DNA of 64,000 nucleotides from contig NZ_JUGF01000002.1 in NCBI RefSeq assembly GCF_000799165.1, positions 310,001-374,000 of the forward strand. The letters are read 5' to 3'. This document shows, piece after piece, positions 1 through 64,000 of this stretch (within the stretch, counting starts at the first letter, position 1; every line of letters begins with the position of its first letter). The notes under the pieces are model-generated. The model was given only the letters and a program-made list of their open reading frames with translations, searched no databases and was not told where the DNA came from. Source of the DNA: Methylotenera versatilis 7. Its GTDB lineage: Bacteria > Pseudomonadota > Gammaproteobacteria > Burkholderiales > Methylophilaceae. Position numbers and translations under genes: made by a program.

Positions 1-2679
1 GTTACGTCCAACTTTCACACCTTCGCGCACCAATGGTTCACCACCAGCAATCTGTGCACTTTCGGCATCGGCAGAATCACCCGCTGGATTAGCCAAGGCC
101 TCATCAAAATCAGCGTGCTGGTATTGTACATTTGCAACATCAGCAGGTTTTTCAACCGCTTCCACATCATCTTGCGTTTTTACCTGTACCAGCATCGTCA
201 CTTTAGTCACTTCGCTTTTAACGGTATTTAGCAAACCTTCAAACAATGCAAACGCTTCACGCTTATATTCCTGCTTAGGATTTTTTTGCGCATATGAACG
301 CAAATGAATACCTTGGCGTAAATGATCTAACGCTGCCAAATGCTCACGCCAATGGCTATCAATGCTTTGCAACATCACTGCACGCTCAAACTGGCGCATC
401 GTGTCATTGCTGGCCAATGCTTCTTTAGCTTTGTATGACTCCTCTGCAGCATCAGAAATACGCTCGCGCAAGGTTTCTTCATGTAAATCAGGATTATCTT
501 CCAGCATTTTCTGCAACGGCAAATCTAAACCAGTTTCGGCAATCAGATCTTTTTCCAGACCTGGGATGTCCCATTGCTCTTCCACGCTACCCGGCGGAAT
601 ATGCGTACTGAAAATACTGGCAATCACATCTGCACGCATGGCACTGATGGTTTCACCAATATCATTGGCCTCTAATAACTCATTACGCTGTTCATAAATC
701 ACTTTACGCTGGTCATTTGATACATCATCAAATTCTAGTAACTGTTTACGAATATCAAAGTTTCGGCCTTCCACCTTGCGCTGTGCATTTTCAATCGCAC
801 GCGATACCATGGCGTGCTCAATCGCCTCGCCCTCTGGCATTTTTAAGCGTTCCATAATCGCCGAAACGCGATCGCCAGAAAATATGCGCAATAATTGGTC
901 ATCCAAAGCCAAGTAGAAACGGCTTGAACCTGGGTCACCCTGACGGCCTGAACGACCACGGAGTTGGTTATCCACGCGACGTGACTCATGGCGTTCGGTA
1001 CCGATAATATGCAAGCCACCCGATGCTAATACGGCATCATGTCGCTGTTGCCATTCCGTTTTAAGTTGTGCGATTTTGGCGGCTTTTTGTGCATCATCCA
1101 ATTTTTCATCTAAATTAACCGCGTGAATTGCAGATTCCGGGTTACCACCCAATACAATATCCGTACCACGACCAGCCATATTGGTCGCGATAGTGATTGC
1201 ACCTGGCTGACCAGCTTCTGCCACAATATGTGCCTCACGCTCATGTTGCTTAGCATTTAACACTTCATGTTTTAAGTTCGCTTTGGTCAGCAAGCCAGAA
1301 ATAATTTCTGAGTTTTCAATCGACGTAGTACCTACCAGCACTGGCTGGCCAATGGCTTGGCACTGCTTAATATCCTCAATGACCGCATTATATTTTTCTG
1401 CGGAGGTGCGATACACCTTGTCCATCGCGTCTTTACGCAACATGCTTCGATGCGTTGGAATAACAACGGTTTCCAAGCCATAAATCTGATTAAATTCATA
1501 TGCTTCGGTATCGGCTGTACCCGTCATACCGCTTAACTTCTCATACATGCGGAAATAATTTTGGAAAGTGATGGATGCAAGTGTTTGATTTTCTTTTTGA
1601 ATCGCCACGCCCTCTTTGGCCTCAACTGCTTGATGTAAGCCATCTGACCAACGGCGACCTGGCATTTTACGACCGGAGAATTCATCCACGATCACAATTT
1701 CACCATCATCTACAACGTAATGCTGATCTATTTTGAATAAGTTTTGCGCACGCAACGACGCATAAAGGTGATGCACTAGCGTGATATTAGACGCCTCATA
1801 AAGACTGGAACCTTCAGCCATTAAGCCAGAGCTGGCTAAAATCGCTTCTGCGCGCTCATGCCCAGCTTCACTCATGGTAACTGTTTGAGCCTTTTCATCG
1901 ACCCAAAAATCGCCATCGCCATCTTCAACAGTTTGTGCAGTTAACTGTTTAGCGACTGCATCAATTTGATTATATAAATCGATGCTGTTTTCTGCTTGGC
2001 CTGAAATAATCAATGGCGTACGTGCTTCATCAATTAAAATCGAATCGACTTCATCCACCAATGCATAACTTAAAGAGCGTTGTACACGCTCATCCTTGGT
2101 AAATACCATGTTATCGCGCAGATAATCAAAACCGAATTCGTTATTGGTACCGTAAGTAATATCAGCTGCATAGGCTGCTTGCTTGGCATCATGCGGCATT
2201 TGCGATAAGTTAATACCGACACTTAGGCCTAAAAAGTTATATAACTTGGCCATCCACTCCGCATCACGTTTCGCTAGGTAATCGTTCACAGTGACGACAT
2301 GCACACCTTTGCCTGTAATCGCGTTTAGATAAACTGGCAACGTTGCTACCAAGGTTTTACCTTCACCCGTGCGCATCTCGGCAATCTTGCCTGAATGAAG
2401 CACCATGCCACCAATCAACTGCACATCAAAGTGGCGCATACCTAACGCACGCACACCACCTTCTCGCACCACTGCAAACGCTTCTGGCAATAACTTTTCC
2501 AGGCTTTCACCTTGTTGAAAACGCTGTTTAAACTCTTCGGTTTTTGCCCGCAAAGCTTCATCGGATAAAGCTTGCATGGCGGGTTCTAATGCCAGAATTT
2601 CTTTAACGGTTTGGCCATACTGCTTAACAAGCCTATCGTTACGACTGCCGAAAAATTTTTTAACCAACGTGGATAACAT
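1..2679 (-). CDS. secA: Protein translocase ATPase SecA (C-terminus cut by window edge)
   Basis: SecA is the motor ATPase that pushes unfolded preproteins through the SecYEG channel. The minus-strand frame is open from the ATG at 2679 to the window edge, giving 893 residues. The Walker A motif MRTGEGKT has its lysine at residue 108, as in E. coli SecA. The [19 protein letters not shown] segment, the GTDIVLGG helicase motif and the [16 protein letters not shown] motif follow in the expected order. The visible end reads VKVGRN, which in the family directly precedes the cysteine-rich zinc-binding tail, so only about 15-20 residues should be missing. The start [16 protein letters not shown] matches the family. 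The ribosome-binding site is weak. Confidence 0.97.
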
Positions 2680-2693
2680 GAAGAGACACCGCT

Positions 2694-2711
2694 TTTCCGA
2701 GACCTCGGAAA
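2694..2711. promoter_or_regulatory. Perfect palindrome in the secA leader
   Basis: TTTCCGAGACCTCGGAAA is an 8-base inverted repeat with a 2-base centre, ending 15 bases upstream of the secA ATG. As RNA it could form a 7-bp stem with a GACC tetraloop close to the ribosome-binding region. It could also be a protein operator. No poly-U follows, so it is not a terminator. Its function is not known. Confidence 0.4.
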
Positions 2712-2830
2712 CCTATATTTGAGATTAGATGGAAGTTTGTTTGTATTGTAAGGATATTGGGTAGTTATTTTTTATTTCAATGTCGTTTTTCAATTTAACT
2801 AGTCGTAAAAATGAACTATTAAAATATTGA

Positions 2831-3733
2831 TTATTGGTGTAAATATTTGCGTGGATCAAGTGCATTGCCATTAAGTCTAATTTCGTAATGCAAATGCGGG
2901 CCGGTTGATCGCCCTGTACTGCCCACTTGCGCGACTATTTGACCTTTAACCACGCGCTCACCTGCTTTAACCAACAATTTAGAAGCATGTGCGTAACGTG
3001 TTTCCAAACCTGACCCATGGTTAATTTTAACTATATTACCATAATCGGGTGTACGCTCAGCGCTAGATACAATGCCATCAGCAGCAGCCCTGATATCCGT
3101 ACCCGTATTCGCCGAGAAGTCCAAACCCTCGTGAAAAGCTTCACGGCCATTGAAGGGATCTGCACGCCAGCCATAACTAGATGAGTTAAAAGCAGCATCT
3201 ATCGGACTACTGTTGGGCAACATGTCTTTCAGCACACTTTTCTGTAAAATCTTAGCTTCAATACTACTTAAATAGTCATCACGCTTATTCACTGCTTCCG
3301 TTAACTCTTCTATCGCAACAATCAAATCTGCCTCAGTCATGGCGTGCGACTCCACAAAAGGCCCACCAACACCGCCATGATGTATGTTATTAACGGGTTT
3401 TAAACTGGTAATATTGATGGCTGCACTTTCTTTTTCACCCGCCAATTTTGCCAGTCGCTGACTTTGCGCATCCAATCGCATCATGCGAGCCTGCAGCTCA
3501 CCCAGTTCTCTAGCATAGGCATCCAAATGTACTTGCGAAGAGATAATAGAGCTTTTAATTTGGGGCGGTAGCAGCGCCTTCATACCCTGTTCTTTAATAT
3601 TGCTTGGAGGCGTAATAAAAAGTAAAGTCAACATCACCGGCACTAACACTAAAGACGTAATCAGTACACCAGCCTGAAAAGCCGACAAACTTTTGGCCGT
3701 CGCCAATTTGTTAGAAATTAAAATAATATTCAT
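2831..3733 (-). CDS. M23 family peptidase (LytM-type, membrane-anchored)
   Basis: Probable periplasmic zinc endopeptidase of the LytM/M23 type, acting on peptidoglycan cross-links or serving as an amidase activator. From the ATG at 3733 the protein is 300 residues. It has a short basic N-terminus, one membrane segment (FQAGVLITSLVLVPVMLTLL), a helical region rich in Glu, Arg and Leu, then the C-terminal M23 domain. The metal-site motifs HEGLD and HLHYE are present, as is the SSYGWRADPF segment typical of the family. The open frame continues upstream to a TTG at 3793; the ATG is preferred because it places the membrane anchor near the N-terminus. The gene lies between secA and divergent dciA, a known betaproteobacterial neighbourhood. 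Confidence 0.88.
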   Translation of the reverse strand: MNIILISNKLATAKSLSAFQAGVLITSLVLVPVMLTLLFITPPSNIKEQGMKALLPPQIKSSIISSQVHLDAYARELGELQARMMRLDAQSQRLAKLAGEKESAAINITSLKPVNNIHHGGVGGPFVESHAMTEADLIVAIEELTEAVNKRDDYLSSIEAKILQKSVLKDMLPNSSPIDAAFNSSSYGWRADPFNGREAFHEGLDFSANTGTDIRAAADGIVSSAERTPDYGNIVKINHGSGLETRYAHASKLLVKAGERVVKGQIVAQVGSTGRSTGPHLHYEIRLNGNALDPRKYLHQ

Positions 3734-3854
3734 AAAATAATGGTTACTCACATTTGTTAAGACAATGCATACCTTTAGTGGATATGCATCCAACTTAAGT
3801 CACTAAATCTTATTCATTAGTTTCGTTACAACTGTTTTTTAGCTAAGATTCAGC

Positions 3855-4301
3855 ATGCGCAAAATTGATACGCTTCTCAATCACAATAGCCAACTTAGTG
3901 CTTTGACTAAGAATGTGCAGTCTCACCAACTATTGCAAAAATTTTGGGTGGCTGCAAGCCCGCAAATGCTGAGCAATTTAAGTTTTGTGGGCAGTTTAAT
4001 AAACGGTCAGTTAACTGTTTACGCACACAGCGCAATTGTCGCAAATAAAATCAAACTGACCATCGCTAATCTTTTGACTCAGTTACAAAATCTACAACAA
4101 AGCAACCCTAACTTTAGGGAATGTAAAGTTACTGCAATTGTGGTGAAAGTGCAAGTTAAATCTCACCCCAAAGTGCCAGCAAAACCCATACGCAAACTCT
4201 CCAAAAACGCTTCCAATAGCCTCAAAAAGCTAGCGCTAGATTTAGGTGAATCCCCCTTATCCAATCAACTTAACTCGCTTGCCAGTAAGGTATCGCAATA
4301 A
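3855..4301 (+). CDS. DciA-like DUF721 protein
   Basis: A 148-residue protein of the DUF721/DciA type. DciA recruits the replicative helicase DnaB in bacteria without DnaC. The N-terminal part (about residues 10-110) has the DUF721 pattern: a helix with LLQKFWVAASPQ, followed by GSLINGQLTVYAHSAIVANKIKL, which resembles the usual 'G..L.v...s.a.a..L' strand-helix pattern. The C-terminus is basic and Ser/Leu rich. It is transcribed divergently from the M23 peptidase gene with a 61-base gap from that gene's open frame. The assignment rests on pattern and neighbourhood; the sequence is a diverged member. Confidence 0.72.
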   Translation: MRKIDTLLNHNSQLSALTKNVQSHQLLQKFWVAASPQMLSNLSFVGSLINGQLTVYAHSAIVANKIKLTIANLLTQLQNLQQSNPNFRECKVTAIVVKVQVKSHPKVPAKPIRKLSKNASNSLKKLALDLGESPLSNQLNSLASKVSQ

Positions 4302-4552
4302 AATATTGCGCTAAACAATCAAGCCTGCCATCAGATTAAAACCGCTTGAATCGCCTGTTTTAATTAACTTTACTTAAAAAAATACCCAGCAATCCTTCGG
4401 TTGTCGCCACTGTTTATTAGTGACATAATGCATTCAGTTGTTACAAATTAATTACATTTATTACAACTTGGTTTTTACAAGCTAGTCGCATTATTCTTAC
4501 AGTCATTGATGTCGTTTCAGATTTATCCATAATAAATAGATAGGGAGAAGTC

Positions 4553-6586
4553 ATGTCAGTTGCACTAATAATCGCCATAGCTGCCGCAGTTCTAGCAGTG
4601 CTATATGGTGTCGTAATGAGTAGATGGATTACCAATTTGCCAGCAGGCAACGTGCGCATGCAGGAAATCGCCGGCGCCATTCAACAAGGCGCAGCAGCCT
4701 ATTTAGCCCGTCAGTACAAAACAATTGCTATCGTGGGCGTTGTATTGGCAATTTTAATTGCTGTATTTTTAGGCACGTCTACCGCCATCGGCTTTGTACT
4801 AGGTGCTGTTTTATCAGGTGCATGCGGCTTTATCGGTATGAATGTATCAGTAAAAGCCAATGTACGCACAGCTCAAGCCGCAACCAAAGGTATTGGTCCC
4901 GCGCTTGATGTGGCATTTAAAGGTGGCGCAATTACCGGCATGCTGGTGGTCGGTTTGGGTCTATTAGGCGTGGCTGGTTTTTATTGGTATTTAGGTGCTG
5001 AGGCAAACACAAACTTAGACCCTTTAATCGGTCTGGCATTTGGCTCTTCATTAATCTCCATCTTTGCGCGTTTAGGCGGCGGAATTTTTACTAAAGGTGC
5101 AGACGTTGGCGCGGATTTAGTCGGCAAAGTGGAAGCCGGCATTCCGGAAGATGACCCACGTAATCCTGCTGTGATTGCCGATAACGTAGGTGACAATGTG
5201 GGCGATTGTGCAGGCATGGCAGCCGACTTGTTTGAAACCTACGCCGTTACATTAATTGCCACAATGGTATTGGGTAGCTTATTGATCTCTGATGCAGGTG
5301 CGAATGGTGTGATTTATCCATTAATGCTGGGCGCGGTCTCAATTGTCGCTTCTATCATCGGCTGTTTCTTTGTGAAAGCCTCGCCAGGTATGAAGAACGT
5401 GATGCCAGCTTTATATAAAGGCTTGGCAGTTGCAGGCGTTTTATCATTAATTGCCTTTTACTTCGTCACGCAGTATTTGTTTCCACAAGGTTTAACTGCG
5501 GGCGACTTAACGGTTTCTGCGAATCAACTATTCGGTTCTTGTTTCGTCGGCTTAGCTTTAACCGGTGTGTTAGTCTGGATTACCGAGTACTACACAGGTA
5601 CAGATTACGCGCCGGTAAGACATGTTGCGCAAGCCTCAACTACCGGCCACGCCACCAACATCATTGCAGGTATCGGCATCTCAATGAAATCAACTGCATG
5701 GCCGGTGCTTTCAGTCTGTTTAGCGATTTGGACATCATTCCATTTGGGTGGTTTATACGGCATCGCAATCGCCGCAACAGCCATGTTAAGCATGGCGGGT
5801 ATTGTAGTGGCGCTAGATGCTTATGGTCCGATTACCGATAACGCTGGTGGCATTGCTGAAATGGCAGAGCTACCCAGTAGCGTGCGTGATGTAACCGACC
5901 CATTGGACGCTGTTGGCAACACGACCAAAGCGGTGACTAAAGGCTATGCCATTGGCTCAGCTGGCTTGGCAGCATTGGTATTATTCGCCGATTACACACA
6001 CAAATTAGAAGGTGCAGGCATTGCGGTTAAATTTGATTTAAGTGACCCAATGGTGATTATTGGTTTATTTATCGGCGGCTTGATTCCTTTCTTGTTTGCC
6101 GCTATGGCGATGGAAGCCGTTGGCCGTGCAGCAGGCGCAGTGGTTGAAGAAGTGCGCCGTCAGTTCCGCGATATCAAAGGCATTATGGAAGGCACGGCTA
6201 AGCCGGAATACGGCAAAGCCGTTGATATGCTGACGACTGCTGCGATTAAGGAAATGATGATTCCGTCATTATTGCCAGTGGCAGTTCCCATTGCAGTCGG
6301 CTTATTATTGGGCCCTGTTGCGCTGGGTGGTTTGCTGATGGGCACGATTGTCACAGGTCTATTTGTGGCGATTTCAATGTGTACAGGCGGCGGCGCTTGG
6401 GATAACGCCAAAAAATATATTGAAGATGGCAACCACGGCGGCAAAGGTTCAGATGCACACAAAGCCGCAGTGACTGGCGATACTGTTGGTGATCCGTACA
6501 AGGATACGGCGGGTCCTGCCGTGAATCCACTGATTAAAATTATTAATATTGTGGCCCTGTTAATTGTGCCGTTATTACATATTTAA
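4553..6586 (+). CDS. hppA: Membrane-bound proton-translocating pyrophosphatase, K+-independent type
   Basis: Hydrolyses pyrophosphate and pumps protons across the inner membrane. It is 677 residues with roughly 16 hydrophobic segments, the usual length. The catalytic [11 protein letters not shown] motif and the [21 protein letters not shown] segment are intact, and the C-terminal [20 protein letters not shown] motif is present. The discriminating segment [10 protein letters not shown] at residues 455-464 has Lys459 and Thr462, the pair found in K+-independent H+-PPases, rather than the Ala of K+-dependent enzymes. A good ribosome-binding site (AGGGAGAAG) precedes the ATG. The gene is convergent with soluble ppa and separated from it by a shared terminator. 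In methylotrophs this enzyme is often linked to PPi-dependent phosphofructokinase metabolism (family knowledge). Confidence 0.97.
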
Positions 6587-6622
6587 TCTATTGTTCAATC
6601 TGCATAAATAAAGTTTTAACGT

Positions 6623-6650
6623 AAAAAAGGCAGCCAAGGCTGCCTTTTTT
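6623..6650. terminator. Bidirectional terminator between hppA and ppa
   Basis: A-run, GGCAGCC stem, short loop, GGCTGCC stem and T-run. The hairpin is flanked by A6 on the left and T6 on the right, so it can end both convergent genes. Confidence 0.9.
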
Positions 6651-6669
6651 ATTGCCCGTAACCAGCTAA

Positions 6670-7218
6670 TTAAAATGCTGGCTTAACAGCCGCATTATTA
6701 TAATTTTCAACGCCAGCTAAAATTTCTTTTCTAGCCGCGTCAATATCGCCCCAACCGTTAATTTTCACCCATTTGCCTTTGTCCAGATCTTTATAATGCT
6801 CAAAAAAGTGTGAAATCATTTCCAAGCGCCATGGTGAGACATCGGCAAGGCTATCCAAATGTCCATACAAGCCACAAACTTTAGGCACTGGCACTGCAAA
6901 AACTTTAGCATCCAGACCAGCTTCATCTTCCATCAATAGCACGCCTAGTGGACGGCAGCGTACAACCACACCAGGAATCAATGGTACTGGTGTCATCACC
7001 AACACGTCTACAGGGTCACCATCATCCGATAAAGTGTGTGGGATATAGCCGTAATTAGTTGGGTATTGCATCGCAGTACCCATAAAACGGTCCACAAAAA
7101 TCGCACCGCTATCTTTATCGACTTCGTATTTAACAGGGTCGCCCTGCATTGGAATTTCGATAATCACATTAAAATCATTGGGTAAATCATTGCCAGATGG
7201 CACTTGGTTTAACGACAT
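6670..7218 (-). CDS. ppa: Soluble inorganic pyrophosphatase (family I)
   Basis: Cytoplasmic Mg-dependent hydrolysis of pyrophosphate to two phosphates. The 182-residue length fits the bacterial family I enzyme. The signature [10 protein letters not shown] is present with its three metal-binding aspartates, preceded by the conserved NYGYIPHTL and followed by [19 protein letters not shown]. It lies convergent to hppA, so the same stretch encodes both a dissipative and an energy-conserving pyrophosphatase. Which one dominates in vivo cannot be read from the sequence. Confidence 0.97.
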
Positions 7219-7305
7219 GTTGAATATAGCCTTGAACTAAAAAACGAAATTATACTAGAAGTTTGTAAATGATTTGTTGTACTTAAGTGTGAAGATAAGT
7301 GCAAT

Positions 7306-7578
7306 TCATGTTAATACACGCCGGCACTCCGCGATGATGTCTGTGGGCGTTAATTTCAATGCAAGATACAACAACAAGGGCACAACGACTAATTCATCCA
7401 CCTGCCCGATAAGCGGCAGAAAGTCTGGAATTAGATCAAAAGGCATTAAGACATAACCAATCGCCAGCCATAATAACGCTTTGGCTAGTTTTGGCGTTTG
7501 TGGATGCTGATGCAAACGTTGGTAAAAAACAAACTCGCTTTTAAGACGCGCAGCTATTTGTTTTAATTTTGCAAACAT
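7306..7578 (-). CDS. DUF1232 (YkvA-type) small membrane protein
   Basis: A 90-residue protein with the DUF1232 core YVLMPFDLIPDFLPLIGQVDELVV, the hallmark Pro-x-Asp-x-Ile-Pro-Asp segment of the YkvA family. It has two hydrophobic stretches around that motif and a basic N-terminus. The cellular role of the family is unknown. It sits 18 bases downstream of purC on the same strand, so it is probably co-transcribed with purC. Confidence 0.85.
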   Translation of the reverse strand: MFAKLKQIAARLKSEFVFYQRLHQHPQTPKLAKALLWLAIGYVLMPFDLIPDFLPLIGQVDELVVVPLLLYLALKLTPTDIIAECRRVLT

Positions 7579-7596
7579 ATCAATGTACTAAACCGA

Positions 7597-8511
7597 TTAG
7601 TTGCCTGTTAGCTTTTGACCCGTTAACTTCTCATACGCTTCAAGATATTTTTCACTGGTTTTTCGCGCCACATCGTCAGGTAAGACTGGCGCCGGCGGCG
7701 CTTTGTTCCATTGAATACTTTCTAGCCAATCGCGCACAAATTGCTTATCGTAACTGGGTGGATTGCTGCCGACTTTATATTGCGCTAACGGCCAAAAACG
7801 GGATGAATCCGGGGTTAACACTTCGTCCATCACATGCAGTACGCCATTTGCATCTAAACCAAACTCAAATTTAGTATCGGCAATAATAATGCCTTTAGTA
7901 AGTGCATACTCGGCTGCTTCGCTGTACAGTTGAATCGCGACTTTTGCGACTTTCTCCGCCATCTCAGCACCTATTAAATCAGCGCAGGCTTGCAGGCTGA
8001 TATTTTCATCATGTTCGCCCGCTGCGGCTTTGGATGATGGCGTAAAAACTGGTGTTGGCAATTTTGATGCTTCCTGCAGACCTGCTGGCAAGGTAATACC
8101 ACATACAGTGCCTTTGGCTTTATATTCTTTCCAACCGCTACCAACCAGATATCCGCGTACAATCGCTTCAATCGGCAATGGTTTGAGTTTTTTTACCACT
8201 ACTGCACGGCTTAGGTTTCCTTCGCCCAACTGTGATTTATCTTCAGCATTATCAACAACACTGTGCGGATTTATGCCGGTTAAATGGTTTGGTACAACGT
8301 GCTTGAGTTTTTCAAACCAGAAATTCGCCATTTGCGTCAACATGGCGCCTTTATTGGGTATGCCTGTAGGCAAGATCACATCAAATGCAGACAATCTATC
8401 TGTACTGACCAGCAACATGGTGTCAGCATCAATCGCGTAAATATCACGCACTTTGCCTTGGTGGATTAAATTCAGACTGTTGAGATTGGTTTTGAGTAAA
8501 GGCTGAGTCAT
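7597..8511 (-). CDS. purC: SAICAR synthetase (phosphoribosylaminoimidazole-succinocarboxamide synthase)
   Basis: Catalyses the ATP-dependent joining of CAIR and aspartate in purine synthesis. From the ATG at 8511 it is 304 residues, the length of the longer betaproteobacterial type. Typical segments are [41 protein letters not shown] and [10 protein letters not shown]. The frame extends 10 codons further to a TTG at 8541, which is unlikely because the family starts close to the LLKTNLNSL segment. No strong Shine-Dalgarno is visible for either start. It follows pyk on the same strand. Confidence 0.95.
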
Positions 8512-8614
8512 TTTGACGTATCTATAAATGTGCAACTGCAATTACACATAAAAATTGAAAGTGCCTTATTATAAATTGCAGCGCTTATTAATGCATATTT
8601 TTAACACATTTATT

Positions 8615-8640
8615 CCGTTAACTTTTTTGCAAGTTAACGG
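8615..8640. other. Strong hairpin just downstream of pyk
   Basis: Perfect 10-bp stem (CCGTTAACTT with AAGTTAACGG) and a 6-base loop, directly after the pyk stop. No T-run follows on the minus strand, so it is not a canonical intrinsic terminator. It may act as a 3' end stabiliser or a poor terminator before purC. Confidence 0.55.
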
Positions 8641-8650
8641 CTAATTGATA

Positions 8651-10078
8651 TTAAAAATCGCCTACTTTAATAATTTTCATTGTATTAGTACCGCCCAAAC
8701 TGCCAATCGGCTCGCCAAATGTCAGCAATACTAAGTCACCAATCTCCACGGCTTTTTGCTGCAATAAAACCTGCTGCATCTCCTGCAAGATCTCATCCCT
8801 GTTTTTGTTTTCATGTTCAATGGGATAAGGATAAACGCCACGGTGTAAAGTGAGTTTTCTGCGTGCAAATTTATCGGGTGATAGCGCATAAATTGGCACT
8901 TGTGCATCTGCACGCGATAACCATTGCGCTGCATTGCCCGATTGCGTCAATGCAGCAATGGCTTTTACTTTTAAATGCTGTGCAGTGTAAATCGTTGCAG
9001 CAGCAATCGCTTCATCCGTTTTAACAAATACCTGGTCTAATTTTTCAACATGAAATTGATTAAAATATTCTTTTTCCGCTTCCCTCACCACTCTATCAAC
9101 CGCTTGCACAGCTTCCAGTGGATATTGCCCAGCAGCAGTTTCGGCGGACAACATGACCGCATCCGTGCCATCTAGCACCGCATTGGCCACGTCTGATACT
9201 TCCGCTCGCGTGGGAATCGAACTGGTAATCATCGATTCCATCATTTGCGTGGCGGTAATCACCAGTTTATTTTGTTCACGCGCCATGCGTATCATGCGCT
9301 TTTGCAAGCCGGGCACAGCCGCATCGCCTACTTCAACACCTAAATCACCACGCGCAACCATAATGGCATCGCTCGCTTCAATAATCGTCTCTAGATGGTC
9401 AATCGCCTCCGCACGTTCAATCTTGGCCACAATACTGGCGGTGCCACCAGCTTTCTTAACCAGGTTTTTCGCCTGAATTATATCTGACGCCGATTTTGGA
9501 AATGAGATAGCGATATAGTCAGCTTCTAAAGCTACCGCAGTGATCAGATCCTGCTTATCCTTTAAGGTCAATGCATCGGCGGATAATCCACCACCCTGAC
9601 GATTAATACCTTTATTGTTGGTCAATACGCCGCCACTTAAAACGACGCAGTGAATTTGATTACCTTTTACTCTATCCACCTGCATGGTAATTCGACCATC
9701 ATCCAGCAGCAGCACAACGCCTTCCGTTACTTCTTGTGGCAAACTTTTATAATCCAATCCCACTTTGTATTGATCACCCAATACACAGTCGGCATCCAAA
9801 ATAAATATGTCGCCAGTCTTTAAGGTAACTTTGCCTAATTCAAACTGACCAATTCTAATTTTTGGTCCTTGCAAATCGCACAGTACACCCACCGGTCGAC
9901 CTAGTTTTAATGCAATTTTGCGCACAATTTCCGCACGCTTGATATGCTCATCGGCAGTACCATGCGAAAAATTAAGTCGCACTACATTCACACCAGCCGT
10001 AATTAACCGTGCAATCATTTCTTCGGAAGTGCTCACTGGGCCTAGCGTTGCTACAATTTTCGTTTTACGTAACATCAT
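8651..10078 (-). CDS. pyk: Pyruvate kinase
   Basis: Converts phosphoenolpyruvate and ADP to pyruvate and ATP. It has 475 residues, the normal size. Visible family features are KIVATLGPVS at the N-terminus, NVVRLNFSHGTADEH, the KIERAEAIDHL active-site lysine region, MVARGDLGVEV, and the TQMMESMI and RAEVSDVANAVLDGTDAVML segments. The C-terminal regulatory domain is complete. Two adjacent ATG codons open the gene; either could be used. Pgk lies upstream on the same strand but is separated by a terminator. Confidence 0.97.
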   Translation of the reverse strand: MMLRKTKIVATLGPVSTSEEMIARLITAGVNVVRLNFSHGTADEHIKRAEIVRKIALKLGRPVGVLCDLQGPKIRIGQFELGKVTLKTGDIFILDADCVLGDQYKVGLDYKSLPQEVTEGVVLLLDDGRITMQVDRVKGNQIHCVVLSGGVLTNNKGINRQGGGLSADALTLKDKQDLITAVALEADYIAISFPKSASDIIQAKNLVKKAGGTASIVAKIERAEAIDHLETIIEASDAIMVARGDLGVEVGDAAVPGLQKRMIRMAREQNKLVITATQMMESMITSSIPTRAEVSDVANAVLDGTDAVMLSAETAAGQYPLEAVQAVDRVVREAEKEYFNQFHVEKLDQVFVKTDEAIAAATIYTAQHLKVKAIAALTQSGNAAQWLSRADAQVPIYALSPDKFARRKLTLHRGVYPYPIEHENKNRDEILQEMQQVLLQQKAVEIGDLVLLTFGEPIGSLGGTNTMKIIKVGDF

Positions 10079-10166
10079 GATGATATGTCTATCTGAACTT
10101 ACTTTGACTTAACAATTAGGGTTAAATTGCAATAAGCTTTACTCATACTAAACTTTACCCAAAATT

Positions 10167-10190
10167 AAAAAAGGGCATAAGCCCCTTTTT
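10167..10190 (-). terminator. Intrinsic terminator after pgk
   Basis: On the minus strand AAAAAGGGGC, a short loop and GCCC followed by a T-run. It separates pgk from pyk, suggesting that pyk has its own promoter in the roughly 90 bases before its ATG. Confidence 0.8.
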
Positions 10191-10215
10191 AAAAAACGTG
10201 CAAAATAGGCTGCGT

Positions 10216-11409
10216 TTATTTTTGCGCTTGTTCCTGCGCTCGGCTTTCTAAAATTTCTACAGCTGGTAATGTTTTACCTTCTAAAAACTCTAAAAATGCA
10301 CCGCCTGCGGTTGATATGTATGAAATTTTATCGTAAATATCATATTTCTGAATCGCGGCAATCGTGTCGCCACCGCCTGCCAGAGTAAACGCTTTGGTAT
10401 TGGCAATGGCATGCGCAATCGTTTTAGTGCCTTCACCAAACTGATCAAACTCAAATACACCAACAGGACCATTCCACACCACAGTCCCTGCATTATTGAT
10501 AATCTCTACTAATGCATTAGCAGATTTCGCGCCAATATCAAAAATCATATCATCCGCTGCCACGGAGTCGGCGTCTTTCTTGATTGCCAGTTCATCCGCA
10601 GCAAATTTTTTGCCGCAAACAACATCCACTGCAATCGGCACCGCCGCGCCTCTTTGGCTCATTTTGTCCATTAAGGTGCGCGCCACCGGCACTAAATCAT
10701 CTTCACATAACGATTTGCCAACTTCAAACCCTGCGGCTTTTAGGAATGTATTAGCAATGCCTCCGCCGACAACCATTTGGTCGACTTTTTCAGACAGGCT
10801 TTCTAACACGGTTAATTTGGTGGAAACTTTACTGCCGCCGACAATGGCCACCATTGGTCGCGCAGGGCTAAGCAATGCTTTAGTTAATGCTTCCAATTCC
10901 TCACTTAACAGCAAGCCTGCACAGGCAACTGGTGCAAATTTCGCAATACCATATGTACTGGCTTCAGCACGGTGCGCAGTACCAAAAGCATCCATGACAA
11001 ATACGTCACACAACTTTGCATACGCTTGCGCAGTTTCATCTTTGTTCTTTTTTTCACCAATATTAAAGCGACAGTTTTCCAACACCACCAATTCGCCAAT
11101 AGCTACCTCAAAATCACCATTTACCCAGTCTTTGATTAAGCGCACCGGTTTATTCAACTTAGCGGCAATCACATCCACCACAGGCTTAAGTGAGTTTTCT
11201 TCTGAATAAACACCTTCTTCAGGGCGACCCAAATGCGATGTCACCATGACGCGCGCACCCTGTTTAAGCGCGTATTCTATGGTTGCCATGCTGGCAGTAA
11301 TACGTGCATCAGAAGTCACTTTGCCATCTGCAACGGGGACATTTAAATCAGATCGGATGAATACGCGTTTGCCAGATAAATTAAGGTCGGTGATTTTGAT
11401 AAACTTCAT
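10216..11409 (-). CDS. pgk: Phosphoglycerate kinase
   Basis: Transfers phosphate between 1,3-bisphosphoglycerate and ADP. From the ATG at 11409 it is 397 residues, as expected. The conserved [50 protein letters not shown] and [11 protein letters not shown] segments are present, and the C-terminal [10 protein letters not shown] closes the nucleotide site. The ATG is preceded by GGGA at good spacing; the upstream in-frame TTG at 11421 is rejected. It is 36 bases downstream of gap, so the two probably form one transcript. Confidence 0.97.
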
Positions 11410-11445
11410 AACAATTCCCAAAAATTAAGCTATTTACAGTGTTAA

Positions 11446-12471
11446 CTATTTGGCTCTCATCAATGCCACTGCGGTGTCTAGCATGCGGCAGCTAAAACCC
11501 CATTCGTTATCATACCAAGCCAATACTTTTACCAGGTTTTCAATCACCACTGTTTGTGTGGAATCAAAGTTGCTGGAAGTTTCGGTATGATTAAAATCGG
11601 AAGAAACCAGCGGCTCGGTGTTGTAAGCCAAAATACCTTTCAATGCGCCTTCGCTTGCTTCTTTCATAATCGCATTGACTTCTTCTTTGGTCGTATTACG
11701 ACTGGCAACAAAGGTTAAATCGACGGCGGAAACATTGGGAGTAGGAACGCGAATCGAAAAACCAGACAATCTGCCTTTCAGTTCAGGAATCACAATACCA
11801 ACCGCCTGTGCTGCACCTGTTTTGGTTGGGATCATATTCAATGCAGCAGCACGCGCACGGTGTAAGTCCTTATGATGACCATCTATTAACAACTGATCGT
11901 TGGTGTAGGAGTGGATAGTGGTCATTAAACCAGTTTCCACGCCTAATTTTTCATGTAATGCTTTCACCATTGGTGCCAAACCATTGGTTGTGCATGATGC
12001 ATTTGAAATGACCGTCATAGCAGACGTTAATATTTTTTCATTAACGCCCATCACCACGGTTGCATCACAGGCATTTTTATCTGCTGGTGCAGAGATAATG
12101 ACTTTTTTAGCTCCAGCATCTAAATGTGGCTGACACTTTTCTTTGGTACGAAACGCGCCGGTACATTCCAGCACCACATCAATATTCAATGCATCCCAAG
12201 GCAACTTAGCAGGATCTCTTTCATTGAACATATGGATTTTGTCATTATTCACGATTAAATAATGATGTCCGGCTACATCCTGTTCATGGCTGACTGTGGC
12301 AGCCAGTCTGCCATGGACGGTATCGTATTTGGTTAGATGCGCATTGCATTCCGGGCTGCCTGAGCCATTAATCGCCACGATTTGAATGTCTTTACGCTTT
12401 TGCTCATAAACTGCACACAATACATTGCGACCGATACGTCCATAACCATTAATTGCTACACGAATTGCCAT
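11446..12471 (-). CDS. gap: Glyceraldehyde-3-phosphate dehydrogenase, possibly NADP-preferring
   Basis: Oxidises glyceraldehyde 3-phosphate to 1,3-bisphosphoglycerate. The 341 residues include the Rossmann start [11 protein letters not shown], the catalytic SNASCTTN with Cys160, HSYTNDQLL and the C-terminal [14 protein letters not shown]. The end of the second strand reads AINGSGS: Gly36 stands where NAD-specific GapA has Asp. Bacillus GapB, which is NADP-linked, has a small residue there (AINASYS). This suggests NADP use or dual cofactor use (inference). The residue four after the catalytic Cys is Gly instead of the usual Cys. The SYTNDQ segment argues against erythrose-4-phosphate dehydrogenase. 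It lies between tkt and pgk. Confidence 0.92.
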
Positions 12472-12562
12472 TACATCACCCTTTCGAAACTTGCCTTTAC
12501 TGAATGTTTTTAATATTCAAACAATGTGCTTTTAAATAATATTAAGTCTAGCTTTTATAAAT

Positions 12563-12592
12563 AAAAAGAGCCTCTAAAGGGAGGCTCTTTTT
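12563..12592 (-). terminator. Intrinsic terminator after tkt
   Basis: AAAAAGAGCCTCCC, short loop, GAGGCTCTTTTT on the minus strand, 20 bases after the tkt stop. It is symmetric enough to work both ways but only tkt runs into it. Confidence 0.88.
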
Positions 12593-12611
12593 AATACTAC
12601 CTACTCAATAA

Positions 12612-14594
12612 TTACACCACTGACTTAACAACAGCAACAACATTTTCTACTGTGAAGCCGAAGTGTTTCATTAATACGCCGCCAGGTGCTGATTCACCGA
12701 ATGTATCGATACCGACAACAGCGCCTTCTAAGCCAACATATTTGCGCCAAAAATCAGTTACACCAGCCTCAACAGCCACGCGTTTAATGCCTGGTGTTAA
12801 CACGCTGTCTTTGTAAGCTTGATCTTGACGATCAAACACGTTTGTTGATGGCATTGAAACCACGCGGACTTTAGTACCTGCTGCGTTCAACTCAGCAGCA
12901 GCTTTAACTGCCAACTCAAGCTCAGAGCCGTTAGCGATAAGAATCACTTGCGCACCAGCAACGTCAGATAATACATAAGCACCTTTACGCATACCAGCAA
13001 ATTGCGCTGTATCGTGTTTGATGCCTGGTACGTTTTGACGGCTTAATACCAAACTTGAAGGACCAGTTAAACGCTCAACCGCAGCAACCCAAGCTACCGC
13101 AGTTTCAGTTGAACTACCTGGACGCCATACATCCATGTTTGGAATGTAGCGTAAACCAGCAGTATTTTCGATTGGTTGGTGCGTTGGACCATCTTCACCC
13201 TGACCGATAGAGTCATGCGTTAATACTGCAATGACGCGTTGTTTCATTAATGCAGCCATGCGCAATGCGCTTTTTGCATAGTCGGAGAACATGTGAAATG
13301 TGCCACCGAATGGAATTAAGCCACCGTGCAATGCCATACCGTTCATGATCGCGAACATACCGAACTCACGTACGCCGTATGAGATGTAGTTACCTGGTTT
13401 TTTCGCATCAACGTGTACAAAGCTACCGGTTGAAGTCAAGTTAGAACCAGTCAAGTCAGCAGAACCGCCTAAGAACTCAGGCAATAATGGAGCTAAAGCG
13501 CCAATCACGTTTTGTGATGCTTTACGTGTTGCAACACCTTCTGCTTTTTCGTTGGTCGCTGCGATGATCGCATCAGTTGCTTCTTTCCAGTTTGCTGGCA
13601 ATGTGCCAGACATACGGCGTGTGAATTCTGCCGCTTCAGCTGGGAATGCTTTAGCATATGCATCAAATTTAGCGTTCCAATCGCCTTCAGCTTTAGCGCC
13701 TTTAGCAGTTGCATCCCAACCAGCGTAAACATCTTCTGGGATCACAAATGGCTCATGTGCCCAACCGATGTTTGCACGTGTCGCTGCAACTTCATCTAAA
13801 CCTAGTGCAGAACCGTGGCAATCGTGTGAGCCAGATTTGTTTGGTGAACCCATACCGATCACTGTTTTACAGCAGATCAATGATGGTTTGTCTGTTACTT
13901 TTTTAGCTGCTGCAATAGCTGCACCGATTGCCGCTACGTCATGGCCGTCAACTGACTGCACATGCCAGCCATATGATTCAAAACGTTTCGCTGTATCGTC
14001 TGTATACCAGCCTTCGATATGACCATCGATAGAGATACCGTTGTCATCCCAGAATGCTGTTAACTTGCCCAGACCCCAAGTACCAGCTAGCGCACAAGCT
14101 TCATGAGAAACGCCTTCCATCATGCAGCCGTCGCCCAAGAATACGTATGTTTGATGGTCAACGATGTCATGGCCTGGTTTATTGAATTGGTTAGCCAATA
14201 ATTTCTCAGCCATTGCAAAACCAACGCCATTTGCAATACCTTGGCCTAATGGACCTGTTGTTGTTTCAACGCCTGGCGCATAGCCATATTCTGGGTGACC
14301 AGCACATTTTGAATGTAATTGGCGGAATGATTGCAACTCGCTCATTGGCAATGCGTAACCTGTCAGGTGCAGCAATGAATAGATCAACATAGAACCATGA
14401 CCGTTTGAAAGTACGAAACGATCGCGATTAGCCCATGATGGATTTTTTGGGTTATGGCTTAAATGGTTGTTCCACAATTCTTCGGCAATCTCTGCCATGC
14501 CCATAGGCGCACCCGGGTGACCTGAGTTGGCTTTTTGCACTGCATCCATTGATAACGCACGAATTGCGTTGGCTAAATCTTTACGCGTTGCCAT
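12612..14594 (-). CDS. tkt: Transketolase
   Basis: Thiamine-diphosphate enzyme moving two-carbon units between sugar phosphates; it also regenerates the C1 acceptor in the ribulose monophosphate cycle. It has 660 residues. Visible motifs are the [14 protein letters not shown] segment, the thiamine diphosphate-binding [13 protein letters not shown] followed by [11 protein letters not shown], the [15 protein letters not shown] segment and [12 protein letters not shown]. The start [20 protein letters not shown] is typical, with a strong AGGGAGAG ribosome-binding site. It is the first gene of the tkt-gap-pgk-pyk-purC series. A fructose-bisphosphate aldolase gene, common in such blocks, is not present. 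Confidence 0.97.
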
Positions 14595-14882
14595 GATTCT
14601 CTCCCTAATTAGCTAAACTGAACAGGTTTTTATTAATATTTAAACTAACGAAAAACCTAATAGAAACTGTAAAAAAGCTTGTTTTAAAGCTTGGTTATAA
14701 GACACTTTTTGTAAAGTGGTAATTATTCCCTAATTAGGCATTTTCGGCAAGTTTCAAGCAAGGATAATTCAGCATTAATACACCATATTTGCACATTATT
14801 TTGTAGCTAAACCGCTATTAAATGTAGCGTATTATTTTCGACTGGATTTTAACCCTGGCTTTAAATCGAAAAATTAAAATCA
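14595..14882. other. Non-coding upstream region of tkt
   Basis: AT-rich stretch holding the tkt leader and presumably its promoter. I saw no supported ORF, RNA gene or clear regulatory motif in it. Confidence 0.5.
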
Positions 14883-14913
14883 AAAAGCCAAGTGCCCAAC
14901 AGCGGCACTTGGC
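14883..14913 (-). terminator. Intrinsic terminator after the small exported protein gene
   Basis: GCCAAGTGCC, a 7-base loop and GGCACTTGGC followed by TTTTTG on the minus strand. The 10-bp perfect stem lies about 57 bases after the stop at 14971, which supports that gene being real. Confidence 0.85.
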
Positions 14914-14970
14914 ACAAAACTACGAACCGATTACAAATAGACAAGCCAAACTAAATAGGCGAATACTCGG

Positions 14971-15294
14971 TTAAACCACTTGCCGGCTAGAGCGCATCAC
15001 AAAACAAAACAGCGCTGTTAATATCAACCATGTTTGCGATGGAATTTCAGATGGCTCTGCAGCCGACCCTAATGTAACATTTTTATTGACAACATTTCTC
15101 GTGCTTACTTCTGGCATTTGCACAATATCATTAGAGGCAAGCCTTATAACTGGCATCGCGTTATCCATTTTGACGGTACTAGCAACTTTGGGTATCGAAC
15201 TGATTTTTGTTGCATCGCTAATCACCGCCAAAACCGACACCGGCATAATTGAAAGTGCTCCCAGCAATACGAGCATCATCATTTTTTTCAACAT
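14971..15294 (-). CDS. Small exported protein with a PEP-CTERM-like sorting tail
   Basis: Not assigned to a named family. From the ATG at 15294 it is 107 residues: a signal peptide (residues 1-23, MLKKMMMLVLLGALSIMPVS then VLA), a short Ser/Val/Asn-rich middle, and a C-terminus reading PSEIPSQTW (81-89), a hydrophobic segment LILTALFCFVM (90-100) and RSSR. This order, a Pro-containing motif with a nearby Trp, one membrane helix and then Arg residues, is that of PEP-CTERM proteins. These are processed by exosortase and are common in biofilm-forming methylotrophs. The frame extends 7 codons to a TTG, which is unlikely to be the start. A good terminator follows. Confidence 0.62.
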   Translation of the reverse strand: MLKKMMMLVLLGALSIMPVSVLAVISDATKISSIPKVASTVKMDNAMPVIRLASNDIVQMPEVSTRNVVNKNVTLGSAAEPSEIPSQTWLILTALFCFVMRSSRQVV

Positions 15295-15630
15295 TTTAAT
15301 ATCCAATTTAATCAAAAAACTTAAAGTACTTAAGCTTTTGCAAATTGAATGCCAATTACGTCTTTAAAAAATATTGATGGAAATCAGCGAGTTAATTTAA
15401 ACCCATTATTATTTTATGTTGTCATTTTGACACTGTTGTCAATAAAGCCAGCATCTACAAAGCCAACTCAAACCAATCAGAAAAATATCAAAGCAGATAT
15501 TTTCACTGTAAGAATTGGACGGAAAAATCCTACAGCAATATCAGTCATCGGCTTATTCGATATTTTTTTCAGATGCATAGAATATGTTCTGTGTTCTACA
15601 CATATCTATTTTATTTATTGAAAAGGAATA
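15295..15630. other. AT-rich divergent intergenic region
   Basis: Lies between the divergent PEP-CTERM-like gene and the BON-domain gene and must contain both promoters. The plus-strand open frame in it (15349-15621) has no homology I recognise and no ribosome-binding site, so I treat it as non-coding. An AAAAGGAAT ribosome-binding site for the BON gene sits at its right end. Confidence 0.55.
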
Positions 15631-15951
15631 ATGATGAAAGCAAATCTTAAAACTCTATTAATTGTTGGTGCTTTAGCATTGCCTGTGGCTGCGTTTGCTG
15701 CAGAAGGCGATTCTGTTAAAACCAAAGTTGGCGATGCAGTTATTACCACTAAAGTTAAAGCAGAGTTTGCAAAAGATAAAGCTGTTAGTGCATCGGATAT
15801 TAAAGTGGAGACGGACAGCAGCGGTTTAGTACAATTGTCAGGCATCGCAAAATCTCAAGCCGAAGCTGACAAAGCAGTGGTGCTTGCAAAAAAAGTTAAA
15901 GGCGTAACTGGCGTAAAAAATGACATTGTCATAACGCCAGAATCATACTAG
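15631..15951 (+). CDS. Periplasmic BON-domain protein (OsmY-like)
   Basis: A 106-residue exported protein with a signal peptide ending ALPVAAFA before AEGDS, then a single BON domain from about residue 28 to the end. Typical BON elements are DAVITTKVKAEFAKD, IKVETDSSGLVQLSGIAKSQAEADKAVVLAKKVKGVTGVKNDI with its conserved glycines. BON proteins bind phospholipid or help the envelope under osmotic stress; the exact role here is unknown. A strong AAAAGGA ribosome-binding site precedes the first of two ATG codons. It is a single-gene unit, followed by its own terminator. Confidence 0.85.
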   Translation: MMKANLKTLLIVGALALPVAAFAAEGDSVKTKVGDAVITTKVKAEFAKDKAVSASDIKVETDSSGLVQLSGIAKSQAEADKAVVLAKKVKGVTGVKNDIVITPESY

Positions 15952-16022
15952 TACGTTCAATTTCTCAACTTTACCTAAGCAATTCAACTAAGGCTTATTG
16001 TGGTTTTATTGCTGAGAAGATA

Positions 16023-16050
16023 GAAAACGGGGCGATAGGCCCCGTTTTTT
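16023..16050. terminator. Bidirectional terminator between the BON gene and the LysR gene
   Basis: AAAACGGGGC, short loop, GCCCCGTTTTTT. It ends the BON gene on the plus strand and can serve the convergent LysR gene. Confidence 0.9.
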
Positions 16051-16059
16051 GTGCGCGAA

Positions 16060-16956
16060 TCATTGCGTGTAATCTTTCATCAGCTCCGCCACCCAATCCA
16101 TAAAAATTTTAACGCGTTTAGATTGATGACGCCTGTTTGGATAAAGCATAGAAACAGGCATAGGTTCAGCTTTGTAATTTTTTAATATTTCTACCAAGCC
16201 GTTCGCCTCAGGATAATGCTTACCTGCAACTGGCAATTGGATAATTCCCAATCCAGCCACACAAGCAGCCATATAGGCGTCGCTACTATTTACTGTAATT
16301 AAAGACTTCATTTTGAGCGAAGCATATTTTTCACCATCAAAATACTCCCAACTTGCAGACTTCGCCCCCAACACGGTGGCGTAATGAATGATAAAATGGT
16401 TTGCCAATTCATCTATATGTGTTGGTTCGCCATGCCCTTGTAAATATGCTGCGCTGGCACAGTTAATAATGCGCAACTGCCCAAGTGATCTTGCAATCAA
16501 GCCAGAATCTGACAACGCGCCCACTCGCACCACACAATCAAAACCTTCGGCAATCACATCCACACGCCTATCGGTGCTACTTAACTCAATTTCAATATTA
16601 GGATATTCACTTAAAAACCGTGTTAAGTTGGGTATGACCAAATTCTTAGCCACGGCAATCGGCATATCTACGCGAATATGGCCAGTGATATTGGTTTTGC
16701 CAGATTGAAACATGGTTTCCAGTTCATCGACATCGACCAGCAAGTCCTTGCAACGCTCATAAAAAATCTGCCCATCCTGCGTCAAACTCACCGTTCGCGT
16801 GGTTCTGTGCAATAGTCTTGTACGCATATGACTTTCCAGATTTTGTATAGTCGTCGAGATGCTGCCTTTTGGTACACCCAAACTGTCTGCCGCCTTGGTA
16901 AAGCTAGCCAATTCAGCAACTCTTACAAATACTCCCATCGCATTTAATCTATCCAT
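16060..16956 (-). CDS. LysR-family transcriptional regulator
   Basis: A 298-residue LysR regulator. The N-terminal winged HTH (residues 1-60) reads MDRLNAMGVFVRVAEL, then SFTKAADSLGVPKGSISTTI, with the following RLLHRTTRTVSLT typical of this family. The co-inducer domain begins near residue 90 (GHIRVDMPIAVAKNLVIP). It is the subgroup that often sits divergent to short-chain dehydrogenases or quinone oxidoreductases. It is transcribed away from the SDR gene at 17102, with an inverted repeat between them. The inducer is unknown. Confidence 0.92.
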   Translation of the reverse strand: MDRLNAMGVFVRVAELASFTKAADSLGVPKGSISTTIQNLESHMRTRLLHRTTRTVSLTQDGQIFYERCKDLLVDVDELETMFQSGKTNITGHIRVDMPIAVAKNLVIPNLTRFLSEYPNIEIELSSTDRRVDVIAEGFDCVVRVGALSDSGLIARSLGQLRIINCASAAYLQGHGEPTHIDELANHFIIHYATVLGAKSASWEYFDGEKYASLKMKSLITVNSSDAYMAACVAGLGIIQLPVAGKHYPEANGLVEILKNYKAEPMPVSMLYPNRRHQSKRVKIFMDWVAELMKDYTQ

Positions 16957-16968
16957 TGCAACCCTTAT

Positions 16969-16987
16969 TGTTCCAAATTATTGAACA
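16969..16987. promoter_or_regulatory. Candidate LysR operator
   Basis: TGTTC-N9-GAACA inverted repeat, 13 bases upstream of the LysR ATG in the region shared with the divergent SDR gene. Size and position are as expected for a LysR autoregulatory site, but binding is inferred only. Confidence 0.45.
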
Positions 16988-17101
16988 GTGAAACTAATTT
17001 ATGGAAGTTTATCGCATATAAACAAGCTAATACAATATCACTCAACTACTCAGACATTGAGTTTTAAGCCACTAAATTTTAATAAACGAAAAGGATTAAA
17101 A

Positions 17102-17860
17102 ATGAGCACAAAGATTGCAATTGTTACAGGTGGTAGCCGCGGTTTAGGTAAAAACACAGCATTAAATCTGGCTAAAAAAGGTAATGACGTCATCATCACC
17201 TACCACAGCAAATTAGCTGAAGCGAACGAAGCAGTCAAAGAAATCGAGCAATTAGGGCAAAAAGCTGTTGCACTACAATTGAATGTGACGGATAGCAAAT
17301 CATTTTCCGCCTTTGCAGCACAGGTGAAAACTGCATTAAAACAGAAATGGAATAGCGACCATTTTGATTTCTTAATCAATAACGCCGGTACTGGTGTGCA
17401 TGTCAGTTTTGCAGAAACCAGCGAAGTGCAATTTGACCAAATGGTGAACGAACACTTAAAAGGTGTATTTTTCCTGACGCAAAAATTATTGCCACTGATT
17501 GCAGATGGCGGTCGCATCGTCAATGTTTCCAGCGGCCTCACACGCTTTGCCTTACCAGGTTACGCAGCTTATGCAACCATGAAAGGCGCAATTGAAACCT
17601 TAACTAAATATTTAGCCAAAGAACTTGGTGCACGTGGCATTGCTGTGAACGTGGTCGCACCAGGTGCAATTGAAACTGATTTTAGTGGTGGCGCAGTAAG
17701 AGATAACGAGCAATTGAACAGTTTTGTCGCCGGACAAACTGCCTTAGGCCGTGCAGGCTTGCCAGACGACATCGGCGGCATGATTGCATCATTACTTTCA
17801 GATGACAACCGTTGGGTGAATGCACAACGCATTGAAGCTTCTGGTGGAATGTTTATCTAA
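17102..17860 (+). CDS. Short-chain dehydrogenase/reductase (SDR)
   Basis: NAD(P)-dependent oxidoreductase of 252 residues from the ATG at 17102. The cofactor site TGGSRGLGKN is at the N-terminus, the NNAGTG motif follows the central strand, and the active site has Ser (VNVSSG) and YAAYATMKG (Tyr-x3-Lys). The C-terminal AQRIEASGGMFI is standard. The AAAAGGATT ribosome-binding site fits this ATG; the open frame runs 38 codons further upstream but lacks family similarity there. It is divergent from the LysR gene, its likely regulator. The substrate cannot be told. Confidence 0.9.
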   Translation: MSTKIAIVTGGSRGLGKNTALNLAKKGNDVIITYHSKLAEANEAVKEIEQLGQKAVALQLNVTDSKSFSAFAAQVKTALKQKWNSDHFDFLINNAGTGVHVSFAETSEVQFDQMVNEHLKGVFFLTQKLLPLIADGGRIVNVSSGLTRFALPGYAAYATMKGAIETLTKYLAKELGARGIAVNVVAPGAIETDFSGGAVRDNEQLNSFVAGQTALGRAGLPDDIGGMIASLLSDDNRWVNAQRIEASGGMFI

Positions 17861-17879
17861 ATAAAGCCTTAATTGTGAT

Positions 17880-17908
17880 ACGCCGCAAATCTGGCGGCGT
17901 ACTTTTTT
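17880..17908 (+). terminator. Intrinsic terminator after the SDR gene
   Basis: ACGCCGC, 7-base loop, GCGGCGT, then ACTTTTTT. It lies 20 bases after the SDR stop. Confidence 0.8.
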
Positions 17909-17909
17909 G

Positions 17910-18941
17910 CTATTTTACCGCCTGCAAAACCATCTCAATCGCCCGACAATTAGCCTTCGCATCCGCAAATGTCAGCAAAGGCTGCTTATTATTTAACACA
18001 CAATCACTAAAATGCTCGATTTCTAAATTAAAGTGATTGCTTGGTGCAAAGCGTTCTTCTGCGTATTTGCCATCTTCCAGCGCCCAGCTGATGACTGGCA
18101 CATCATTTTGAAACACCCATGCAGCATGGCATTTAACCCAGCCTTTTGTGCCGATGATTTCGTACTCTGATTTCCGGCTACGCTCGAAACTCACATCAAA
18201 ATGTCCGAAGCGGGCGCGGCCTTCGCTGTCCGGGCCAAAATCCAATACTCCACTGGTCACAATATCTGCGCCGTGTTCATTCAATTTGGCATGCGCGGTA
18301 ATTGAAACTGGCTCCGCGGGCTTGCCATCTTTCTGAAAGCACCAACGCAAACTATGAATCGCATACGGCCCGATATCCCACATCGCGCCGCCGCCATCTG
18401 CCATGCTGCGGTTAATGCGATACATACGTGCCGACTTCATCAGGAATGAAAAACTGGCACGTACTGATAACACATCGCCGATTAGTCCAGAATCAATGAT
18501 TTCCTGCACACGTTGATGCTGTGGATGAAAGCGATACATAAAGCCTTCCATCACTTTGACCTTATTTTTAATCGCCGCCGCTTCAATCGCTTCCACATCT
18601 TTTAAGGTAATTGCCATGGGCTTTTCAATCAAGATATGTTTGCCTGCATTTATCGCTTTAATCGCCCAGTTCGCATGTTCTTCATTCGCCAGCGGACAGT
18701 AGATCGCCTCCACATTTGGATCATTGATTAACGCATCCATGTCGTCATAACACCGTACATCAGAATGTGTTTCAATAAACCCATGCGGCGCATATTTCTC
18801 TAAAACCGCTTTAGCAGCGCCTGCACGACGACTGGCAATAGCAACCAACTCTGAATTCGGCGATTCGATAATCGCTGGTAGTAAGCGCTCATTAACCCGC
18901 GCCGCACCTAAAATTCCCCACTTAAGTTTTTGTATGCTCAT
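17910..18941 (-). CDS. Gfo/Idh/MocA-family oxidoreductase
   Basis: Probable NAD(P)-dependent sugar or cyclitol dehydrogenase, 343 residues. The Rossmann start is KWGILGAARVNERLLPAI, followed by AIYCPLANEEHANWAIKAINAGKHILIEKPMAI, in which the EKP motif is the family hallmark. The C-terminal domain contains GGGAMWDIGPYAIHSLRW with the usual Asp and His. The specific substrate is unknown. It is transcribed away from nnrS, with a palindrome in the shared upstream region. Confidence 0.9.
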   Translation of the reverse strand: MSIQKLKWGILGAARVNERLLPAIIESPNSELVAIASRRAGAAKAVLEKYAPHGFIETHSDVRCYDDMDALINDPNVEAIYCPLANEEHANWAIKAINAGKHILIEKPMAITLKDVEAIEAAAIKNKVKVMEGFMYRFHPQHQRVQEIIDSGLIGDVLSVRASFSFLMKSARMYRINRSMADGGGAMWDIGPYAIHSLRWCFQKDGKPAEPVSITAHAKLNEHGADIVTSGVLDFGPDSEGRARFGHFDVSFERSRKSEYEIIGTKGWVKCHAAWVFQNDVPVISWALEDGKYAEERFAPSNHFNLEIEHFSDCVLNNKQPLLTFADAKANCRAIEMVLQAVK

Positions 18942-18996
18942 ATAACACCTATAGATTCAATTTACTGATGGGTATTGTACTAAGTTAACCAGCACA

Positions 18997-19012
18997 ATGA
19001 CATCTATGTCAT
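18997..19012. promoter_or_regulatory. 16-bp perfect palindrome, candidate Crp/Fnr-type site
   Basis: ATGACATCTATGTCAT is a perfect inverted repeat and contains TGACA-N4-TGTCA, the spacing of Fnr/Dnr-type boxes. It lies 56 bases after the start of the Gfo gene and 77 bases before nnrS. NnrS genes are commonly controlled by nitric-oxide or oxygen regulators, so it may control nnrS. The half-sites differ from the canonical TTGAT. Confidence 0.42.
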
Positions 19013-19088
19013 ATCAATTGTCTTATATCAAAACTGCGTATTTATTTTATGATACGCTTAAAGTCTACCCGTTTATTGAGGGCATGAT

Positions 19089-20306
19089 ATGCAGCAAAAT
19101 ATTCCCATACCCGAACTTAGTCCAGCAAAAAAACAAAGCAAAAAAATTGCTTTATTCGATTTAGGATTTAGGCCATTTTTCCTCGGCGCCAGCATATTTT
19201 CAATCGTTTCACTTTCTTTGTGGATGGCAATTTATGCGCTTGGATTTGAATTTAATCTTGAAAATATCCGGCCATCACAGTGGCACGCGCACGAAATGCT
19301 CTATGGCTATGCTTTTGCAGTGATTGCGGGCTTTTTACTCACTGCTGTTAAAAATTGGACAGGCATACAAACTCTACATGGCAAACCGTTGCTAGCACTA
19401 TTTATGCTTTGGGTTTCTGCAAGATTGATTATGCTGATTAATCCAACCCTGATGATATGGGCAGCATTGTTTGATGCGGCATTTATGTTGGGCCTGAGTG
19501 CTGCAATTGCTATACCAATTGTAAAAGTCAAACAGTGGCGACAATTGGGGGTACTGACAAAAGTAGCTATGTTAGGCGTTGGCAATATTGCCTTTTATGC
19601 TGGCGCATTAGGCTGCTGGGCAAATGGCGCGCAAGTGAGCATTATCATTGGATTATATTTAACGGTCAGCATGATTCTGGTGATTAGCCGCAGAGTACTG
19701 CCTATGTTTATTGAGCGTGGCGTACAGGAGCAAGTAAAACTTAAGCAGTTTAAATGGCTGGATATCAGCATTATGTTGCTACTGGTTGGCCTGTTACTGA
19801 ATGAAGTAGCGCTTCAAAGCACCAGTATCGGCATATTGGCTGGATCACTGCTTTTCTTAACAAATGGTTTTCGCTTATTTAACTGGCACACTAAGGGTAT
19901 TTGGAAAGTGCCTTTGTTGTGGAGCCTTTACTGTGGTTTATGGCTAATTAATTTAGGCTTCTTATTTACTTCACTCAGCTATTTAACCAGCTCAATCGGC
20001 ATGATATTTGCCATTCATTTATTGGCCGTAGGCGGTATAGGGCTTATTACCGTGGCAATGATGGCGCGCGTTGCATTAGGCCATACGGGAAGAAACATCC
20101 ATCAGCCGCCCAGAATGGTGTCTTACGCATTTGGCTTACTTATAGTAGGCGCAATATTGCGTTCCATCTTTCCGGTTTTGGCAAGTGAGCACTATTTATT
20201 GTGGGTAGTATGTTCTTATCTTTGCTGGCTACTGGCGTTTGCAATATTTGTAGGAAAATACTGCGCAATTCTTATCAAACCTAGAATTGACGGAATGCTA
20301 GGCTAA
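19089..20306 (+). CDS. nnrS: NnrS family haem-copper membrane protein
   Basis: Inner-membrane protein of 405 residues with about 12 hydrophobic segments. The family signatures are the early LFDLGFRPFFLGAS and WHAHEMLYGYAFAVIAGFLLTA-VKNWTG, with histidines that probably bind metal. NnrS proteins accompany denitrification and nitric-oxide stress genes and protect against nitrosative stress. No nitrate or nitric-oxide reductase gene is in the window, so the function is taken from family knowledge. It is convergent with the peroxiredoxin-like gene, with only 8 bases between the stop codons. Confidence 0.92.
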   Translation: MQQNIPIPELSPAKKQSKKIALFDLGFRPFFLGASIFSIVSLSLWMAIYALGFEFNLENIRPSQWHAHEMLYGYAFAVIAGFLLTAVKNWTGIQTLHGKPLLALFMLWVSARLIMLINPTLMIWAALFDAAFMLGLSAAIAIPIVKVKQWRQLGVLTKVAMLGVGNIAFYAGALGCWANGAQVSIIIGLYLTVSMILVISRRVLPMFIERGVQEQVKLKQFKWLDISIMLLLVGLLLNEVALQSTSIGILAGSLLFLTNGFRLFNWHTKGIWKVPLLWSLYCGLWLINLGFLFTSLSYLTSSIGMIFAIHLLAVGGIGLITVAMMARVALGHTGRNIHQPPRMVSYAFGLLIVGAILRSIFPVLASEHYLLWVVCSYLCWLLAFAIFVGKYCAILIKPRIDGMLG

Positions 20307-20314
20307 CTAAATAG

Positions 20315-20890
20315 CTACTCGCCTTTCCATTTGATTGAACAACCGATGCTGGCAATCTGCTCACGCGGCCCTTTGCCTGTTTCTGCAATCAGTTTCATCG
20401 CATCAAACAAATCACGCCTGCTGTCTTTTGGTGGCTCGGGGTTACGGCCCGCAGCATCAAAACGGCCGCGATATTGCAGCTCACCCTTGGCATTAAAACC
20501 AAAGAAATCAGGCGTACATACTGCGCCATAGGCCTTTGCGACTTCTTGCGTTTCATCCAGCACATATGGAAAGCTAAAGCGATTACGCGCAGCCTCTTCT
20601 GTCATACGCGCAAAATTATCTTCCGGATATTTCAGCGTGTCATTGCTTTGAATCGCAATGCTATTAATGCCGTACTGCTCTAGCTCAAGACAAGTGACAA
20701 CCAATCGCGTTTTAATGGTTTTTACATAAGGACAATGGTTGCAGATAAACATCACCAGCAAACCATTCTTGCCCATCACCATATCGCGCGACACCAAGTT
20801 ACCTTCGATGCTTCTGAAGTTCACAGCGGGCAAATTAAAATCAGGGGCTTTCCAACCAAAATCGCACATGGGCGGATTTAAACTTGCCAT
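20315..20890 (-). CDS. Peroxiredoxin-like thioredoxin-fold protein
   Basis: A 191-residue thioredoxin-fold protein of the AhpC/TSA-redoxin type. It has CNHC at residues 50-53 (MFICNHCPYVKTIKTR), the usual CxxC of the 'PRX-like' group, and later CTPDFFGFNAKGELQYRGRFDAAGRNP. No signal peptide is seen, so it is probably cytoplasmic. It may reduce peroxides or act as a thiol oxidoreductase; the substrate is unknown. It has its own short upstream region, divergent from rsmE. Confidence 0.85.
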   Translation of the reverse strand: MASLNPPMCDFGWKAPDFNLPAVNFRSIEGNLVSRDMVMGKNGLLVMFICNHCPYVKTIKTRLVVTCLELEQYGINSIAIQSNDTLKYPEDNFARMTEEAARNRFSFPYVLDETQEVAKAYGAVCTPDFFGFNAKGELQYRGRFDAAGRNPEPPKDSRRDLFDAMKLIAETGKGPREQIASIGCSIKWKGE

Positions 20891-20946
20891 GCTTTACTCC
20901 TTAATTAACTTATAATTTTATCTTAACACTTTCGTTTAATACAATC

Positions 20947-21681
20947 ATGTCTAATACCCGTTTTTATAGCGCAGAAAAACTTAATATTGGTGCATTAATT
21001 TCACTATCCTCCAGTGCTGCAACGCATGCCACGCGCGCGTTGAGATTGAATGTTGGCGATAAGCTCAAGTTATTTAATGGTGACGGATTAGACTATAACT
21101 GTGAGTTAATCAGCATCAAAAAAAATGAGGTGATAGCCAAAGTGCTGGCTAGCCAGACGATTGTAAATGAATCGCCACTTAATATCACTTTGCTACAAGG
21201 CATATCCAGCGGTGACCGCATGGATTACACCATTCAAAAAGCCGTGGAATTGGGCGTGAATGCGATTCAGCCAATATCCACTGAACGCAGCGTGGTAAAA
21301 CTCAACCAGGAACGCGCGCAAAAAAGGCTTGAGCATTGGCAAAACGTCGTCACTTCAGCCTGCGAGCAATCTGGGCGCGCGTTTGTGCCGCAAGTATTAT
21401 CGCCAATCAGTTTATCTAACTGGCTGGCAGATCATCCATCAGAAAATGCCACCCGCATCTTGCTTAACCCTGTGGGCGCATTAAAACTGGCGGCATTAAC
21501 CAAGCCCGCCAATCACATTCAATTACTGATTGGTGCAGAAGGTGGATTAAGTCAAAATGAAATTAATGCCGCAACATCGCAAGGCTTCCAATCCATTATT
21601 TTGGGCCCGCGCATTTTACGCACCGAAACCGCCGCATTAACTGCCATCGCCAGCATGCAAGTTTTGTGGGGCGATTATTAA
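20947..21681 (+). CDS. rsmE: 16S rRNA (uracil1498-N3)-methyltransferase
   Basis: SPOUT-class RNA methyltransferase of 244 residues. It has an N-terminal PUA-like domain (MSNTRFYSAEKL, then HATRALRLNVGDKLKLFNGDG) and a C-terminal trefoil-knot domain with LLIGAEGGLSQNEI and LGPRILRTETAALTAI, both hallmark segments for SAM binding. It modifies U1498 in the decoding centre of the small subunit. It lies just upstream of argA with a 72-base gap containing argA's promoter, so it is not expected to be co-regulated. Confidence 0.96.
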   Translation: MSNTRFYSAEKLNIGALISLSSSAATHATRALRLNVGDKLKLFNGDGLDYNCELISIKKNEVIAKVLASQTIVNESPLNITLLQGISSGDRMDYTIQKAVELGVNAIQPISTERSVVKLNQERAQKRLEHWQNVVTSACEQSGRAFVPQVLSPISLSNWLADHPSENATRILLNPVGALKLAALTKPANHIQLLIGAEGGLSQNEINAATSQGFQSIILGPRILRTETAALTAIASMQVLWGDY

Positions 21682-21697
21682 ATCCACATAATTAAAA

Positions 21698-21741
21698 TTG
21701 TATTTTTTACAAAATTATTTATAATAATGTAAATATTACAA
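21698..21741 (+). promoter_or_regulatory. argA promoter with two matching palindromic operators
   Basis: A -10 TATAAT at 21720-21725 lies 16 bases after TTGTAT at 21698-21703, giving an expected start near 21732. Two copies of TGTA-N5-TACA occur: 21699-21711 (within TTGTA-N5-TACAA, overlapping the -35) and 21728-21740 (overlapping the expected start). Their centres are 29 bases apart. The layout is that of a repressed promoter. The most likely binder is the HTH domain of the gene itself (inference). Confidence 0.6.
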
Positions 21742-21753
21742 ATATATGGATTT

Positions 21754-23364
21754 ATGATGGCATCTCTTGGCAGATTTATTCGGCAAATACGTCAATCAAA
21801 CAACCTGACACTACAGCAACTTGCCAGCAAAATAGGTGCGGATGCTGGTAATTTATCACGCATAGAGCGCGGCGAGTTAGGTGTATCAGAAACTTTATTG
21901 CGCAAAATTTCTGCCGCACTGGATACAACGCCTGCACATCTTTATGCCTTAAGCGAAGCAGAAAACAATTTGCCGTTGCAAGTGGAAGAACCGCATCAAT
22001 CCTATCTATCGACTTTTAACCAATCCACTTCTCGCGCAACCGCTGAAGACTTCGTGCAATGGTTTCGCTCTGCAACACCTTATATTCACGCATTTGGTGG
22101 CCGCACCTTTGTTATCGCATTTGGTGGTGAAGTAGTCAATGATGCGCAATTTATTGCCTTATCACACGATTTAAACCTGCTTGCCAGCCTAGAAGTAAGA
22201 TTAGTTTTGGTGCATGGCGTACGTCCACAGATTGAACAACGTTTAAAGCGCGATAAACTGACACCAGCTTTTCATGATGGATTGCGTGTGACCGATGATG
22301 CGGCGATGGAAGCCGTAAAAGAAGCCAACGGTGCTGTGCGAGTGGAGATTGAAGCGTTACTTTCAATGGGCATTGCCAATTCACCAATGGCAGGCGCAGA
22401 TATTCGCGTGGCGAGCGGCAATTTTGTTACCGCCAAACCACTTGGTGTGCGCGATGGCGTGGATTTACAACACACAGGCGAAGTACGCAAAGTAGATGCT
22501 ATTGGCATACAAAAACGGCTGGATGATAACGAGCTGGTATTGCTATCACCGCTTGGTTATTCGCCAACTGGCGAAGCTTTTAACTTAAGTCTGGAAGATG
22601 TCGCGGTAAGCGCTGCGATTGCGCTGGACGCAGACAAACTGATTTTCTTGATGGATAGTGACGGCGTGCGCAATTTGCGCGGTGATTTATTGCGTGAGAT
22701 GACGGCAGAAAAAGCCAAGAATCTGTTACGCAATGTACAAAACAATGAAGCCCCCATTCATTTCTCTGAGGACGTTGATTATTATTTGCCTGCCGCAGTA
22801 CGCGCCTGCAAACATGGTGTCGCGCGCACGCATTTGATTTCACGCCATATCGATGGCGCCATCATCCAAGAGCTTTTCACGCACAGCGGCATTGGTACGA
22901 TGGTGACAGAAGAAGGTCTGGAAACTATGCGCCAAGCAAATATTGACGATGTTGGCGGCATATTGAAATTGATTGAACCACTGGAAAATGATGGCATTTT
23001 AGTACGACGCGGACGTGAGCGCATCGAAATGGAAATTGACCATTTCTATATCATGGAACACGACAATCGCATCATCGGCTGTGCAGCACTTTATCCCTTT
23101 GCCGCTGAGCACATGGCAGAATTTGCCTGCTTGGCAATTGATACGGACTATCGCGGCAATGGTCGTGGCGATAGACTGTTCAATTATTGCCAAGCGCAGG
23201 CAAAAGAAAATGGCTTTAAAAAACTGTTCTGTTTAACCACACGCACTGAACACTGGTTTTTAGAGCGGGGATTTATTGAACAATCAATTGAAAAACTGCC
23301 GCAGGAAAAGCAAAATCTCTACAACTTCCAGCGCAAATCAAAAGTATTCGTTAAGCCGCTTTAA
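21754..23364 (+). CDS. argA: N-acetylglutamate synthase fused to an N-terminal XRE-type HTH domain
   Basis: First step of arginine synthesis: acetyl-CoA plus glutamate to N-acetylglutamate. The 536 residues contain three parts. Residues 5-65 are a Cro/CI-type HTH (LTLQQLASKIG, then DAGNLSRIERGELG). Residues about 100-350 are the amino-acid-kinase-like domain that normally senses arginine (FVIAFGGEVVND at 119, VHGVRPQIEQRL, ASGNFVTAKPLGVRDGVD). Residues about 393-530 are the GNAT domain (IDDVGGILKLIEPLE, CLAIDTDYRGNGRGDRL, FFLTTRTEHWF-like CLTTRTEHWFLERGF). E. coli ArgA is about 443 residues and lacks the HTH. No in-frame ATG occurs between residue 2 and about 187, so the fusion cannot easily be bypassed. 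It is followed by argB. Confidence 0.93.
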   Translation: MMASLGRFIRQIRQSNNLTLQQLASKIGADAGNLSRIERGELGVSETLLRKISAALDTTPAHLYALSEAENNLPLQVEEPHQSYLSTFNQSTSRATAEDFVQWFRSATPYIHAFGGRTFVIAFGGEVVNDAQFIALSHDLNLLASLEVRLVLVHGVRPQIEQRLKRDKLTPAFHDGLRVTDDAAMEAVKEANGAVRVEIEALLSMGIANSPMAGADIRVASGNFVTAKPLGVRDGVDLQHTGEVRKVDAIGIQKRLDDNELVLLSPLGYSPTGEAFNLSLEDVAVSAAIALDADKLIFLMDSDGVRNLRGDLLREMTAEKAKNLLRNVQNNEAPIHFSEDVDYYLPAAVRACKHGVARTHLISRHIDGAIIQELFTHSGIGTMVTEEGLETMRQANIDDVGGILKLIEPLENDGILVRRGRERIEMEIDHFYIMEHDNRIIGCAALYPFAAEHMAEFACLAIDTDYRGNGRGDRLFNYCQAQAKENGFKKLFCLTTRTEHWFLERGFIEQSIEKLPQEKQNLYNFQRKSKVFVKPL

Positions 23365-23371
23365 GCGTGTT

Positions 23372-23412
23372 AACCAAAATATCAACCCGATTTTGCAGTT
23401 AATATTTTGGTT
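23372..23412 (+). other. Inverted repeat between argA and argB
   Basis: AACCAAAATAT and ATATTTTGGTT are perfect 11-base arms separated by 19 bases, beginning 8 bases after the argA stop. T-rich sequence follows without a clean T-run. It could be a weak terminator, attenuator or operator before argB. Confidence 0.4.
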
Positions 23413-23484
23413 TATTTTGCTAATAATTTCGGCAATCTCTTTAATTAGTAGCTTCTTTTTTAGATACAATGAGACAAAATTTAA

Positions 23485-24408
<924 letters not shown>

Positions 24409-24440
24409 TTACATTTAACCAGCCCGGCGACAGAAAATAA

Positions 24441-24529
24441 TTTTGCAAGATAAAGCGCTAGAAGCGGCGACACTCCATCAGGCAGGCGAGGAATAAGCGA
24501 GCACGCGACGCCGCGATTTGCTTGCAAAA
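24441..24529. repeat. GC-rich nested inverted-repeat element
   Basis: TTTTGCAAG (24441-24449) and CTTGCAAAA (24521-24529) are perfect outer arms. Inside, GCGGCG (24464-24469) pairs with CGCCGC (24509-24514). The core at 24455-24515 is about two-thirds G+C, well above its surroundings. It fills the gap between argB and the nucleotidase gene. It may be a dispersed palindromic repeat or a structured RNA; I see no second copy in this window. Confidence 0.4.
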
Positions 24530-24534
24530 GTTTT

Positions 24535-25164
24535 ATGCACCGAGTTTGGATTTTTGATTTAGACGATACCTTACACAACGCCTCCGCGCACATCTTCCCT
24601 GTGATGAATCGCGCCATGACGCAATACATCATGGATGAACTGGATTTAGATGAAGTCGCCGCGCATCAATTGCGCCAGCACTATTGGCAGATTTATGGCG
24701 CAACGCTTAAAGGTTTAATGCGCCATCATGGTGTTAATGCGCCGCACTTTTTAAAAACCACACATGCGTTTATGGATCTGCCGAATATGGTGATTCAAGT
24801 CAAACAACTACGCCATCTACTGCAAAGTCTGCAAGGGCGAAAATGTGTGTTCACCAATGCGCCGCGGGAATATGCAATGCGTGTGCTCACACTGATGGGC
24901 ATTGCTGATTGCTTTGAATTGGTCTTTAGTGTGGAGTCCACAAAATTTCATGCCAAGCCATCAATACGTGGCTTTCAATCGCTACTTCAAACCTTAAAAA
25001 CTCATCCTAAAAACTGCATTATGCTGGAAGACAATCTACCCGCTTTAATGACAGCAAAGCGATTAGGCATGAAAACCATCTGGGTGACTAAAAAACAACA
25101 AAAACCTGGTTTTGTTGATTACAGAATTGATTCAGTGTTAGCGCTCACTCACATTCAGCTATAA
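24535..25164 (+). CDS. Pyrimidine 5'-nucleotidase (HAD superfamily)
   Basis: A 209-residue HAD phosphatase with all four motifs: VWIFDLDDTLHN (motif I), VFTNAPREYA (motif II), AKPSIRGFQ (motif III lysine) and MLEDNLPALMTAKRLGMKTIWV (motif IV). The DLDDTLHNASAHIFP start and small helical cap are those of the Sdt1-like pyrimidine 5'-nucleotidase group. It sits between argB and slmA, an order known from other betaproteobacteria. No good ribosome-binding site precedes the ATG; the GC-rich element lies there instead. Confidence 0.85.
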   Translation: MHRVWIFDLDDTLHNASAHIFPVMNRAMTQYIMDELDLDEVAAHQLRQHYWQIYGATLKGLMRHHGVNAPHFLKTTHAFMDLPNMVIQVKQLRHLLQSLQGRKCVFTNAPREYAMRVLTLMGIADCFELVFSVESTKFHAKPSIRGFQSLLQTLKTHPKNCIMLEDNLPALMTAKRLGMKTIWVTKKQQKPGFVDYRIDSVLALTHIQL

Positions 25165-25168
25165 TTAG

Positions 25169-25196
25169 CCCCTAATTTAAAACAATAATTCAGGGG
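25169..25196 (+). promoter_or_regulatory. Hairpin covering the slmA ribosome-binding site
   Basis: CCCCTAATT (25169-25177) can pair with AATT-C-AGGGG (25187-25196) with one bulged base. The right arm includes most of the AGGGGAG ribosome-binding site of slmA. A TATAAT at 25160-25165 would start transcription inside the left arm, so the hairpin may form only on longer transcripts from upstream. Confidence 0.35.
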
Positions 25197-25202
25197 AGCA
25201 AT

Positions 25203-25757
25203 ATGGCATCAGACCGTAAACAGCAAATCTTAGAAACACTCGCCAAAATGCTAGAAAATCCTAAGCGCGAGAAAATCACCACAGCCAGCTTAGCTGCCAA
25301 ACTAGACGTAAGTGAAGCCGCGCTTTATCGCCATTTTGCCAATAAAGCACAAATGTTTGAAAATCTGATTGAATTCATCGAAGCCTCAATTTTTGGTGTG
25401 ATTAACAAAATCACGACAGACGAAACAGATGGCGCAAAACAGGTGCAATTAATCATCACCATGTTGTTAAAATTCGCTGAAAAAAACCCAGGTATGACAC
25501 GCGTGCTAATTGGCGACGCTTTAGTGAATGAAGAGGAATGGTTACAAACGCGCATTAACCAGCTTTACGACAGAATCGAAGCCAGCTTAAAACAAAGCAT
25601 CCGCATCGCAGAAACTAGTACAGGCGTTAAGGGTGATGCTGAAGCGCAGGCGAACTTGATGGTATGTTATGTAGTTGGTCGCTGGCATCAATATGCCAAG
25701 AGTGGGTTTAAACGTAAACCAACGGAGTTTGTGCAACAGCATCTAAGCTTACTGTAG
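25203..25757 (+). CDS. slmA: Nucleoid occlusion factor SlmA (TetR family)
   Basis: TetR-fold DNA-binding protein that blocks FtsZ ring assembly over the nucleoid. It has 184 residues. The N-terminal HTH has RKQQILETLAKMLENPKREKITTASLAAKLDVSEAALYRHFANKAQMFENLI in order, with the characteristic SEAALYRHFANK recognition region. The following IEFIEASIFGVI and FAEKNPGMTRVLIGDALVNE match SlmA rather than a metabolic TetR repressor. Its target, FtsZ, is encoded in the same window with the conserved tail that SlmA binds. A terminator follows. Confidence 0.93.
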   Translation: MASDRKQQILETLAKMLENPKREKITTASLAAKLDVSEAALYRHFANKAQMFENLIEFIEASIFGVINKITTDETDGAKQVQLIITMLLKFAEKNPGMTRVLIGDALVNEEEWLQTRINQLYDRIEASLKQSIRIAETSTGVKGDAEAQANLMVCYVVGRWHQYAKSGFKRKPTEFVQQHLSLL

Positions 25758-25829
25758 CCATAATATCTAGATTTGTTTGCAGAATATTAAGTGTTATATA
25801 ACAGACTTAATTAACGCCTGCATAAATGC

Positions 25830-25862
25830 AAAAAGGAAGGGCTAAAACAGCCCTTCCTTTTT
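25830..25862. terminator. Bidirectional terminator after slmA
   Basis: AAAAAGGAAGGGCT, 5-base loop, AGCCCTTCCTTTTT. It serves slmA and, in the other direction, the exported protein gene that ends at 25924. Confidence 0.93.
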
Positions 25863-25923
25863 GCTTACTGATTTCAATAAAAATAATCACTTCTCAAACA
25901 TTTCAAAGTAATTTCATATCGAT

Positions 25924-26484
25924 TTAGTGGCGGCCATTACCTCTGCCGTTTCCACCTTTGTTGTTTTTGCCTTTGTTATTACCTTGATGCTTATCTGGTC
26001 CATTGCCTCGATGGTTTCCATTGTCCGACCCATCGTTCGAACGACTATCACGCCCATCATAACGCCCTCGTCTATCATCATTTTTGCTCCAATAGTCGTG
26101 GTCGTAGCGTCTGCCGTCATCACCGTGCTGACGATATTCTTGATATCTGGGTGCGTAAACATTTTGATACCATGCATCTTGCACAAAATAAACTGGTCTA
26201 CCGCAGGCGTAATATCTATCGCAATAATTTGACCAGCGTTTTGCATGGCCAGGTGGCACTCTCAAATAAATAGGTTGCGCATCTCGATAAAAAGGCTCTA
26301 CATAAACCACTCTAGGTTCCAAATAGACTAGTTGTGGTCTTGGATAATAATCACCAATATTAAGTTGCCCATAAAAGCCTGGCTGGCCAATACTAACTGA
26401 CACACCTACACCTGCTTGAGCTGTAGATATCCCAATAGTAGATATAGCGATTAATGCGCTAAATGCAACAAAATGCTTTTTCAT
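25924..26484 (-). CDS. Exported protein with a Gly/Asn/Asp/Arg-rich low-complexity tail
   Basis: Not recognised as a named family. The 186 residues open with a signal peptide (MKKHFVAFSALIAISTIGIS then TAQA), followed by an aromatic, Pro-rich part (YYPRPQLVYLEPRVVYVEPFYRD) and a section WSNYCDRYYACGRPVYFVQDAWYQ with two cysteines. From about residue 115 the protein is low-complexity: repeated Asp, Arg, Gly, Asn, Lys and His, ending GGNGRGNGRH. The two halves suggest a small folded envelope domain with a disordered polar tail. It is monocistronic, with a terminator on each side of its transcript direction. Confidence 0.7.
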   Translation of the reverse strand: MKKHFVAFSALIAISTIGISTAQAGVGVSVSIGQPGFYGQLNIGDYYPRPQLVYLEPRVVYVEPFYRDAQPIYLRVPPGHAKRWSNYCDRYYACGRPVYFVQDAWYQNVYAPRYQEYRQHGDDGRRYDHDYWSKNDDRRGRYDGRDSRSNDGSDNGNHRGNGPDKHQGNNKGKNNKGGNGRGNGRH

Positions 26485-26679
26485 ATAAAACCTCTATGTA
26501 TTCAAAATTTGTATTGCCGCAAAAGCAATACAGTTGAGTTACTAATCAAAACTACTAGCAACTCACATATGATGAATAACGACTGAGGTCTTATCGAGAT
26601 GACGCCGATAAGCTTGTAAAGCCTATCTGACTAGGTAAATAAATGTAAAGATTCAGACAAAATACGACTAATGAATCCT

Positions 26680-27918
26680 TCAAATAATTTGTTGAATGAC
26701 TTTCAATCTTGCCTGGAACACTGCCGCCTTAATCTTTTCAGCTTCACTAAACTCTTGAGCAATCGCACCAGCATCCACACTTACAGCCGCTTTTAAAGCT
26801 TTATTAAGCAATTCCGATTCTGGCAAATCACAACTTTCCAAACCTGTCCTACCACGCGAATCGGCTTCGCAAGCTTTTAAAAAATCAGCGAATCTGGCAG
26901 GTTGGCGAATCGCATCCAGTTCCATCAAAAACTCAAGCAAAGTATCTGCGCGCATTTTGCTGGTCTGATGTAATTTGCCATGAAACTTGGCAACAATATG
27001 CGCAAGCTCTTTACAATCGTTAGGTACACGCAAGCGTTTACTTACATCTTTGAGTAAATCCACACTACGAATCTCATGCCCAATATGGCGTGGCAAAACA
27101 TCGACAGGCGTGGTGCCCTTGCCAAGATCGTGCGTTAAGGCGGCAAAACGAATGGGCAAGCTGAAATTATGTTTGGCAGCATAGTCAATCACCATCATCA
27201 CATGCACGCCCGTATCAATCTCAGGGTGATGTTGCGGCGGTTGCGGTATGCCCCAAAGCCTATCCAGCTCGGGCAGAATTTTTTGTAGCGCGCCACAGGC
27301 ACGCAACACTTCAAACATACGGCTGGGCTTTTGCTCCATTAAGCCTTTGGCTAATTCTTGCCATACGCGCTCAGGCACTAGCGCATCCACTTCGCCAGCG
27401 GCGACCATTTGCTGCATCAGTTGATTGGTTTCAGGTGCTACAGTGAAATCGGCAAAGCGTGCGGCAAAACGTGCGGCACGCAGAATACGTACAGGGTCTT
27501 CTGCAAAGGCATCACTTACGTGACGCAAGGTTTTAGACTTGATGTCTGCCTTACCATTAAACGGATCAATCAACTGCCCATGCCCATCTTTTGTTTTTGT
27601 ATTCACGGCTTTTGCAATGGCATTAATAGTTAAGTCACGACGCGCTAAGTCTTCTTCTAATGTGACTTCTGGAGAGGCATGCACGGCAAAGCCCTTATAG
27701 CCAACTGCCGTTTTGCGCTCTGTACGAGCCAACGCATATTCTGCTTGAGTTTTGGGGTGTAAAAAGACGGGAAAATCTTTACCTACGGGTCTGTAACCTG
27801 CTGCTACCATTTGTTCGGCCGTGCTGCCGACAACGACATAATCTTTATCTTTGACGGGTAAACCCAATAGCTCATCGCGCACGGCTCCACCAACAATATA
27901 GATTTGCATTTCAGACAT
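26680..27918 (-). CDS. cca: Multifunctional CCA-adding tRNA nucleotidyltransferase
   Basis: Adds or repairs the 3' CCA of tRNAs. It has 412 residues, the length of the HD-containing E. coli type. The class II nucleotidyltransferase site is YIVGGAVRDELLGLPVKDKDYVVVG with DKD, followed by the RRDLTINAIA motif. The HD domain is visible as ALTHDLGKGTTP, so phosphatase/phosphodiesterase activity is expected. The start MSEMQIYIVGG could alternatively be the second Met. It is the last gene of the slt-SDR-cca run, 30 bases after the SDR gene. Confidence 0.96.
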   Translation of the reverse strand: MSEMQIYIVGGAVRDELLGLPVKDKDYVVVGSTAEQMVAAGYRPVGKDFPVFLHPKTQAEYALARTERKTAVGYKGFAVHASPEVTLEEDLARRDLTINAIAKAVNTKTKDGHGQLIDPFNGKADIKSKTLRHVSDAFAEDPVRILRAARFAARFADFTVAPETNQLMQQMVAAGEVDALVPERVWQELAKGLMEQKPSRMFEVLRACGALQKILPELDRLWGIPQPPQHHPEIDTGVHVMMVIDYAAKHNFSLPIRFAALTHDLGKGTTPVDVLPRHIGHEIRSVDLLKDVSKRLRVPNDCKELAHIVAKFHGKLHQTSKMRADTLLEFLMELDAIRQPARFADFLKACEADSRGRTGLESCDLPESELLNKALKAAVSVDAGAIAQEFSEAEKIKAAVFQARLKVIQQII

Positions 27919-27948
27919 TTTTAGATAAGCCCGTACAACAAAAAACGC

Positions 27949-28914
27949 CTATCTTCTGGCATTAATGGCACGCCCAGCCGCACTACGAAAACTATCGTAA
28001 GCCCCACGTGGTGTGGCATTAGTTAAATACTCCGGCACAACAGCCTCTAATGGCGTTGGGTTAACATTTAATTCCGGCGCTATTGATTGGTGCGTGACGT
28101 TATCTAGCGCCATTGATTTCACATTGTCGCGTGTCATCAGCTTAATCGGCAGCAATTCCATCGTAAATGCTTGCATCATGGACAAACGATCATTTAAGCC
28201 AATAATAGGGCGTTGCTTACCTAAAATATCCATCACCTTTTGCACTAATTCACGCAATGTATAAACAGTCGGGCCGCCAAGTTCATAGGTTTTATCGTAG
28301 GTGGTCGTATTCTCTAAGGCATTTACAAAACAGCTGGCGACATCTTCGACCCAAATCGGTTGAAATCTTGCTTGCGGTTTTGCCAAGGCAATCACTGGCA
28401 AATACTTAACCAGATTAGCAAATAGATTTAAAAAACGGTCATTGCGCCCAAAAATGACTGAAGGCCTGAAAATCGTGATATCCAGTTTTTTATTAAATTC
28501 CTTAATAGCGATTTCACCTTTGGCCTTACTGATTAAATACTGGCTAGGTGCATGAGTGCTGGCTTGCAGAGCACTCATGTGAATAAAACGATAAATGTCT
28601 AAGTTTTCGCATAACTGTGCAACGCGGCGCGGCAATTGATGATGATTCTCTTCAAAGGTATTCCGATTATTTTCATGCAAAATACCGATTAAGTTAATCA
28701 CCGCATCTGTGCCAGTTAATGCTAGTTTCAGTGCGTGATTATTCATCACATCGCACTCAACCACTTGCACATTCGGCAGCAAAATCAAATGTTTACCAGC
28801 CTCGCGGCGGCGTGTTAATACTTTTACCTGATAACCTGCAGCATCTAACTTAGCAACAATGCTACTGCCAACAAACCCCGCCCCGCCTAACACACATACT
28901 GATTTAATTGTCAT
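27949..28914 (-). CDS. NDUFA9-like NAD-dependent epimerase/SDR (complex I-type)
   Basis: A 321-residue extended SDR of the atypical group that includes the complex I accessory subunit NDUFA9. The N-terminus CVLGGAGFVGSSIVAKL gives the GGxGFxG nucleotide motif; DAVINLIGILHE and FRPSVIFGRNDRF are typical of the group. The active-site Tyr-x3-Lys is visible as YLISKAKGE. It is a conserved partner of slt and cca in betaproteobacteria. The reaction, if any, is unknown; roles in quinone synthesis have been suggested for the family. Confidence 0.88.
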   Translation of the reverse strand: MTIKSVCVLGGAGFVGSSIVAKLDAAGYQVKVLTRRREAGKHLILLPNVQVVECDVMNNHALKLALTGTDAVINLIGILHENNRNTFEENHHQLPRRVAQLCENLDIYRFIHMSALQASTHAPSQYLISKAKGEIAIKEFNKKLDITIFRPSVIFGRNDRFLNLFANLVKYLPVIALAKPQARFQPIWVEDVASCFVNALENTTTYDKTYELGGPTVYTLRELVQKVMDILGKQRPIIGLNDRLSMMQAFTMELLPIKLMTRDNVKSMALDNVTHQSIAPELNVNPTPLEAVVPEYLTNATPRGAYDSFRSAAGRAINARR

Positions 28915-28980
28915 ACATACCTTTAAACTACAGAACTTACTTCAACTCTAAACTGCACTTATTAAATAGTCTGCTTAAAA

Positions 28981-31014
28981 TCATTCATCAACAGATTGAG
29001 TAGCTTCAATACTACCCTGACTTGCATTGTTTTGATTTAAATTCTCAGCACCCACATTAGCAATCGTCGCGCTGTCAACAGCAGAACTATCGGATACTAA
29101 CCCTGTATTGCTGGGAATCACGCCTAACCTTTGTTTTAGAGTCATGGGTTTTAAACCCAGCTGATGCGCATATAGATGTGCATTTGCCATCACCCTTTGT
29201 ACGTATGTGCGCGTCTCATTAAATGGAATCGTTTCTGCATATATAGCACCTTCCAACGGCACATCTGCCTGCCATTTTTTTGCACGACTGGGCCCTGCAT
29301 TGTAGGCAGCTGTTGCCATCACAGACTGGCCGTTCATTAAATCCAGCGTATAGCGCATGTAATAAGTACCCAGCGCGATATTCGTATCCATTTCGTGAAT
29401 CATGCCATTATGGTAATTCTCAACCCCAGCTTTACCCGCAATCCACTTGGCGGTAGCTGGCATTAACTGCATCAATCCTGCGGCACCTACACCTGATTTT
29501 GCCGCAACCATAAAACGACTTTCTTGACGGGTTATACCGTATATCCAAGCTTCATCAATTTCTTGTTCACTAGCGGCAGATTTAAATAAGTTACGATAGG
29601 GCGTAGGGTAGCGCAACGCAAAATCGTGCAATTCGGTAGTTTTATCGGCCGTAACAATGGTTAAATCATGCCATTTCTGCCGTGATGCAAATTCGGCAGC
29701 GGCTAATAATTGTGCATCGTCAAATCCGTTAATTGCCATCGCCCATTCAGATTTCGCTTCCCACACAAAATCTAGGCGTTGTAACGATAGCGCACGCTGA
29801 ATAGCCGGCAACGTAGCGATTGCCTGCACATCATCTTCTGTTGTCTTGTAGGTATTTAATGGCGCGGTAATAAAACCTTCAAGCTCATCCTGTGCCAGCC
29901 AACCATAATAATGGCGCTCTGTGGATAGCTTAGCAAACAAGGTGTTGGCTTCTAATAATTGTTTTTGCGTTTTTAATGCACGTGCTTTCCAATAACGCCA
30001 AACCGCTTCTTCGGATTGGGCTGCATCCATTTTCGCGATAACTGCGAGCAGGCTTTGCCAATTTTTATCACGCAACGCGGCACGCGCATACCAAGCAATC
30101 TGGTCTTTATTAAGACTGTCGCCGGCTAATTTAAACCATTCCAGCGCTTGCGGCTCATGTCTTTGCGCAGCGTGTAAGGCCAATCGTCCATAAAAGAACT
30201 TTTTATCATCGGCCTGGATTGCACCTTCAACACCATTAAATAAGCTTAAAGCTTGTTGCGAGTTGGTTCTTGCCACACGGTTCAAGGCCATCAAGTTAAG
30301 TTCGCGGCCCAATCTGGTTTTAAAACTAATGGTTTTTTTGGCTAATGCCGTGCTGGGATTTGCATATACTTTATCGATTAACTTGGTTTGGCTTGCTTCA
30401 AACGTTTTGCTACGCTGAAGAATGCCTTTGGCAAGACTGATGCGATTATCTGTTAATGCTAAGCGAAATCTTGCCCAAATATCCTCTTCACTCAATACAT
30501 TTGCCGCCTGCATGCGGTCAAATAAGCTGTTACAACTACTGGGCTGCTCTTTTCCCTGCATCCATAACGTTTTTGCCGCCTCTAGCGATTTGGCATCGCC
30601 CAATATCGCATTGGCTTCTGCCGCATAACAAGCAACAGCGGCATCCTCTTGCTTATAATTGGGGAGTTCTGCTGCAAAAGCAGACCAATCTTGCTCTTTA
30701 GCTAATTTTTTTAAATATTCACCACGCAGTTTATCTGCAAATGGATAATCGCTGTAAGCATTAATAAAATCGACTACGGTTTTATTATCGGCCTCATTTA
30801 AACTCAACAATATGAGCCAATATTCGGTATATGGCGCAAGCAAGTAATGCTGGCTTTGCAATTGCTGCATATATTCAGACAATGCAATGGCGTTTTTTTG
30901 GGTATAGGCAGTGCGTGCAAGCAAAAACTCCTCATCGCCACTGGCGGCAAAGCTGGTGCTGGCAGACATTATCAATGTGACGATAATGGTTTTAAAATAA
31001 TGTAGAGTGCGCAT
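28981..31014 (-). CDS. slt: Soluble lytic murein transglycosylase
   Basis: Periplasmic enzyme that cleaves the glycan strands of peptidoglycan, leaving 1,6-anhydro ends. It has 677 residues with a signal peptide (ending SASTSFAASG). The large helical doughnut domain covers residues 30 to about 460. The C-terminal catalytic domain has the motifs ITRQESRF (catalytic Glu), GAAGLMQLMPATA and TAAYNAGPSRAKKW. The tail after about residue 620 is Ser/Asn rich and low in complexity. It follows lpxC and the small membrane protein gene on the same strand. Confidence 0.94.
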   Translation of the reverse strand: MRTLHYFKTIIVTLIMSASTSFAASGDEEFLLARTAYTQKNAIALSEYMQQLQSQHYLLAPYTEYWLILLSLNEADNKTVVDFINAYSDYPFADKLRGEYLKKLAKEQDWSAFAAELPNYKQEDAAVACYAAEANAILGDAKSLEAAKTLWMQGKEQPSSCNSLFDRMQAANVLSEEDIWARFRLALTDNRISLAKGILQRSKTFEASQTKLIDKVYANPSTALAKKTISFKTRLGRELNLMALNRVARTNSQQALSLFNGVEGAIQADDKKFFYGRLALHAAQRHEPQALEWFKLAGDSLNKDQIAWYARAALRDKNWQSLLAVIAKMDAAQSEEAVWRYWKARALKTQKQLLEANTLFAKLSTERHYYGWLAQDELEGFITAPLNTYKTTEDDVQAIATLPAIQRALSLQRLDFVWEAKSEWAMAINGFDDAQLLAAAEFASRQKWHDLTIVTADKTTELHDFALRYPTPYRNLFKSAASEQEIDEAWIYGITRQESRFMVAAKSGVGAAGLMQLMPATAKWIAGKAGVENYHNGMIHEMDTNIALGTYYMRYTLDLMNGQSVMATAAYNAGPSRAKKWQADVPLEGAIYAETIPFNETRTYVQRVMANAHLYAHQLGLKPMTLKQRLGVIPSNTGLVSDSSAVDSATIANVGAENLNQNNASQGSIEATQSVDE

Positions 31015-31039
31015 ATTAACCGAACCTGTATTGAACGTA

Positions 31040-31222
31040 CTAAAGTCGGATAACCCTAGCTATTAAGTAAAGCAGAAAAACAACGACTAGCATCCAGCCT
31101 GTATAAGTAAGGATTTTTTTTACAAGTGTTAAATAACGCTGATTGCGTGTAACCAGATACAACGCCAATAACACTAAACTTGCAAGAAAAACTAAAACAA
31201 TCGTTAAGCGAATAATGGCCAT
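31040..31222 (-). CDS. Small two-helix membrane protein
   Basis: A 60-residue protein with two hydrophobic helices (IIRLTIVLVFLASLVLLALYLV and TGWMLVVVFLLYLIARVI) joined by a basic loop RNQRYLTLVKK. I do not recognise a family. It sits 19 bases after lpxC and 25 bases before slt on the same strand, so it is probably part of that transcript. No strong ribosome-binding site is visible. The positive loop predicts both ends facing out and the loop facing in. Confidence 0.62.
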   Translation of the reverse strand: MAIIRLTIVLVFLASLVLLALYLVTRNQRYLTLVKKILTYTGWMLVVVFLLYLIARVIRL

Positions 31223-31241
31223 GGCTTAAGGTTAATTTAAT

Positions 31242-32180
31242 CTAACTAAAATGCGGCATCAGATTAGGCGTAAAAAAAGCGGTTTGATCCTGAAAGCCTT
31301 TTGGTGCTTCTTCAATGTTCTCAAAAGTCACATACTCCCAAGCATCGGCATCAGCCAATAATGCGATTAACAAGGCATTATTTAAAGCATGGCCAGATTT
31401 AAATGCGGTAAATGCACCTAGTAATGGGTGGCCTAGCATGTATAAATCGCCAATGGCATCCAATACCTTATGTTTGGCAAACTCATCCTGGTAACGCAGA
31501 CCATCGGTATTTAAAATGCGATATTCATCTAATACAATGGCATTATCTAAACTACCGCCGCGCGCTAACCCATTGGCGCGCAGGTATTCCACTTCATGCA
31601 TAAAGCCGAACGTTCTGGCGCGGCTGATTTCTTTAATATAACTATTATCTTTGAAATCTATTTTGACATTGCTACCTGAGTTCTCAAGAACAGGATGCGC
31701 AAACTCAATAGTGAAATCCATTTTGAAACCGTGATAGGGCTCAAACGTCACCCATTTATCACCGTCTTTTACTTCAATTAATTTTTTGATCTTAATGAAT
31801 TTTTTAGCTGCTGGCTGCTCAACAATGCCAGCCGATTGCAGCAAATAAATAAAGGGTCCGGCACTGCCATCCATAATCGGAATTTCTGAGGCCGTGATTT
31901 CCACGACTACATTATCGACGCCTAAACCGGCTAATGCAGACATTAAGTGCTCGACAGTGGCGACACGCGCACCATTATGTTCTAGGGCAGAACACATGCG
32001 TGTATCACGCACTGCGTCAGGTTGTGCTTGTATCGTGGGCGCTCCGGGCAAATCGGCGCGCTTAAATACAATGCCTGTGTCAATTTCAGCTGGTTTCAAA
32101 GTCAATGTGACTTTTTCACCATTATGCAAACCAACGCCAGTAGCACTAATCTGTTTTTTTAATGTTCTTTGCTTCAGCAC
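31242..32180 (-). CDS. lpxC: UDP-3-O-acyl-N-acetylglucosamine deacetylase
   Basis: Zinc amidase for the committed step of lipid A synthesis. The 312 residues are typical. The metal-binding His lies in the [15 protein letters not shown] segment, and the second site is in [43 protein letters not shown] is the usual start, and [11 protein letters not shown] is conserved. It is the last gene after ftsZ in the division cluster, 75 bases downstream. In many betaproteobacteria lpxC is followed by the M23 peptidase and secA genes; here those are about 27 kb away. Confidence 0.97.
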
Positions 32181-32255
32181 TTAAATATCTAGCTAGAATG
32201 TCCTAGCCGGTTCCCTTTATTAACTTACCTTACATTTTAACAAATGTCGCCCAAA

Positions 32256-33419
32256 TTAATCGGCTTGTTTGCGTAAAAATGCCGGGATGTCATATTCTTC
32301 AACACCTGACATTTTCATCGCCTCAACCTGTGCGCGACGATTGTTTTGACTAAACACCGCAGGTGCTTCTTCTTCCACATCGCCAACAAACACTGGCTGA
32401 CTATTCGTACCTGTCATCAATGTTGTCATCACACGTAACTCTGGTTTTTGCTGGCGACGTGCAATTGAACCATTTAAACCTGTTGCTACCATCGTCACGC
32501 GCAATTTATCACCCATCGTTTCGTCAACCACATTACCCACAATCACGGTTGCATCATCTGCAGTAAACGCTTTAATGGTGTTCATCACATCATAGTACTC
32601 TTTCATTTTAAAGCTAGTACTTGCGGTGATATTCACTAAAACGCCACGCGCATTGGCTAAGTTGACGTCTTCTAACAATGGGCTTGCAACGGCTTGTTCC
32701 GCTGCAATCATCGCGCGATTTACGCCGCTCGCTTCAGCAGAACCCATCATCGCCATACCCATTTCACTCATTACTGTGCGTACATCGGCAAAGTCAACGT
32801 TAACCAAACCTGGGCAATTAATAATCTCTGCAATACCTGAGACAGCATTATGCAGTACGTCGTTCGCGGCATTGAATGCTTCTGTAAAAGGCACATCCTC
32901 GCCAAGTACTTCCATTAATTTTTCATTTGGAATCACGATTAATGAATCCACATGTTGTGACAACTCTTCTAAGCCGTCTGTTGCGACTTTAGTACGTTTA
33001 CCTTCAAATGCAAACGGTTTAGTTACAACAGCCACTGTCAAAATACCCATTTCTTTGGCTACTTCAGCAATAATCGGCGCTGCGCCTGTACCTGTACCGC
33101 CACCCATACCGGCAGTGATAAACAGCATATCTGCGCCATCAATCATTTCCGCAATACGATCACGATCTTCCAATGCAGCTTCACGGCCCACCTCTGGTTT
33201 AGCGCCCGCGCCCAACCCTTTAGTAATGTCTGAACCAATTTGAATTGTTTTGCTTGCAGAGCTTTTCTTCAGCGCTTGCGCATCTGTATTCGCGCTAATA
33301 AATTCAACGCCTAACACATTCTTGCTGATCATGTGGTTGATTGCGTTGCCGCCGCAACCGCCTACACCAATCACCTTAATGACGGCTTCTTGTGAATCTT
33401 TATCCATAATTTCAAACAT
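32256..33419 (-). CDS. ftsZ: Cell division GTPase FtsZ
   Basis: Tubulin homologue that forms the division ring. It has 387 residues. The glycine-rich GTP-binding loop GGGTGTGAAP, the N-terminal IKVIGVGGCGGNAINHM and the synergy-loop region FADVRTVMSEMGMAMMG are all present. After a variable linker the C-terminal tail DIPAFLRKQAD is the conserved docking peptide for FtsA, ZipA, MinC and SlmA. The start is supported by an excellent AAGGAGATATAAA leader. It follows ftsA. Confidence 0.98.
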   Translation of the reverse strand: MFEIMDKDSQEAVIKVIGVGGCGGNAINHMISKNVLGVEFISANTDAQALKKSSASKTIQIGSDITKGLGAGAKPEVGREAALEDRDRIAEMIDGADMLFITAGMGGGTGTGAAPIIAEVAKEMGILTVAVVTKPFAFEGKRTKVATDGLEELSQHVDSLIVIPNEKLMEVLGEDVPFTEAFNAANDVLHNAVSGIAEIINCPGLVNVDFADVRTVMSEMGMAMMGSAEASGVNRAMIAAEQAVASPLLEDVNLANARGVLVNITASTSFKMKEYYDVMNTIKAFTADDATVIVGNVVDETMGDKLRVTMVATGLNGSIARRQQKPELRVMTTLMTGTNSQPVFVGDVEEEAPAVFSQNNRRAQVEAMKMSGVEEYDIPAFLRKQAD

Positions 33420-33532
33420 TTTATATCTCCTTTTGCCTTTAATATTTGCATTTAACTTGCGTTAAACGCTGCCCTATTTCCACTACTTAACTCTTTTAAA
33501 ACACTAAAAACGCCTACTAAAACTGCTATTAA

Positions 33533-34771
33533 TTAAAAATTACCTTGAAACCAGCTTTTCATTTTTTCAAACAAACGTGCAATTGAATTTGATTCCATCT
33601 GCCCACTAATTTGACGCTCTAACTGCTGCTTACCCATCAAAATCAAACCTACACCTGTTGCATAACGCGGATTACTGATGACTTCTGATAAACCACCTAC
33701 ATAACGCGGCATACCTAGACGCACCGGCATGTGGAAAATTTCTTCACCTAGCTCTATCATGCCGCGCATCATGGATGAGCCACCGGTAATCACAATGCCG
33801 GAAGCAATCATTTCTTCCATGCCGCTACGGCGCAACTCTTGCAACACGAATTCATACAACTCAACCACGCGCGGCTCAATCACTTCTGCCAAGGTTTGTA
33901 CCGATAATTGTCGTGCTTCACGACCATCCACACCCGGCACTTCTACGATTTCGCGCGCATCGGCCAACTGACGCAAGGCACAACCGTATTTCACCTTAAT
34001 ATCTTCTGCCGACTGGGTTGGCGTGCGGAAAGCCACTGCAACGTCATTGGTGATTTGGTCGCCTGCAATCGGCACTACCGCTGTGTGACGGATAGAACCA
34101 TTCTTAAATACAGCGATATCTGTCGTGCCACCACCGATATCCACCAGACACACGCCTAAATCTTTTTCGTCATCCGTCAACACCGCGACGCTGGATGCCA
34201 ATGGTTGCAGAATCAAATCGCTGACTTCCAGGCCGCAGCGCTTGATACACTTAACGATATTTTGCGCAGCAGCCACAGCACCAGTGACAATATGCACTTT
34301 TGCTTCTAGCTTCATGCCGCTCATGCCGAGTGGGTCGCGCACATCTTCTTGACCATCGATAATGAATTCTTGCGTCAGGATATGCAGTATTTGCTGATCG
34401 GCTGGCAAGGCAATCGCACGTGCAGTTTCCACCACGCGGTCAATGTCCATTTGCGATACTTCCGCATCTTTAATTTTCACCATGCCATGCGAGTTAAGGC
34501 TTTTAATATGACTGCCAGCAATGCCGGTAAATACGGCATTAATTTTGCAATCGGCCATCAGTTCCGCTTCTTCGATAGAACGTTGAATCGCCTGCATAGT
34601 GGAATCGATATTAATTACTACGCCTTTCTTCAGGCCGCGCGACACATGCTGACCAAGGCCAATCACTTTCAAACTGCCTTCCGGCAGCAACTCGGCGACG
34701 ATGGTCACAATCTTAGATGTGCCGATATCCAACCCTACGATTAGGTTTTTATCTTCACGAACCTTGCTCAT
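33533..34771 (-). CDS. ftsA: Cell division protein FtsA
   Basis: Actin-like protein that tethers FtsZ to the membrane. The 412 residues include the phosphate loops VGLDIGTSKIV and LVDIGGGTTDIAVF and the adenosine motif VITGGSSMMRGM. The C-terminus IARLFEKMKSWFQGNF is an amphipathic membrane-targeting helix, as in E. coli. It is 46 bases after ftsQ and 113 bases before ftsZ, which leaves room for an internal ftsZ promoter. Confidence 0.97.
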   Translation of the reverse strand: MSKVREDKNLIVGLDIGTSKIVTIVAELLPEGSLKVIGLGQHVSRGLKKGVVINIDSTMQAIQRSIEEAELMADCKINAVFTGIAGSHIKSLNSHGMVKIKDAEVSQMDIDRVVETARAIALPADQQILHILTQEFIIDGQEDVRDPLGMSGMKLEAKVHIVTGAVAAAQNIVKCIKRCGLEVSDLILQPLASSVAVLTDDEKDLGVCLVDIGGGTTDIAVFKNGSIRHTAVVPIAGDQITNDVAVAFRTPTQSAEDIKVKYGCALRQLADAREIVEVPGVDGREARQLSVQTLAEVIEPRVVELYEFVLQELRRSGMEEMIASGIVITGGSSMMRGMIELGEEIFHMPVRLGMPRYVGGLSEVISNPRYATGVGLILMGKQQLERQISGQMESNSIARLFEKMKSWFQGNF

Positions 34772-34817
34772 TATTTACTCCCTTTTTTCATTTTGTTTCC
34801 TAAGCTAAATATTTAGC

Positions 34818-35591
34818 TTATGTCGCCTTTACTGCTGGAACAGGTGTTACTGGCTTTGTTTTAGCTGGCAATTTTTTATTTAATAAAGCAGCTAAACCAA
34901 CTGGTTTTCGTACTGCAAATCCATTCGGATAGCGCAAATCCGCATAAGTCACTTTTAGATTTAATCGACTCAATGTCGATTGATACGCACCGGTAAATTT
35001 ACTCAAGCGCGCATCCATGTCTATACGACCAAGTGCAATCGTTAAGCCCTTATCGGTTTTAATTTCCCAAGATCGACGCGGCGACAAAGTCACCTGCGCG
35101 ATCTTAATATCCACCTTATTTAAAATCTGACTATAGCCAGCATAGCTTTTAGTCACTTCCATCACGCCATCCCCTGGCCCGTAAAATACAGGTAACTCCG
35201 CATCTGTCGCGGCCTGAAATAATTCACCATGTGTATTCACCAGCGCAATATTGCCCCAGCGCGCTAATGCCTGATGCTCTTCAATTGAAACTTCCAATTG
35301 ATCTGGCCAGCGACGACGCACACTAACCTCGCGTGCCCAAGGTAGCTTTTGGAACGCATCACGTGTTTTCACCAAATCTAGTGTGAAAAAATTACCTTTC
35401 AAATGTTTAGCCACAATCAGCTTAATTTGTTCGCGGTTCACATGTTCTAATTGACCATTCACCTTCACCTCACGCAACGGGAAAATGGGCAAATGCACCA
35501 CCACAAACACCAAGGCGTACAGCATCAGCACCACCGACATGGCATACAGTAAATTGGCAAGCCAATTTAATAGGCGGGGTTTATCCCACAT
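34818..35591 (-). CDS. ftsQ: Cell division protein FtsQ
   Basis: Bitopic divisome protein linking FtsB/FtsL to the ring. The 257 residues have a short cytoplasmic N-terminus, one membrane segment ([20 protein letters not shown]), a POTRA domain ([25 protein letters not shown]) and the FtsQ beta domain ([30 protein letters not shown]). The C-terminus is Pro/Ala/Lys rich. It overlaps the 3' end of ddl by 11 bases. Confidence 0.95.
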
Positions 35592-36525
35592 TTTTTCCGT
35601 CCAGCGTCATCGCTAAAATTTTCACTACTAAATCATCAAAAGAAATACCCGCCGCCTTAGCTGCCATTGGCACCAAGCTATGGTCAGTCATACCTGGGCT
35701 GGTATTCACCTCTAAAAAGTAATGGTTTTGCTCTTTATTTTCTTCTGGTTCATCCATTAGAAAATCTACCCTGCCCCAACCACTGCAACCAATCGCCCGG
35801 AAAGCTTGTAAGGCTTCTTGTTGTATTAATGCTTCTTTTTCTGCACTTAATCCGCTTGGGCAACGATATTCGGTGTCATCGCGCAGATATTTCGCATCAA
35901 AATCATAGAATTCATTTTTCGGCACTATTCTGATAATCGGCAGAACGGTATCACCCAAAATCCCAACCGTATATTCACCACCACCTACAAACTGCTCTGC
36001 AATCACCAAAGGATCTGCAACTACAGCTAACTCATAAGCGGCTTTTAATCCACCCGCTTGTTTGACTTTACTAATGCCAATACTGGAACCTTCATTGGCA
36101 GGTTTTACAAATATCGGCAAGCCCAATTTCTGCTCAATTGCAGCAAAATCACTGGTCTCACTTACCAGTTCAAAATCCGGCGTTGCAATACCCACGGCAC
36201 GCCACAATAATTTCGTACGCCATTTATCCATACCCAAGCTAGATGACATCACACCGCTGCCGGTAAACGGAATATCCATTAACTCCAGCGCGCCTTGGAT
36301 AGTGCCATCCTCACCAAAGCGACCATGTAAGGAAATAAATGCACGATCAAATCTGCTTAACTCACTGAGTGCTTCAGTCGCAGGGTCAAACGCGACTGCA
36401 TCCACACCTTGACGTTTTAATGCCGCCAGCACAGCAGTACCGCTTTTAATCGACACTTCACGCTCGCCCGATTTGCCTCCAAACAGCACGGCTACTTTGC
36501 CAAATTTTTTCATTTCATCACGCAT
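35581..36525 (-). CDS. ddlB: D-alanine-D-alanine ligase
   Basis: ATP-grasp enzyme making the D-Ala-D-Ala end of the wall precursor. Segments [56 protein letters not shown] and [11 protein letters not shown] (metal ligands), and [15 protein letters not shown], match the family. About 314 residues from the ATG at 36525. Other possible starts are the GTG at 36534 and the ATG at 36513; the last is closest to the usual N-terminus. The gene overlaps the end of murB. Confidence 0.95.
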
Positions 36526-37411
36526 ATTCACCAATCACTCTTACCTCTTGTTGTAACGCCACACCCTGCTTTTCTAAAACCACGTCTTTCATGTGTTTAA
36601 TTAACATCTCAATATCCAGCGCGGTACATTCACCTACATTCACAATAAAATTGGCATGTTTCGGCGATACTTGTGCGCCGCCAATTTGATAGCCTTTTAA
36701 GCCGCTGGCCTCAATTAACCTTGCTGCAAAATCACCGTGCGGATTTCTAAAAGTAGAACCGGCACTAGGCAAATTAAGCGGCTGACTCGCTAAACGTGTT
36801 GCCAGTAAATTCTTAATCTTTTTAAGCGATTGATTGGCATCGCCCACATCCAACTTAAACCAAGCACCCAAAAACCATTCATCACGTACTGGCATCTCTA
36901 TATGTCGGTAGCTAGCAACAAATTCTGCAGCATTACGCACATGCGTTATGCCTGTTCTATCAATTGTTAATACCTGATGCACAATGCTCCAGGTTTCACT
37001 GCCGTAGCAACCCGCGTTCATCGCCAAGGCGCCGCCTACCGTACCGGGAATGCCTGCCATAAACTCAGCACCATCTTTTGCATTGTTTGCGCTGAATCTA
37101 GCCAGTTTTCCGCAAGTCACTCCCGCTTCGGCATAGATATATTGCCCATCCATTCTCAAATCACTTAGCGCCTGGTGCATCACAATCACCGTGCCGCGTA
37201 CGCCACCATCACGCACCAATAAATTGCTGCCCAAACCCATAAAAACAATCGGTTCCGTATGGTCTAAACTTTGCAAAAATGCCTGTAACTCACTTAAATT
37301 TTCTGCGATAAATACACGATCAGCGCGCCCACCGACACGCCAACTGGTATAGCGTGCCAATGGCTCGTTTTCGAGCAATTGCGACTGCATTTTTATCTCT
37401 GTTTGCACCAT
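36518..37411 (-). CDS. murB: UDP-N-acetylenolpyruvoylglucosamine reductase
   Basis: FAD enzyme reducing the enolpyruvyl group to give UDP-MurNAc. It has 297 residues, with [13 protein letters not shown] and [12 protein letters not shown] for FAD binding, [20 protein letters not shown], the catalytic serine in [12 protein letters not shown] and the C-terminal glutamate in LQQEVRVIG. This is the shorter type found without the extra C-terminal domain of E. coli MurB. Its ATG shares a base with the murC stop (TAATG). Confidence 0.96.
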
Positions 37412-38844
37412 TAACTTGATAAACCTTCTAACAGATTAATTGCTAAATCCTTGGTTTTACTTGCCACTTGGCCAATTGAACCAGCGCCCATCACAATCAC
37501 CACATCGTCAGCCTGTACTGCATTTAAAATAGCGACGGGCAATTCATCAGTCGTTTCTACAAACTGCGGCTCAACTTTGCCAGCCAAACGAATGGAGCGA
37601 ATCAAACTACGCGTATCAGCGGCTACAATCGGTGCTTCACCTGCTGAATACACCTCCGTCAGCAACACTGCATCGACAGTAGAAAGTACGCGCACAAAAT
37701 CCTCAAAACAATCGCGTGTACGGGTGTAGCGATGCGGTTGAAATGCCATGACTAAGCGGCGATCCGGAAAAGCACCGCGTGCGGCGGCAATCACCGCTTG
37801 CATCTCAACTGGGTGATGGCCGTAATCATCAATCAAAGTAAACGTGCCGCCTGTTTTTTCTTCTGTTTGCTTCACAGCGACTTCGCCATAACGCTCAAAA
37901 CGTCGGCCAACACCTTTAAACTCGGCTAGTGCTTTAATCATCGCGGCATCACTGACATTTAACTCACTGGCAATCGCAATCGCTGCCAGCGCATTTAACA
38001 CATAATGATTACCTGGCAAATTAAGCGTCACGTCAAACGTAGTGGTGATGCCATTGATACGCTCAACCGTAAAATGCATTTGGCCATTATCCGCACGCAC
38101 ATTTGTTGCGCGGATGCGCGCATCCTCACTAAAACCATACGTCATCACGGGTTTGGTCACGCGCGGTAAAATTTCACGAATATTAGCATCATCAATACAC
38201 ATCACGGCCATGCCCCAAAACGGCAGCTGCTGCAGAAATTCTACGAATGCACTTTTTAATTTCTCAAAGCTATGTTCATAGGTATCCATGTGGTCCTGGT
38301 CGATATTGGTGACTACCGCCATCACAGGTGTTAAATGCAGGAATGAAGCATCGGACTCATCGGCTTCAGCCACAATATATTCACCTGTACCCAAACGTGC
38401 GTTGGCGCTGGCCGCTTCTAATTTGCCTCCAATAACAAAAGTAGGATCCATGCCAGCTTCATTCAAAATACTGGCAATTAGGCTGGTTGTGGTTGTCTTG
38501 CCGTGCGTACCTGCAACGGCAATTCCCTGCCGAAAGCGCATCAGCTCTGCCAGCATTAATGCGCGTGGCACTACTGGAATATTTCTTGCACGCGCAGCAA
38601 TCACTTCAGGGTTCGCCTCATTCACCGCAGATGACACGACGACTACATCAGCATTACTCACATTTTCTGCCGTATGCCCAAGATGCACTGTTGCACCAAA
38701 CTGCGTCAGCCGTTTAGTGGTCGCGTTGTTCGCCAAATCTGAACCGGATACTTTAAAGTCCAAGTTAATCAGCACCTCAGCAATGCCACTCATGCCTGCG
38801 CCGCCGATACCAACAAAATGTATGTTTTTTACTTTATGTTTCAT
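37411..38844 (-). CDS. murC: UDP-N-acetylmuramate-L-alanine ligase
   Basis: First Mur ligase, adding L-Ala to UDP-MurNAc. The 477 residues begin [17 protein letters not shown], the UDP-binding signature. The ATP loop is [15 protein letters not shown]. The [13 protein letters not shown] segment and the [32 protein letters not shown]-type C-terminal domain are present. It starts 12 bases after murG. Confidence 0.97.
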
Positions 38845-38856
38845 ATTGAATGACGC

Positions 38857-39969
38857 CTAAAGCGTTGCCTCCATGCAAATATTGGCAACCACTTCTGTTG
38901 CCTCTGGCTTGGCTAGTTTTTTTGCTTTAATCGCCATTTCCAAGCAAATTTCGCGCGTTAAACTGCCTAGCAATTCACTCGCTTTTGCCACATTAAACTC
39001 GGTCTGTTGTATTAATTTTGCAGCGCCCGCATCACTTAAGTATTTCGCGTTATACGTTTGATGATCATCCACCGCACTTGGGAAAGGCACCAAAATACTG
39101 GCGACGCCAACACAAGACAACTCAGCAACGGTCAGTGCGCCTGAACGGCAAACCACCACATCCGCCCAAGCGTATAGCTCTGCCATATTATGGATAAATG
39201 CTTTTGTATCCGCCGTTACACCTGCCGCTTGATAGTTAGCTTGCAAGGCTGCAATATGTTTTTCACCCGCTTGATGAATCACCTCCGGGCGACTGTTTTC
39301 TGACAGCGTTGCAATGGCTTTGGGCAGAACTTCGTTTAACGCTGTCGCACCCAAACTTCCGCCAACTACCAGCAATTTCAATTTACCCGTGCGCGATGCA
39401 TAACGCTGTGCAGGAAATGGCAATTGTGTAATATCCTTGCGCACAGGATTACCGACCAAAATCGCTTCATCTCCAAAAACTGTTCCTTTAGCAAATGCCG
39501 AAGGAAACGCCACCAAAGTTTTATCTGCAACTAAACTCAAGATTTTATTGGTTAACCCGGCAATGGAATTTTGCTCATGAATCACTAATGATTTGCCTAA
39601 CAATTTCGCCATTACGCCACCAGGAAATGCAGCAAAGCCGCCCATACCCAGTACCACATCCGGCTGATGCAGGCGAATAGCTGAAAAACTTTGCTTAAAC
39701 GCGGTGGCTAACTTAAGTGGCAAGGACAGCCAGTTCAACAAGCCTTTTCCGCGTACGCCACGCATGGTGATGATTGCTTTGCTGTAGTTTTTACCTTCAA
39801 TCAATCTATTTTCCATGCCACCTTCAGTGCATAACCAAACCACATTCCAGCCATGTTCTTTTAGATAGTCAGCAACTGCCATGGCCGGATACACGTGACC
39901 ACCCGTACCACCCGCCATAATCATGATGGTGAATTTACCAAACTCAGTCACTGGAGAAGCGAGCATCAT
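38857..39969 (-). CDS. murG: Lipid II synthase (UDP-GlcNAc transferase MurG)
   Basis: Peripheral inner-membrane glycosyltransferase that adds GlcNAc to lipid I. It has 370 residues with [17 protein letters not shown] near the N-terminus, [44 protein letters not shown] and the donor-site [37 protein letters not shown]. The ATG overlaps the ftsW stop (ATGA). The N-terminal 15 residues before the glycine motif are a little longer than usual. Confidence 0.97.
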
Positions 39970-41132
39970 GCTGGCAGCCCTTTTTGAAGACGGCGATTTT
40001 CAAAATCGATACGCAACAACACCGCCATAGCGATGCAATTAGCCAATATCCCGCTACCGCCGAATGACAGCAAAGGCAATGTCAAACCTTTAGTTGGCAA
40101 CACGCCCATGTTCACGCCAATATTAATAATGCCTTGTACGCCCATCCATACACCTAAACCTTGCGCCAACAAAGCAGCGAAATAACGTTCATTAGCAACC
40201 GCTTCTTTACCGATACCAAAGGCGCGAATCACAATCCAGCAAAACAATCCCAATACAGTTAACACCCCGACAAAGCCCAATTCTTCTGCAATCACCGCCA
40301 ACAAAAAGTCTGTGTGTGCTTCTGGCAGATATAGTAATTTTTCGACGCTGGCGCCCAATCCTACCCCAAACCATTCGCCACGACCAAACGCGATAAGTGC
40401 ATGGGAAAGCTGATAACCTTTGCCATAAGGATCTGCCCATGGGTCCATAAAACCAATCACCCGCTGCATGCGATAAGGCGAGCTAACAATCAGCACATAA
40501 ATTGCCACGGGCAGCAGCGCCAGCAAAGCGACAAAAATCTTAACGTTAATGCCGCCCAGCCAGAGTATGGAAATTGAAATAGCCGCAATCACTGCAAATG
40601 CACCGAAATCCGGTTCGCGTAATAGCAAGAACCCAACTAGCACCATCACCGCTACCATCGGTAAAAATCCCTTAACGATGCTATCCATCTGCGGTGCTTT
40701 ACGCACGGCGTAATCAGCCACATACATGGCGGCGAATAGTTTCATCAGTTCAGATGGCTGCAGGTTAATGACAAATAAGGACAACCAGCGCTGACTGCCA
40801 TTGACGTTGCGCCCAACACCTGGAATAAGCACCAGTACCAATAAGAACAAACCCAGCAAAAATAGATACGGCGCCATTTTTTGCCAGCCAGCTACCGGCA
40901 CTTGAAAAGTGACAAAGGCAGCCATTACGCCAACGACAATAAAAATTGCCTGCCGAATCAGATAGTAAGTACTTTGATGGCCAACCGCTTTATCGGCTTC
41001 TGCAATGGCAATTGAAGCCGAATACACCATCACCAAGCCTAAACCGAGCAATATTAAAGTCACCCACAACAACATCTGGTCGTAGCTGGCGGCATTCATG
41101 CGTTCACGGCTATGCATAACAGGGGCTAACAT
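39966..41132 (-). CDS. ftsW: Septal peptidoglycan polymerase FtsW (SEDS family)
   Basis: Polytopic SEDS glycosyltransferase working with FtsI at the septum. It has 388 residues and about ten membrane segments. Diagnostic pieces are [77 protein letters not shown] and the [19 protein letters not shown] loop. Its start overlaps the end of murD by 7 bases. Confidence 0.97.
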
Positions 41133-42550
41133 ATTGAAACTCCTAGTGTGCTGCCTGACTTTTGCGCCGCTGTTTGTTGCAGGCGTTTCACCGCTTCTAC
41201 AAACACTTCTGCACGATGCACATAATTCTTAAACATATCGAAACTGGCACAAGCCGGTGACAGCAATACGGCGTCACCACTTAATGCTATTTTTTGCGCA
41301 ATATTTACTGCTTCTGGTAAATCGGCGGCATGGTATATCGGCATTTCTGACAGCAACAAAACTGCTTCAATTAATGCTGCATCGCGCCCGATTAAAACCA
41401 CAGCGCGTGCGTTAGTTTTTACAGCAGGTAATAGCGGTGCAAAATCCTGTCCTTTACCATCGCCGCCAGCAATCAATACCACTTTTTGCGGTTTCCCTTG
41501 TTTAACCATGCCGGCAATAGCAGCGCAGGTCGCGCCCACATTCGTGCCTTTTGAGTCATCAAAAAAATCAACATTATCAATCGTAGCAACCCATTCCACG
41601 CGATGTGGCAGGCCTTTAAAATGACGTAATGCGCTGGCAATAACTGTTTTTTCAATACCGATAGCGCTGCACAAAGCCACCGCTGCAAGTGCATTGGCTA
41701 CGTTATGCAAGCCACTGATTTTCAGTTGATTTGCATGCAGAACTTTACGCTGGCCACTGGTTAAGCACGACTCACCGTCGCATTCAATCAGACCAAAATC
41801 CTCTATAGTCGGCGCGGCATTCAAGCCGAATGTCACCATGTGCTTAGCTTGCTGCATCGTTTGAGCCCGAATACTTAAGCTTGCTGGATCATCACGATTT
41901 AAAACGGCCGTTTTTGCATGCGCTAAAATGCGTACTTTGGCGGCAGTATATGCATCAATATCCGCATATCGATCCATGTGGTCTTCACTAATATTCAGCA
42001 CAGTTGCACTGTCACATGTTAAATGATGCGTTGTTTCCAATTGAAAACTAGACAGTTCAAGCACATACACATCGGGTGTTTGCATCATCAGCGCTTCTAA
42101 TACCGGTAAGCCGATATTGCCCGCCACAATCGTTTTCAAACCTGCTTCCTTGCAGATTTCGCCTACTAATGTCGTTACCGTTGTTTTGCCATTGGAGCCC
42201 GTTATTGCAATGACTTTTGCATGTTTGGGACGATACTGCGCGAACAATTCCACATCGCCAATCACTGGCACACCATGCTCAATAGCCGCCTGCACCGCTG
42301 GCTCAGTGATAGCCACACCGGGGCTAATCACAATTAACTCGGCTTGCTGCAATACGGCCGGATCAAACGGCCCTGTATGAATATGCACTTGCGGCATGCG
42401 TTTAATCACATCATCCACGCTTGGTGGATTAACGCGAGAATCAGCCGCAGACAAAATCGCACCTTGGCGGTCAAGCCAATGCAAGGCAGATAGGCCGGTA
42501 TCACCCAGGCCCAGTACCAATACTTTTTTGTCTTTTAACGCGATTTTCAT
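41126..42550 (-). CDS. murD: UDP-N-acetylmuramoyl-L-alanine-D-glutamate ligase
   Basis: Adds D-Glu in wall precursor synthesis. The 474 residues start [19 protein letters not shown], then [15 protein letters not shown] as ATP loop, [11 protein letters not shown] and [29 protein letters not shown]. It is somewhat longer than E. coli MurD (438), with the extra length spread over loops and a C-terminal tail. It starts 10 bases after mraY. Confidence 0.97.
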
Positions 42551-42560
42551 TCTGTTCTAA

Positions 42561-43664
42561 TCATCTGAGTTTTAATGTGGATAAGCCGATCAAAACCAGC
42601 ATCATCGTAATAATCCAGAATCGCACCACTACCTGCGTTTCTTTCCAGCCTTTTTGTTCGTAGTGATGATGCAACGGCGCCATCAAAAAGATACGCTGCC
42701 CAACGCCTGTTCTGAGTTTGGTATATTTGAAATACAGGACTTGCAGCGCCACTGAGAATGTTTCCACCACGAACACGCCGCCCATAATAAACAACACGAT
42801 TTCCTGGCGCACTATAACGGCCACAACCCCAAGTGCAGCACCTAAAGCCAGCGCACCTACGTCGCCCATAAACACTTCAGCCGGGTAAGCGTTAAACCAT
42901 AAAAAGCCTAAACCTGCACCCGCCATGGCTGCGCAAAACACCATCAATTCGCCTGCTCCCGCCACATAAGGAATACCCAGATATTTAGAAAAATATAAAT
43001 GACCTGCCATATAGGCAAATATCGCCAGCGCACTACCCACCATCACGGTTGGCATAATGGCCAAACCATCCAGTCCATCAGTGAGATTCACCGCATTACT
43101 TGAGCCGACAATCACTAAATAAGTCAGCAAAATAAAACCTACTGCACCTAAAGGTAGCACTAAAGTTTTGAAGAACGGCACGATTAAAGTCGTCTCAACT
43201 GGGCTGGCAGATGTTTGATATAAAAATATCGCCACGCCAAGCCCAATCACACTTTGCCAAAAATACTTGGCTTTGGCGGATAAGCCTTTCGGATTTTTAT
43301 AAACCACTTTGCGATAATCATCTACCCAGCCAATGGCACCAAAACCTAAAGTAGTCACCAGTACCACCCAGATATATTTATTATGCAAATCGCCCCACAA
43401 TATGGTCGAAATACCAATCGCCACCAGAATCAGTGCACCGCCCATGGTCGGCGTGCCTGCTTTTACTAGATGCGTCTGCGGACCATCATCCCGCACCGCT
43501 TGCCCCACTTTATATTGGGTCAGCTTACGAATCATGGTCGGGCCAACTAAAAATGAGATGATTAAGGCAGTTAAAGTCGCCAAAACCGCGCGCAATGTAA
43601 TGTAATTAAACACATTAAAACCACGAATATCGTGCGCTAACCAACGGGCAAGTTCTAATAACAT
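42561..43664 (-). CDS. mraY: Phospho-MurNAc-pentapeptide transferase
   Basis: Integral membrane enzyme that forms lipid I from UDP-MurNAc-pentapeptide and undecaprenyl phosphate. The 367 residues include [12 protein letters not shown], the Asp motif [48 protein letters not shown] and [15 protein letters not shown], all hallmarks. The gene overlaps murF by 10 bases. Confidence 0.97.
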
Positions 43665-45046
43665 GATGCGTCCTCCATTAAACTTTTTTGTTGTAATTTT
43701 GTTTGATTCGTCAGTGCATTCACCACGCGCTCCATTTTCATAAAACGTGAGCCTTTCACCAGAACCGTTACATTTTTTTGCATCAGGTTTTTTGCTTGCG
43801 CAATCACATCGTCTAGTACTAAATAATGTTGTGCACCATCACCAAAACTGTTTGCAGCATTTGCGCTTAACTCACCAAATGCCAATAACCTGGCAATGCC
43901 TTTTTGCTTGGCATACAAGCCGATTTGAGCATGCATTTCTGCCGCTTCCGCGCCCAATTCGCCCATGTCGCCCATCACAAAAACGCGGTGCGTATTCATC
44001 GCGGTCAATACATCAATCGCGGCTTTCATCGAATCAGGATTGGCGTTGTAAGTATCATCAATCAACAGTGCATCATTCAAACCCAGTTTGCGCTGCAAGC
44101 GACTATGCACGGCTTGCATATTTTGCAAACCATCTGCAATATCCTGATTGCTCACGCCCAGTGCAACCGCTGCAGCACTGGCAGCAAGTGCGTTACTGAT
44201 ATTGTGTTTACCCAATATATTCAGATTAAAGCTGACCATGCCAGTTGGTGTAGTCAGCTGCACATGACTTAACCCATCAACCTCTTCAAAAACGGCAGTG
44301 ACATCCGCCACGTTATTCAGCCCGAAAGTAACGATTTTTTTGCCTGTATTTAATGATTGCCAATACGTAAAAAATGCATCATCTGCATTCAGCACAGCCA
44401 TACCGCCTGCACTCAAACCATTAAAAATCTCGCCTTTAGCCTTGGCAATATTGTCACGCGAACCAAGCTCACCAATATGCGCAGTGCCTGCATTGTTAAT
44501 CAGCGCCACAGTAGGCTGCGCGATACGGGTTAAATAGTCGATTTCACCCAAATGATTCATGCCCATTTCAATCACGGCATAAGCATGTTGTTTGCACAAC
44601 TTCAGCAAAGTTAACGGCAATCCAATGTCATTATTAAAATTACCGACTGTGGCATGCACTTTCTGTGCATCTTTTGCCGCCACGCCCAAAATAGCGGTTA
44701 ACATCTCTTTGGTGGTGGTTTTGCCGTTACTGCCGGTAATAGCAATCAGCGGCAACGCAAACTGATTGCGCCAATACTGTGCTAACTGTCCAAGCGCCAA
44801 GCGCGTGTCATCTACCAGAACGGCAGGGGAGGCAACTGTCTGCGCATCTGACACCAAAGCTGCCGCCGCACCTTGCTTGATGGCATCTACCGCATAAGCA
44901 TTACCATCAAAAGTTTCACCTTTAATAGCCACAAAAAGCTGACCATTCACAATCGCGCGACTATCTGTGCCTACGCTTTGCACCTCAACATCTTCACCCA
45001 AGAGTATGCCGTTCACCGCTTTTGCAATGGTTGATAGCTTCATCAT
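43655..45046 (-). CDS. murF: UDP-MurNAc-tripeptide-D-alanyl-D-alanine ligase
   Basis: Adds D-Ala-D-Ala to the tripeptide precursor. The 463 residues contain the N-terminal [22 protein letters not shown], the ATP loop [42 protein letters not shown], and the C-terminal [21 protein letters not shown]. It overlaps murE by 4 bases (ATGA). Confidence 0.97.
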
Positions 45047-46494
45047 GACAGCGACTCCGCGTATGATTTCAACACTTTTTCGGCCTGTTCCATATCGCTA
45101 AAATAATGTTTTACGCCTTTAATTTCTTGATACTGCTCATGTCCTTTGCCTGCAATCAGTACGATATCTCCCGCTTTAGCCGCAAATATGCCAACTGAAA
45201 TCGCTTTTGCGCGATCCTGTTCAATCAAATAATTACCCTGCGTACCCTGCAGGATTTCATTGATGATTTTGCGCTTGCTCTCATGCCTCGGATTATCAGA
45301 AGTCACCACTACCGCATCCGCCAAATCGCAGGCAATCTTGCCCATTAATTCTCGCTTACCCGCATCGCGATTGCCGCCGCAGCCAAACACGCATACTAAT
45401 TTTGCACTTAATGGTTTTTGCTCTTTTAATGTGCTTAATACTTTTTCCAGTGCATCAGGCGTGTGCGCATAATCGACAACGACCAATGGCAGCACACCGC
45501 CGCCGAGTAGCTGCATACGCCCTGCGGCTGATTGAATCTGTGCAATGGCATCGACTGCATCTGTTAAGCTGACTTTTGAAACCAATAAAGTAGCCAATAC
45601 TGCCAACACGTTATACACATTAAAACGGCCGATTAAATTGGCTTTTACCGTCGCTTCACCTTGTGGGGTAACAGCAACAAAACTGAAATGGGTATTTTCA
45701 AAATGTAATTGCGTCGCACGCACGTCGCCATGCTCAATGCCATAAGTGATCACTGGCGCAACAGCCAGTTTCAAGTCTTCTTCAATCTCCTGGCCAAAAT
45801 CATCGTCGCAATTCAGCACCGACATTTTCAAATCAGCAAAATCGAATAAACGACGTTTTGCAGCGGCATATTCTGCGAATGTGCTGTGATAATCCAAATG
45901 ATCGCGCGATAAATTGCTTAACACCGCCACATCAAAATGCACGCCATTAACGCGACCTTGGTGCAAACCATGCGATGAAACTTCTAATGCCACCACTTCA
46001 GCACCCTGATTTAAATAATCAGCCAACATACTTTGTAATAGAATCGCGTCGGGTGTGGTATTTTGCGTTTCACTTAACGCATCGACAAAGCCGTTACCCA
46101 GCGTACCAACCACCGCTGTTTTGCGCCCCAGATAGTTAAAGCACTGACTTAACCATTGCGTAATGGAAGTTTTACCATTGGTACCAGTTACACCAATCGT
46201 CCATAATTTTTCGGATGGTTTTTTATAATATTGGTCAGCAATATTGCCAACCTGCAAGCGCAAGCTCGCAATACCGATATTTTCAACTGTCCATTCTGGA
46301 TTCCAGTCAAAATCGGTCGAATCCCACAACACTGCGCTTGCGCCATTATTAATAGCATCGGCAATGTAATTGCGCCCATCGCTTTTATCACCCGGGTACG
46401 CTAAAAATAAGCTGCCAGGCGTTACCCGACGGCTATCGGCAGTCATATCTTTAATCGACGTTTTAATCGTGTAGTTTTGAATGGGCTTTGTCAT
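45043..46494 (-). CDS. murE: UDP-MurNAc-L-Ala-D-Glu:meso-diaminopimelate ligase
   Basis: Adds the third residue of the stem peptide. It has 483 residues. The ATP loop is GVTGTNGKTSITQWL. The DNPR motif (TSDNPRHESKR) identifies meso-diaminopimelate as substrate rather than lysine. EVSSHGLHQGRV and VVDYAHTPDALEKVL are standard. It overlaps ftsI by 4 bases (ATGA). Confidence 0.97.
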   Translation of the reverse strand: MTKPIQNYTIKTSIKDMTADSRRVTPGSLFLAYPGDKSDGRNYIADAINNGASAVLWDSTDFDWNPEWTVENIGIASLRLQVGNIADQYYKKPSEKLWTIGVTGTNGKTSITQWLSQCFNYLGRKTAVVGTLGNGFVDALSETQNTTPDAILLQSMLADYLNQGAEVVALEVSSHGLHQGRVNGVHFDVAVLSNLSRDHLDYHSTFAEYAAAKRRLFDFADLKMSVLNCDDDFGQEIEEDLKLAVAPVITYGIEHGDVRATQLHFENTHFSFVAVTPQGEATVKANLIGRFNVYNVLAVLATLLVSKVSLTDAVDAIAQIQSAAGRMQLLGGGVLPLVVVDYAHTPDALEKVLSTLKEQKPLSAKLVCVFGCGGNRDAGKRELMGKIACDLADAVVVTSDNPRHESKRKIINEILQGTQGNYLIEQDRAKAISVGIFAAKAGDIVLIAGKGHEQYQEIKGVKHYFSDMEQAEKVLKSYAESLS

Positions 46495-48218
46495 ATCGCC
46501 TCTTTTACATCCTCAACATCAGGCGGTATAACGACGTTATTATTAGGTGCATCTTGCGGCACAGCCAGCATGCGCAATGCATCTGACATCACAGCACTGA
46601 ATACGGGTGCGGCGACCGTGCCGCCGTAATATTTTCCGGTTGTTGGCTCATCGATCATCACCGCCATAATCAAACGTGGATTAGATGCAGGCGCTAAACC
46701 AACAAATGAACCCACATACTTATCTTTTTCATAACCTGTTGGGCCTAATTTATGCGCGGTACCAGTTTTGCCTCCAACGCGATAACCAGCTACCTGCGCT
46801 TTTAATGCCGTACCGCCGGGCAATACAACCTGCTCCATCATGGTTTTCATATCATTGGCTACCTGCGCCGAAAATACCTGATGCCCTACTGGTGCGTCTT
46901 TAATTTTTAACAATGAAATAGGCATTAACTCGCCTTCATTTGCAAAAACCGTGTACGCACGCGCCAGCTGTAATAAAGTCACGCTGATACCATGTCCATA
47001 CGACATCGTGGCTTGCTCAATCGGACGCCAGGATTTATAAGGACGCAAGCGTCCTGATGCTTGACCTGGAAAACCAATATCCATACGCGAGCCAAAACCC
47101 AGTTGATTGAACACGCTCCAAAGTTCTTCGCGTTTTAAACTTAACACCATTTTGGAGGCGCCCACGTTGGATGATTTTTGTATCACACCAGCCACCGTCA
47201 GCACGCCATAATCATGCGTATCATGAATAGTTGCCGGGCCGATTTTCATATAACCCGGCGCAGTTTGAATCGGCGTATCTGGTTTGAAATCGCCAAATTC
47301 CATCGCAGCTGAAACGGCAATCGACTTTAAAGTGGAGCCAGGCTCAAACACATCGGTAATCACACGATTGCGCGTTTTACCTTGGATATTCACCGGATTA
47401 TTCGGGTTATATGTAGGTAAGTTAACCATCGCCAACACCTCACCAGTTTTGGCGTCCAGCACCACTGCCGCGCCGGCTTTGGCTTTGTATAAATCGACTG
47501 CGCGCGCTAATTCTCTATAAGTTAAATATTGAATGCGCCTATCTATGCTTAGCACCAAGTCATGCCCATCTTGCGGCACCTTTACATCTTCCAAGTCCTC
47601 AACAATGCGACCTTGCCTATCTTTAATCACCTTGCGGCTACCTGCTTTGCCTGACAACAGCGCATTTTGTGCCAGCTCAAAACCTTCTTGGCCTTTGTCA
47701 TTAATATCGGTAAATCCAACTACATGCGCAGTCACATCTCCAGCAGGATAAAAACGCTTGTATTCGCGCTGTAGAAAAACACCAGGAATACCCAAGCTCA
47801 TGACTTTTGCTGCTAAATCCGGTGAAACTCTGCGCTTTATATACACAAATCCGCGCTGTAAATTGGCAAACTTCTTATCTATTTCTTTACTTTTAATACC
47901 TAACAATTGCCCAAGTTTTACTTTTTGCGTAGCAGTGATTTTCACATCTGGCGGACTTGCCCAAACAGATTCAACCGGGCTACTAATCGCTAGCAGTTCG
48001 CCATTTCTATCGGTAATCTTTCCACGATGCGCTTGCAGCGCCAATGTGCGGCTGTAACGTGCATCGCCTTTTTGCTGTAAAAATTCTTTATGCAGACTCT
48101 GCAAATAAATACCACGCGCAAACAAGCCTGCAAAACCCAGCAAGATGCAAATCAGCAATAGCCTACGCCGCCATGATGGCAGCTTTACTATATGGTGCTG
48201 TATTGGGTTATAGGCCAT
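46491..48218 (-). CDS. ftsI: Penicillin-binding protein 3 / septal transpeptidase FtsI
   Basis: Class B PBP that cross-links septal peptidoglycan together with FtsW. The 575 residues have an N-terminal membrane anchor (RRLLLICILLGFAGLFARGIYL), the non-catalytic module with RGKITDRNGELLA, and the transpeptidase domain with the active-site SxxK in EPGSTLKSIAV, the SSN motif in QKSSNVGASKM and KTGTAHK. It is 30 bases after the ftsL stop. Confidence 0.97.
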   Translation of the reverse strand: MAYNPIQHHIVKLPSWRRRLLLICILLGFAGLFARGIYLQSLHKEFLQQKGDARYSRTLALQAHRGKITDRNGELLAISSPVESVWASPPDVKITATQKVKLGQLLGIKSKEIDKKFANLQRGFVYIKRRVSPDLAAKVMSLGIPGVFLQREYKRFYPAGDVTAHVVGFTDINDKGQEGFELAQNALLSGKAGSRKVIKDRQGRIVEDLEDVKVPQDGHDLVLSIDRRIQYLTYRELARAVDLYKAKAGAAVVLDAKTGEVLAMVNLPTYNPNNPVNIQGKTRNRVITDVFEPGSTLKSIAVSAAMEFGDFKPDTPIQTAPGYMKIGPATIHDTHDYGVLTVAGVIQKSSNVGASKMVLSLKREELWSVFNQLGFGSRMDIGFPGQASGRLRPYKSWRPIEQATMSYGHGISVTLLQLARAYTVFANEGELMPISLLKIKDAPVGHQVFSAQVANDMKTMMEQVVLPGGTALKAQVAGYRVGGKTGTAHKLGPTGYEKDKYVGSFVGLAPASNPRLIMAVMIDEPTTGKYYGGTVAAPVFSAVMSDALRMLAVPQDAPNNNVVIPPDVEDVKEAI

Positions 48219-48247
48219 TTTTCTCTAAATTTCTTCACTAATCAGTT

Positions 48248-48535
48248 CTAGCGTATGACTTCCAAAGTCACTTCTTCTTTTGCGATTACCTGAATACGTT
48301 TTGCATCAGGCACTTGCATTTTTAATTTCTTGGCTGCCAATTCTTCAATGCGCGAATGCATCGCCCAAGTGCTTTGCTCTAACTGCAACTGTCCAAATTC
48401 TGTTTCATACTTCTGTATCAAGTTTTGTTGCTGCTCAAGCTCAAAATATAATTTGCGCGCCTTATGCTGCGACGTGATTACACCTAAGCTCACAGCAATT
48501 AACACAAAAAATAAAATAAAATTTAATCGGGTCAT
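48248..48535 (-). CDS. ftsL: Cell division protein FtsL
   Basis: Small bitopic divisome protein that forms a coiled coil with FtsB and activates FtsWI. From the ATG at 48535 it is 95 residues: a very short cytoplasmic end, a membrane segment LNFILFFVLIAVSLGVITSQ, then a coiled coil KARKLYFELEQQQNLIQKYETEFGQLQLEQ in heptads, and the conserved STWAMHSRIEELAAKKLKM. The frame extends to 48592; the ATG at 48553 is also possible. The chosen start fits the betaproteobacterial family. Confidence 0.88.
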   Translation of the reverse strand: MTRLNFILFFVLIAVSLGVITSQHKARKLYFELEQQQNLIQKYETEFGQLQLEQSTWAMHSRIEELAAKKLKMQVPDAKRIQVIAKEEVTLEVIR

Positions 48536-48563
48536 GGTTTCTATTGTTTGCATAAACAGCTTA

Positions 48564-49595
48564 TTAAGCTGTCGCCGTTCTTTCTGCCACACGCATCACC
48601 GCACTTCGACTACGCGGATTCGTTTTCACTTCAGCAGCGCTTGGTTTAATCGCTTTACCAATAGCCATCAATCTGGGCTGCGGCAAATCTTTCGCTTTAA
48701 CTGGAAAATTAGAAGGCAAATCATCGCGGTTTTGTTCCCTTTGAATAAACTGCTTAACGATTCTATCTTCCAGCGAATGAAAGCTGATCACTACCAAACG
48801 CCCGCCCTCAGCCAATAGATTCAGGCATTGCGGCAAAATTAGCGATAACTCCTCAAGCTCCGAATTGACGTAAATCCGTAAAGCTTGAAAGGTGCGCGTT
48901 GCAGGGTTCTGCCCCGGTTCAATCTTAGGGATTGCACTTGCCACGACCTTGGCAAGCTGCCCTGTAGTGGTGATGGAGCGCCCGTCTGTGCGCTCCTTAA
49001 TAATCGCCCTTGCAACCTGCTTAGCAAACCGTTCTTCACCATAGTCTTTTATCACTTTCCCTAACTGTTGCTCTGAAATTGTGGACAACAGCTCTGCCAC
49101 TGTTTTGCCACGCGTTTGGTCCATACGCATATCCAGCGGCGCATCAAACCTAAAACTAAAACCCCGCTCACCTTCATCGATTTGCGGCGACGAAATACCC
49201 AAATCCAGCAAAATTCCATCTACTTTTGTGAGATTGTTACTGATTGCTAATTGATTGATTTCTGAAAAATGCCGATGCTCAATACTGAATCGCGCATCTT
49301 GAATGGATTGACCTTCTGCCAATGCCGCCAAATCCCGGTCTATTGCGAACAATTGACCATCGCCACTCAATTTGGACAAAATGAGCCGGCTGTGACCACC
49401 ACGCCCAAAAGTACCATCAATGTAAACACCATTGGATTTAATATGAAGCGCATCCACCGCTTCATTCAACAATACTGTGATATGTGCAGCCGATGGCGAT
49501 TTAGCGGTAGAGTTTAATGCGGGAGTCATATTTGATGCTGACAGTGAGGCTGAATTTTCTTTTATTGGCGGCGCAGATTTTGCGCCCAGCATCAT
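48564..49595 (-). CDS. rsmH: 16S rRNA (cytosine1402-N4)-methyltransferase
   Basis: Also called MraW. SAM-dependent enzyme modifying C1402; RsmI, encoded about 3 kb away, methylates the same base on its ribose. The 343 residues contain [13 protein letters not shown], the SAM motif [36 protein letters not shown] and [14 protein letters not shown]. The N-terminal 35 residues are unusually long and Ser/Ala-rich; a start at Met23 (49529) would give the usual length. The ATG at 49595 overlaps the mraZ stop. Confidence 0.95.
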
Positions 49596-50053
49596 AGCGA
49601 AAAGCCCTCTAATTCTGCGGGCATTTCAAAACCATCACCCGTTATTAAAGTTTCCAACTGCTTGTTCCAAGCATCCATATTCCATATCTCAAAATGACTG
49701 CCCTGTCCCACAAACATCACATCTTTATCTAAACTCGCAAATCGGCGCAATACCGGCGAAACCAACAAACGCCCCGTACCGTCCAGCGTAATATCCTCTG
49801 CCTGACCCACCATCATGCGCTGATAAACACTGGTTTGCGGGTTGAAACTGGACAGACCATTAATTTTGGCTTCAATTGGCGCCCAAGCTGGTTGCGGATA
49901 CAACAATAAGCAACGGTGCGGATGCGCAGTCAATATCAAACTGCCCGCACTTTGTGCCAACAAAGCATCACGATGCTTAGCAGGCACTGCAAGCCTGTAT
50001 TTAGCATCCATACTTAAATGTGTTGCACCGCGAAACATGATTGAAATGGACAT
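49592..50053 (-). CDS. mraZ: Transcriptional regulator MraZ
   Basis: First gene of the division/wall cluster and its repressor. The protein has two AbrB-like beta-swapped halves: [23 protein letters not shown] in the first and [32 protein letters not shown] in the second. The frame gives 153 residues; the family start MFRGAT corresponds to the ATG at 50038, while the ATG at 50053 lies directly against AAGGG, which is too close for a ribosome-binding site. Four direct repeats of the MraZ box lie about 200 bases upstream. Confidence 0.94.
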
Positions 50054-50186
50054 CCCTTAAATAATTATTCTCAAATGCGCACTTAATTCTTAAGCAGGCT
50101 ATTTTTAATGCATTTACTCAGCCGTCAAATTAGTGGCTCTTGTTAAATGACTTATATTCGCGCTTCATTTATCTCAAAATTTATTA

Positions 50187-50214
50187 ACTTTATTTGTGTA
50201 TAGATAGCCGTCAA
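50187..50214 (-). promoter_or_regulatory. Candidate mraZ promoter
   Basis: TTGACG (50214-50209) with TAAAGT 16 bases further, just downstream of the MraZ boxes on the minus strand. The 9-mer TTGACGGCT recurs at 50128-50120, which may mark a second promoter. Neither -10 is a close match. Confidence 0.4.
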
Positions 50215-50247
50215 GCTACTTAGCAGAACCCAAAGGAGAACTTTTAA

Positions 50248-50284
50248 ACCCACCAACTCCCCACCAAACTCCACTTTTCACCAC
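50248..50284 (-). promoter_or_regulatory. MraZ operator: four direct repeats
   Basis: On the minus strand GTGGTG, GTGGAG, GTGGGG and GTGGGT follow each other with spacers of 4, 4 and 5 bases. This is the known direct-repeat arrangement bound by MraZ, with about one repeat per helical turn, and it lies upstream of mraZ itself. Confidence 0.8.
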
Positions 50285-50305
50285 TAAATTGCACTATAGA
50301 TAAAA

Positions 50306-50330
50306 AAAAAGTACTTAGCAAGTACTTTTT
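50306..50330 (-). terminator. Terminator between rnpB and the mraZ region
   Basis: AAAAAGTACTT, 3-base loop, AAGTACTTTTT, with a run of nine T on the minus strand. It insulates the mraZ promoter from rnpB transcription. It lies about 150 bases after the rnpB 3' end. Confidence 0.75.
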
Positions 50331-50483
50331 CACTATTTTTTCTTTATAAGACAAAGACTTAGCGCATTTTTATCATAAAAACAATAACCTTAATAATCAA
50401 TAAGATACCAAATCAAGTGAATGTAAAATATAAGCGTTGGGAATTATGTATTTGAATACAATCAAGAGGATAATAAAAACGAA

Positions 50484-50833
50484 AGTGAAGCTGGCCGATA
50501 AGCCGGGTTTTGTAGACTTTATCGCTAAAGTTGACAGTCATTCATCTAGGCGCACAATTACTTGTACGCTCAAGCTATCTACCCGCTGGCAGCGCGAGCC
50601 ACGCCCTATTTACTTGCGTAAAAATGCCAGCCTATTTGATATTGCTGCAGATGGAGGTTGCCGCGTTTCACCGTAACTAAATACGCTCGTCTCTGTGGCC
50701 CTATTCCTCGCCTTATATTCTGTGGCTTTCACCACAAAAATTTCAACGTACGGCCGTTAGCCGTCATCTCGCCCTATGCAGCCCGGACTTTCCTCCCCTC
50801 ACTTTCGTGAGCGGCGACTGTCTGGCCAGCTTC
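50484..50833 (-). ncRNA. rnpB: RNase P RNA, bacterial class A
   Basis: Catalytic RNA that removes the 5' leader of pre-tRNAs. The minus strand begins GAAGCTGGCCAGACAGTCGC and then has GGGGAGGAAAGTCCGGGCT (the P4 strand), TAGGGC, the central variable helices, AAATAGGG, GGTAGATAGCTTGAG, CCTAGATGAATGACTGTC and finally AACCCGGCTTATCGGCCAGC. The last block pairs with the 5' end as in E. coli M1 RNA. The ends are placed by this alignment. The length of about 350 bases is normal. The gene sits between pyrC and mraZ, as in other betaproteobacteria. The plus-strand open frame over it is meaningless. Confidence 0.96.
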
Positions 50834-50839
50834 ATCGTT

Positions 50840-50848
50840 ATTTTAACA
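50840..50848 (-). promoter_or_regulatory. Extended -10 promoter of rnpB
   Basis: TG-T-TAAAAT on the minus strand, with the -10 hexamer at 50845-50840 and six bases before the RNA 5' end at 50833. No good -35 is visible, as often with extended -10 promoters. It lies in the 29-base gap after pyrC. Confidence 0.6.
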
Positions 50849-50862
50849 TGCTGAGACAGTTA

Positions 50863-51924
50863 TTATTTCTGTAATTTCCATTGCAAGATTTGCCCAGCTC
50901 TCAAAGGCACCAGAACATCTCCATCAACATAAGGCAAGTTCTCAGGCACTTTCCAGCTTTCTTTCACCAGCGTGACTTGCTCAGAATTACGTGGCAAACC
51001 GTAGAAATCAGCACCATAAAAGCTGGCAAAACCTTCTAATTTATCTAACGCATTTGCATTCTCAAACACTTCCGCATACAACTCAATTGCTGTATGTGCC
51101 GTATACATGCCAGCACAACCACAGGCGGCTTCTTTAGTAAGTTTTGCGTGCGGCGCGCTATCTGTTCCTAAGAAAAACTTGGCATTACCAGAAGTTGCTG
51201 CTTTCACTAAAGCCACACGATGCTCTTCACGCTTTAAGATTGGTAAGCAATAGTGGTGCGGCTGGATACCGCCTTTAAACATGTCATTGCGATTCATCAA
51301 CAAATGGTGCGCGGTGACGGTTGCAGCAACATTATTCGGAGCTTCCATCACAAAGTCTGCCGCATCTTTAGTGGTGATGTGCTCAAACACAATTTTTAAT
51401 GCTGGAAATTTTTTGAGCAAGGGAATCATGTTGCGCTCAATGAACACACGTTCGCGATCAAACACATCAACATCGCCATCAGTCACTTCAGCATGCGCCA
51501 ACAAAGGTACGCCCAGCTTTTCCATCGCCTCAAGCGCTTTTACGCAATGACCTAGATTTGTGACACCTGAATCTGAATTAGTAGTCGCGCCCGCTGGGTA
51601 AAGCTTCACACCATGCACAACCCCACTGGCTTTAGCCAAGGCAATCTCTTCAGCCGAAGTATTATCCGTCAGATACAAAGTCATCAATGGCTCAAAGCAC
51701 GCACCCTTTGGCAACGCATCTAAAATACGTTGCCTATAGATGATTGCCAATTCAGTTGTTGTCACTGGTGGCCGCAGATTAGGCATCACAATGGCGCGAG
51801 CGAATTGTTTCGCGGTGTCGGGCAGCACTGCTTTTAGGGCTGCACCATCTCTCAAATGCAAATGCCAATCGTCTGGGCGCGTGATTGTTAAACTTGTTTG
51901 GGTTAATGTGTGTGGATGAGTCAT
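50863..51924 (-). CDS. pyrC: Dihydroorotase (class II, PyrC type)
   Basis: Zinc enzyme cyclising carbamoyl aspartate in pyrimidine synthesis. The 353 residues include the metal-binding [19 protein letters not shown], the carboxylated lysine in [36 protein letters not shown] and GTDSAPHAK. It starts close to rsmI (15 bases). Confidence 0.97.
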
Positions 51925-51939
51925 TTTATGGCGATTCTT

Positions 51940-52797
51940 TTATTGAGCATTTTTTAGAGTAAGGGCGAATTCGTACAAATAATTTTTCTTTTCGTTGGTG
52001 ATTTCGGCGGTCAGTTTTACTGCTTGTTTGAGTGGTAAATCCACCAATAATAATTTTAATATGCGCACAACTTCTTCTGAGAACTCTTCAGCCTCCCTTA
52101 CCGCAGCCGCTTCAACTAAAAGCACGAACTCGCCACGCTGCTGGTTCGTATCAGCTTGCAGCCAGGTTACCGCATCCACCAAATCACAGCTATAAATTGT
52201 CTCAAAAGTTTTAGTCAGTTCACGCGCAAAAGTAACACGGCGTTCTGCACCTAATACAGTCGCCATATCCGCGATACTTTCCACAATTCTGTGTGGCGCC
52301 TCATAAAACACCAAGGTTACTGTTTGTGTTTTCAGAACTTCTAAAGATTTGCGCCTTGCTGCGCCGCTGGCAGGCAAGAAGCCGTAAAATAAAAAACCAT
52401 TTTGAGTAATACCTGAAACGGACAATGCAGCAATCACCGCGCTCACGCCAGGAATAGGTACAACTTTAATACCCGCTTTTCGCACAAAATCAACAACTAC
52501 CGCACCCGGATCGCTAATACCGGGTGTACCAGCATCCGTCACCAAGGCAATGTTTGCGCCCGCTTTTAGTTGCGTTAATAATTTTTCAGCCGATTGATGC
52601 TCATTATGTTCATGCACGGCAATGAGTTTTTTTGAGATGCCAAAATGTGACAGCAAGCCCGACGTATGACGCGTATCCTCCGCCGCAATCGCATCTACCA
52701 CTTTTAGCGTTTCTAGCGCACGCAGGGTAATGTCACCCAAATTGCCGATTGGCGTTGCCACCACATATAATGTACCGGTTGCTTTTAAATCATTCAT
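51940..52797 (-). CDS. rsmI: 16S rRNA (cytidine1402-2'-O)-methyltransferase
   Basis: Tetrapyrrole-methylase-fold enzyme that methylates the ribose of C1402. The 285 residues carry GTLYVVATPIGNLGDIT, AAEDTRHTSGLLSHFGI, VTDAGTPGISDPGA and FYEAPHRIVESI, the standard order. It is divergent from yraN, the usual neighbour. With rsmH it accounts for both modifications of C1402 in this window. Confidence 0.97.
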   Translation of the reverse strand: MNDLKATGTLYVVATPIGNLGDITLRALETLKVVDAIAAEDTRHTSGLLSHFGISKKLIAVHEHNEHQSAEKLLTQLKAGANIALVTDAGTPGISDPGAVVVDFVRKAGIKVVPIPGVSAVIAALSVSGITQNGFLFYGFLPASGAARRKSLEVLKTQTVTLVFYEAPHRIVESIADMATVLGAERRVTFARELTKTFETIYSCDLVDAVTWLQADTNQQRGEFVLLVEAAAVREAEEFSEEVVRILKLLLVDLPLKQAVKLTAEITNEKKNYLYEFALTLKNAQ

Positions 52798-52894
52798 TCT
52801 GTAATTTTAAGCCAAAGCTATGCTTAAAATATTAAAAATATAGTGCACTTAATAAATATATCGCACCCAAAAATAAACTGCTCCATCTAAATTT

Positions 52895-53248
52895 ATGAAA
52901 ATGAATCAAAACAATGCGGGGCTTGAAGCAGAAAAATTAGCTGCAACTTTTTTAATGAATCATGGACTTAAAATGGTAATGCAAAATTATCACTGCCGTT
53001 TTGGCGAGATTGACTTGATTATGATGGACGCCAAAACGCTGGTTTTTATTGAGGTGCGTCTACGAAGTAACCAGCAGTTTGGTGATGCTGGCACTAGCAT
53101 CACCGCACAAAAAAAGCAGAAATTAATCTTAACCGCACAACATTATTTACAAACACACGGCGAAAGACAATGCCGTTTCGATGCAATTTTAATGTCCAAA
53201 GTTGACTTAGCACACATCGAATGGGTGCGTAATGCTTTTGACGCATAA
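52895..53248 (+). CDS. yraN: YraN family (UPF0102) nuclease-fold protein
   Basis: A 117-residue protein of the UPF0102 family with a restriction-endonuclease-like fold. The core is AGLEAEKLAATFLMNHGLKMVMQNYHCRFGEIDLIMMD, then TLVFIEVRLRSNQQFGDAGTSI, containing the E-D-ExR residues of the fold. The cellular function is unclear. It is divergent from rsmI and 44 bases before the dolP-like gene. In E. coli diaA lies between these two; here it does not. Confidence 0.93.
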   Translation: MKMNQNNAGLEAEKLAATFLMNHGLKMVMQNYHCRFGEIDLIMMDAKTLVFIEVRLRSNQQFGDAGTSITAQKKQKLILTAQHYLQTHGERQCRFDAILMSKVDLAHIEWVRNAFDA

Positions 53249-53292
53249 AGGGCGTATGATTCGCAAAAATTAACCGTTATTTGGAGTATGCA

Positions 53293-53862
53293 ATGAATAT
53301 AGCAACTAAACTTTTTCTAACTACCGCATTTGTGAGCCAATTGGCAGCCTGCGTGCCTATCGCTATTGGTGGCGCTGCCGCTGGCGGCGCAGTTGCATCG
53401 GATAGACGCACTTCAGGATTTTTTGTTGAAGATGAAGGTATCGAGCTTAAAGCAGTAAAAAAAATGGAAAGCAATTTAGGTGAACAATCACATGTTAACG
53501 TGACGAGCTACAACCGTAACGTGTTGCTAACAGGTGAAGTGCCGGATGCAGAACGCTTGGCTAAGGCAGAGTCTCTATTAAAAGAAATTGAAAATATTCG
53601 CACAGTGACCAATGAAATTGTTATAGCGCCTAAAAGCACGATTGGGTCGCGCAGCAATGATACTTTTATCACCTCTAAAATTAAGACAAAATTTATCACT
53701 GAAAATAAATTTCCCGCCAACTACGTTAAAGTAGTTACCGAAAATGGCGTGGTTTACTTATTAGGGCTAGTCAATCAGGCTGAAGCAGATGCGGCCGTAG
53801 AAATTGCACGTAACACTGACGGCGTCAGTAAAGTCGTCAAAGTATTTGAATATATTAATTAA
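53293..53862 (+). CDS. dolP: Dual-BON-domain outer-membrane lipoprotein (DolP-like)
   Basis: Lipoprotein that helps maintain outer-membrane integrity. From the ATG at 53293 it is 189 residues, with GGAG at proper distance. The signal peptide ends in the lipobox LAAC, followed by a Gly/Ala stretch. Two BON domains follow, one around NVTSYNRNVLLTGEVPDAERLAKAE, the second around VKVVTENGVVYLLGLVNQAEADAAVEIARNTDGVSKVVKV. The frame starts four codons earlier, but that start lacks a ribosome-binding site. Confidence 0.9.
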   Translation: MNIATKLFLTTAFVSQLAACVPIAIGGAAAGGAVASDRRTSGFFVEDEGIELKAVKKMESNLGEQSHVNVTSYNRNVLLTGEVPDAERLAKAESLLKEIENIRTVTNEIVIAPKSTIGSRSNDTFITSKIKTKFITENKFPANYVKVVTENGVVYLLGLVNQAEADAAVEIARNTDGVSKVVKVFEYIN

Positions 53863-53886
53863 CTAAAAATTTAAAGCAGCTGAAAA

Positions 53887-54186
53887 ATGACTAAAAAAGC
53901 AGTAGAAATTATTATTGAAGGCCTGACGCGTGCCGGCAAACCATTCCGGCCCAGCGATTGGGTAGATAGAACTTGTAGCACCTACGCCAGCTTTGGACCG
54001 AATAAAAAACTGGTGTACTCGCCCTATTTAAAACCAAAAGTAATGAATGGTGTACGCTGTCTGGCAGTGGATATGCGCTTAAAAGATAGCAGCCCAGAAG
54101 GTTTCGCACAGTTGATGCAGTTTGCCGATGAAAATCAGCTCAATATTTTAGATGCGGATGGAAATAGCATTACAGCACCAGTTTAA
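53887..54186 (+). CDS. DUF3579 protein
   Basis: A 99-residue soluble protein matching the DUF3579 pattern of betaproteobacteria: IIIEGLTRAGKPFRPSDWVDR, then YSPYLKPKVMNGVRCLAVD and FAQLMQFADENQLNIL. The function is unknown. It follows the dolP-like gene by 24 bases and is probably co-transcribed with it. It is convergent with the TlpA-like gene. Confidence 0.82.
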   Translation: MTKKAVEIIIEGLTRAGKPFRPSDWVDRTCSTYASFGPNKKLVYSPYLKPKVMNGVRCLAVDMRLKDSSPEGFAQLMQFADENQLNILDADGNSITAPV

Positions 54187-54221
54187 ATAAATACTTTTTT
54201 AAAATGTTGCCCGCATTTTCG

Positions 54222-54722
54222 TTAATGCTTTTTTAAAGTCTCATTTGCAATAAAATCTTCAAGATAAGCTTTCGTGACCAACCCGCGCTTAGTTCTAACC
54301 AAAACACCGCGTGGGTTGTAAATAAAAGTTGTTGGCATCACCTCTGCACTGCCAATTTGCCTGATAACATCATCGTCACCCAGCACAATTGGATAAGATA
54401 TCAGCATATCATCCACATAATCGGCAACTTCTTTTGCATCCTGGTAATCAAACGAAACGCCCAGCAACATCACATCATTATTTTTACGGCTATCGTACAG
54501 CGCAACCAAATCAGGCACTTCTTCCAAACATGGCGGACACCATGTCGCCCAATAGTTCACAATCACCCATTTGCCTTTATATTGAGATAAAGCATGTTTT
54601 TTTCCGTTAGTATCGCTTAAGACAAAGCCCTTACCCTGCGAACGTTCTACGCTATAAACACTTAAACTCATGCCAAAGAAAGCAATCATTAATACAAACA
54701 AGAACGCTTTTTTGCCTAACAT
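54222..54722 (-). CDS. TlpA/ResA-like thiol-disulfide oxidoreductase
   Basis: Periplasmic, membrane-anchored thioredoxin-fold protein of 166 residues. An uncleaved or signal anchor MLGKKAFLFVLMIAFFGMSL is followed by WATWCPPCLEEVPDLV with the CPPC active site and the cis-Pro segment AEVMPTTFIYNPRG. Such proteins reduce disulfides in cytochrome c maturation or protect the envelope. The ATG at 54722 is backed by a strong GGGAGG; a start four codons earlier is rejected. Confidence 0.88.
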   Translation of the reverse strand: MLGKKAFLFVLMIAFFGMSLSVYSVERSQGKGFVLSDTNGKKHALSQYKGKWVIVNYWATWCPPCLEEVPDLVALYDSRKNNDVMLLGVSFDYQDAKEVADYVDDMLISYPIVLGDDDVIRQIGSAEVMPTTFIYNPRGVLVRTKRGLVTKAYLEDFIANETLKKH

Positions 54723-54936
54723 TGTACCTCCCAATCCTAACCTATATAACTATCTATAAAATTCATTATTAACTTCTGCTCATTACATAAAAGCTAAAAA
54801 TCCTTCTTCTATTGACTCGCCTAATTTAAACATTTTTTCATTCAACGGCTGTTTTATACAAGCAATAAATTTTCAATTAAATTAAGGTGACAAATTGATC
54901 ATTAGCTTTTAATATAAAGCATTGTGTGGAGTTTAT

Positions 54937-56493
54937 ATGCCGATTAGTCTTAAGCTACCAAGTCTAGATAATAATCCAATTTTGTTGGCTGAAACTCGCG
55001 CTCACAAAATCAACGAATTCATACAAAACCTTCCTTTTGGCGACCCAATTCGCGCAGCGACTGATTTAATCGAAGAATTGCAGATTATTAACAGCCAAAA
55101 GGTCGCATTTACCAATCGCTTAAACGCGCTTGAGCTTTATCGCCCGGCAGCGATTCAAATCTATCAAGATTTAATCCCGCATTTCAGCCATGCGAACTTA
55201 CCTATTTCAAAAAACGAGCAAGCTTTTGCGAGTGCTGCCGAACAATTATGGCAGGAGTTCGCATTTGGTTATAAATTCGCACTGATCGACTTACAAAACA
55301 AAATCCTGAATTTGAATAGCAGCAAAACCACTGCGCTGGTAATTCAACGTGCCATCCATGCGTGCAAAGAAATCGCGCTGATTCACCATCTTACCTATGC
55401 CAGCACACCGATTGCCTTGTGGAGTGAACTACATCAACTTTATTACTGTGCGCTACAGCAATCTGCTGAAAATCTGCCAGTGGCCGAGCATTACACTAGT
55501 GCCAATGCAAGCTCTGTCAATTTAATTTACACACAAATCTTGCTGCTCAATTTGGCAAATCCGCAACATTTAGCCAATCAAGACATCATTAAAGTTGACG
55601 TCTATTTAGGCAGTATCGCACATCAAGCAGAATTAAGACCGCTAGGTTTTATCGAAAATCCAACCGGTGTATTTTTAATATCATTAAGTGGTAATAAACC
55701 ACCAACTGCTTTTGTTAAAAATAAAGCCATCCCTGATGGAAGCACCGACATTCTGCTGATTACTGTGAATTTAGCCAGACAGATCCATCAGCACATTAAA
55801 TTATTGCAAGAAGGCATTACGCCTAACGATGGCAGCATGCCGAGCAATGCCATTGAAAGTCATTTTGAAGACTTACTGGCATACCTGATTAAACAATATG
55901 GCAGAACACCACAACGCTTATTCTCACGAAGCAAAAAAAGTGATGGTGTAGAACTAAGTATTGGCATCAATACCACGCATCATTTAATTAGTGAGGCAGG
56001 ATCGCCTTTTAATAGCCGCCAAGGCATAAGCGGCTTGGGTACCAATGGCACTTACAAGCCTTCGCGCTGGCAGATTTTAAATGTCAGCGCAGGTGGCTAT
56101 GCACTGCGTAAATTCAACTCTTCTCAGGCAACCGCACAAATTGGCGATGTCGTCGCGATGAAAGATAACAGTACAAAAACCTGGGAACTCGCCGTGCTAC
56201 GCTGGGCCAGTGTAAACGAATTAAAACAATTAGATGTTGGCTTGCAACTTATTTCTCCCAGCGCTTCGGCTGTGAGCGTTAGAGCAGACAATAGCGCACT
56301 AGAAAGTGAAGCATTATTATTGCCTGAATTGCCTGCATTAAAACAACCTGCAAGCATCATTCTTTCTGTTGGGTTATGCAAGGTAGGTAGTACGCTAGAA
56401 CTTCACCACAACAATACGTTAAGTCACGTGCTAACGACCAAGTTGGTAGAACGTACTGCGAGTTTTGAACGTTTTCAATACAGCTTGATATAA
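54937..56493 (+). CDS. Large protein of unknown function with a PilZ-like C-terminus
   Basis: A 518-residue cytoplasmic protein I do not recognise by name. Residues 1 to about 300 are helical and without known motifs; a region near residues 200-240 reads VNLIYTQILLLNLANPQHLANQDI. In the last 200 residues R327-L-F-S-R331 and N382-V-S-A-G-G387 correspond to the RxxxR and [D/N]xSxGG signatures of c-di-GMP-binding PilZ domains, but they are about 50 residues apart, more than usual, and the domain has an inserted stretch. The ATG at 54937 is preceded by GGAG. It is upstream of trxA and rho. Confidence 0.6.
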   Translation: MPISLKLPSLDNNPILLAETRAHKINEFIQNLPFGDPIRAATDLIEELQIINSQKVAFTNRLNALELYRPAAIQIYQDLIPHFSHANLPISKNEQAFASAAEQLWQEFAFGYKFALIDLQNKILNLNSSKTTALVIQRAIHACKEIALIHHLTYASTPIALWSELHQLYYCALQQSAENLPVAEHYTSANASSVNLIYTQILLLNLANPQHLANQDIIKVDVYLGSIAHQAELRPLGFIENPTGVFLISLSGNKPPTAFVKNKAIPDGSTDILLITVNLARQIHQHIKLLQEGITPNDGSMPSNAIESHFEDLLAYLIKQYGRTPQRLFSRSKKSDGVELSIGINTTHHLISEAGSPFNSRQGISGLGTNGTYKPSRWQILNVSAGGYALRKFNSSQATAQIGDVVAMKDNSTKTWELAVLRWASVNELKQLDVGLQLISPSASAVSVRADNSALESEALLLPELPALKQPASIILSVGLCKVGSTLELHHNNTLSHVLTTKLVERTASFERFQYSLI

Positions 56494-56716
56494 ATCAATT
56501 ACTATTGTTATACTAGTGATATTGTTATTTTTAGTGACAATTTAGTCAGTACTGAATAAGCTATTTTCATCTCAACTTAATTAAAGTTTAACTAAATTTC
56601 TGTTAATTACTTGAAAATAGATTAAACGACGCTATTTAATTATCAAAGATAGCCATCATAATTTAAGTTATCGTACACTATTCAGTCAATCGTCAAATTT
56701 CTACACCGAGGCCACA
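56494..56716. promoter_or_regulatory. Upstream region of trxA with a candidate promoter
   Basis: AT-rich gap of about 220 bases. TTGAAA at 56611-56616 and TTTAAT at 56635-56640 are 18 bases apart and could form the trxA promoter. A CTATTTTC/GAAAATAG inverted repeat (56561-56568 and 56613-56620) overlaps its -35. Nothing else is supported. Confidence 0.35.
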
Positions 56717-57043
56717 ATGAGCGAACATATTACCCATTTAAGCGATGCTGCTTTTGAGCAAGAGGTATTGCAATCTCCCCTTCCCGTTTTAGTGGATTAT
56801 TGGGCAGAGTGGTGCGGACCTTGCAAAATGATTGCACCAATTTTGGATGATATCAGTAAAGAATATGCTGGCCGTTTGAAAGTCGCTAAATTAAATATTG
56901 ATGATAATCAGCAAACACCGCCGAAATACGGTATTCGCGGCATTCCAACTTTAATGTTATTTAAAAATGGCAATGTTGAAGCCACTAAAGTGGGCGCGCT
57001 ATCAAAATCTCAATTAACTGCATTTATTGATAGCAACATCTAA
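56717..57043 (+). CDS. trxA: Thioredoxin 1
   Basis: Cytoplasmic disulfide reductase of 108 residues. The active site is [13 protein letters not shown], the cis-Pro segment is [14 protein letters not shown], and the C-terminal [12 protein letters not shown] is typical. It precedes rho, as in many bacteria, but a strong terminator stands between them. Confidence 0.97.
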
Positions 57044-57064
57044 ATTATTAATCTTTTCCAATAG

Positions 57065-57105
57065 GTCTAGTTTCTACAAACCCAATCAGAAACTAGACAT
57101 TTTTT
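57065..57105 (+). terminator. Intrinsic terminator between trxA and rho
   Basis: GTCTAGTTTCT, 12-base loop, AGAAACTAGAC, then ATTTTTTT. The 11-bp perfect stem follows the trxA stop by 21 bases and indicates that rho has its own promoter or depends on readthrough. Confidence 0.87.
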
Positions 57106-57162
57106 TACCATCACACTTCATACAAACTATCCCTTAGTTAGTCACTTCTAGAGAGTTCTCTC

Positions 57163-58422
57163 ATGCATTTATCCGATTTAAAACACCTACCTGTCACCGA
57201 ACTTGTTGAAATGGCAATTACCAACGAAATTGACAATGCGAGCCGCATGCGCAAGCAAGATTTGATTTTCGCCATCCTAAAAAATAAAGCAAAAAAAGGC
57301 GACAGCATTTTTGGTGACGGCACATTAGAAGTACTACAAGATGGTTTTGGATTTTTACGCTCACCTGATACATCTTATTTAGCCGGGCCTGATGATATTT
57401 ACGTTTCCCCATCGCAAATTCGTCGTTTTAACCTACACACCGGCGATAGCATTCAAGGTGAGATTCGCACACCTAAAGATGGCGAGCGCTATTTTGCCTT
57501 GGTAAAAGTTGATGTCGTGAATGGTGAAGCGCCTGAAAATACCAAGCATAAAATTCTATTTGAAAACCTAACACCGCTTTTCCCAACAATTCCCCTGACA
57601 CTAGAACGTGATATTCGCGGCGAAGAAAATATCACTAGCCGCGTGATTGATATGATTGCGCCAATTGGTCGTGGTCAGCGCGGATTATTAGTCGCCAGCC
57701 CGAAAAGTGGCAAAACCGTCATGATGCAAAATATTGCGCATGCCATCACGGCCAACCATCCCGATGTTGTTCTCATTGTGTTACTGATTGACGAGCGCCC
57801 GGAAGAAGTGACTGAAATGACGCGCTCAGTAAAAGGTGAAGTAGTCGCTTCAACTTTTGATGAACCTGCAACGCGTCATGTGCAAGTTGCCGAAATGGTG
57901 TTAGAAAAGGCCAAACGCTTGGTTGAGCATAAAAAAGATGTAGTGATTTTACTGGACTCAATCACCCGCTTAGCGCGCGCATACAACACCGTAATACCTT
58001 CATCTGGTAAGGTGTTAACTGGCGGTGTGGATGCAAACGCACTGCAACGCCCTAAACGTTTCTTTGGCGCCGCGCGGAACATTGAAGAAGGCGGCTCATT
58101 AACCATTATCGCAACAGCCTTGGTAGATACCGGTTCGCGTATGGATGACGTGATTTACGAAGAGTTTAAAGGCACGGGCAACATGGAAATCCATCTTGAC
58201 CGCAAAATGGCCGAAAAACGCCTCTATCCAGCGATTAATGTTAATAAATCCGGCACACGTAAAGAAGAGTTACTCATCGAAAAAGACGTATTACAGAAAA
58301 TTTGGGTACTGCGTAAACTGCTTTATCCAATGGATGATTTAGAGGCGATGGAATTCTTGTTAGACAAAATCAAAGCCACTAAAAATAATGCTGACTTTTT
58401 TGACAGTATGCGTCGCGGCTAA
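57163..58422 (+). CDS. rho: Transcription termination factor Rho
   Basis: Hexameric RNA helicase that ends transcription. The 419 residues comprise an N-terminal helical domain ([18 protein letters not shown]), the RNA-binding cold-shock-like domain ([19 protein letters not shown]), and the ATPase with Walker A in [24 protein letters not shown] and [13 protein letters not shown]. No inserted domain is present. Confidence 0.98.
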
Positions 58423-58560
58423 TAGGTCTTTACAATAATTGCGCCTGAACATTCAACCTTGCGCATCAGTGCAAAAGTAAATATAATGCGCGTCTATTGC
58501 AATTTTAGTGCAAATTAATTACCGCCGTATCTTTCGGCAACCAAATAGTGAGGCTATATC

Positions 58561-58803
58561 ATGAAAGACGGAATTCATCCAGAATACAGAGAAGTGGTGT
58601 TTCAAGACATCGGCGCCGACTTCAGTTTTCTTACACGCTCAACCATTGCTACGCGTAACACCATCAAATGGACAGATGGTAAAGAATATCCACTGGTTAA
58701 AATTGAAGTTTCTTCAAAATCACACCCGTTCTACACTGGCAAACAAATGATTTTAGACACGGCTGGTCGTGTTGAGAAATTCAAACAAAAATACGGCATG
58801 TAA
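58561..58803 (+). CDS. rpmE2: Ribosomal protein bL31, type B (zinc-free form)
   Basis: An 80-residue bL31 paralogue. [16 protein letters not shown] matches the type B proteins, and the four zinc-binding cysteines of the type A form are absent. Type B proteins are often induced under zinc limitation; no Zur-like site was recognised upstream, and this may be the main bL31 of the organism. GTGAGG lies before the ATG. Confidence 0.93.
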
Positions 58804-58821
58804 TTTACGTCTGTGTTTTGC

Positions 58822-58848
58822 AAAAAAGGCAGCTTGGCTGCCTTTTTT
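58822..58848 (+). terminator. Intrinsic terminator after rpmE2
   Basis: AAAAAAGGCAGC, 3-base loop, GCTGCCTTTTTT. A second hairpin with arms TTAATCGCT and AGCGATTAA follows at 58858-58884. Confidence 0.9.
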
Positions 58849-58944
58849 ATTTTCCGCTTAATCGCTCATTCCTTAAGCGATTAATTTAAGCCATGCAAAA
58901 TAAGCAGTGCTAAAATAAACAAATAAATTTAATAACGACAATCA

Positions 58945-60597
58945 ATGCGCTTCGATTTAGATCATGACTGGCAAGGTAATATGTCCACACCGCGCGCGCG
59001 CGTGGGTGAGCGTGCTAAAACGCACTTGCTGTTAGTGCTATGTGCCGTTTGGCTGTTCATGGGTTTAATTGGACACGCACCTTGGAAGCCGTTTGAGTCG
59101 CATAGCATCAGTATTATTAAAAACATGCTGGATGCTAACCTTTACCTGATGCCTAATTCTGCTGGCAGCCCTAACATCATAGACCCTCCATTATTCTACT
59201 TAAGCAGCGCTTTGCTTGCAAAAACACTACAGCCAATATTGCCTTTGCATGATGCTGCACGCATTGCGACGGGTTTATGGATGCTAATCACGCTACTCAT
59301 GATTGGTATGACTGGACGTGAGTTGTGGGGAAAAGGCATTGGTCGACAAACAACTTTTGTCTTCATGGGCTCACTTGGCTTAATTATCAGCGCGCATACA
59401 TTAACACCAGAGGTTGCAAGCTTAACTGGCCTCACGACTGCTTTTTATGCATTAGCCTTAAGTAAAAGACGCCCTTATCGAGCCAGTGTACTACTTGCGG
59501 CAGGTATGGTTGTCACTTTCTTATCAACAGGTTTTCTGCCTATATTAATTATTCTGGCCACATGCTTAGTACTACCTAGCTTGTTTGCTTTTTGGCGAAG
59601 CAAAAGCTTTTTCTACGTTGTTGCGTTATCAATTGCCATTGCTAGCCCCTTTTTAGCAGCATGGATTGCTTTATGCCTGATTTTTCATCCGGCTATTTTT
59701 AATACTTGGTGGCTACAATCCATTGCACAATTCAACCAGTCTTATCATCTTTATTTTCTCAAAACATTGCTGTGGTATGCGTGGCCAGCATTACCGCTTG
59801 CCATTTGGGGCGCTTGGCGTTATCGCACACAATTATTGAACAAGCCAAGATTTCAACTTATCCTCATATTTACATTAATCGCTTGGCTATTAATCGGTTT
59901 TGGCGCAGAGCGTAAAGATATCTATGCACTGCCATTACTGGTTCCATTAACGGCCATGGCTGGCGGTAGCATTGAAACATTAAAACGGGGCACAGCTGGC
60001 GCGCTGAACTGGTTTGGCCTGATTTTATTTGGCTTAATGAGTAGTCTTATCTGGTTAGGCTGGATTGCAATGATGACGGGCAGCCCCGCCAAAATCAAAG
60101 AAAGACTGACATTTTTATCTGGTATGCCACAGCTCGATTTCAATTTTATTGCGGTGGTAATGGCAATCGCCGTCAGCTTAATATGGTTATTCGCGATATT
60201 TCGCGCACAACATTCTAACCGCTCAAGCGCGACCAATTGGGCCATTGGCATGACTTGTGTTTGGACGTTGCTAATGACCTTATGGCTACCAATGATTGAT
60301 TCAGCGCGTAGTTATAGCACTGTGTTTACGCAATTTAAAAATGCGCTACCTGAAAAATATGCTTGCATCATCAGCAATGGCTTGGGTGAAAGTCAGCGCG
60401 ATTTATTGCACTACTATACAGACATAAAAACTCAAGCGTTTGAAACAGAGCAAAATCTTAATTGTGATTTGTATTTAATTCAGGATGAGAAAGGCAGTAA
60501 GAAAATCGAGCCTGGCGCAGACTGGAAGCTAATTTGGGACGGCAAGCGCATCAGCGATCGCCGTGAAAGTTTTAGACTATTTCAGCGTGTTAACTAA
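58945..60597 (+). CDS. GT-C glycosyltransferase, ArnT/PMT-like membrane protein
   Basis: Polytopic inner-membrane protein of 550 residues with about 11-12 hydrophobic segments and a C-terminal periplasmic part (PEKYACIISNGLGESQRDLLHYY). The architecture and GHAPWKP, followed by NIIDPPLFYLSSALLAK, match lipid-linked-sugar transferases of the ArnT/PMT_2 type. In that family the segment after PWKP normally carries Asp-Glu; here it is Phe50-Glu51 (PFESHS), so the usual Asp is missing. The ATG at 58945 lacks a ribosome-binding site; the in-frame ATG at 58981 is preceded by AAGG and may be the real start. The acceptor is unknown. Confidence 0.8.
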   Translation: MRFDLDHDWQGNMSTPRARVGERAKTHLLLVLCAVWLFMGLIGHAPWKPFESHSISIIKNMLDANLYLMPNSAGSPNIIDPPLFYLSSALLAKTLQPILPLHDAARIATGLWMLITLLMIGMTGRELWGKGIGRQTTFVFMGSLGLIISAHTLTPEVASLTGLTTAFYALALSKRRPYRASVLLAAGMVVTFLSTGFLPILIILATCLVLPSLFAFWRSKSFFYVVALSIAIASPFLAAWIALCLIFHPAIFNTWWLQSIAQFNQSYHLYFLKTLLWYAWPALPLAIWGAWRYRTQLLNKPRFQLILIFTLIAWLLIGFGAERKDIYALPLLVPLTAMAGGSIETLKRGTAGALNWFGLILFGLMSSLIWLGWIAMMTGSPAKIKERLTFLSGMPQLDFNFIAVVMAIAVSLIWLFAIFRAQHSNRSSATNWAIGMTCVWTLLMTLWLPMIDSARSYSTVFTQFKNALPEKYACIISNGLGESQRDLLHYYTDIKTQAFETEQNLNCDLYLIQDEKGSKKIEPGADWKLIWDGKRISDRRESFRLFQRVN

Positions 60598-60609
60598 TTA
60601 ACAACTGCC

Positions 60610-61695
60610 TTAACTGGCAATAAATCCATGTGCGCGTATTGCCTGCGCTTTTAATAAGCAATACACGCTACTTCCAACTGCAATATTCAGCATTTCTAAA
60701 GCTTTTGTTGTTACTTCAGCAGTGATTCGACTCTCGCCAATATCCACCATGACTAATACGCGATAGCCAACCTGTTTTATCTCTGTCACAAAACCCTGCA
60801 ACTGATTCTGAATCGTGACATTGTCCAAATGCGATAATGACAGTGCAACACTGGATGCCGGGATAGAAATAGTTATTTGCGTACCCGCTTCTGCCGCTAT
60901 CTGCGGTATAACAATTGCTTGCTTACCCTGCGTTAACAGCGTAGACGCATAAACCTTATCATGACTGGCAATCGTTGCGCTAATCACATTTTCCAATCCC
61001 AACGAATACGCCATATTCTGTAAATTATCCTGATGAATAATCTGATGAAAATGACCCTGTGCTAATAACTTGCCTTGTTCAATCATCACGATTTGTGACG
61101 TGAGATATAAAATTTCATCAATCGCATGGCTCACATAAACCATCGGGATATTGATTTCATCTTTTACACGCCGCAAAAACGGCAGTATCTGATGTTTTAA
61201 GCGTACATCCAAGGAAGCAAGTGGCTCGTCTAATAGTAATAAGCGCGGTGAGGTAAGCAATGCGCGCCCAAGTGATACGCGCTGTTTTTCACCGCCAGAA
61301 ATTTGATGCGGTTTTTGTAAAAGTAGATGGCCGATTTCCAACAGCTCAACTATTTGTACAAAGCTGAAGCGCCTATCTTTTGTTGCCAGCAAATTAAACC
61401 CGTAGTTTAAATTATCGCGTATATTCAAGTGTGGAAACAGCCGGCTGTCTTGAAACACCACACCAATCCGCCGCTGATGTAGGGGAATATCAATCCCACG
61501 CTGACTATCAAATAGAGTTTCACCATCTAGTATTAAATGGCCAGAATGCGGTTTAACCAAGCCTGCGATCATGCCTAGCAAGGTACTTTTTCCTGCGCCA
61601 GATGGACCAAATAAGCCGACAACAGGTGTATCCAGAGTGCTTTTTATATTTAAAGCAAAATTGCCTTGCGTGCGCTGGAGATTGAAATCAAGCAC
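60610..61695 (-). CDS. modC: Molybdate ABC transporter ATP-binding protein
   Basis: ATPase of the molybdate importer. From the GTG at 61695 it is 361 residues, with a strong GGGAGAAAGG ribosome-binding site, and overlaps the modB stop by 8 bases. Walker A is FGPSGAGKST, the Q-loop VVFQDSRLFPHL, the signature ISGGEKQRVSLGRAL and Walker B LLLLDEPLASLD. The C-terminal part from about residue 290 is the MOP-like domain that binds oxyanions and marks ModC. The frame continues upstream to a GTG at 61716, which is less likely. Confidence 0.94.
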   Translation of the reverse strand: MLDFNLQRTQGNFALNIKSTLDTPVVGLFGPSGAGKSTLLGMIAGLVKPHSGHLILDGETLFDSQRGIDIPLHQRRIGVVFQDSRLFPHLNIRDNLNYGFNLLATKDRRFSFVQIVELLEIGHLLLQKPHQISGGEKQRVSLGRALLTSPRLLLLDEPLASLDVRLKHQILPFLRRVKDEINIPMVYVSHAIDEILYLTSQIVMIEQGKLLAQGHFHQIIHQDNLQNMAYSLGLENVISATIASHDKVYASTLLTQGKQAIVIPQIAAEAGTQITISIPASSVALSLSHLDNVTIQNQLQGFVTEIKQVGYRVLVMVDIGESRITAEVTTKALEMLNIAVGSSVYCLLKAQAIRAHGFIAS

Positions 61696-62416
61696 TGCCT
61701 TTCTCCCGTAAATCACGTCCTATGTGCTTGATGGCTCTACGCTCGAGTAAATCGCTAATCATTAATGCGCCCAGCGCGATAATCATGCTTAAAATCACCA
61801 GGCGTATGGCAGCCATATCACCACCAGGCACTTGCGTATACGTGTAAATAGCTAATGGCAAAGTACGTGTTTCGCCTTCAATATTGCCAACAAATGTAAT
61901 GGTCGCACCAAATTCGCCCAAACTGCGGCTAAATGCAAGAATCAATCCGGTAACGATTCCCGGCAGCGCAAGCGGCAAGGTAATGGTGAAGAAGACTCTT
62001 AATGGATGTGCGCCCAAGGATTGCGCAGCAGCTTCCAAACCTGTATCCACTTGATTAATTGCCAATCGCGCAGAACGCACCATGAGTGGGAACGCCATGA
62101 CTGCCGATGCGATGACGGCACCTATCCAAGTAAATGCGATATTAATACCGAAAGTGGCTTGTAGCCATTTGCCGATTAATCCCTGACTGCCCAACAGTAG
62201 TAGCAAAAGAAAACCGGGCACTACTGGTGGCAACACTAATGGCAAATGCACAACGCTATCTAATAATGATTTGCCAATGAATGATTTTTTTGCTAGAAGC
62301 CAAGCAATGGCAACACCCGGAATACAAATAACAAGCGTACAAAAAATAGCTACTCTCGCCGAAAGCAGTAGCGCTTCAATTTCTGCTGGGCTTAATATAA
62401 AAAAAGAAAGATTCAC
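61688..62416 (-). CDS. modB: Molybdate ABC transporter permease
   Basis: Permease of 242 residues with about six membrane segments. The EAA loop is visible as EAAAQSLGAHPLRVFFTITLPLALPGIVTG, followed by FSRSLGEFGATITFVGNIEGETRTLPLAIY, which is specific for ModB and CysT-like permeases. It starts with GTG and a poor ribosome-binding site, 94 bases after fdsD. No modA (binding protein) is present in this window. Confidence 0.93.
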   Translation of the reverse strand: MNLSFFILSPAEIEALLLSARVAIFCTLVICIPGVAIAWLLAKKSFIGKSLLDSVVHLPLVLPPVVPGFLLLLLLGSQGLIGKWLQATFGINIAFTWIGAVIASAVMAFPLMVRSARLAINQVDTGLEAAAQSLGAHPLRVFFTITLPLALPGIVTGLILAFSRSLGEFGATITFVGNIEGETRTLPLAIYTYTQVPGGDMAAIRLVILSMIIALGALMISDLLERRAIKHIGRDLREKGSA

Positions 62417-62510
62417 GGCTTAATTATTCATATCGTTATTATTAATAGCTGATTTTATGATTTGAAGCAGGTTAACTTCATGGGCACTGAACAATATAAT
62501 GCCACTGGGT

Positions 62511-62732
62511 TCATTCAACCTCAAGATAGCTAGAAATAGCCGATATTACCTTTGCATGTAAGCCAACGCCATTGGCTTCTTTGACGTGCGCGGCAATTTG
62601 CCGGCGCATGGCTAGCGCCCAGAAACGATTTAAATGTTCTGCAATACCCTGTTGCGCTTGAACTTGGTCGGGATACGATTCAAAAAAATCACCCACTTGA
62701 TTTGCCATTTTGATTAGTTGTTCTGTTTGCAT
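62511..62732 (-). CDS. fdsD: Formate dehydrogenase delta subunit
   Basis: A 73-residue protein of the FdsD type, with LIKMANQVGDFFESYPD, then IAEHLNRFWALAMRRQIAAHV. It is a small accessory subunit of NAD-linked molybdenum formate dehydrogenases; in Cupriavidus the fds operon has fdsD last. It follows fdhD by 25 bases. Confidence 0.9.
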   Translation of the reverse strand: MQTEQLIKMANQVGDFFESYPDQVQAQQGIAEHLNRFWALAMRRQIAAHVKEANGVGLHAKVISAISSYLEVE

Positions 62733-62757
62733 AAGTCTAAGTTTAAATTTGGGTTTA

Positions 62758-63672
62758 TTAAAATTGTATTCGATGTTTGTGTGTGTAAATTACAAATTGA
62801 TTATCGCGCAAAAAACCGATTAATGTCACACCATATGTATCAGCCAAACGTATGGCAAGACCCGTTGGTGCAGAGATTGCAGCCAATATGCTAATGCCGG
62901 CATTCGCCACTTTTTGCACCATTTCAACACTGGCACGACTGGATGTCAGCACAAAACCATCTGGCTGTACTGGCGATTTGGCTAATGCACCAATCAATTT
63001 ATCCATTGCATTATGTCGACCAACATCTTCACGCACCAATTGTATTTCACCTAGCGTACTCACCCAGGCACAGGCATGCGTTGCGCCAGTAGCTTGCTGT
63101 AACGGTTGATGTGATTGCATCGTTTTAAAAGCTAATTCGATACTTTTAACAAGTATTTTTGAAGCTGAAAGATTGATTGTTTGCGCGGGTAAACGCAGCG
63201 CTTGATCTAGACTTTCTGCACCACACAAACCACAACCTGTACGGCCAGTTAAATTTCTGCGGCGTTCTTTTAATTGCATAAAGCATGCGGTAGCGACATC
63301 CATCTGCAACTCGACTCCTTGTGACTGCAGTACAACGTCAACACCGTACAAATCACTTTTGTCGTGCAAAACCCCTTCACTTAACGAAAAGCCAAGTGCA
63401 AAATCCGCTAAATCTGAAGGTGTTGCCAACATGACCACATGTGATATTCCATTGTAAATCAGCGCAATTGGCACTTCTTCTGCCACCTGATCAACAGCGC
63501 TGCTCAATTCACCATTTCGCCAGCGCGCCACCTCTACTTGAGTTAAGCACGCATCTGCAGATATAAGCGCGGGCGAAATAGACTCTATTGATGCAACTTC
63601 TGTAGGCAATATATTTTTTACAGATGAAACATTCTTTGCAAATAAAGCATTTTTTTTAAGTTCAGCCACCAA
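62758..63672 (-). CDS. fdhD: Formate dehydrogenase accessory sulfurtransferase FdhD
   Basis: Transfers sulfur from IscS to the molybdenum cofactor of formate dehydrogenase. The 304 residues include GRTGCGLCGAESLDQ, whose CxxC is essential in the family, EVPIALIYNGI, FVLTSSRASVEMVQKVA and DVGRHNAMDKL. The N-terminus is about 35 residues longer than usual. The frame opens with TTG at 63672, followed directly by GTG; the GTG is the more likely start. It lies between fdsA and fdsD. Confidence 0.93.
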   Translation of the reverse strand: MVAELKKNALFAKNVSSVKNILPTEVASIESISPALISADACLTQVEVARWRNGELSSAVDQVAEEVPIALIYNGISHVVMLATPSDLADFALGFSLSEGVLHDKSDLYGVDVVLQSQGVELQMDVATACFMQLKERRRNLTGRTGCGLCGAESLDQALRLPAQTINLSASKILVKSIELAFKTMQSHQPLQQATGATHACAWVSTLGEIQLVREDVGRHNAMDKLIGALAKSPVQPDGFVLTSSRASVEMVQKVANAGISILAAISAPTGLAIRLADTYGVTLIGFLRDNQFVIYTHKHRIQF

Positions 63673-63698
63673 TTCAGTTTCAATAATTCAATCAACGA

Positions 63699-64000
63699 TT
63701 AAGCGGGCTGCTTAATTATTTTATTGGATTTTTTCCCTGTAAAAGCAATTTGGGCTTCACTAAAAGATTGATAATCTTTCTGCCAATCAGACAACTGGTG
63801 AACCCGATTTACTTGAACAGCCGTTACCTTAAACTCAGGGCAATTCGTTGCCCAATCGCCATTATCCGTAGTAATTACGTTGGCACCTGATTCTGGGTGA
63901 TGAAAAGTGGTGTAAATCACACCGGGTTGCACACGCTCAGTTAATGTTGCACGCAACACTGTTTCTCCCGCACGGCTGGTAATACCAACCCAATCGCCGT
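63699..64000 (-). CDS. fdsA: NAD-dependent formate dehydrogenase alpha subunit (C-terminal fragment)
   Basis: Partial: only the last 100 codons lie in the window. The frame is open to the edge and reads GDWVGITSRAGET, then LTERVQPGVIYTTFHHPESGANVITTDNGDWATNCPEFKVTAVQV, the molybdopterin-dinucleotide-binding end of FdsA-type formate dehydrogenases. The enzyme oxidises formate to CO2 and makes NADH, the last step of C1 oxidation. The next genes, fdhD and fdsD, confirm the assignment. Confidence 0.95.
   Translation of the reverse strand, partial: GDWVGITSRAGETVLRATLTERVQPGVIYTTFHHPESGANVITTDNGDWATNCPEFKVTAVQVNRVHQLSDWQKDYQSFSEAQIAFTGKKSNKIIKQPA

Follow-up and report, generated by a model that had tools for sequence, protein, structure and literature searches.

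The argA gene of Methylotenera versatilis 7 encodes an N-acetylglutamate synthase (NAGS) fused to an N-terminal helix-turn-helix (HTH) domain of the XRE type, and is preceded by two matching palindromes that lie over its predicted promoter. Across the Methylophilaceae, a family of bacteria that live on methanol, the paired palindromes and the fusion co-occur, and this comparison strongly supports the proposal, originally made in a sequence-only reading of this DNA, that the ArgA fusion is autoregulated; we regard it as highly probable that HTH-ArgA represses its own promoter, i.e. that it exerts negative autoregulation. The accompanying suggestion that arginine controls this autoregulation is only plausible.

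The paired dyads and the promoter of argA

In the window, i.e. the whole 64 kb stretch of DNA that was analysed, the pattern TGTA-N5-TACA has only two matches, and these are the two dyads of the sequence-only reading: box 1 (TGTATTTTTTACA, 21699-21711) and box 2 (TGTAAATATTACA, 21728-21740), neither of which is assigned to a strand. They fall within 42 bp and are both held by the 72-base intergenic gap before the gene coding for the XRE-HTH and ArgA. The dyads exceed their first description in length, extending over 21696-21714 and 21725-21743 respectively, with a family consensus of approximately WTTTGYAWWWWWTRCAAAW. The predicted sigma-70 promoter of argA (21698-21725, plus strand) comprises TTGTAT at 21698-21703, a 16-bp spacer and a perfect TATAAT at 21720-21725, which sits between box 1 and box 2. 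As TTGTAT is a weak -35 element, matching the consensus at three of six positions, this promoter was missed by an automatic promoter scan. The claimed overlap of box 1 with the -35 element is borne out by its containing most of TTGTAT, while the "predicted start" assigned to box 2 is valid for the transcription start, which we infer to lie at about 21732, inside this box; the start codon, at 21754 or 21757, is downstream of it.

Paired dyads of the form TGY-N7-RCA with a spacing of 29-32 bp were recovered in 86 of 124 non-redundant Methylophilaceae upstream regions, as against a mean of 0.1 expected from shuffled sets of 124 regions; these regions are mutually related, such that the counts are not independent and the fraction is not a probability. 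The spacing is narrowly constrained, with 71 of the pairs at exactly 30 bp and 15 at 31 bp, and the sequence around the boxes is very different, with the distance to the start codon and the sequence further upstream also varying between lineages. No such pair precedes any of 23 argA genes from the same order that lack the HTH (about 21 of these regions are informative, the start in L134 and L140 being set too far inside the gene). The palindromes are hence conserved where the fusion is, on which the sequence-only reading had staked its claim. By overlapping the predicted promoter of the gene and being conserved with the putative regulator, the pair shows the features expected of an autoregulatory operator.

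In some lineages the boxes are degenerate, shifted or rearranged. Two loci from the genus g16 (L085 and L086), with genomes of about 1.1-1.3 Mb, have TGTA-type boxes 50-52 bp apart rather than 30. Candidatus Methylopumilus-type genomes have three dyads of the same type, the additional one lying some 31 bp upstream from box 1 (L055, L056, L243, L248, L250, L251, L270 and L282, all upstream of HTH-argA).

Domain architecture, distribution and recognition helix of HTH-ArgA

The fusion gene (21754-23364, plus strand) codes for a 536-residue product, and all of the domain coordinates below are on the same strand. The XRE-type HTH spans residues 5-63 (21766-21942) and is detected both by profile matches, with HTH_31 and HTH_3 each scoring above cut-off, and in the predicted structure; its recognition helix occupies approximately residues 31-38 (21844-21867). 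It is followed by a linker predicted to be disordered (residues 70-98; 21961-22047), which varies in length among members of the family, an amino-acid-kinase-like domain (residues 118-363; 22105-22842), with K295 inside it and E373 just behind it, and a GNAT acetyltransferase domain recovered in a domain search (about residues 425-508; 23026-23277). The product scores far above the curated cut-offs of the equivalog models for ArgA, and judging by its sequence it is a full metabolic enzyme. The AlphaFold model displays five HTH helices with good confidence, disorder at residues 70-98 and, beyond it, a helix (97-110) that is the counterpart of the N-terminal helix in classical NAGS; with an overall pLDDT of 70 and a pTM of 0.49 the arrangement of the domains is not readable from this model. 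The closest solved structure, both by sequence and by fold, is the NAGS of Neisseria gonorrhoeae, and the nearest solved relatives of the HTH by sequence are C.BclI and ClgR. Residues of the arginine site are retained, with K201 and E270 of the N. gonorrhoeae enzyme corresponding to K295 and E373, and the arginine-site loop ELFTxxGxGT being present as ELFTHSGIGT. In classical arginine-sensitive NAGS the motif of this loop at the arginine site is E-(L/I)-(F/M)-(T/S)-X-X-G-X-G-T (PMC4490483). Downstream on the same strand are argB (acetylglutamate kinase, 23500-24408), a HAD hydrolase gene (24535-25164) and slmA, coding for the nucleoid occlusion factor (25203-25757).

A match is found in 148 of 150 Methylophilaceae genomes; most of these matches include the HTH, and the genera concerned span the family (Methylotenera, Methylophilus, Methylobacillus, Methylovorus and Candidatus Methylopumilus). 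Among the best 80 hits of the HTH profile in about 85,000 species genomes, 78 continue in frame into ArgA sequence, and the remaining two are truncated loci that end before the tested motif. About 50 sister families have ArgA without the HTH among the matches listed; outside the Methylophilaceae these matches begin near residue 62-99, and the HTH is thus absent from them. A class-level HTH profile recovered scattered XRE proteins outside the family, and none of the six long frames that we checked contained an ArgA motif. As the fusion is confined to the Methylophilaceae among the listed ArgA proteins, it looks to have arisen once, at the root of the family. A metagenome-assembled genome titled Sulfuritalea sp. 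(L245, JAIPCR010000004.1) has a Methylophilaceae-type fusion along with the operator, and its title is probably wrong. In one genome (G071:C27:305226-306781) the fusion gene seems to be broken: its two pieces overlap but are read in different frames, and one of them is interrupted by a TGA, which points to a pseudogene or an assembly error.

Within the recognition helix N33, L34, S35, R36 and E38 do not vary among the 15 members that were aligned. Variation is seen at residues 31 and 32, which we take to be the equivalents of residues 28 and 29 that set specificity in the 434 repressor, and the operator is variable too. Thus, box 2 has TGTA in 55 of 68 cases with Ala31 as against 2 of 33 cases with other residues at this position, and the operator is visibly different in Methylophilus strains with Ser32. 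In a branch of Methylophilus with a helix of the form DASN or DTSN instead of DAGN the operator is changed, box 1 having ATTTGC as a half-site and box 2 being TTTTGCAAAAT-like in most cases (L031-L034, L036, L038, L039, L043, L046, L260, L262-L265, L267 and L269). These counts are suggestive, but the family tree provides only six independent comparisons between helix and operator and no significance; hence, we set aside coevolution as a proof and treat the apparent association of helix variants with operator variants as a lead.

Search for other targets and competing explanations

The host genome (2.5 Mb) has one copy of the paired pattern, at argA; this single occurrence, like the absence of the pair upstream of HTH-less argA genes, agrees with the claimed autoregulation. 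Of 15 genomes from the genus, 8 have the pair in its strict form, and in seven of these it lies at argA; in the eighth (G116) it is on a different contig, apparently by accident. The frequency of single TTGTA-N5-TACA sites matches that of a reversed control, and in the host genome none of them precedes a recognisable arg gene, as judged by eye from the translations. The motif also fails to recur upstream of other arg genes, where the sequence-only reading had suggested looking for it: there are no paired boxes at carA, argC, argF, argG or argH in six genomes from four genera, with the best matrix scores at these genes being 8.4 or less versus about 18-24 at argA, from whose boxes the matrix was trained. 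Nor was a box of its own found for the argB gene of the window. With single sites at control level, one pair and five other arg genes empty, we reject a genome-wide regulon, and to judge from the available sequences HTH-ArgA seems to be an autoregulator with a single target. A relaxed 17-base version of the motif is somewhat more frequent than its control in several genomes, and argA accounts for few of these hits; HTH-ArgA may have weaker targets beyond argA.

The arginine repressor ArgR (PF01316) had no match over cut-off in 60 genomes of the family and no match in the host genome. Neither of the expected signs of an ArgR regulon, the ArgR protein and boxes at several arg genes, was encountered in these searches, and an ArgR site was ruled out as the identity of the dyads given the lack of an ArgR over cut-off and the different motif. 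The former result is consistent with the report that, among the proteobacteria analysed, ArgR is restricted to gammaproteobacteria (PMC5343134).

Could the palindromes be chance products of AT-rich intergenic DNA? A lone TGTA-N5-TACA is indeed unremarkable, with 1.34 expected in the window and single sites genome-wide being at control level. However, a pair 25-35 bp apart did not arise when the 140-bp upstream region was dinucleotide-shuffled 20,000 times or when the whole window was shuffled 300 times, and this, along with the fixed spacing and the conservation of pairs upstream of argA in the family, contradicts a chance origin, which we rule out as having a negligible probability. A different objection is that the dyads are operators of a separate stand-alone repressor, either an XRE protein without a fused enzyme or some other regulator that acts as a dimer, with the HTH of ArgA binding elsewhere or being idle. 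Binding by ArgA is a deduction, and the host genome does have other XRE-type proteins, including a second weak HTH match at G000:C1:556282. Yet the paired dyad tracks the HTH fusion, is missing where argA lacks the HTH and has its one occurrence in the host genome at the fusion gene itself; moreover, the strong conservation of the fused HTH implies that it must bind something, and no other site is enriched. We accordingly view a stand-alone repressor as improbable.

The remaining question is the direction of control, as HTH-ArgA could bind the dyads and activate its promoter. Weak -35 elements are common at activated promoters, and the third dyad of the Candidatus Methylopumilus-type genomes is at a position that would permit activation. 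Against this, protein bound over the -35 (box 1) and the expected start (box 2) would keep the polymerase out, and activation is very improbable on this account. The arrangement of the boxes points instead to repression by HTH-ArgA.

Proposed mechanism and comparison with known systems

We propose that the two dyads together form the operator at the argA promoter and that the HTH domain on ArgA itself binds them, with one pair of HTH domains per dyad. Occupancy of box 1 would cover the -35 element and that of box 2 the transcription start, resulting in RNA polymerase being blocked, and ArgA would thereby limit its own synthesis. NAGS of the HTH-ArgA type is expected to be a hexamer by analogy with its N. 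gonorrhoeae relative. The two HTH pairs would probably be furnished by one NAGS hexamer or by two adjacent hexamers, which would account for a constant distance between the boxes of about 30 bp, close to three turns of the helix; the third dyad seen in Candidatus Methylopumilus-type genomes could correspond to a hexamer having three HTH pairs.

Arginine bound in the kinase-like domain may in addition adjust DNA binding. In the N. gonorrhoeae NAGS arginine shifts the N-terminal helix, and the hexamer ring becomes about 10 Å wider (PMC4490483). The HTH is joined just before the helix that arginine moves, and arginine could therefore alter its presentation, with the coupling being weakened by the disorder and variable length of the linker between the HTH and the sensor. 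We rate arginine-dependent autoregulation at a little under an even chance. Similarly, we advance only tentatively the idea that the hexameric NAGS is its own arginine-sensing repressor, with one allosteric event both inhibiting the enzyme and setting the occupancy of the paired operator in a family without ArgR. If true, a single protein would both feedback-inhibit and repress the first step of arginine synthesis, and the adjustment of argA in such a family would be explained; in many other bacteria the task of repressing argA falls to the separate repressor ArgR. With its one gene and two operators, the system would also be compact enough for a direct test of how allostery in the enzyme is coupled to DNA binding.

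Only a few autoregulated enzymes that carry their own DNA-binding domain are known, the textbook cases being PutA, BirA and NadR, and we found no description of an HTH-bearing NAGS in a literature search that lay mostly outside subscription journals. Relative to classical NAGS (N. gonorrhoeae, 2r8v/3d2p), with which it shares the kinase-like and GNAT domains and the conserved arginine site, HTH-ArgA has about 95 additional residues (HTH and linker) before the N-terminal helix. In the XRE/Cro-CI class a regulator's own promoter is typically overlaid by short dyads; C.BclI and ClgR belong to the same HTH class but are stand-alone proteins, whereas in HTH-ArgA the HTH is borne by an enzyme. ARG boxes are spaced by about 21 bp, as against 30 bp for the boxes of HTH-ArgA. 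ArgR, which is a hexameric, arginine-binding protein with paired boxes at arginine genes, is the functional analogue, its hexamer binding two ARG boxes (PMC6245113). It nevertheless differs from HTH-ArgA in fold and motif, and in governing a regulon rather than one target.

The presence of an enzyme and a DNA-binding domain in the same protein is the sequence signature of a trigger enzyme, and with DNA binding predicted from the conserved operator HTH-ArgA would work like one of the PutA type. BirA and NadR have an N-terminal HTH on a biosynthetic enzyme and repress pathway genes according to metabolite supply. Both are listed among trigger enzymes (PMC8249747), but they control other operons of their pathways, while the operator of HTH-ArgA is at its own gene only, and the catalytic domains are unrelated. 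The DNA-binding domain of PutA is not of the XRE type. Escherichia coli PutA is comparable to HTH-ArgA in that a metabolic enzyme is fused to a DNA-binding domain that acts, or in HTH-ArgA would act, at the promoter region of the enzyme's own gene, and is described as a trigger enzyme and single-target regulator of putA/putP (PMC8249747). The logic would nonetheless be reversed, in that the catabolic PutA represses without its substrate proline, whereas repression by the biosynthetic ArgA would, if linked to arginine, follow the end product.
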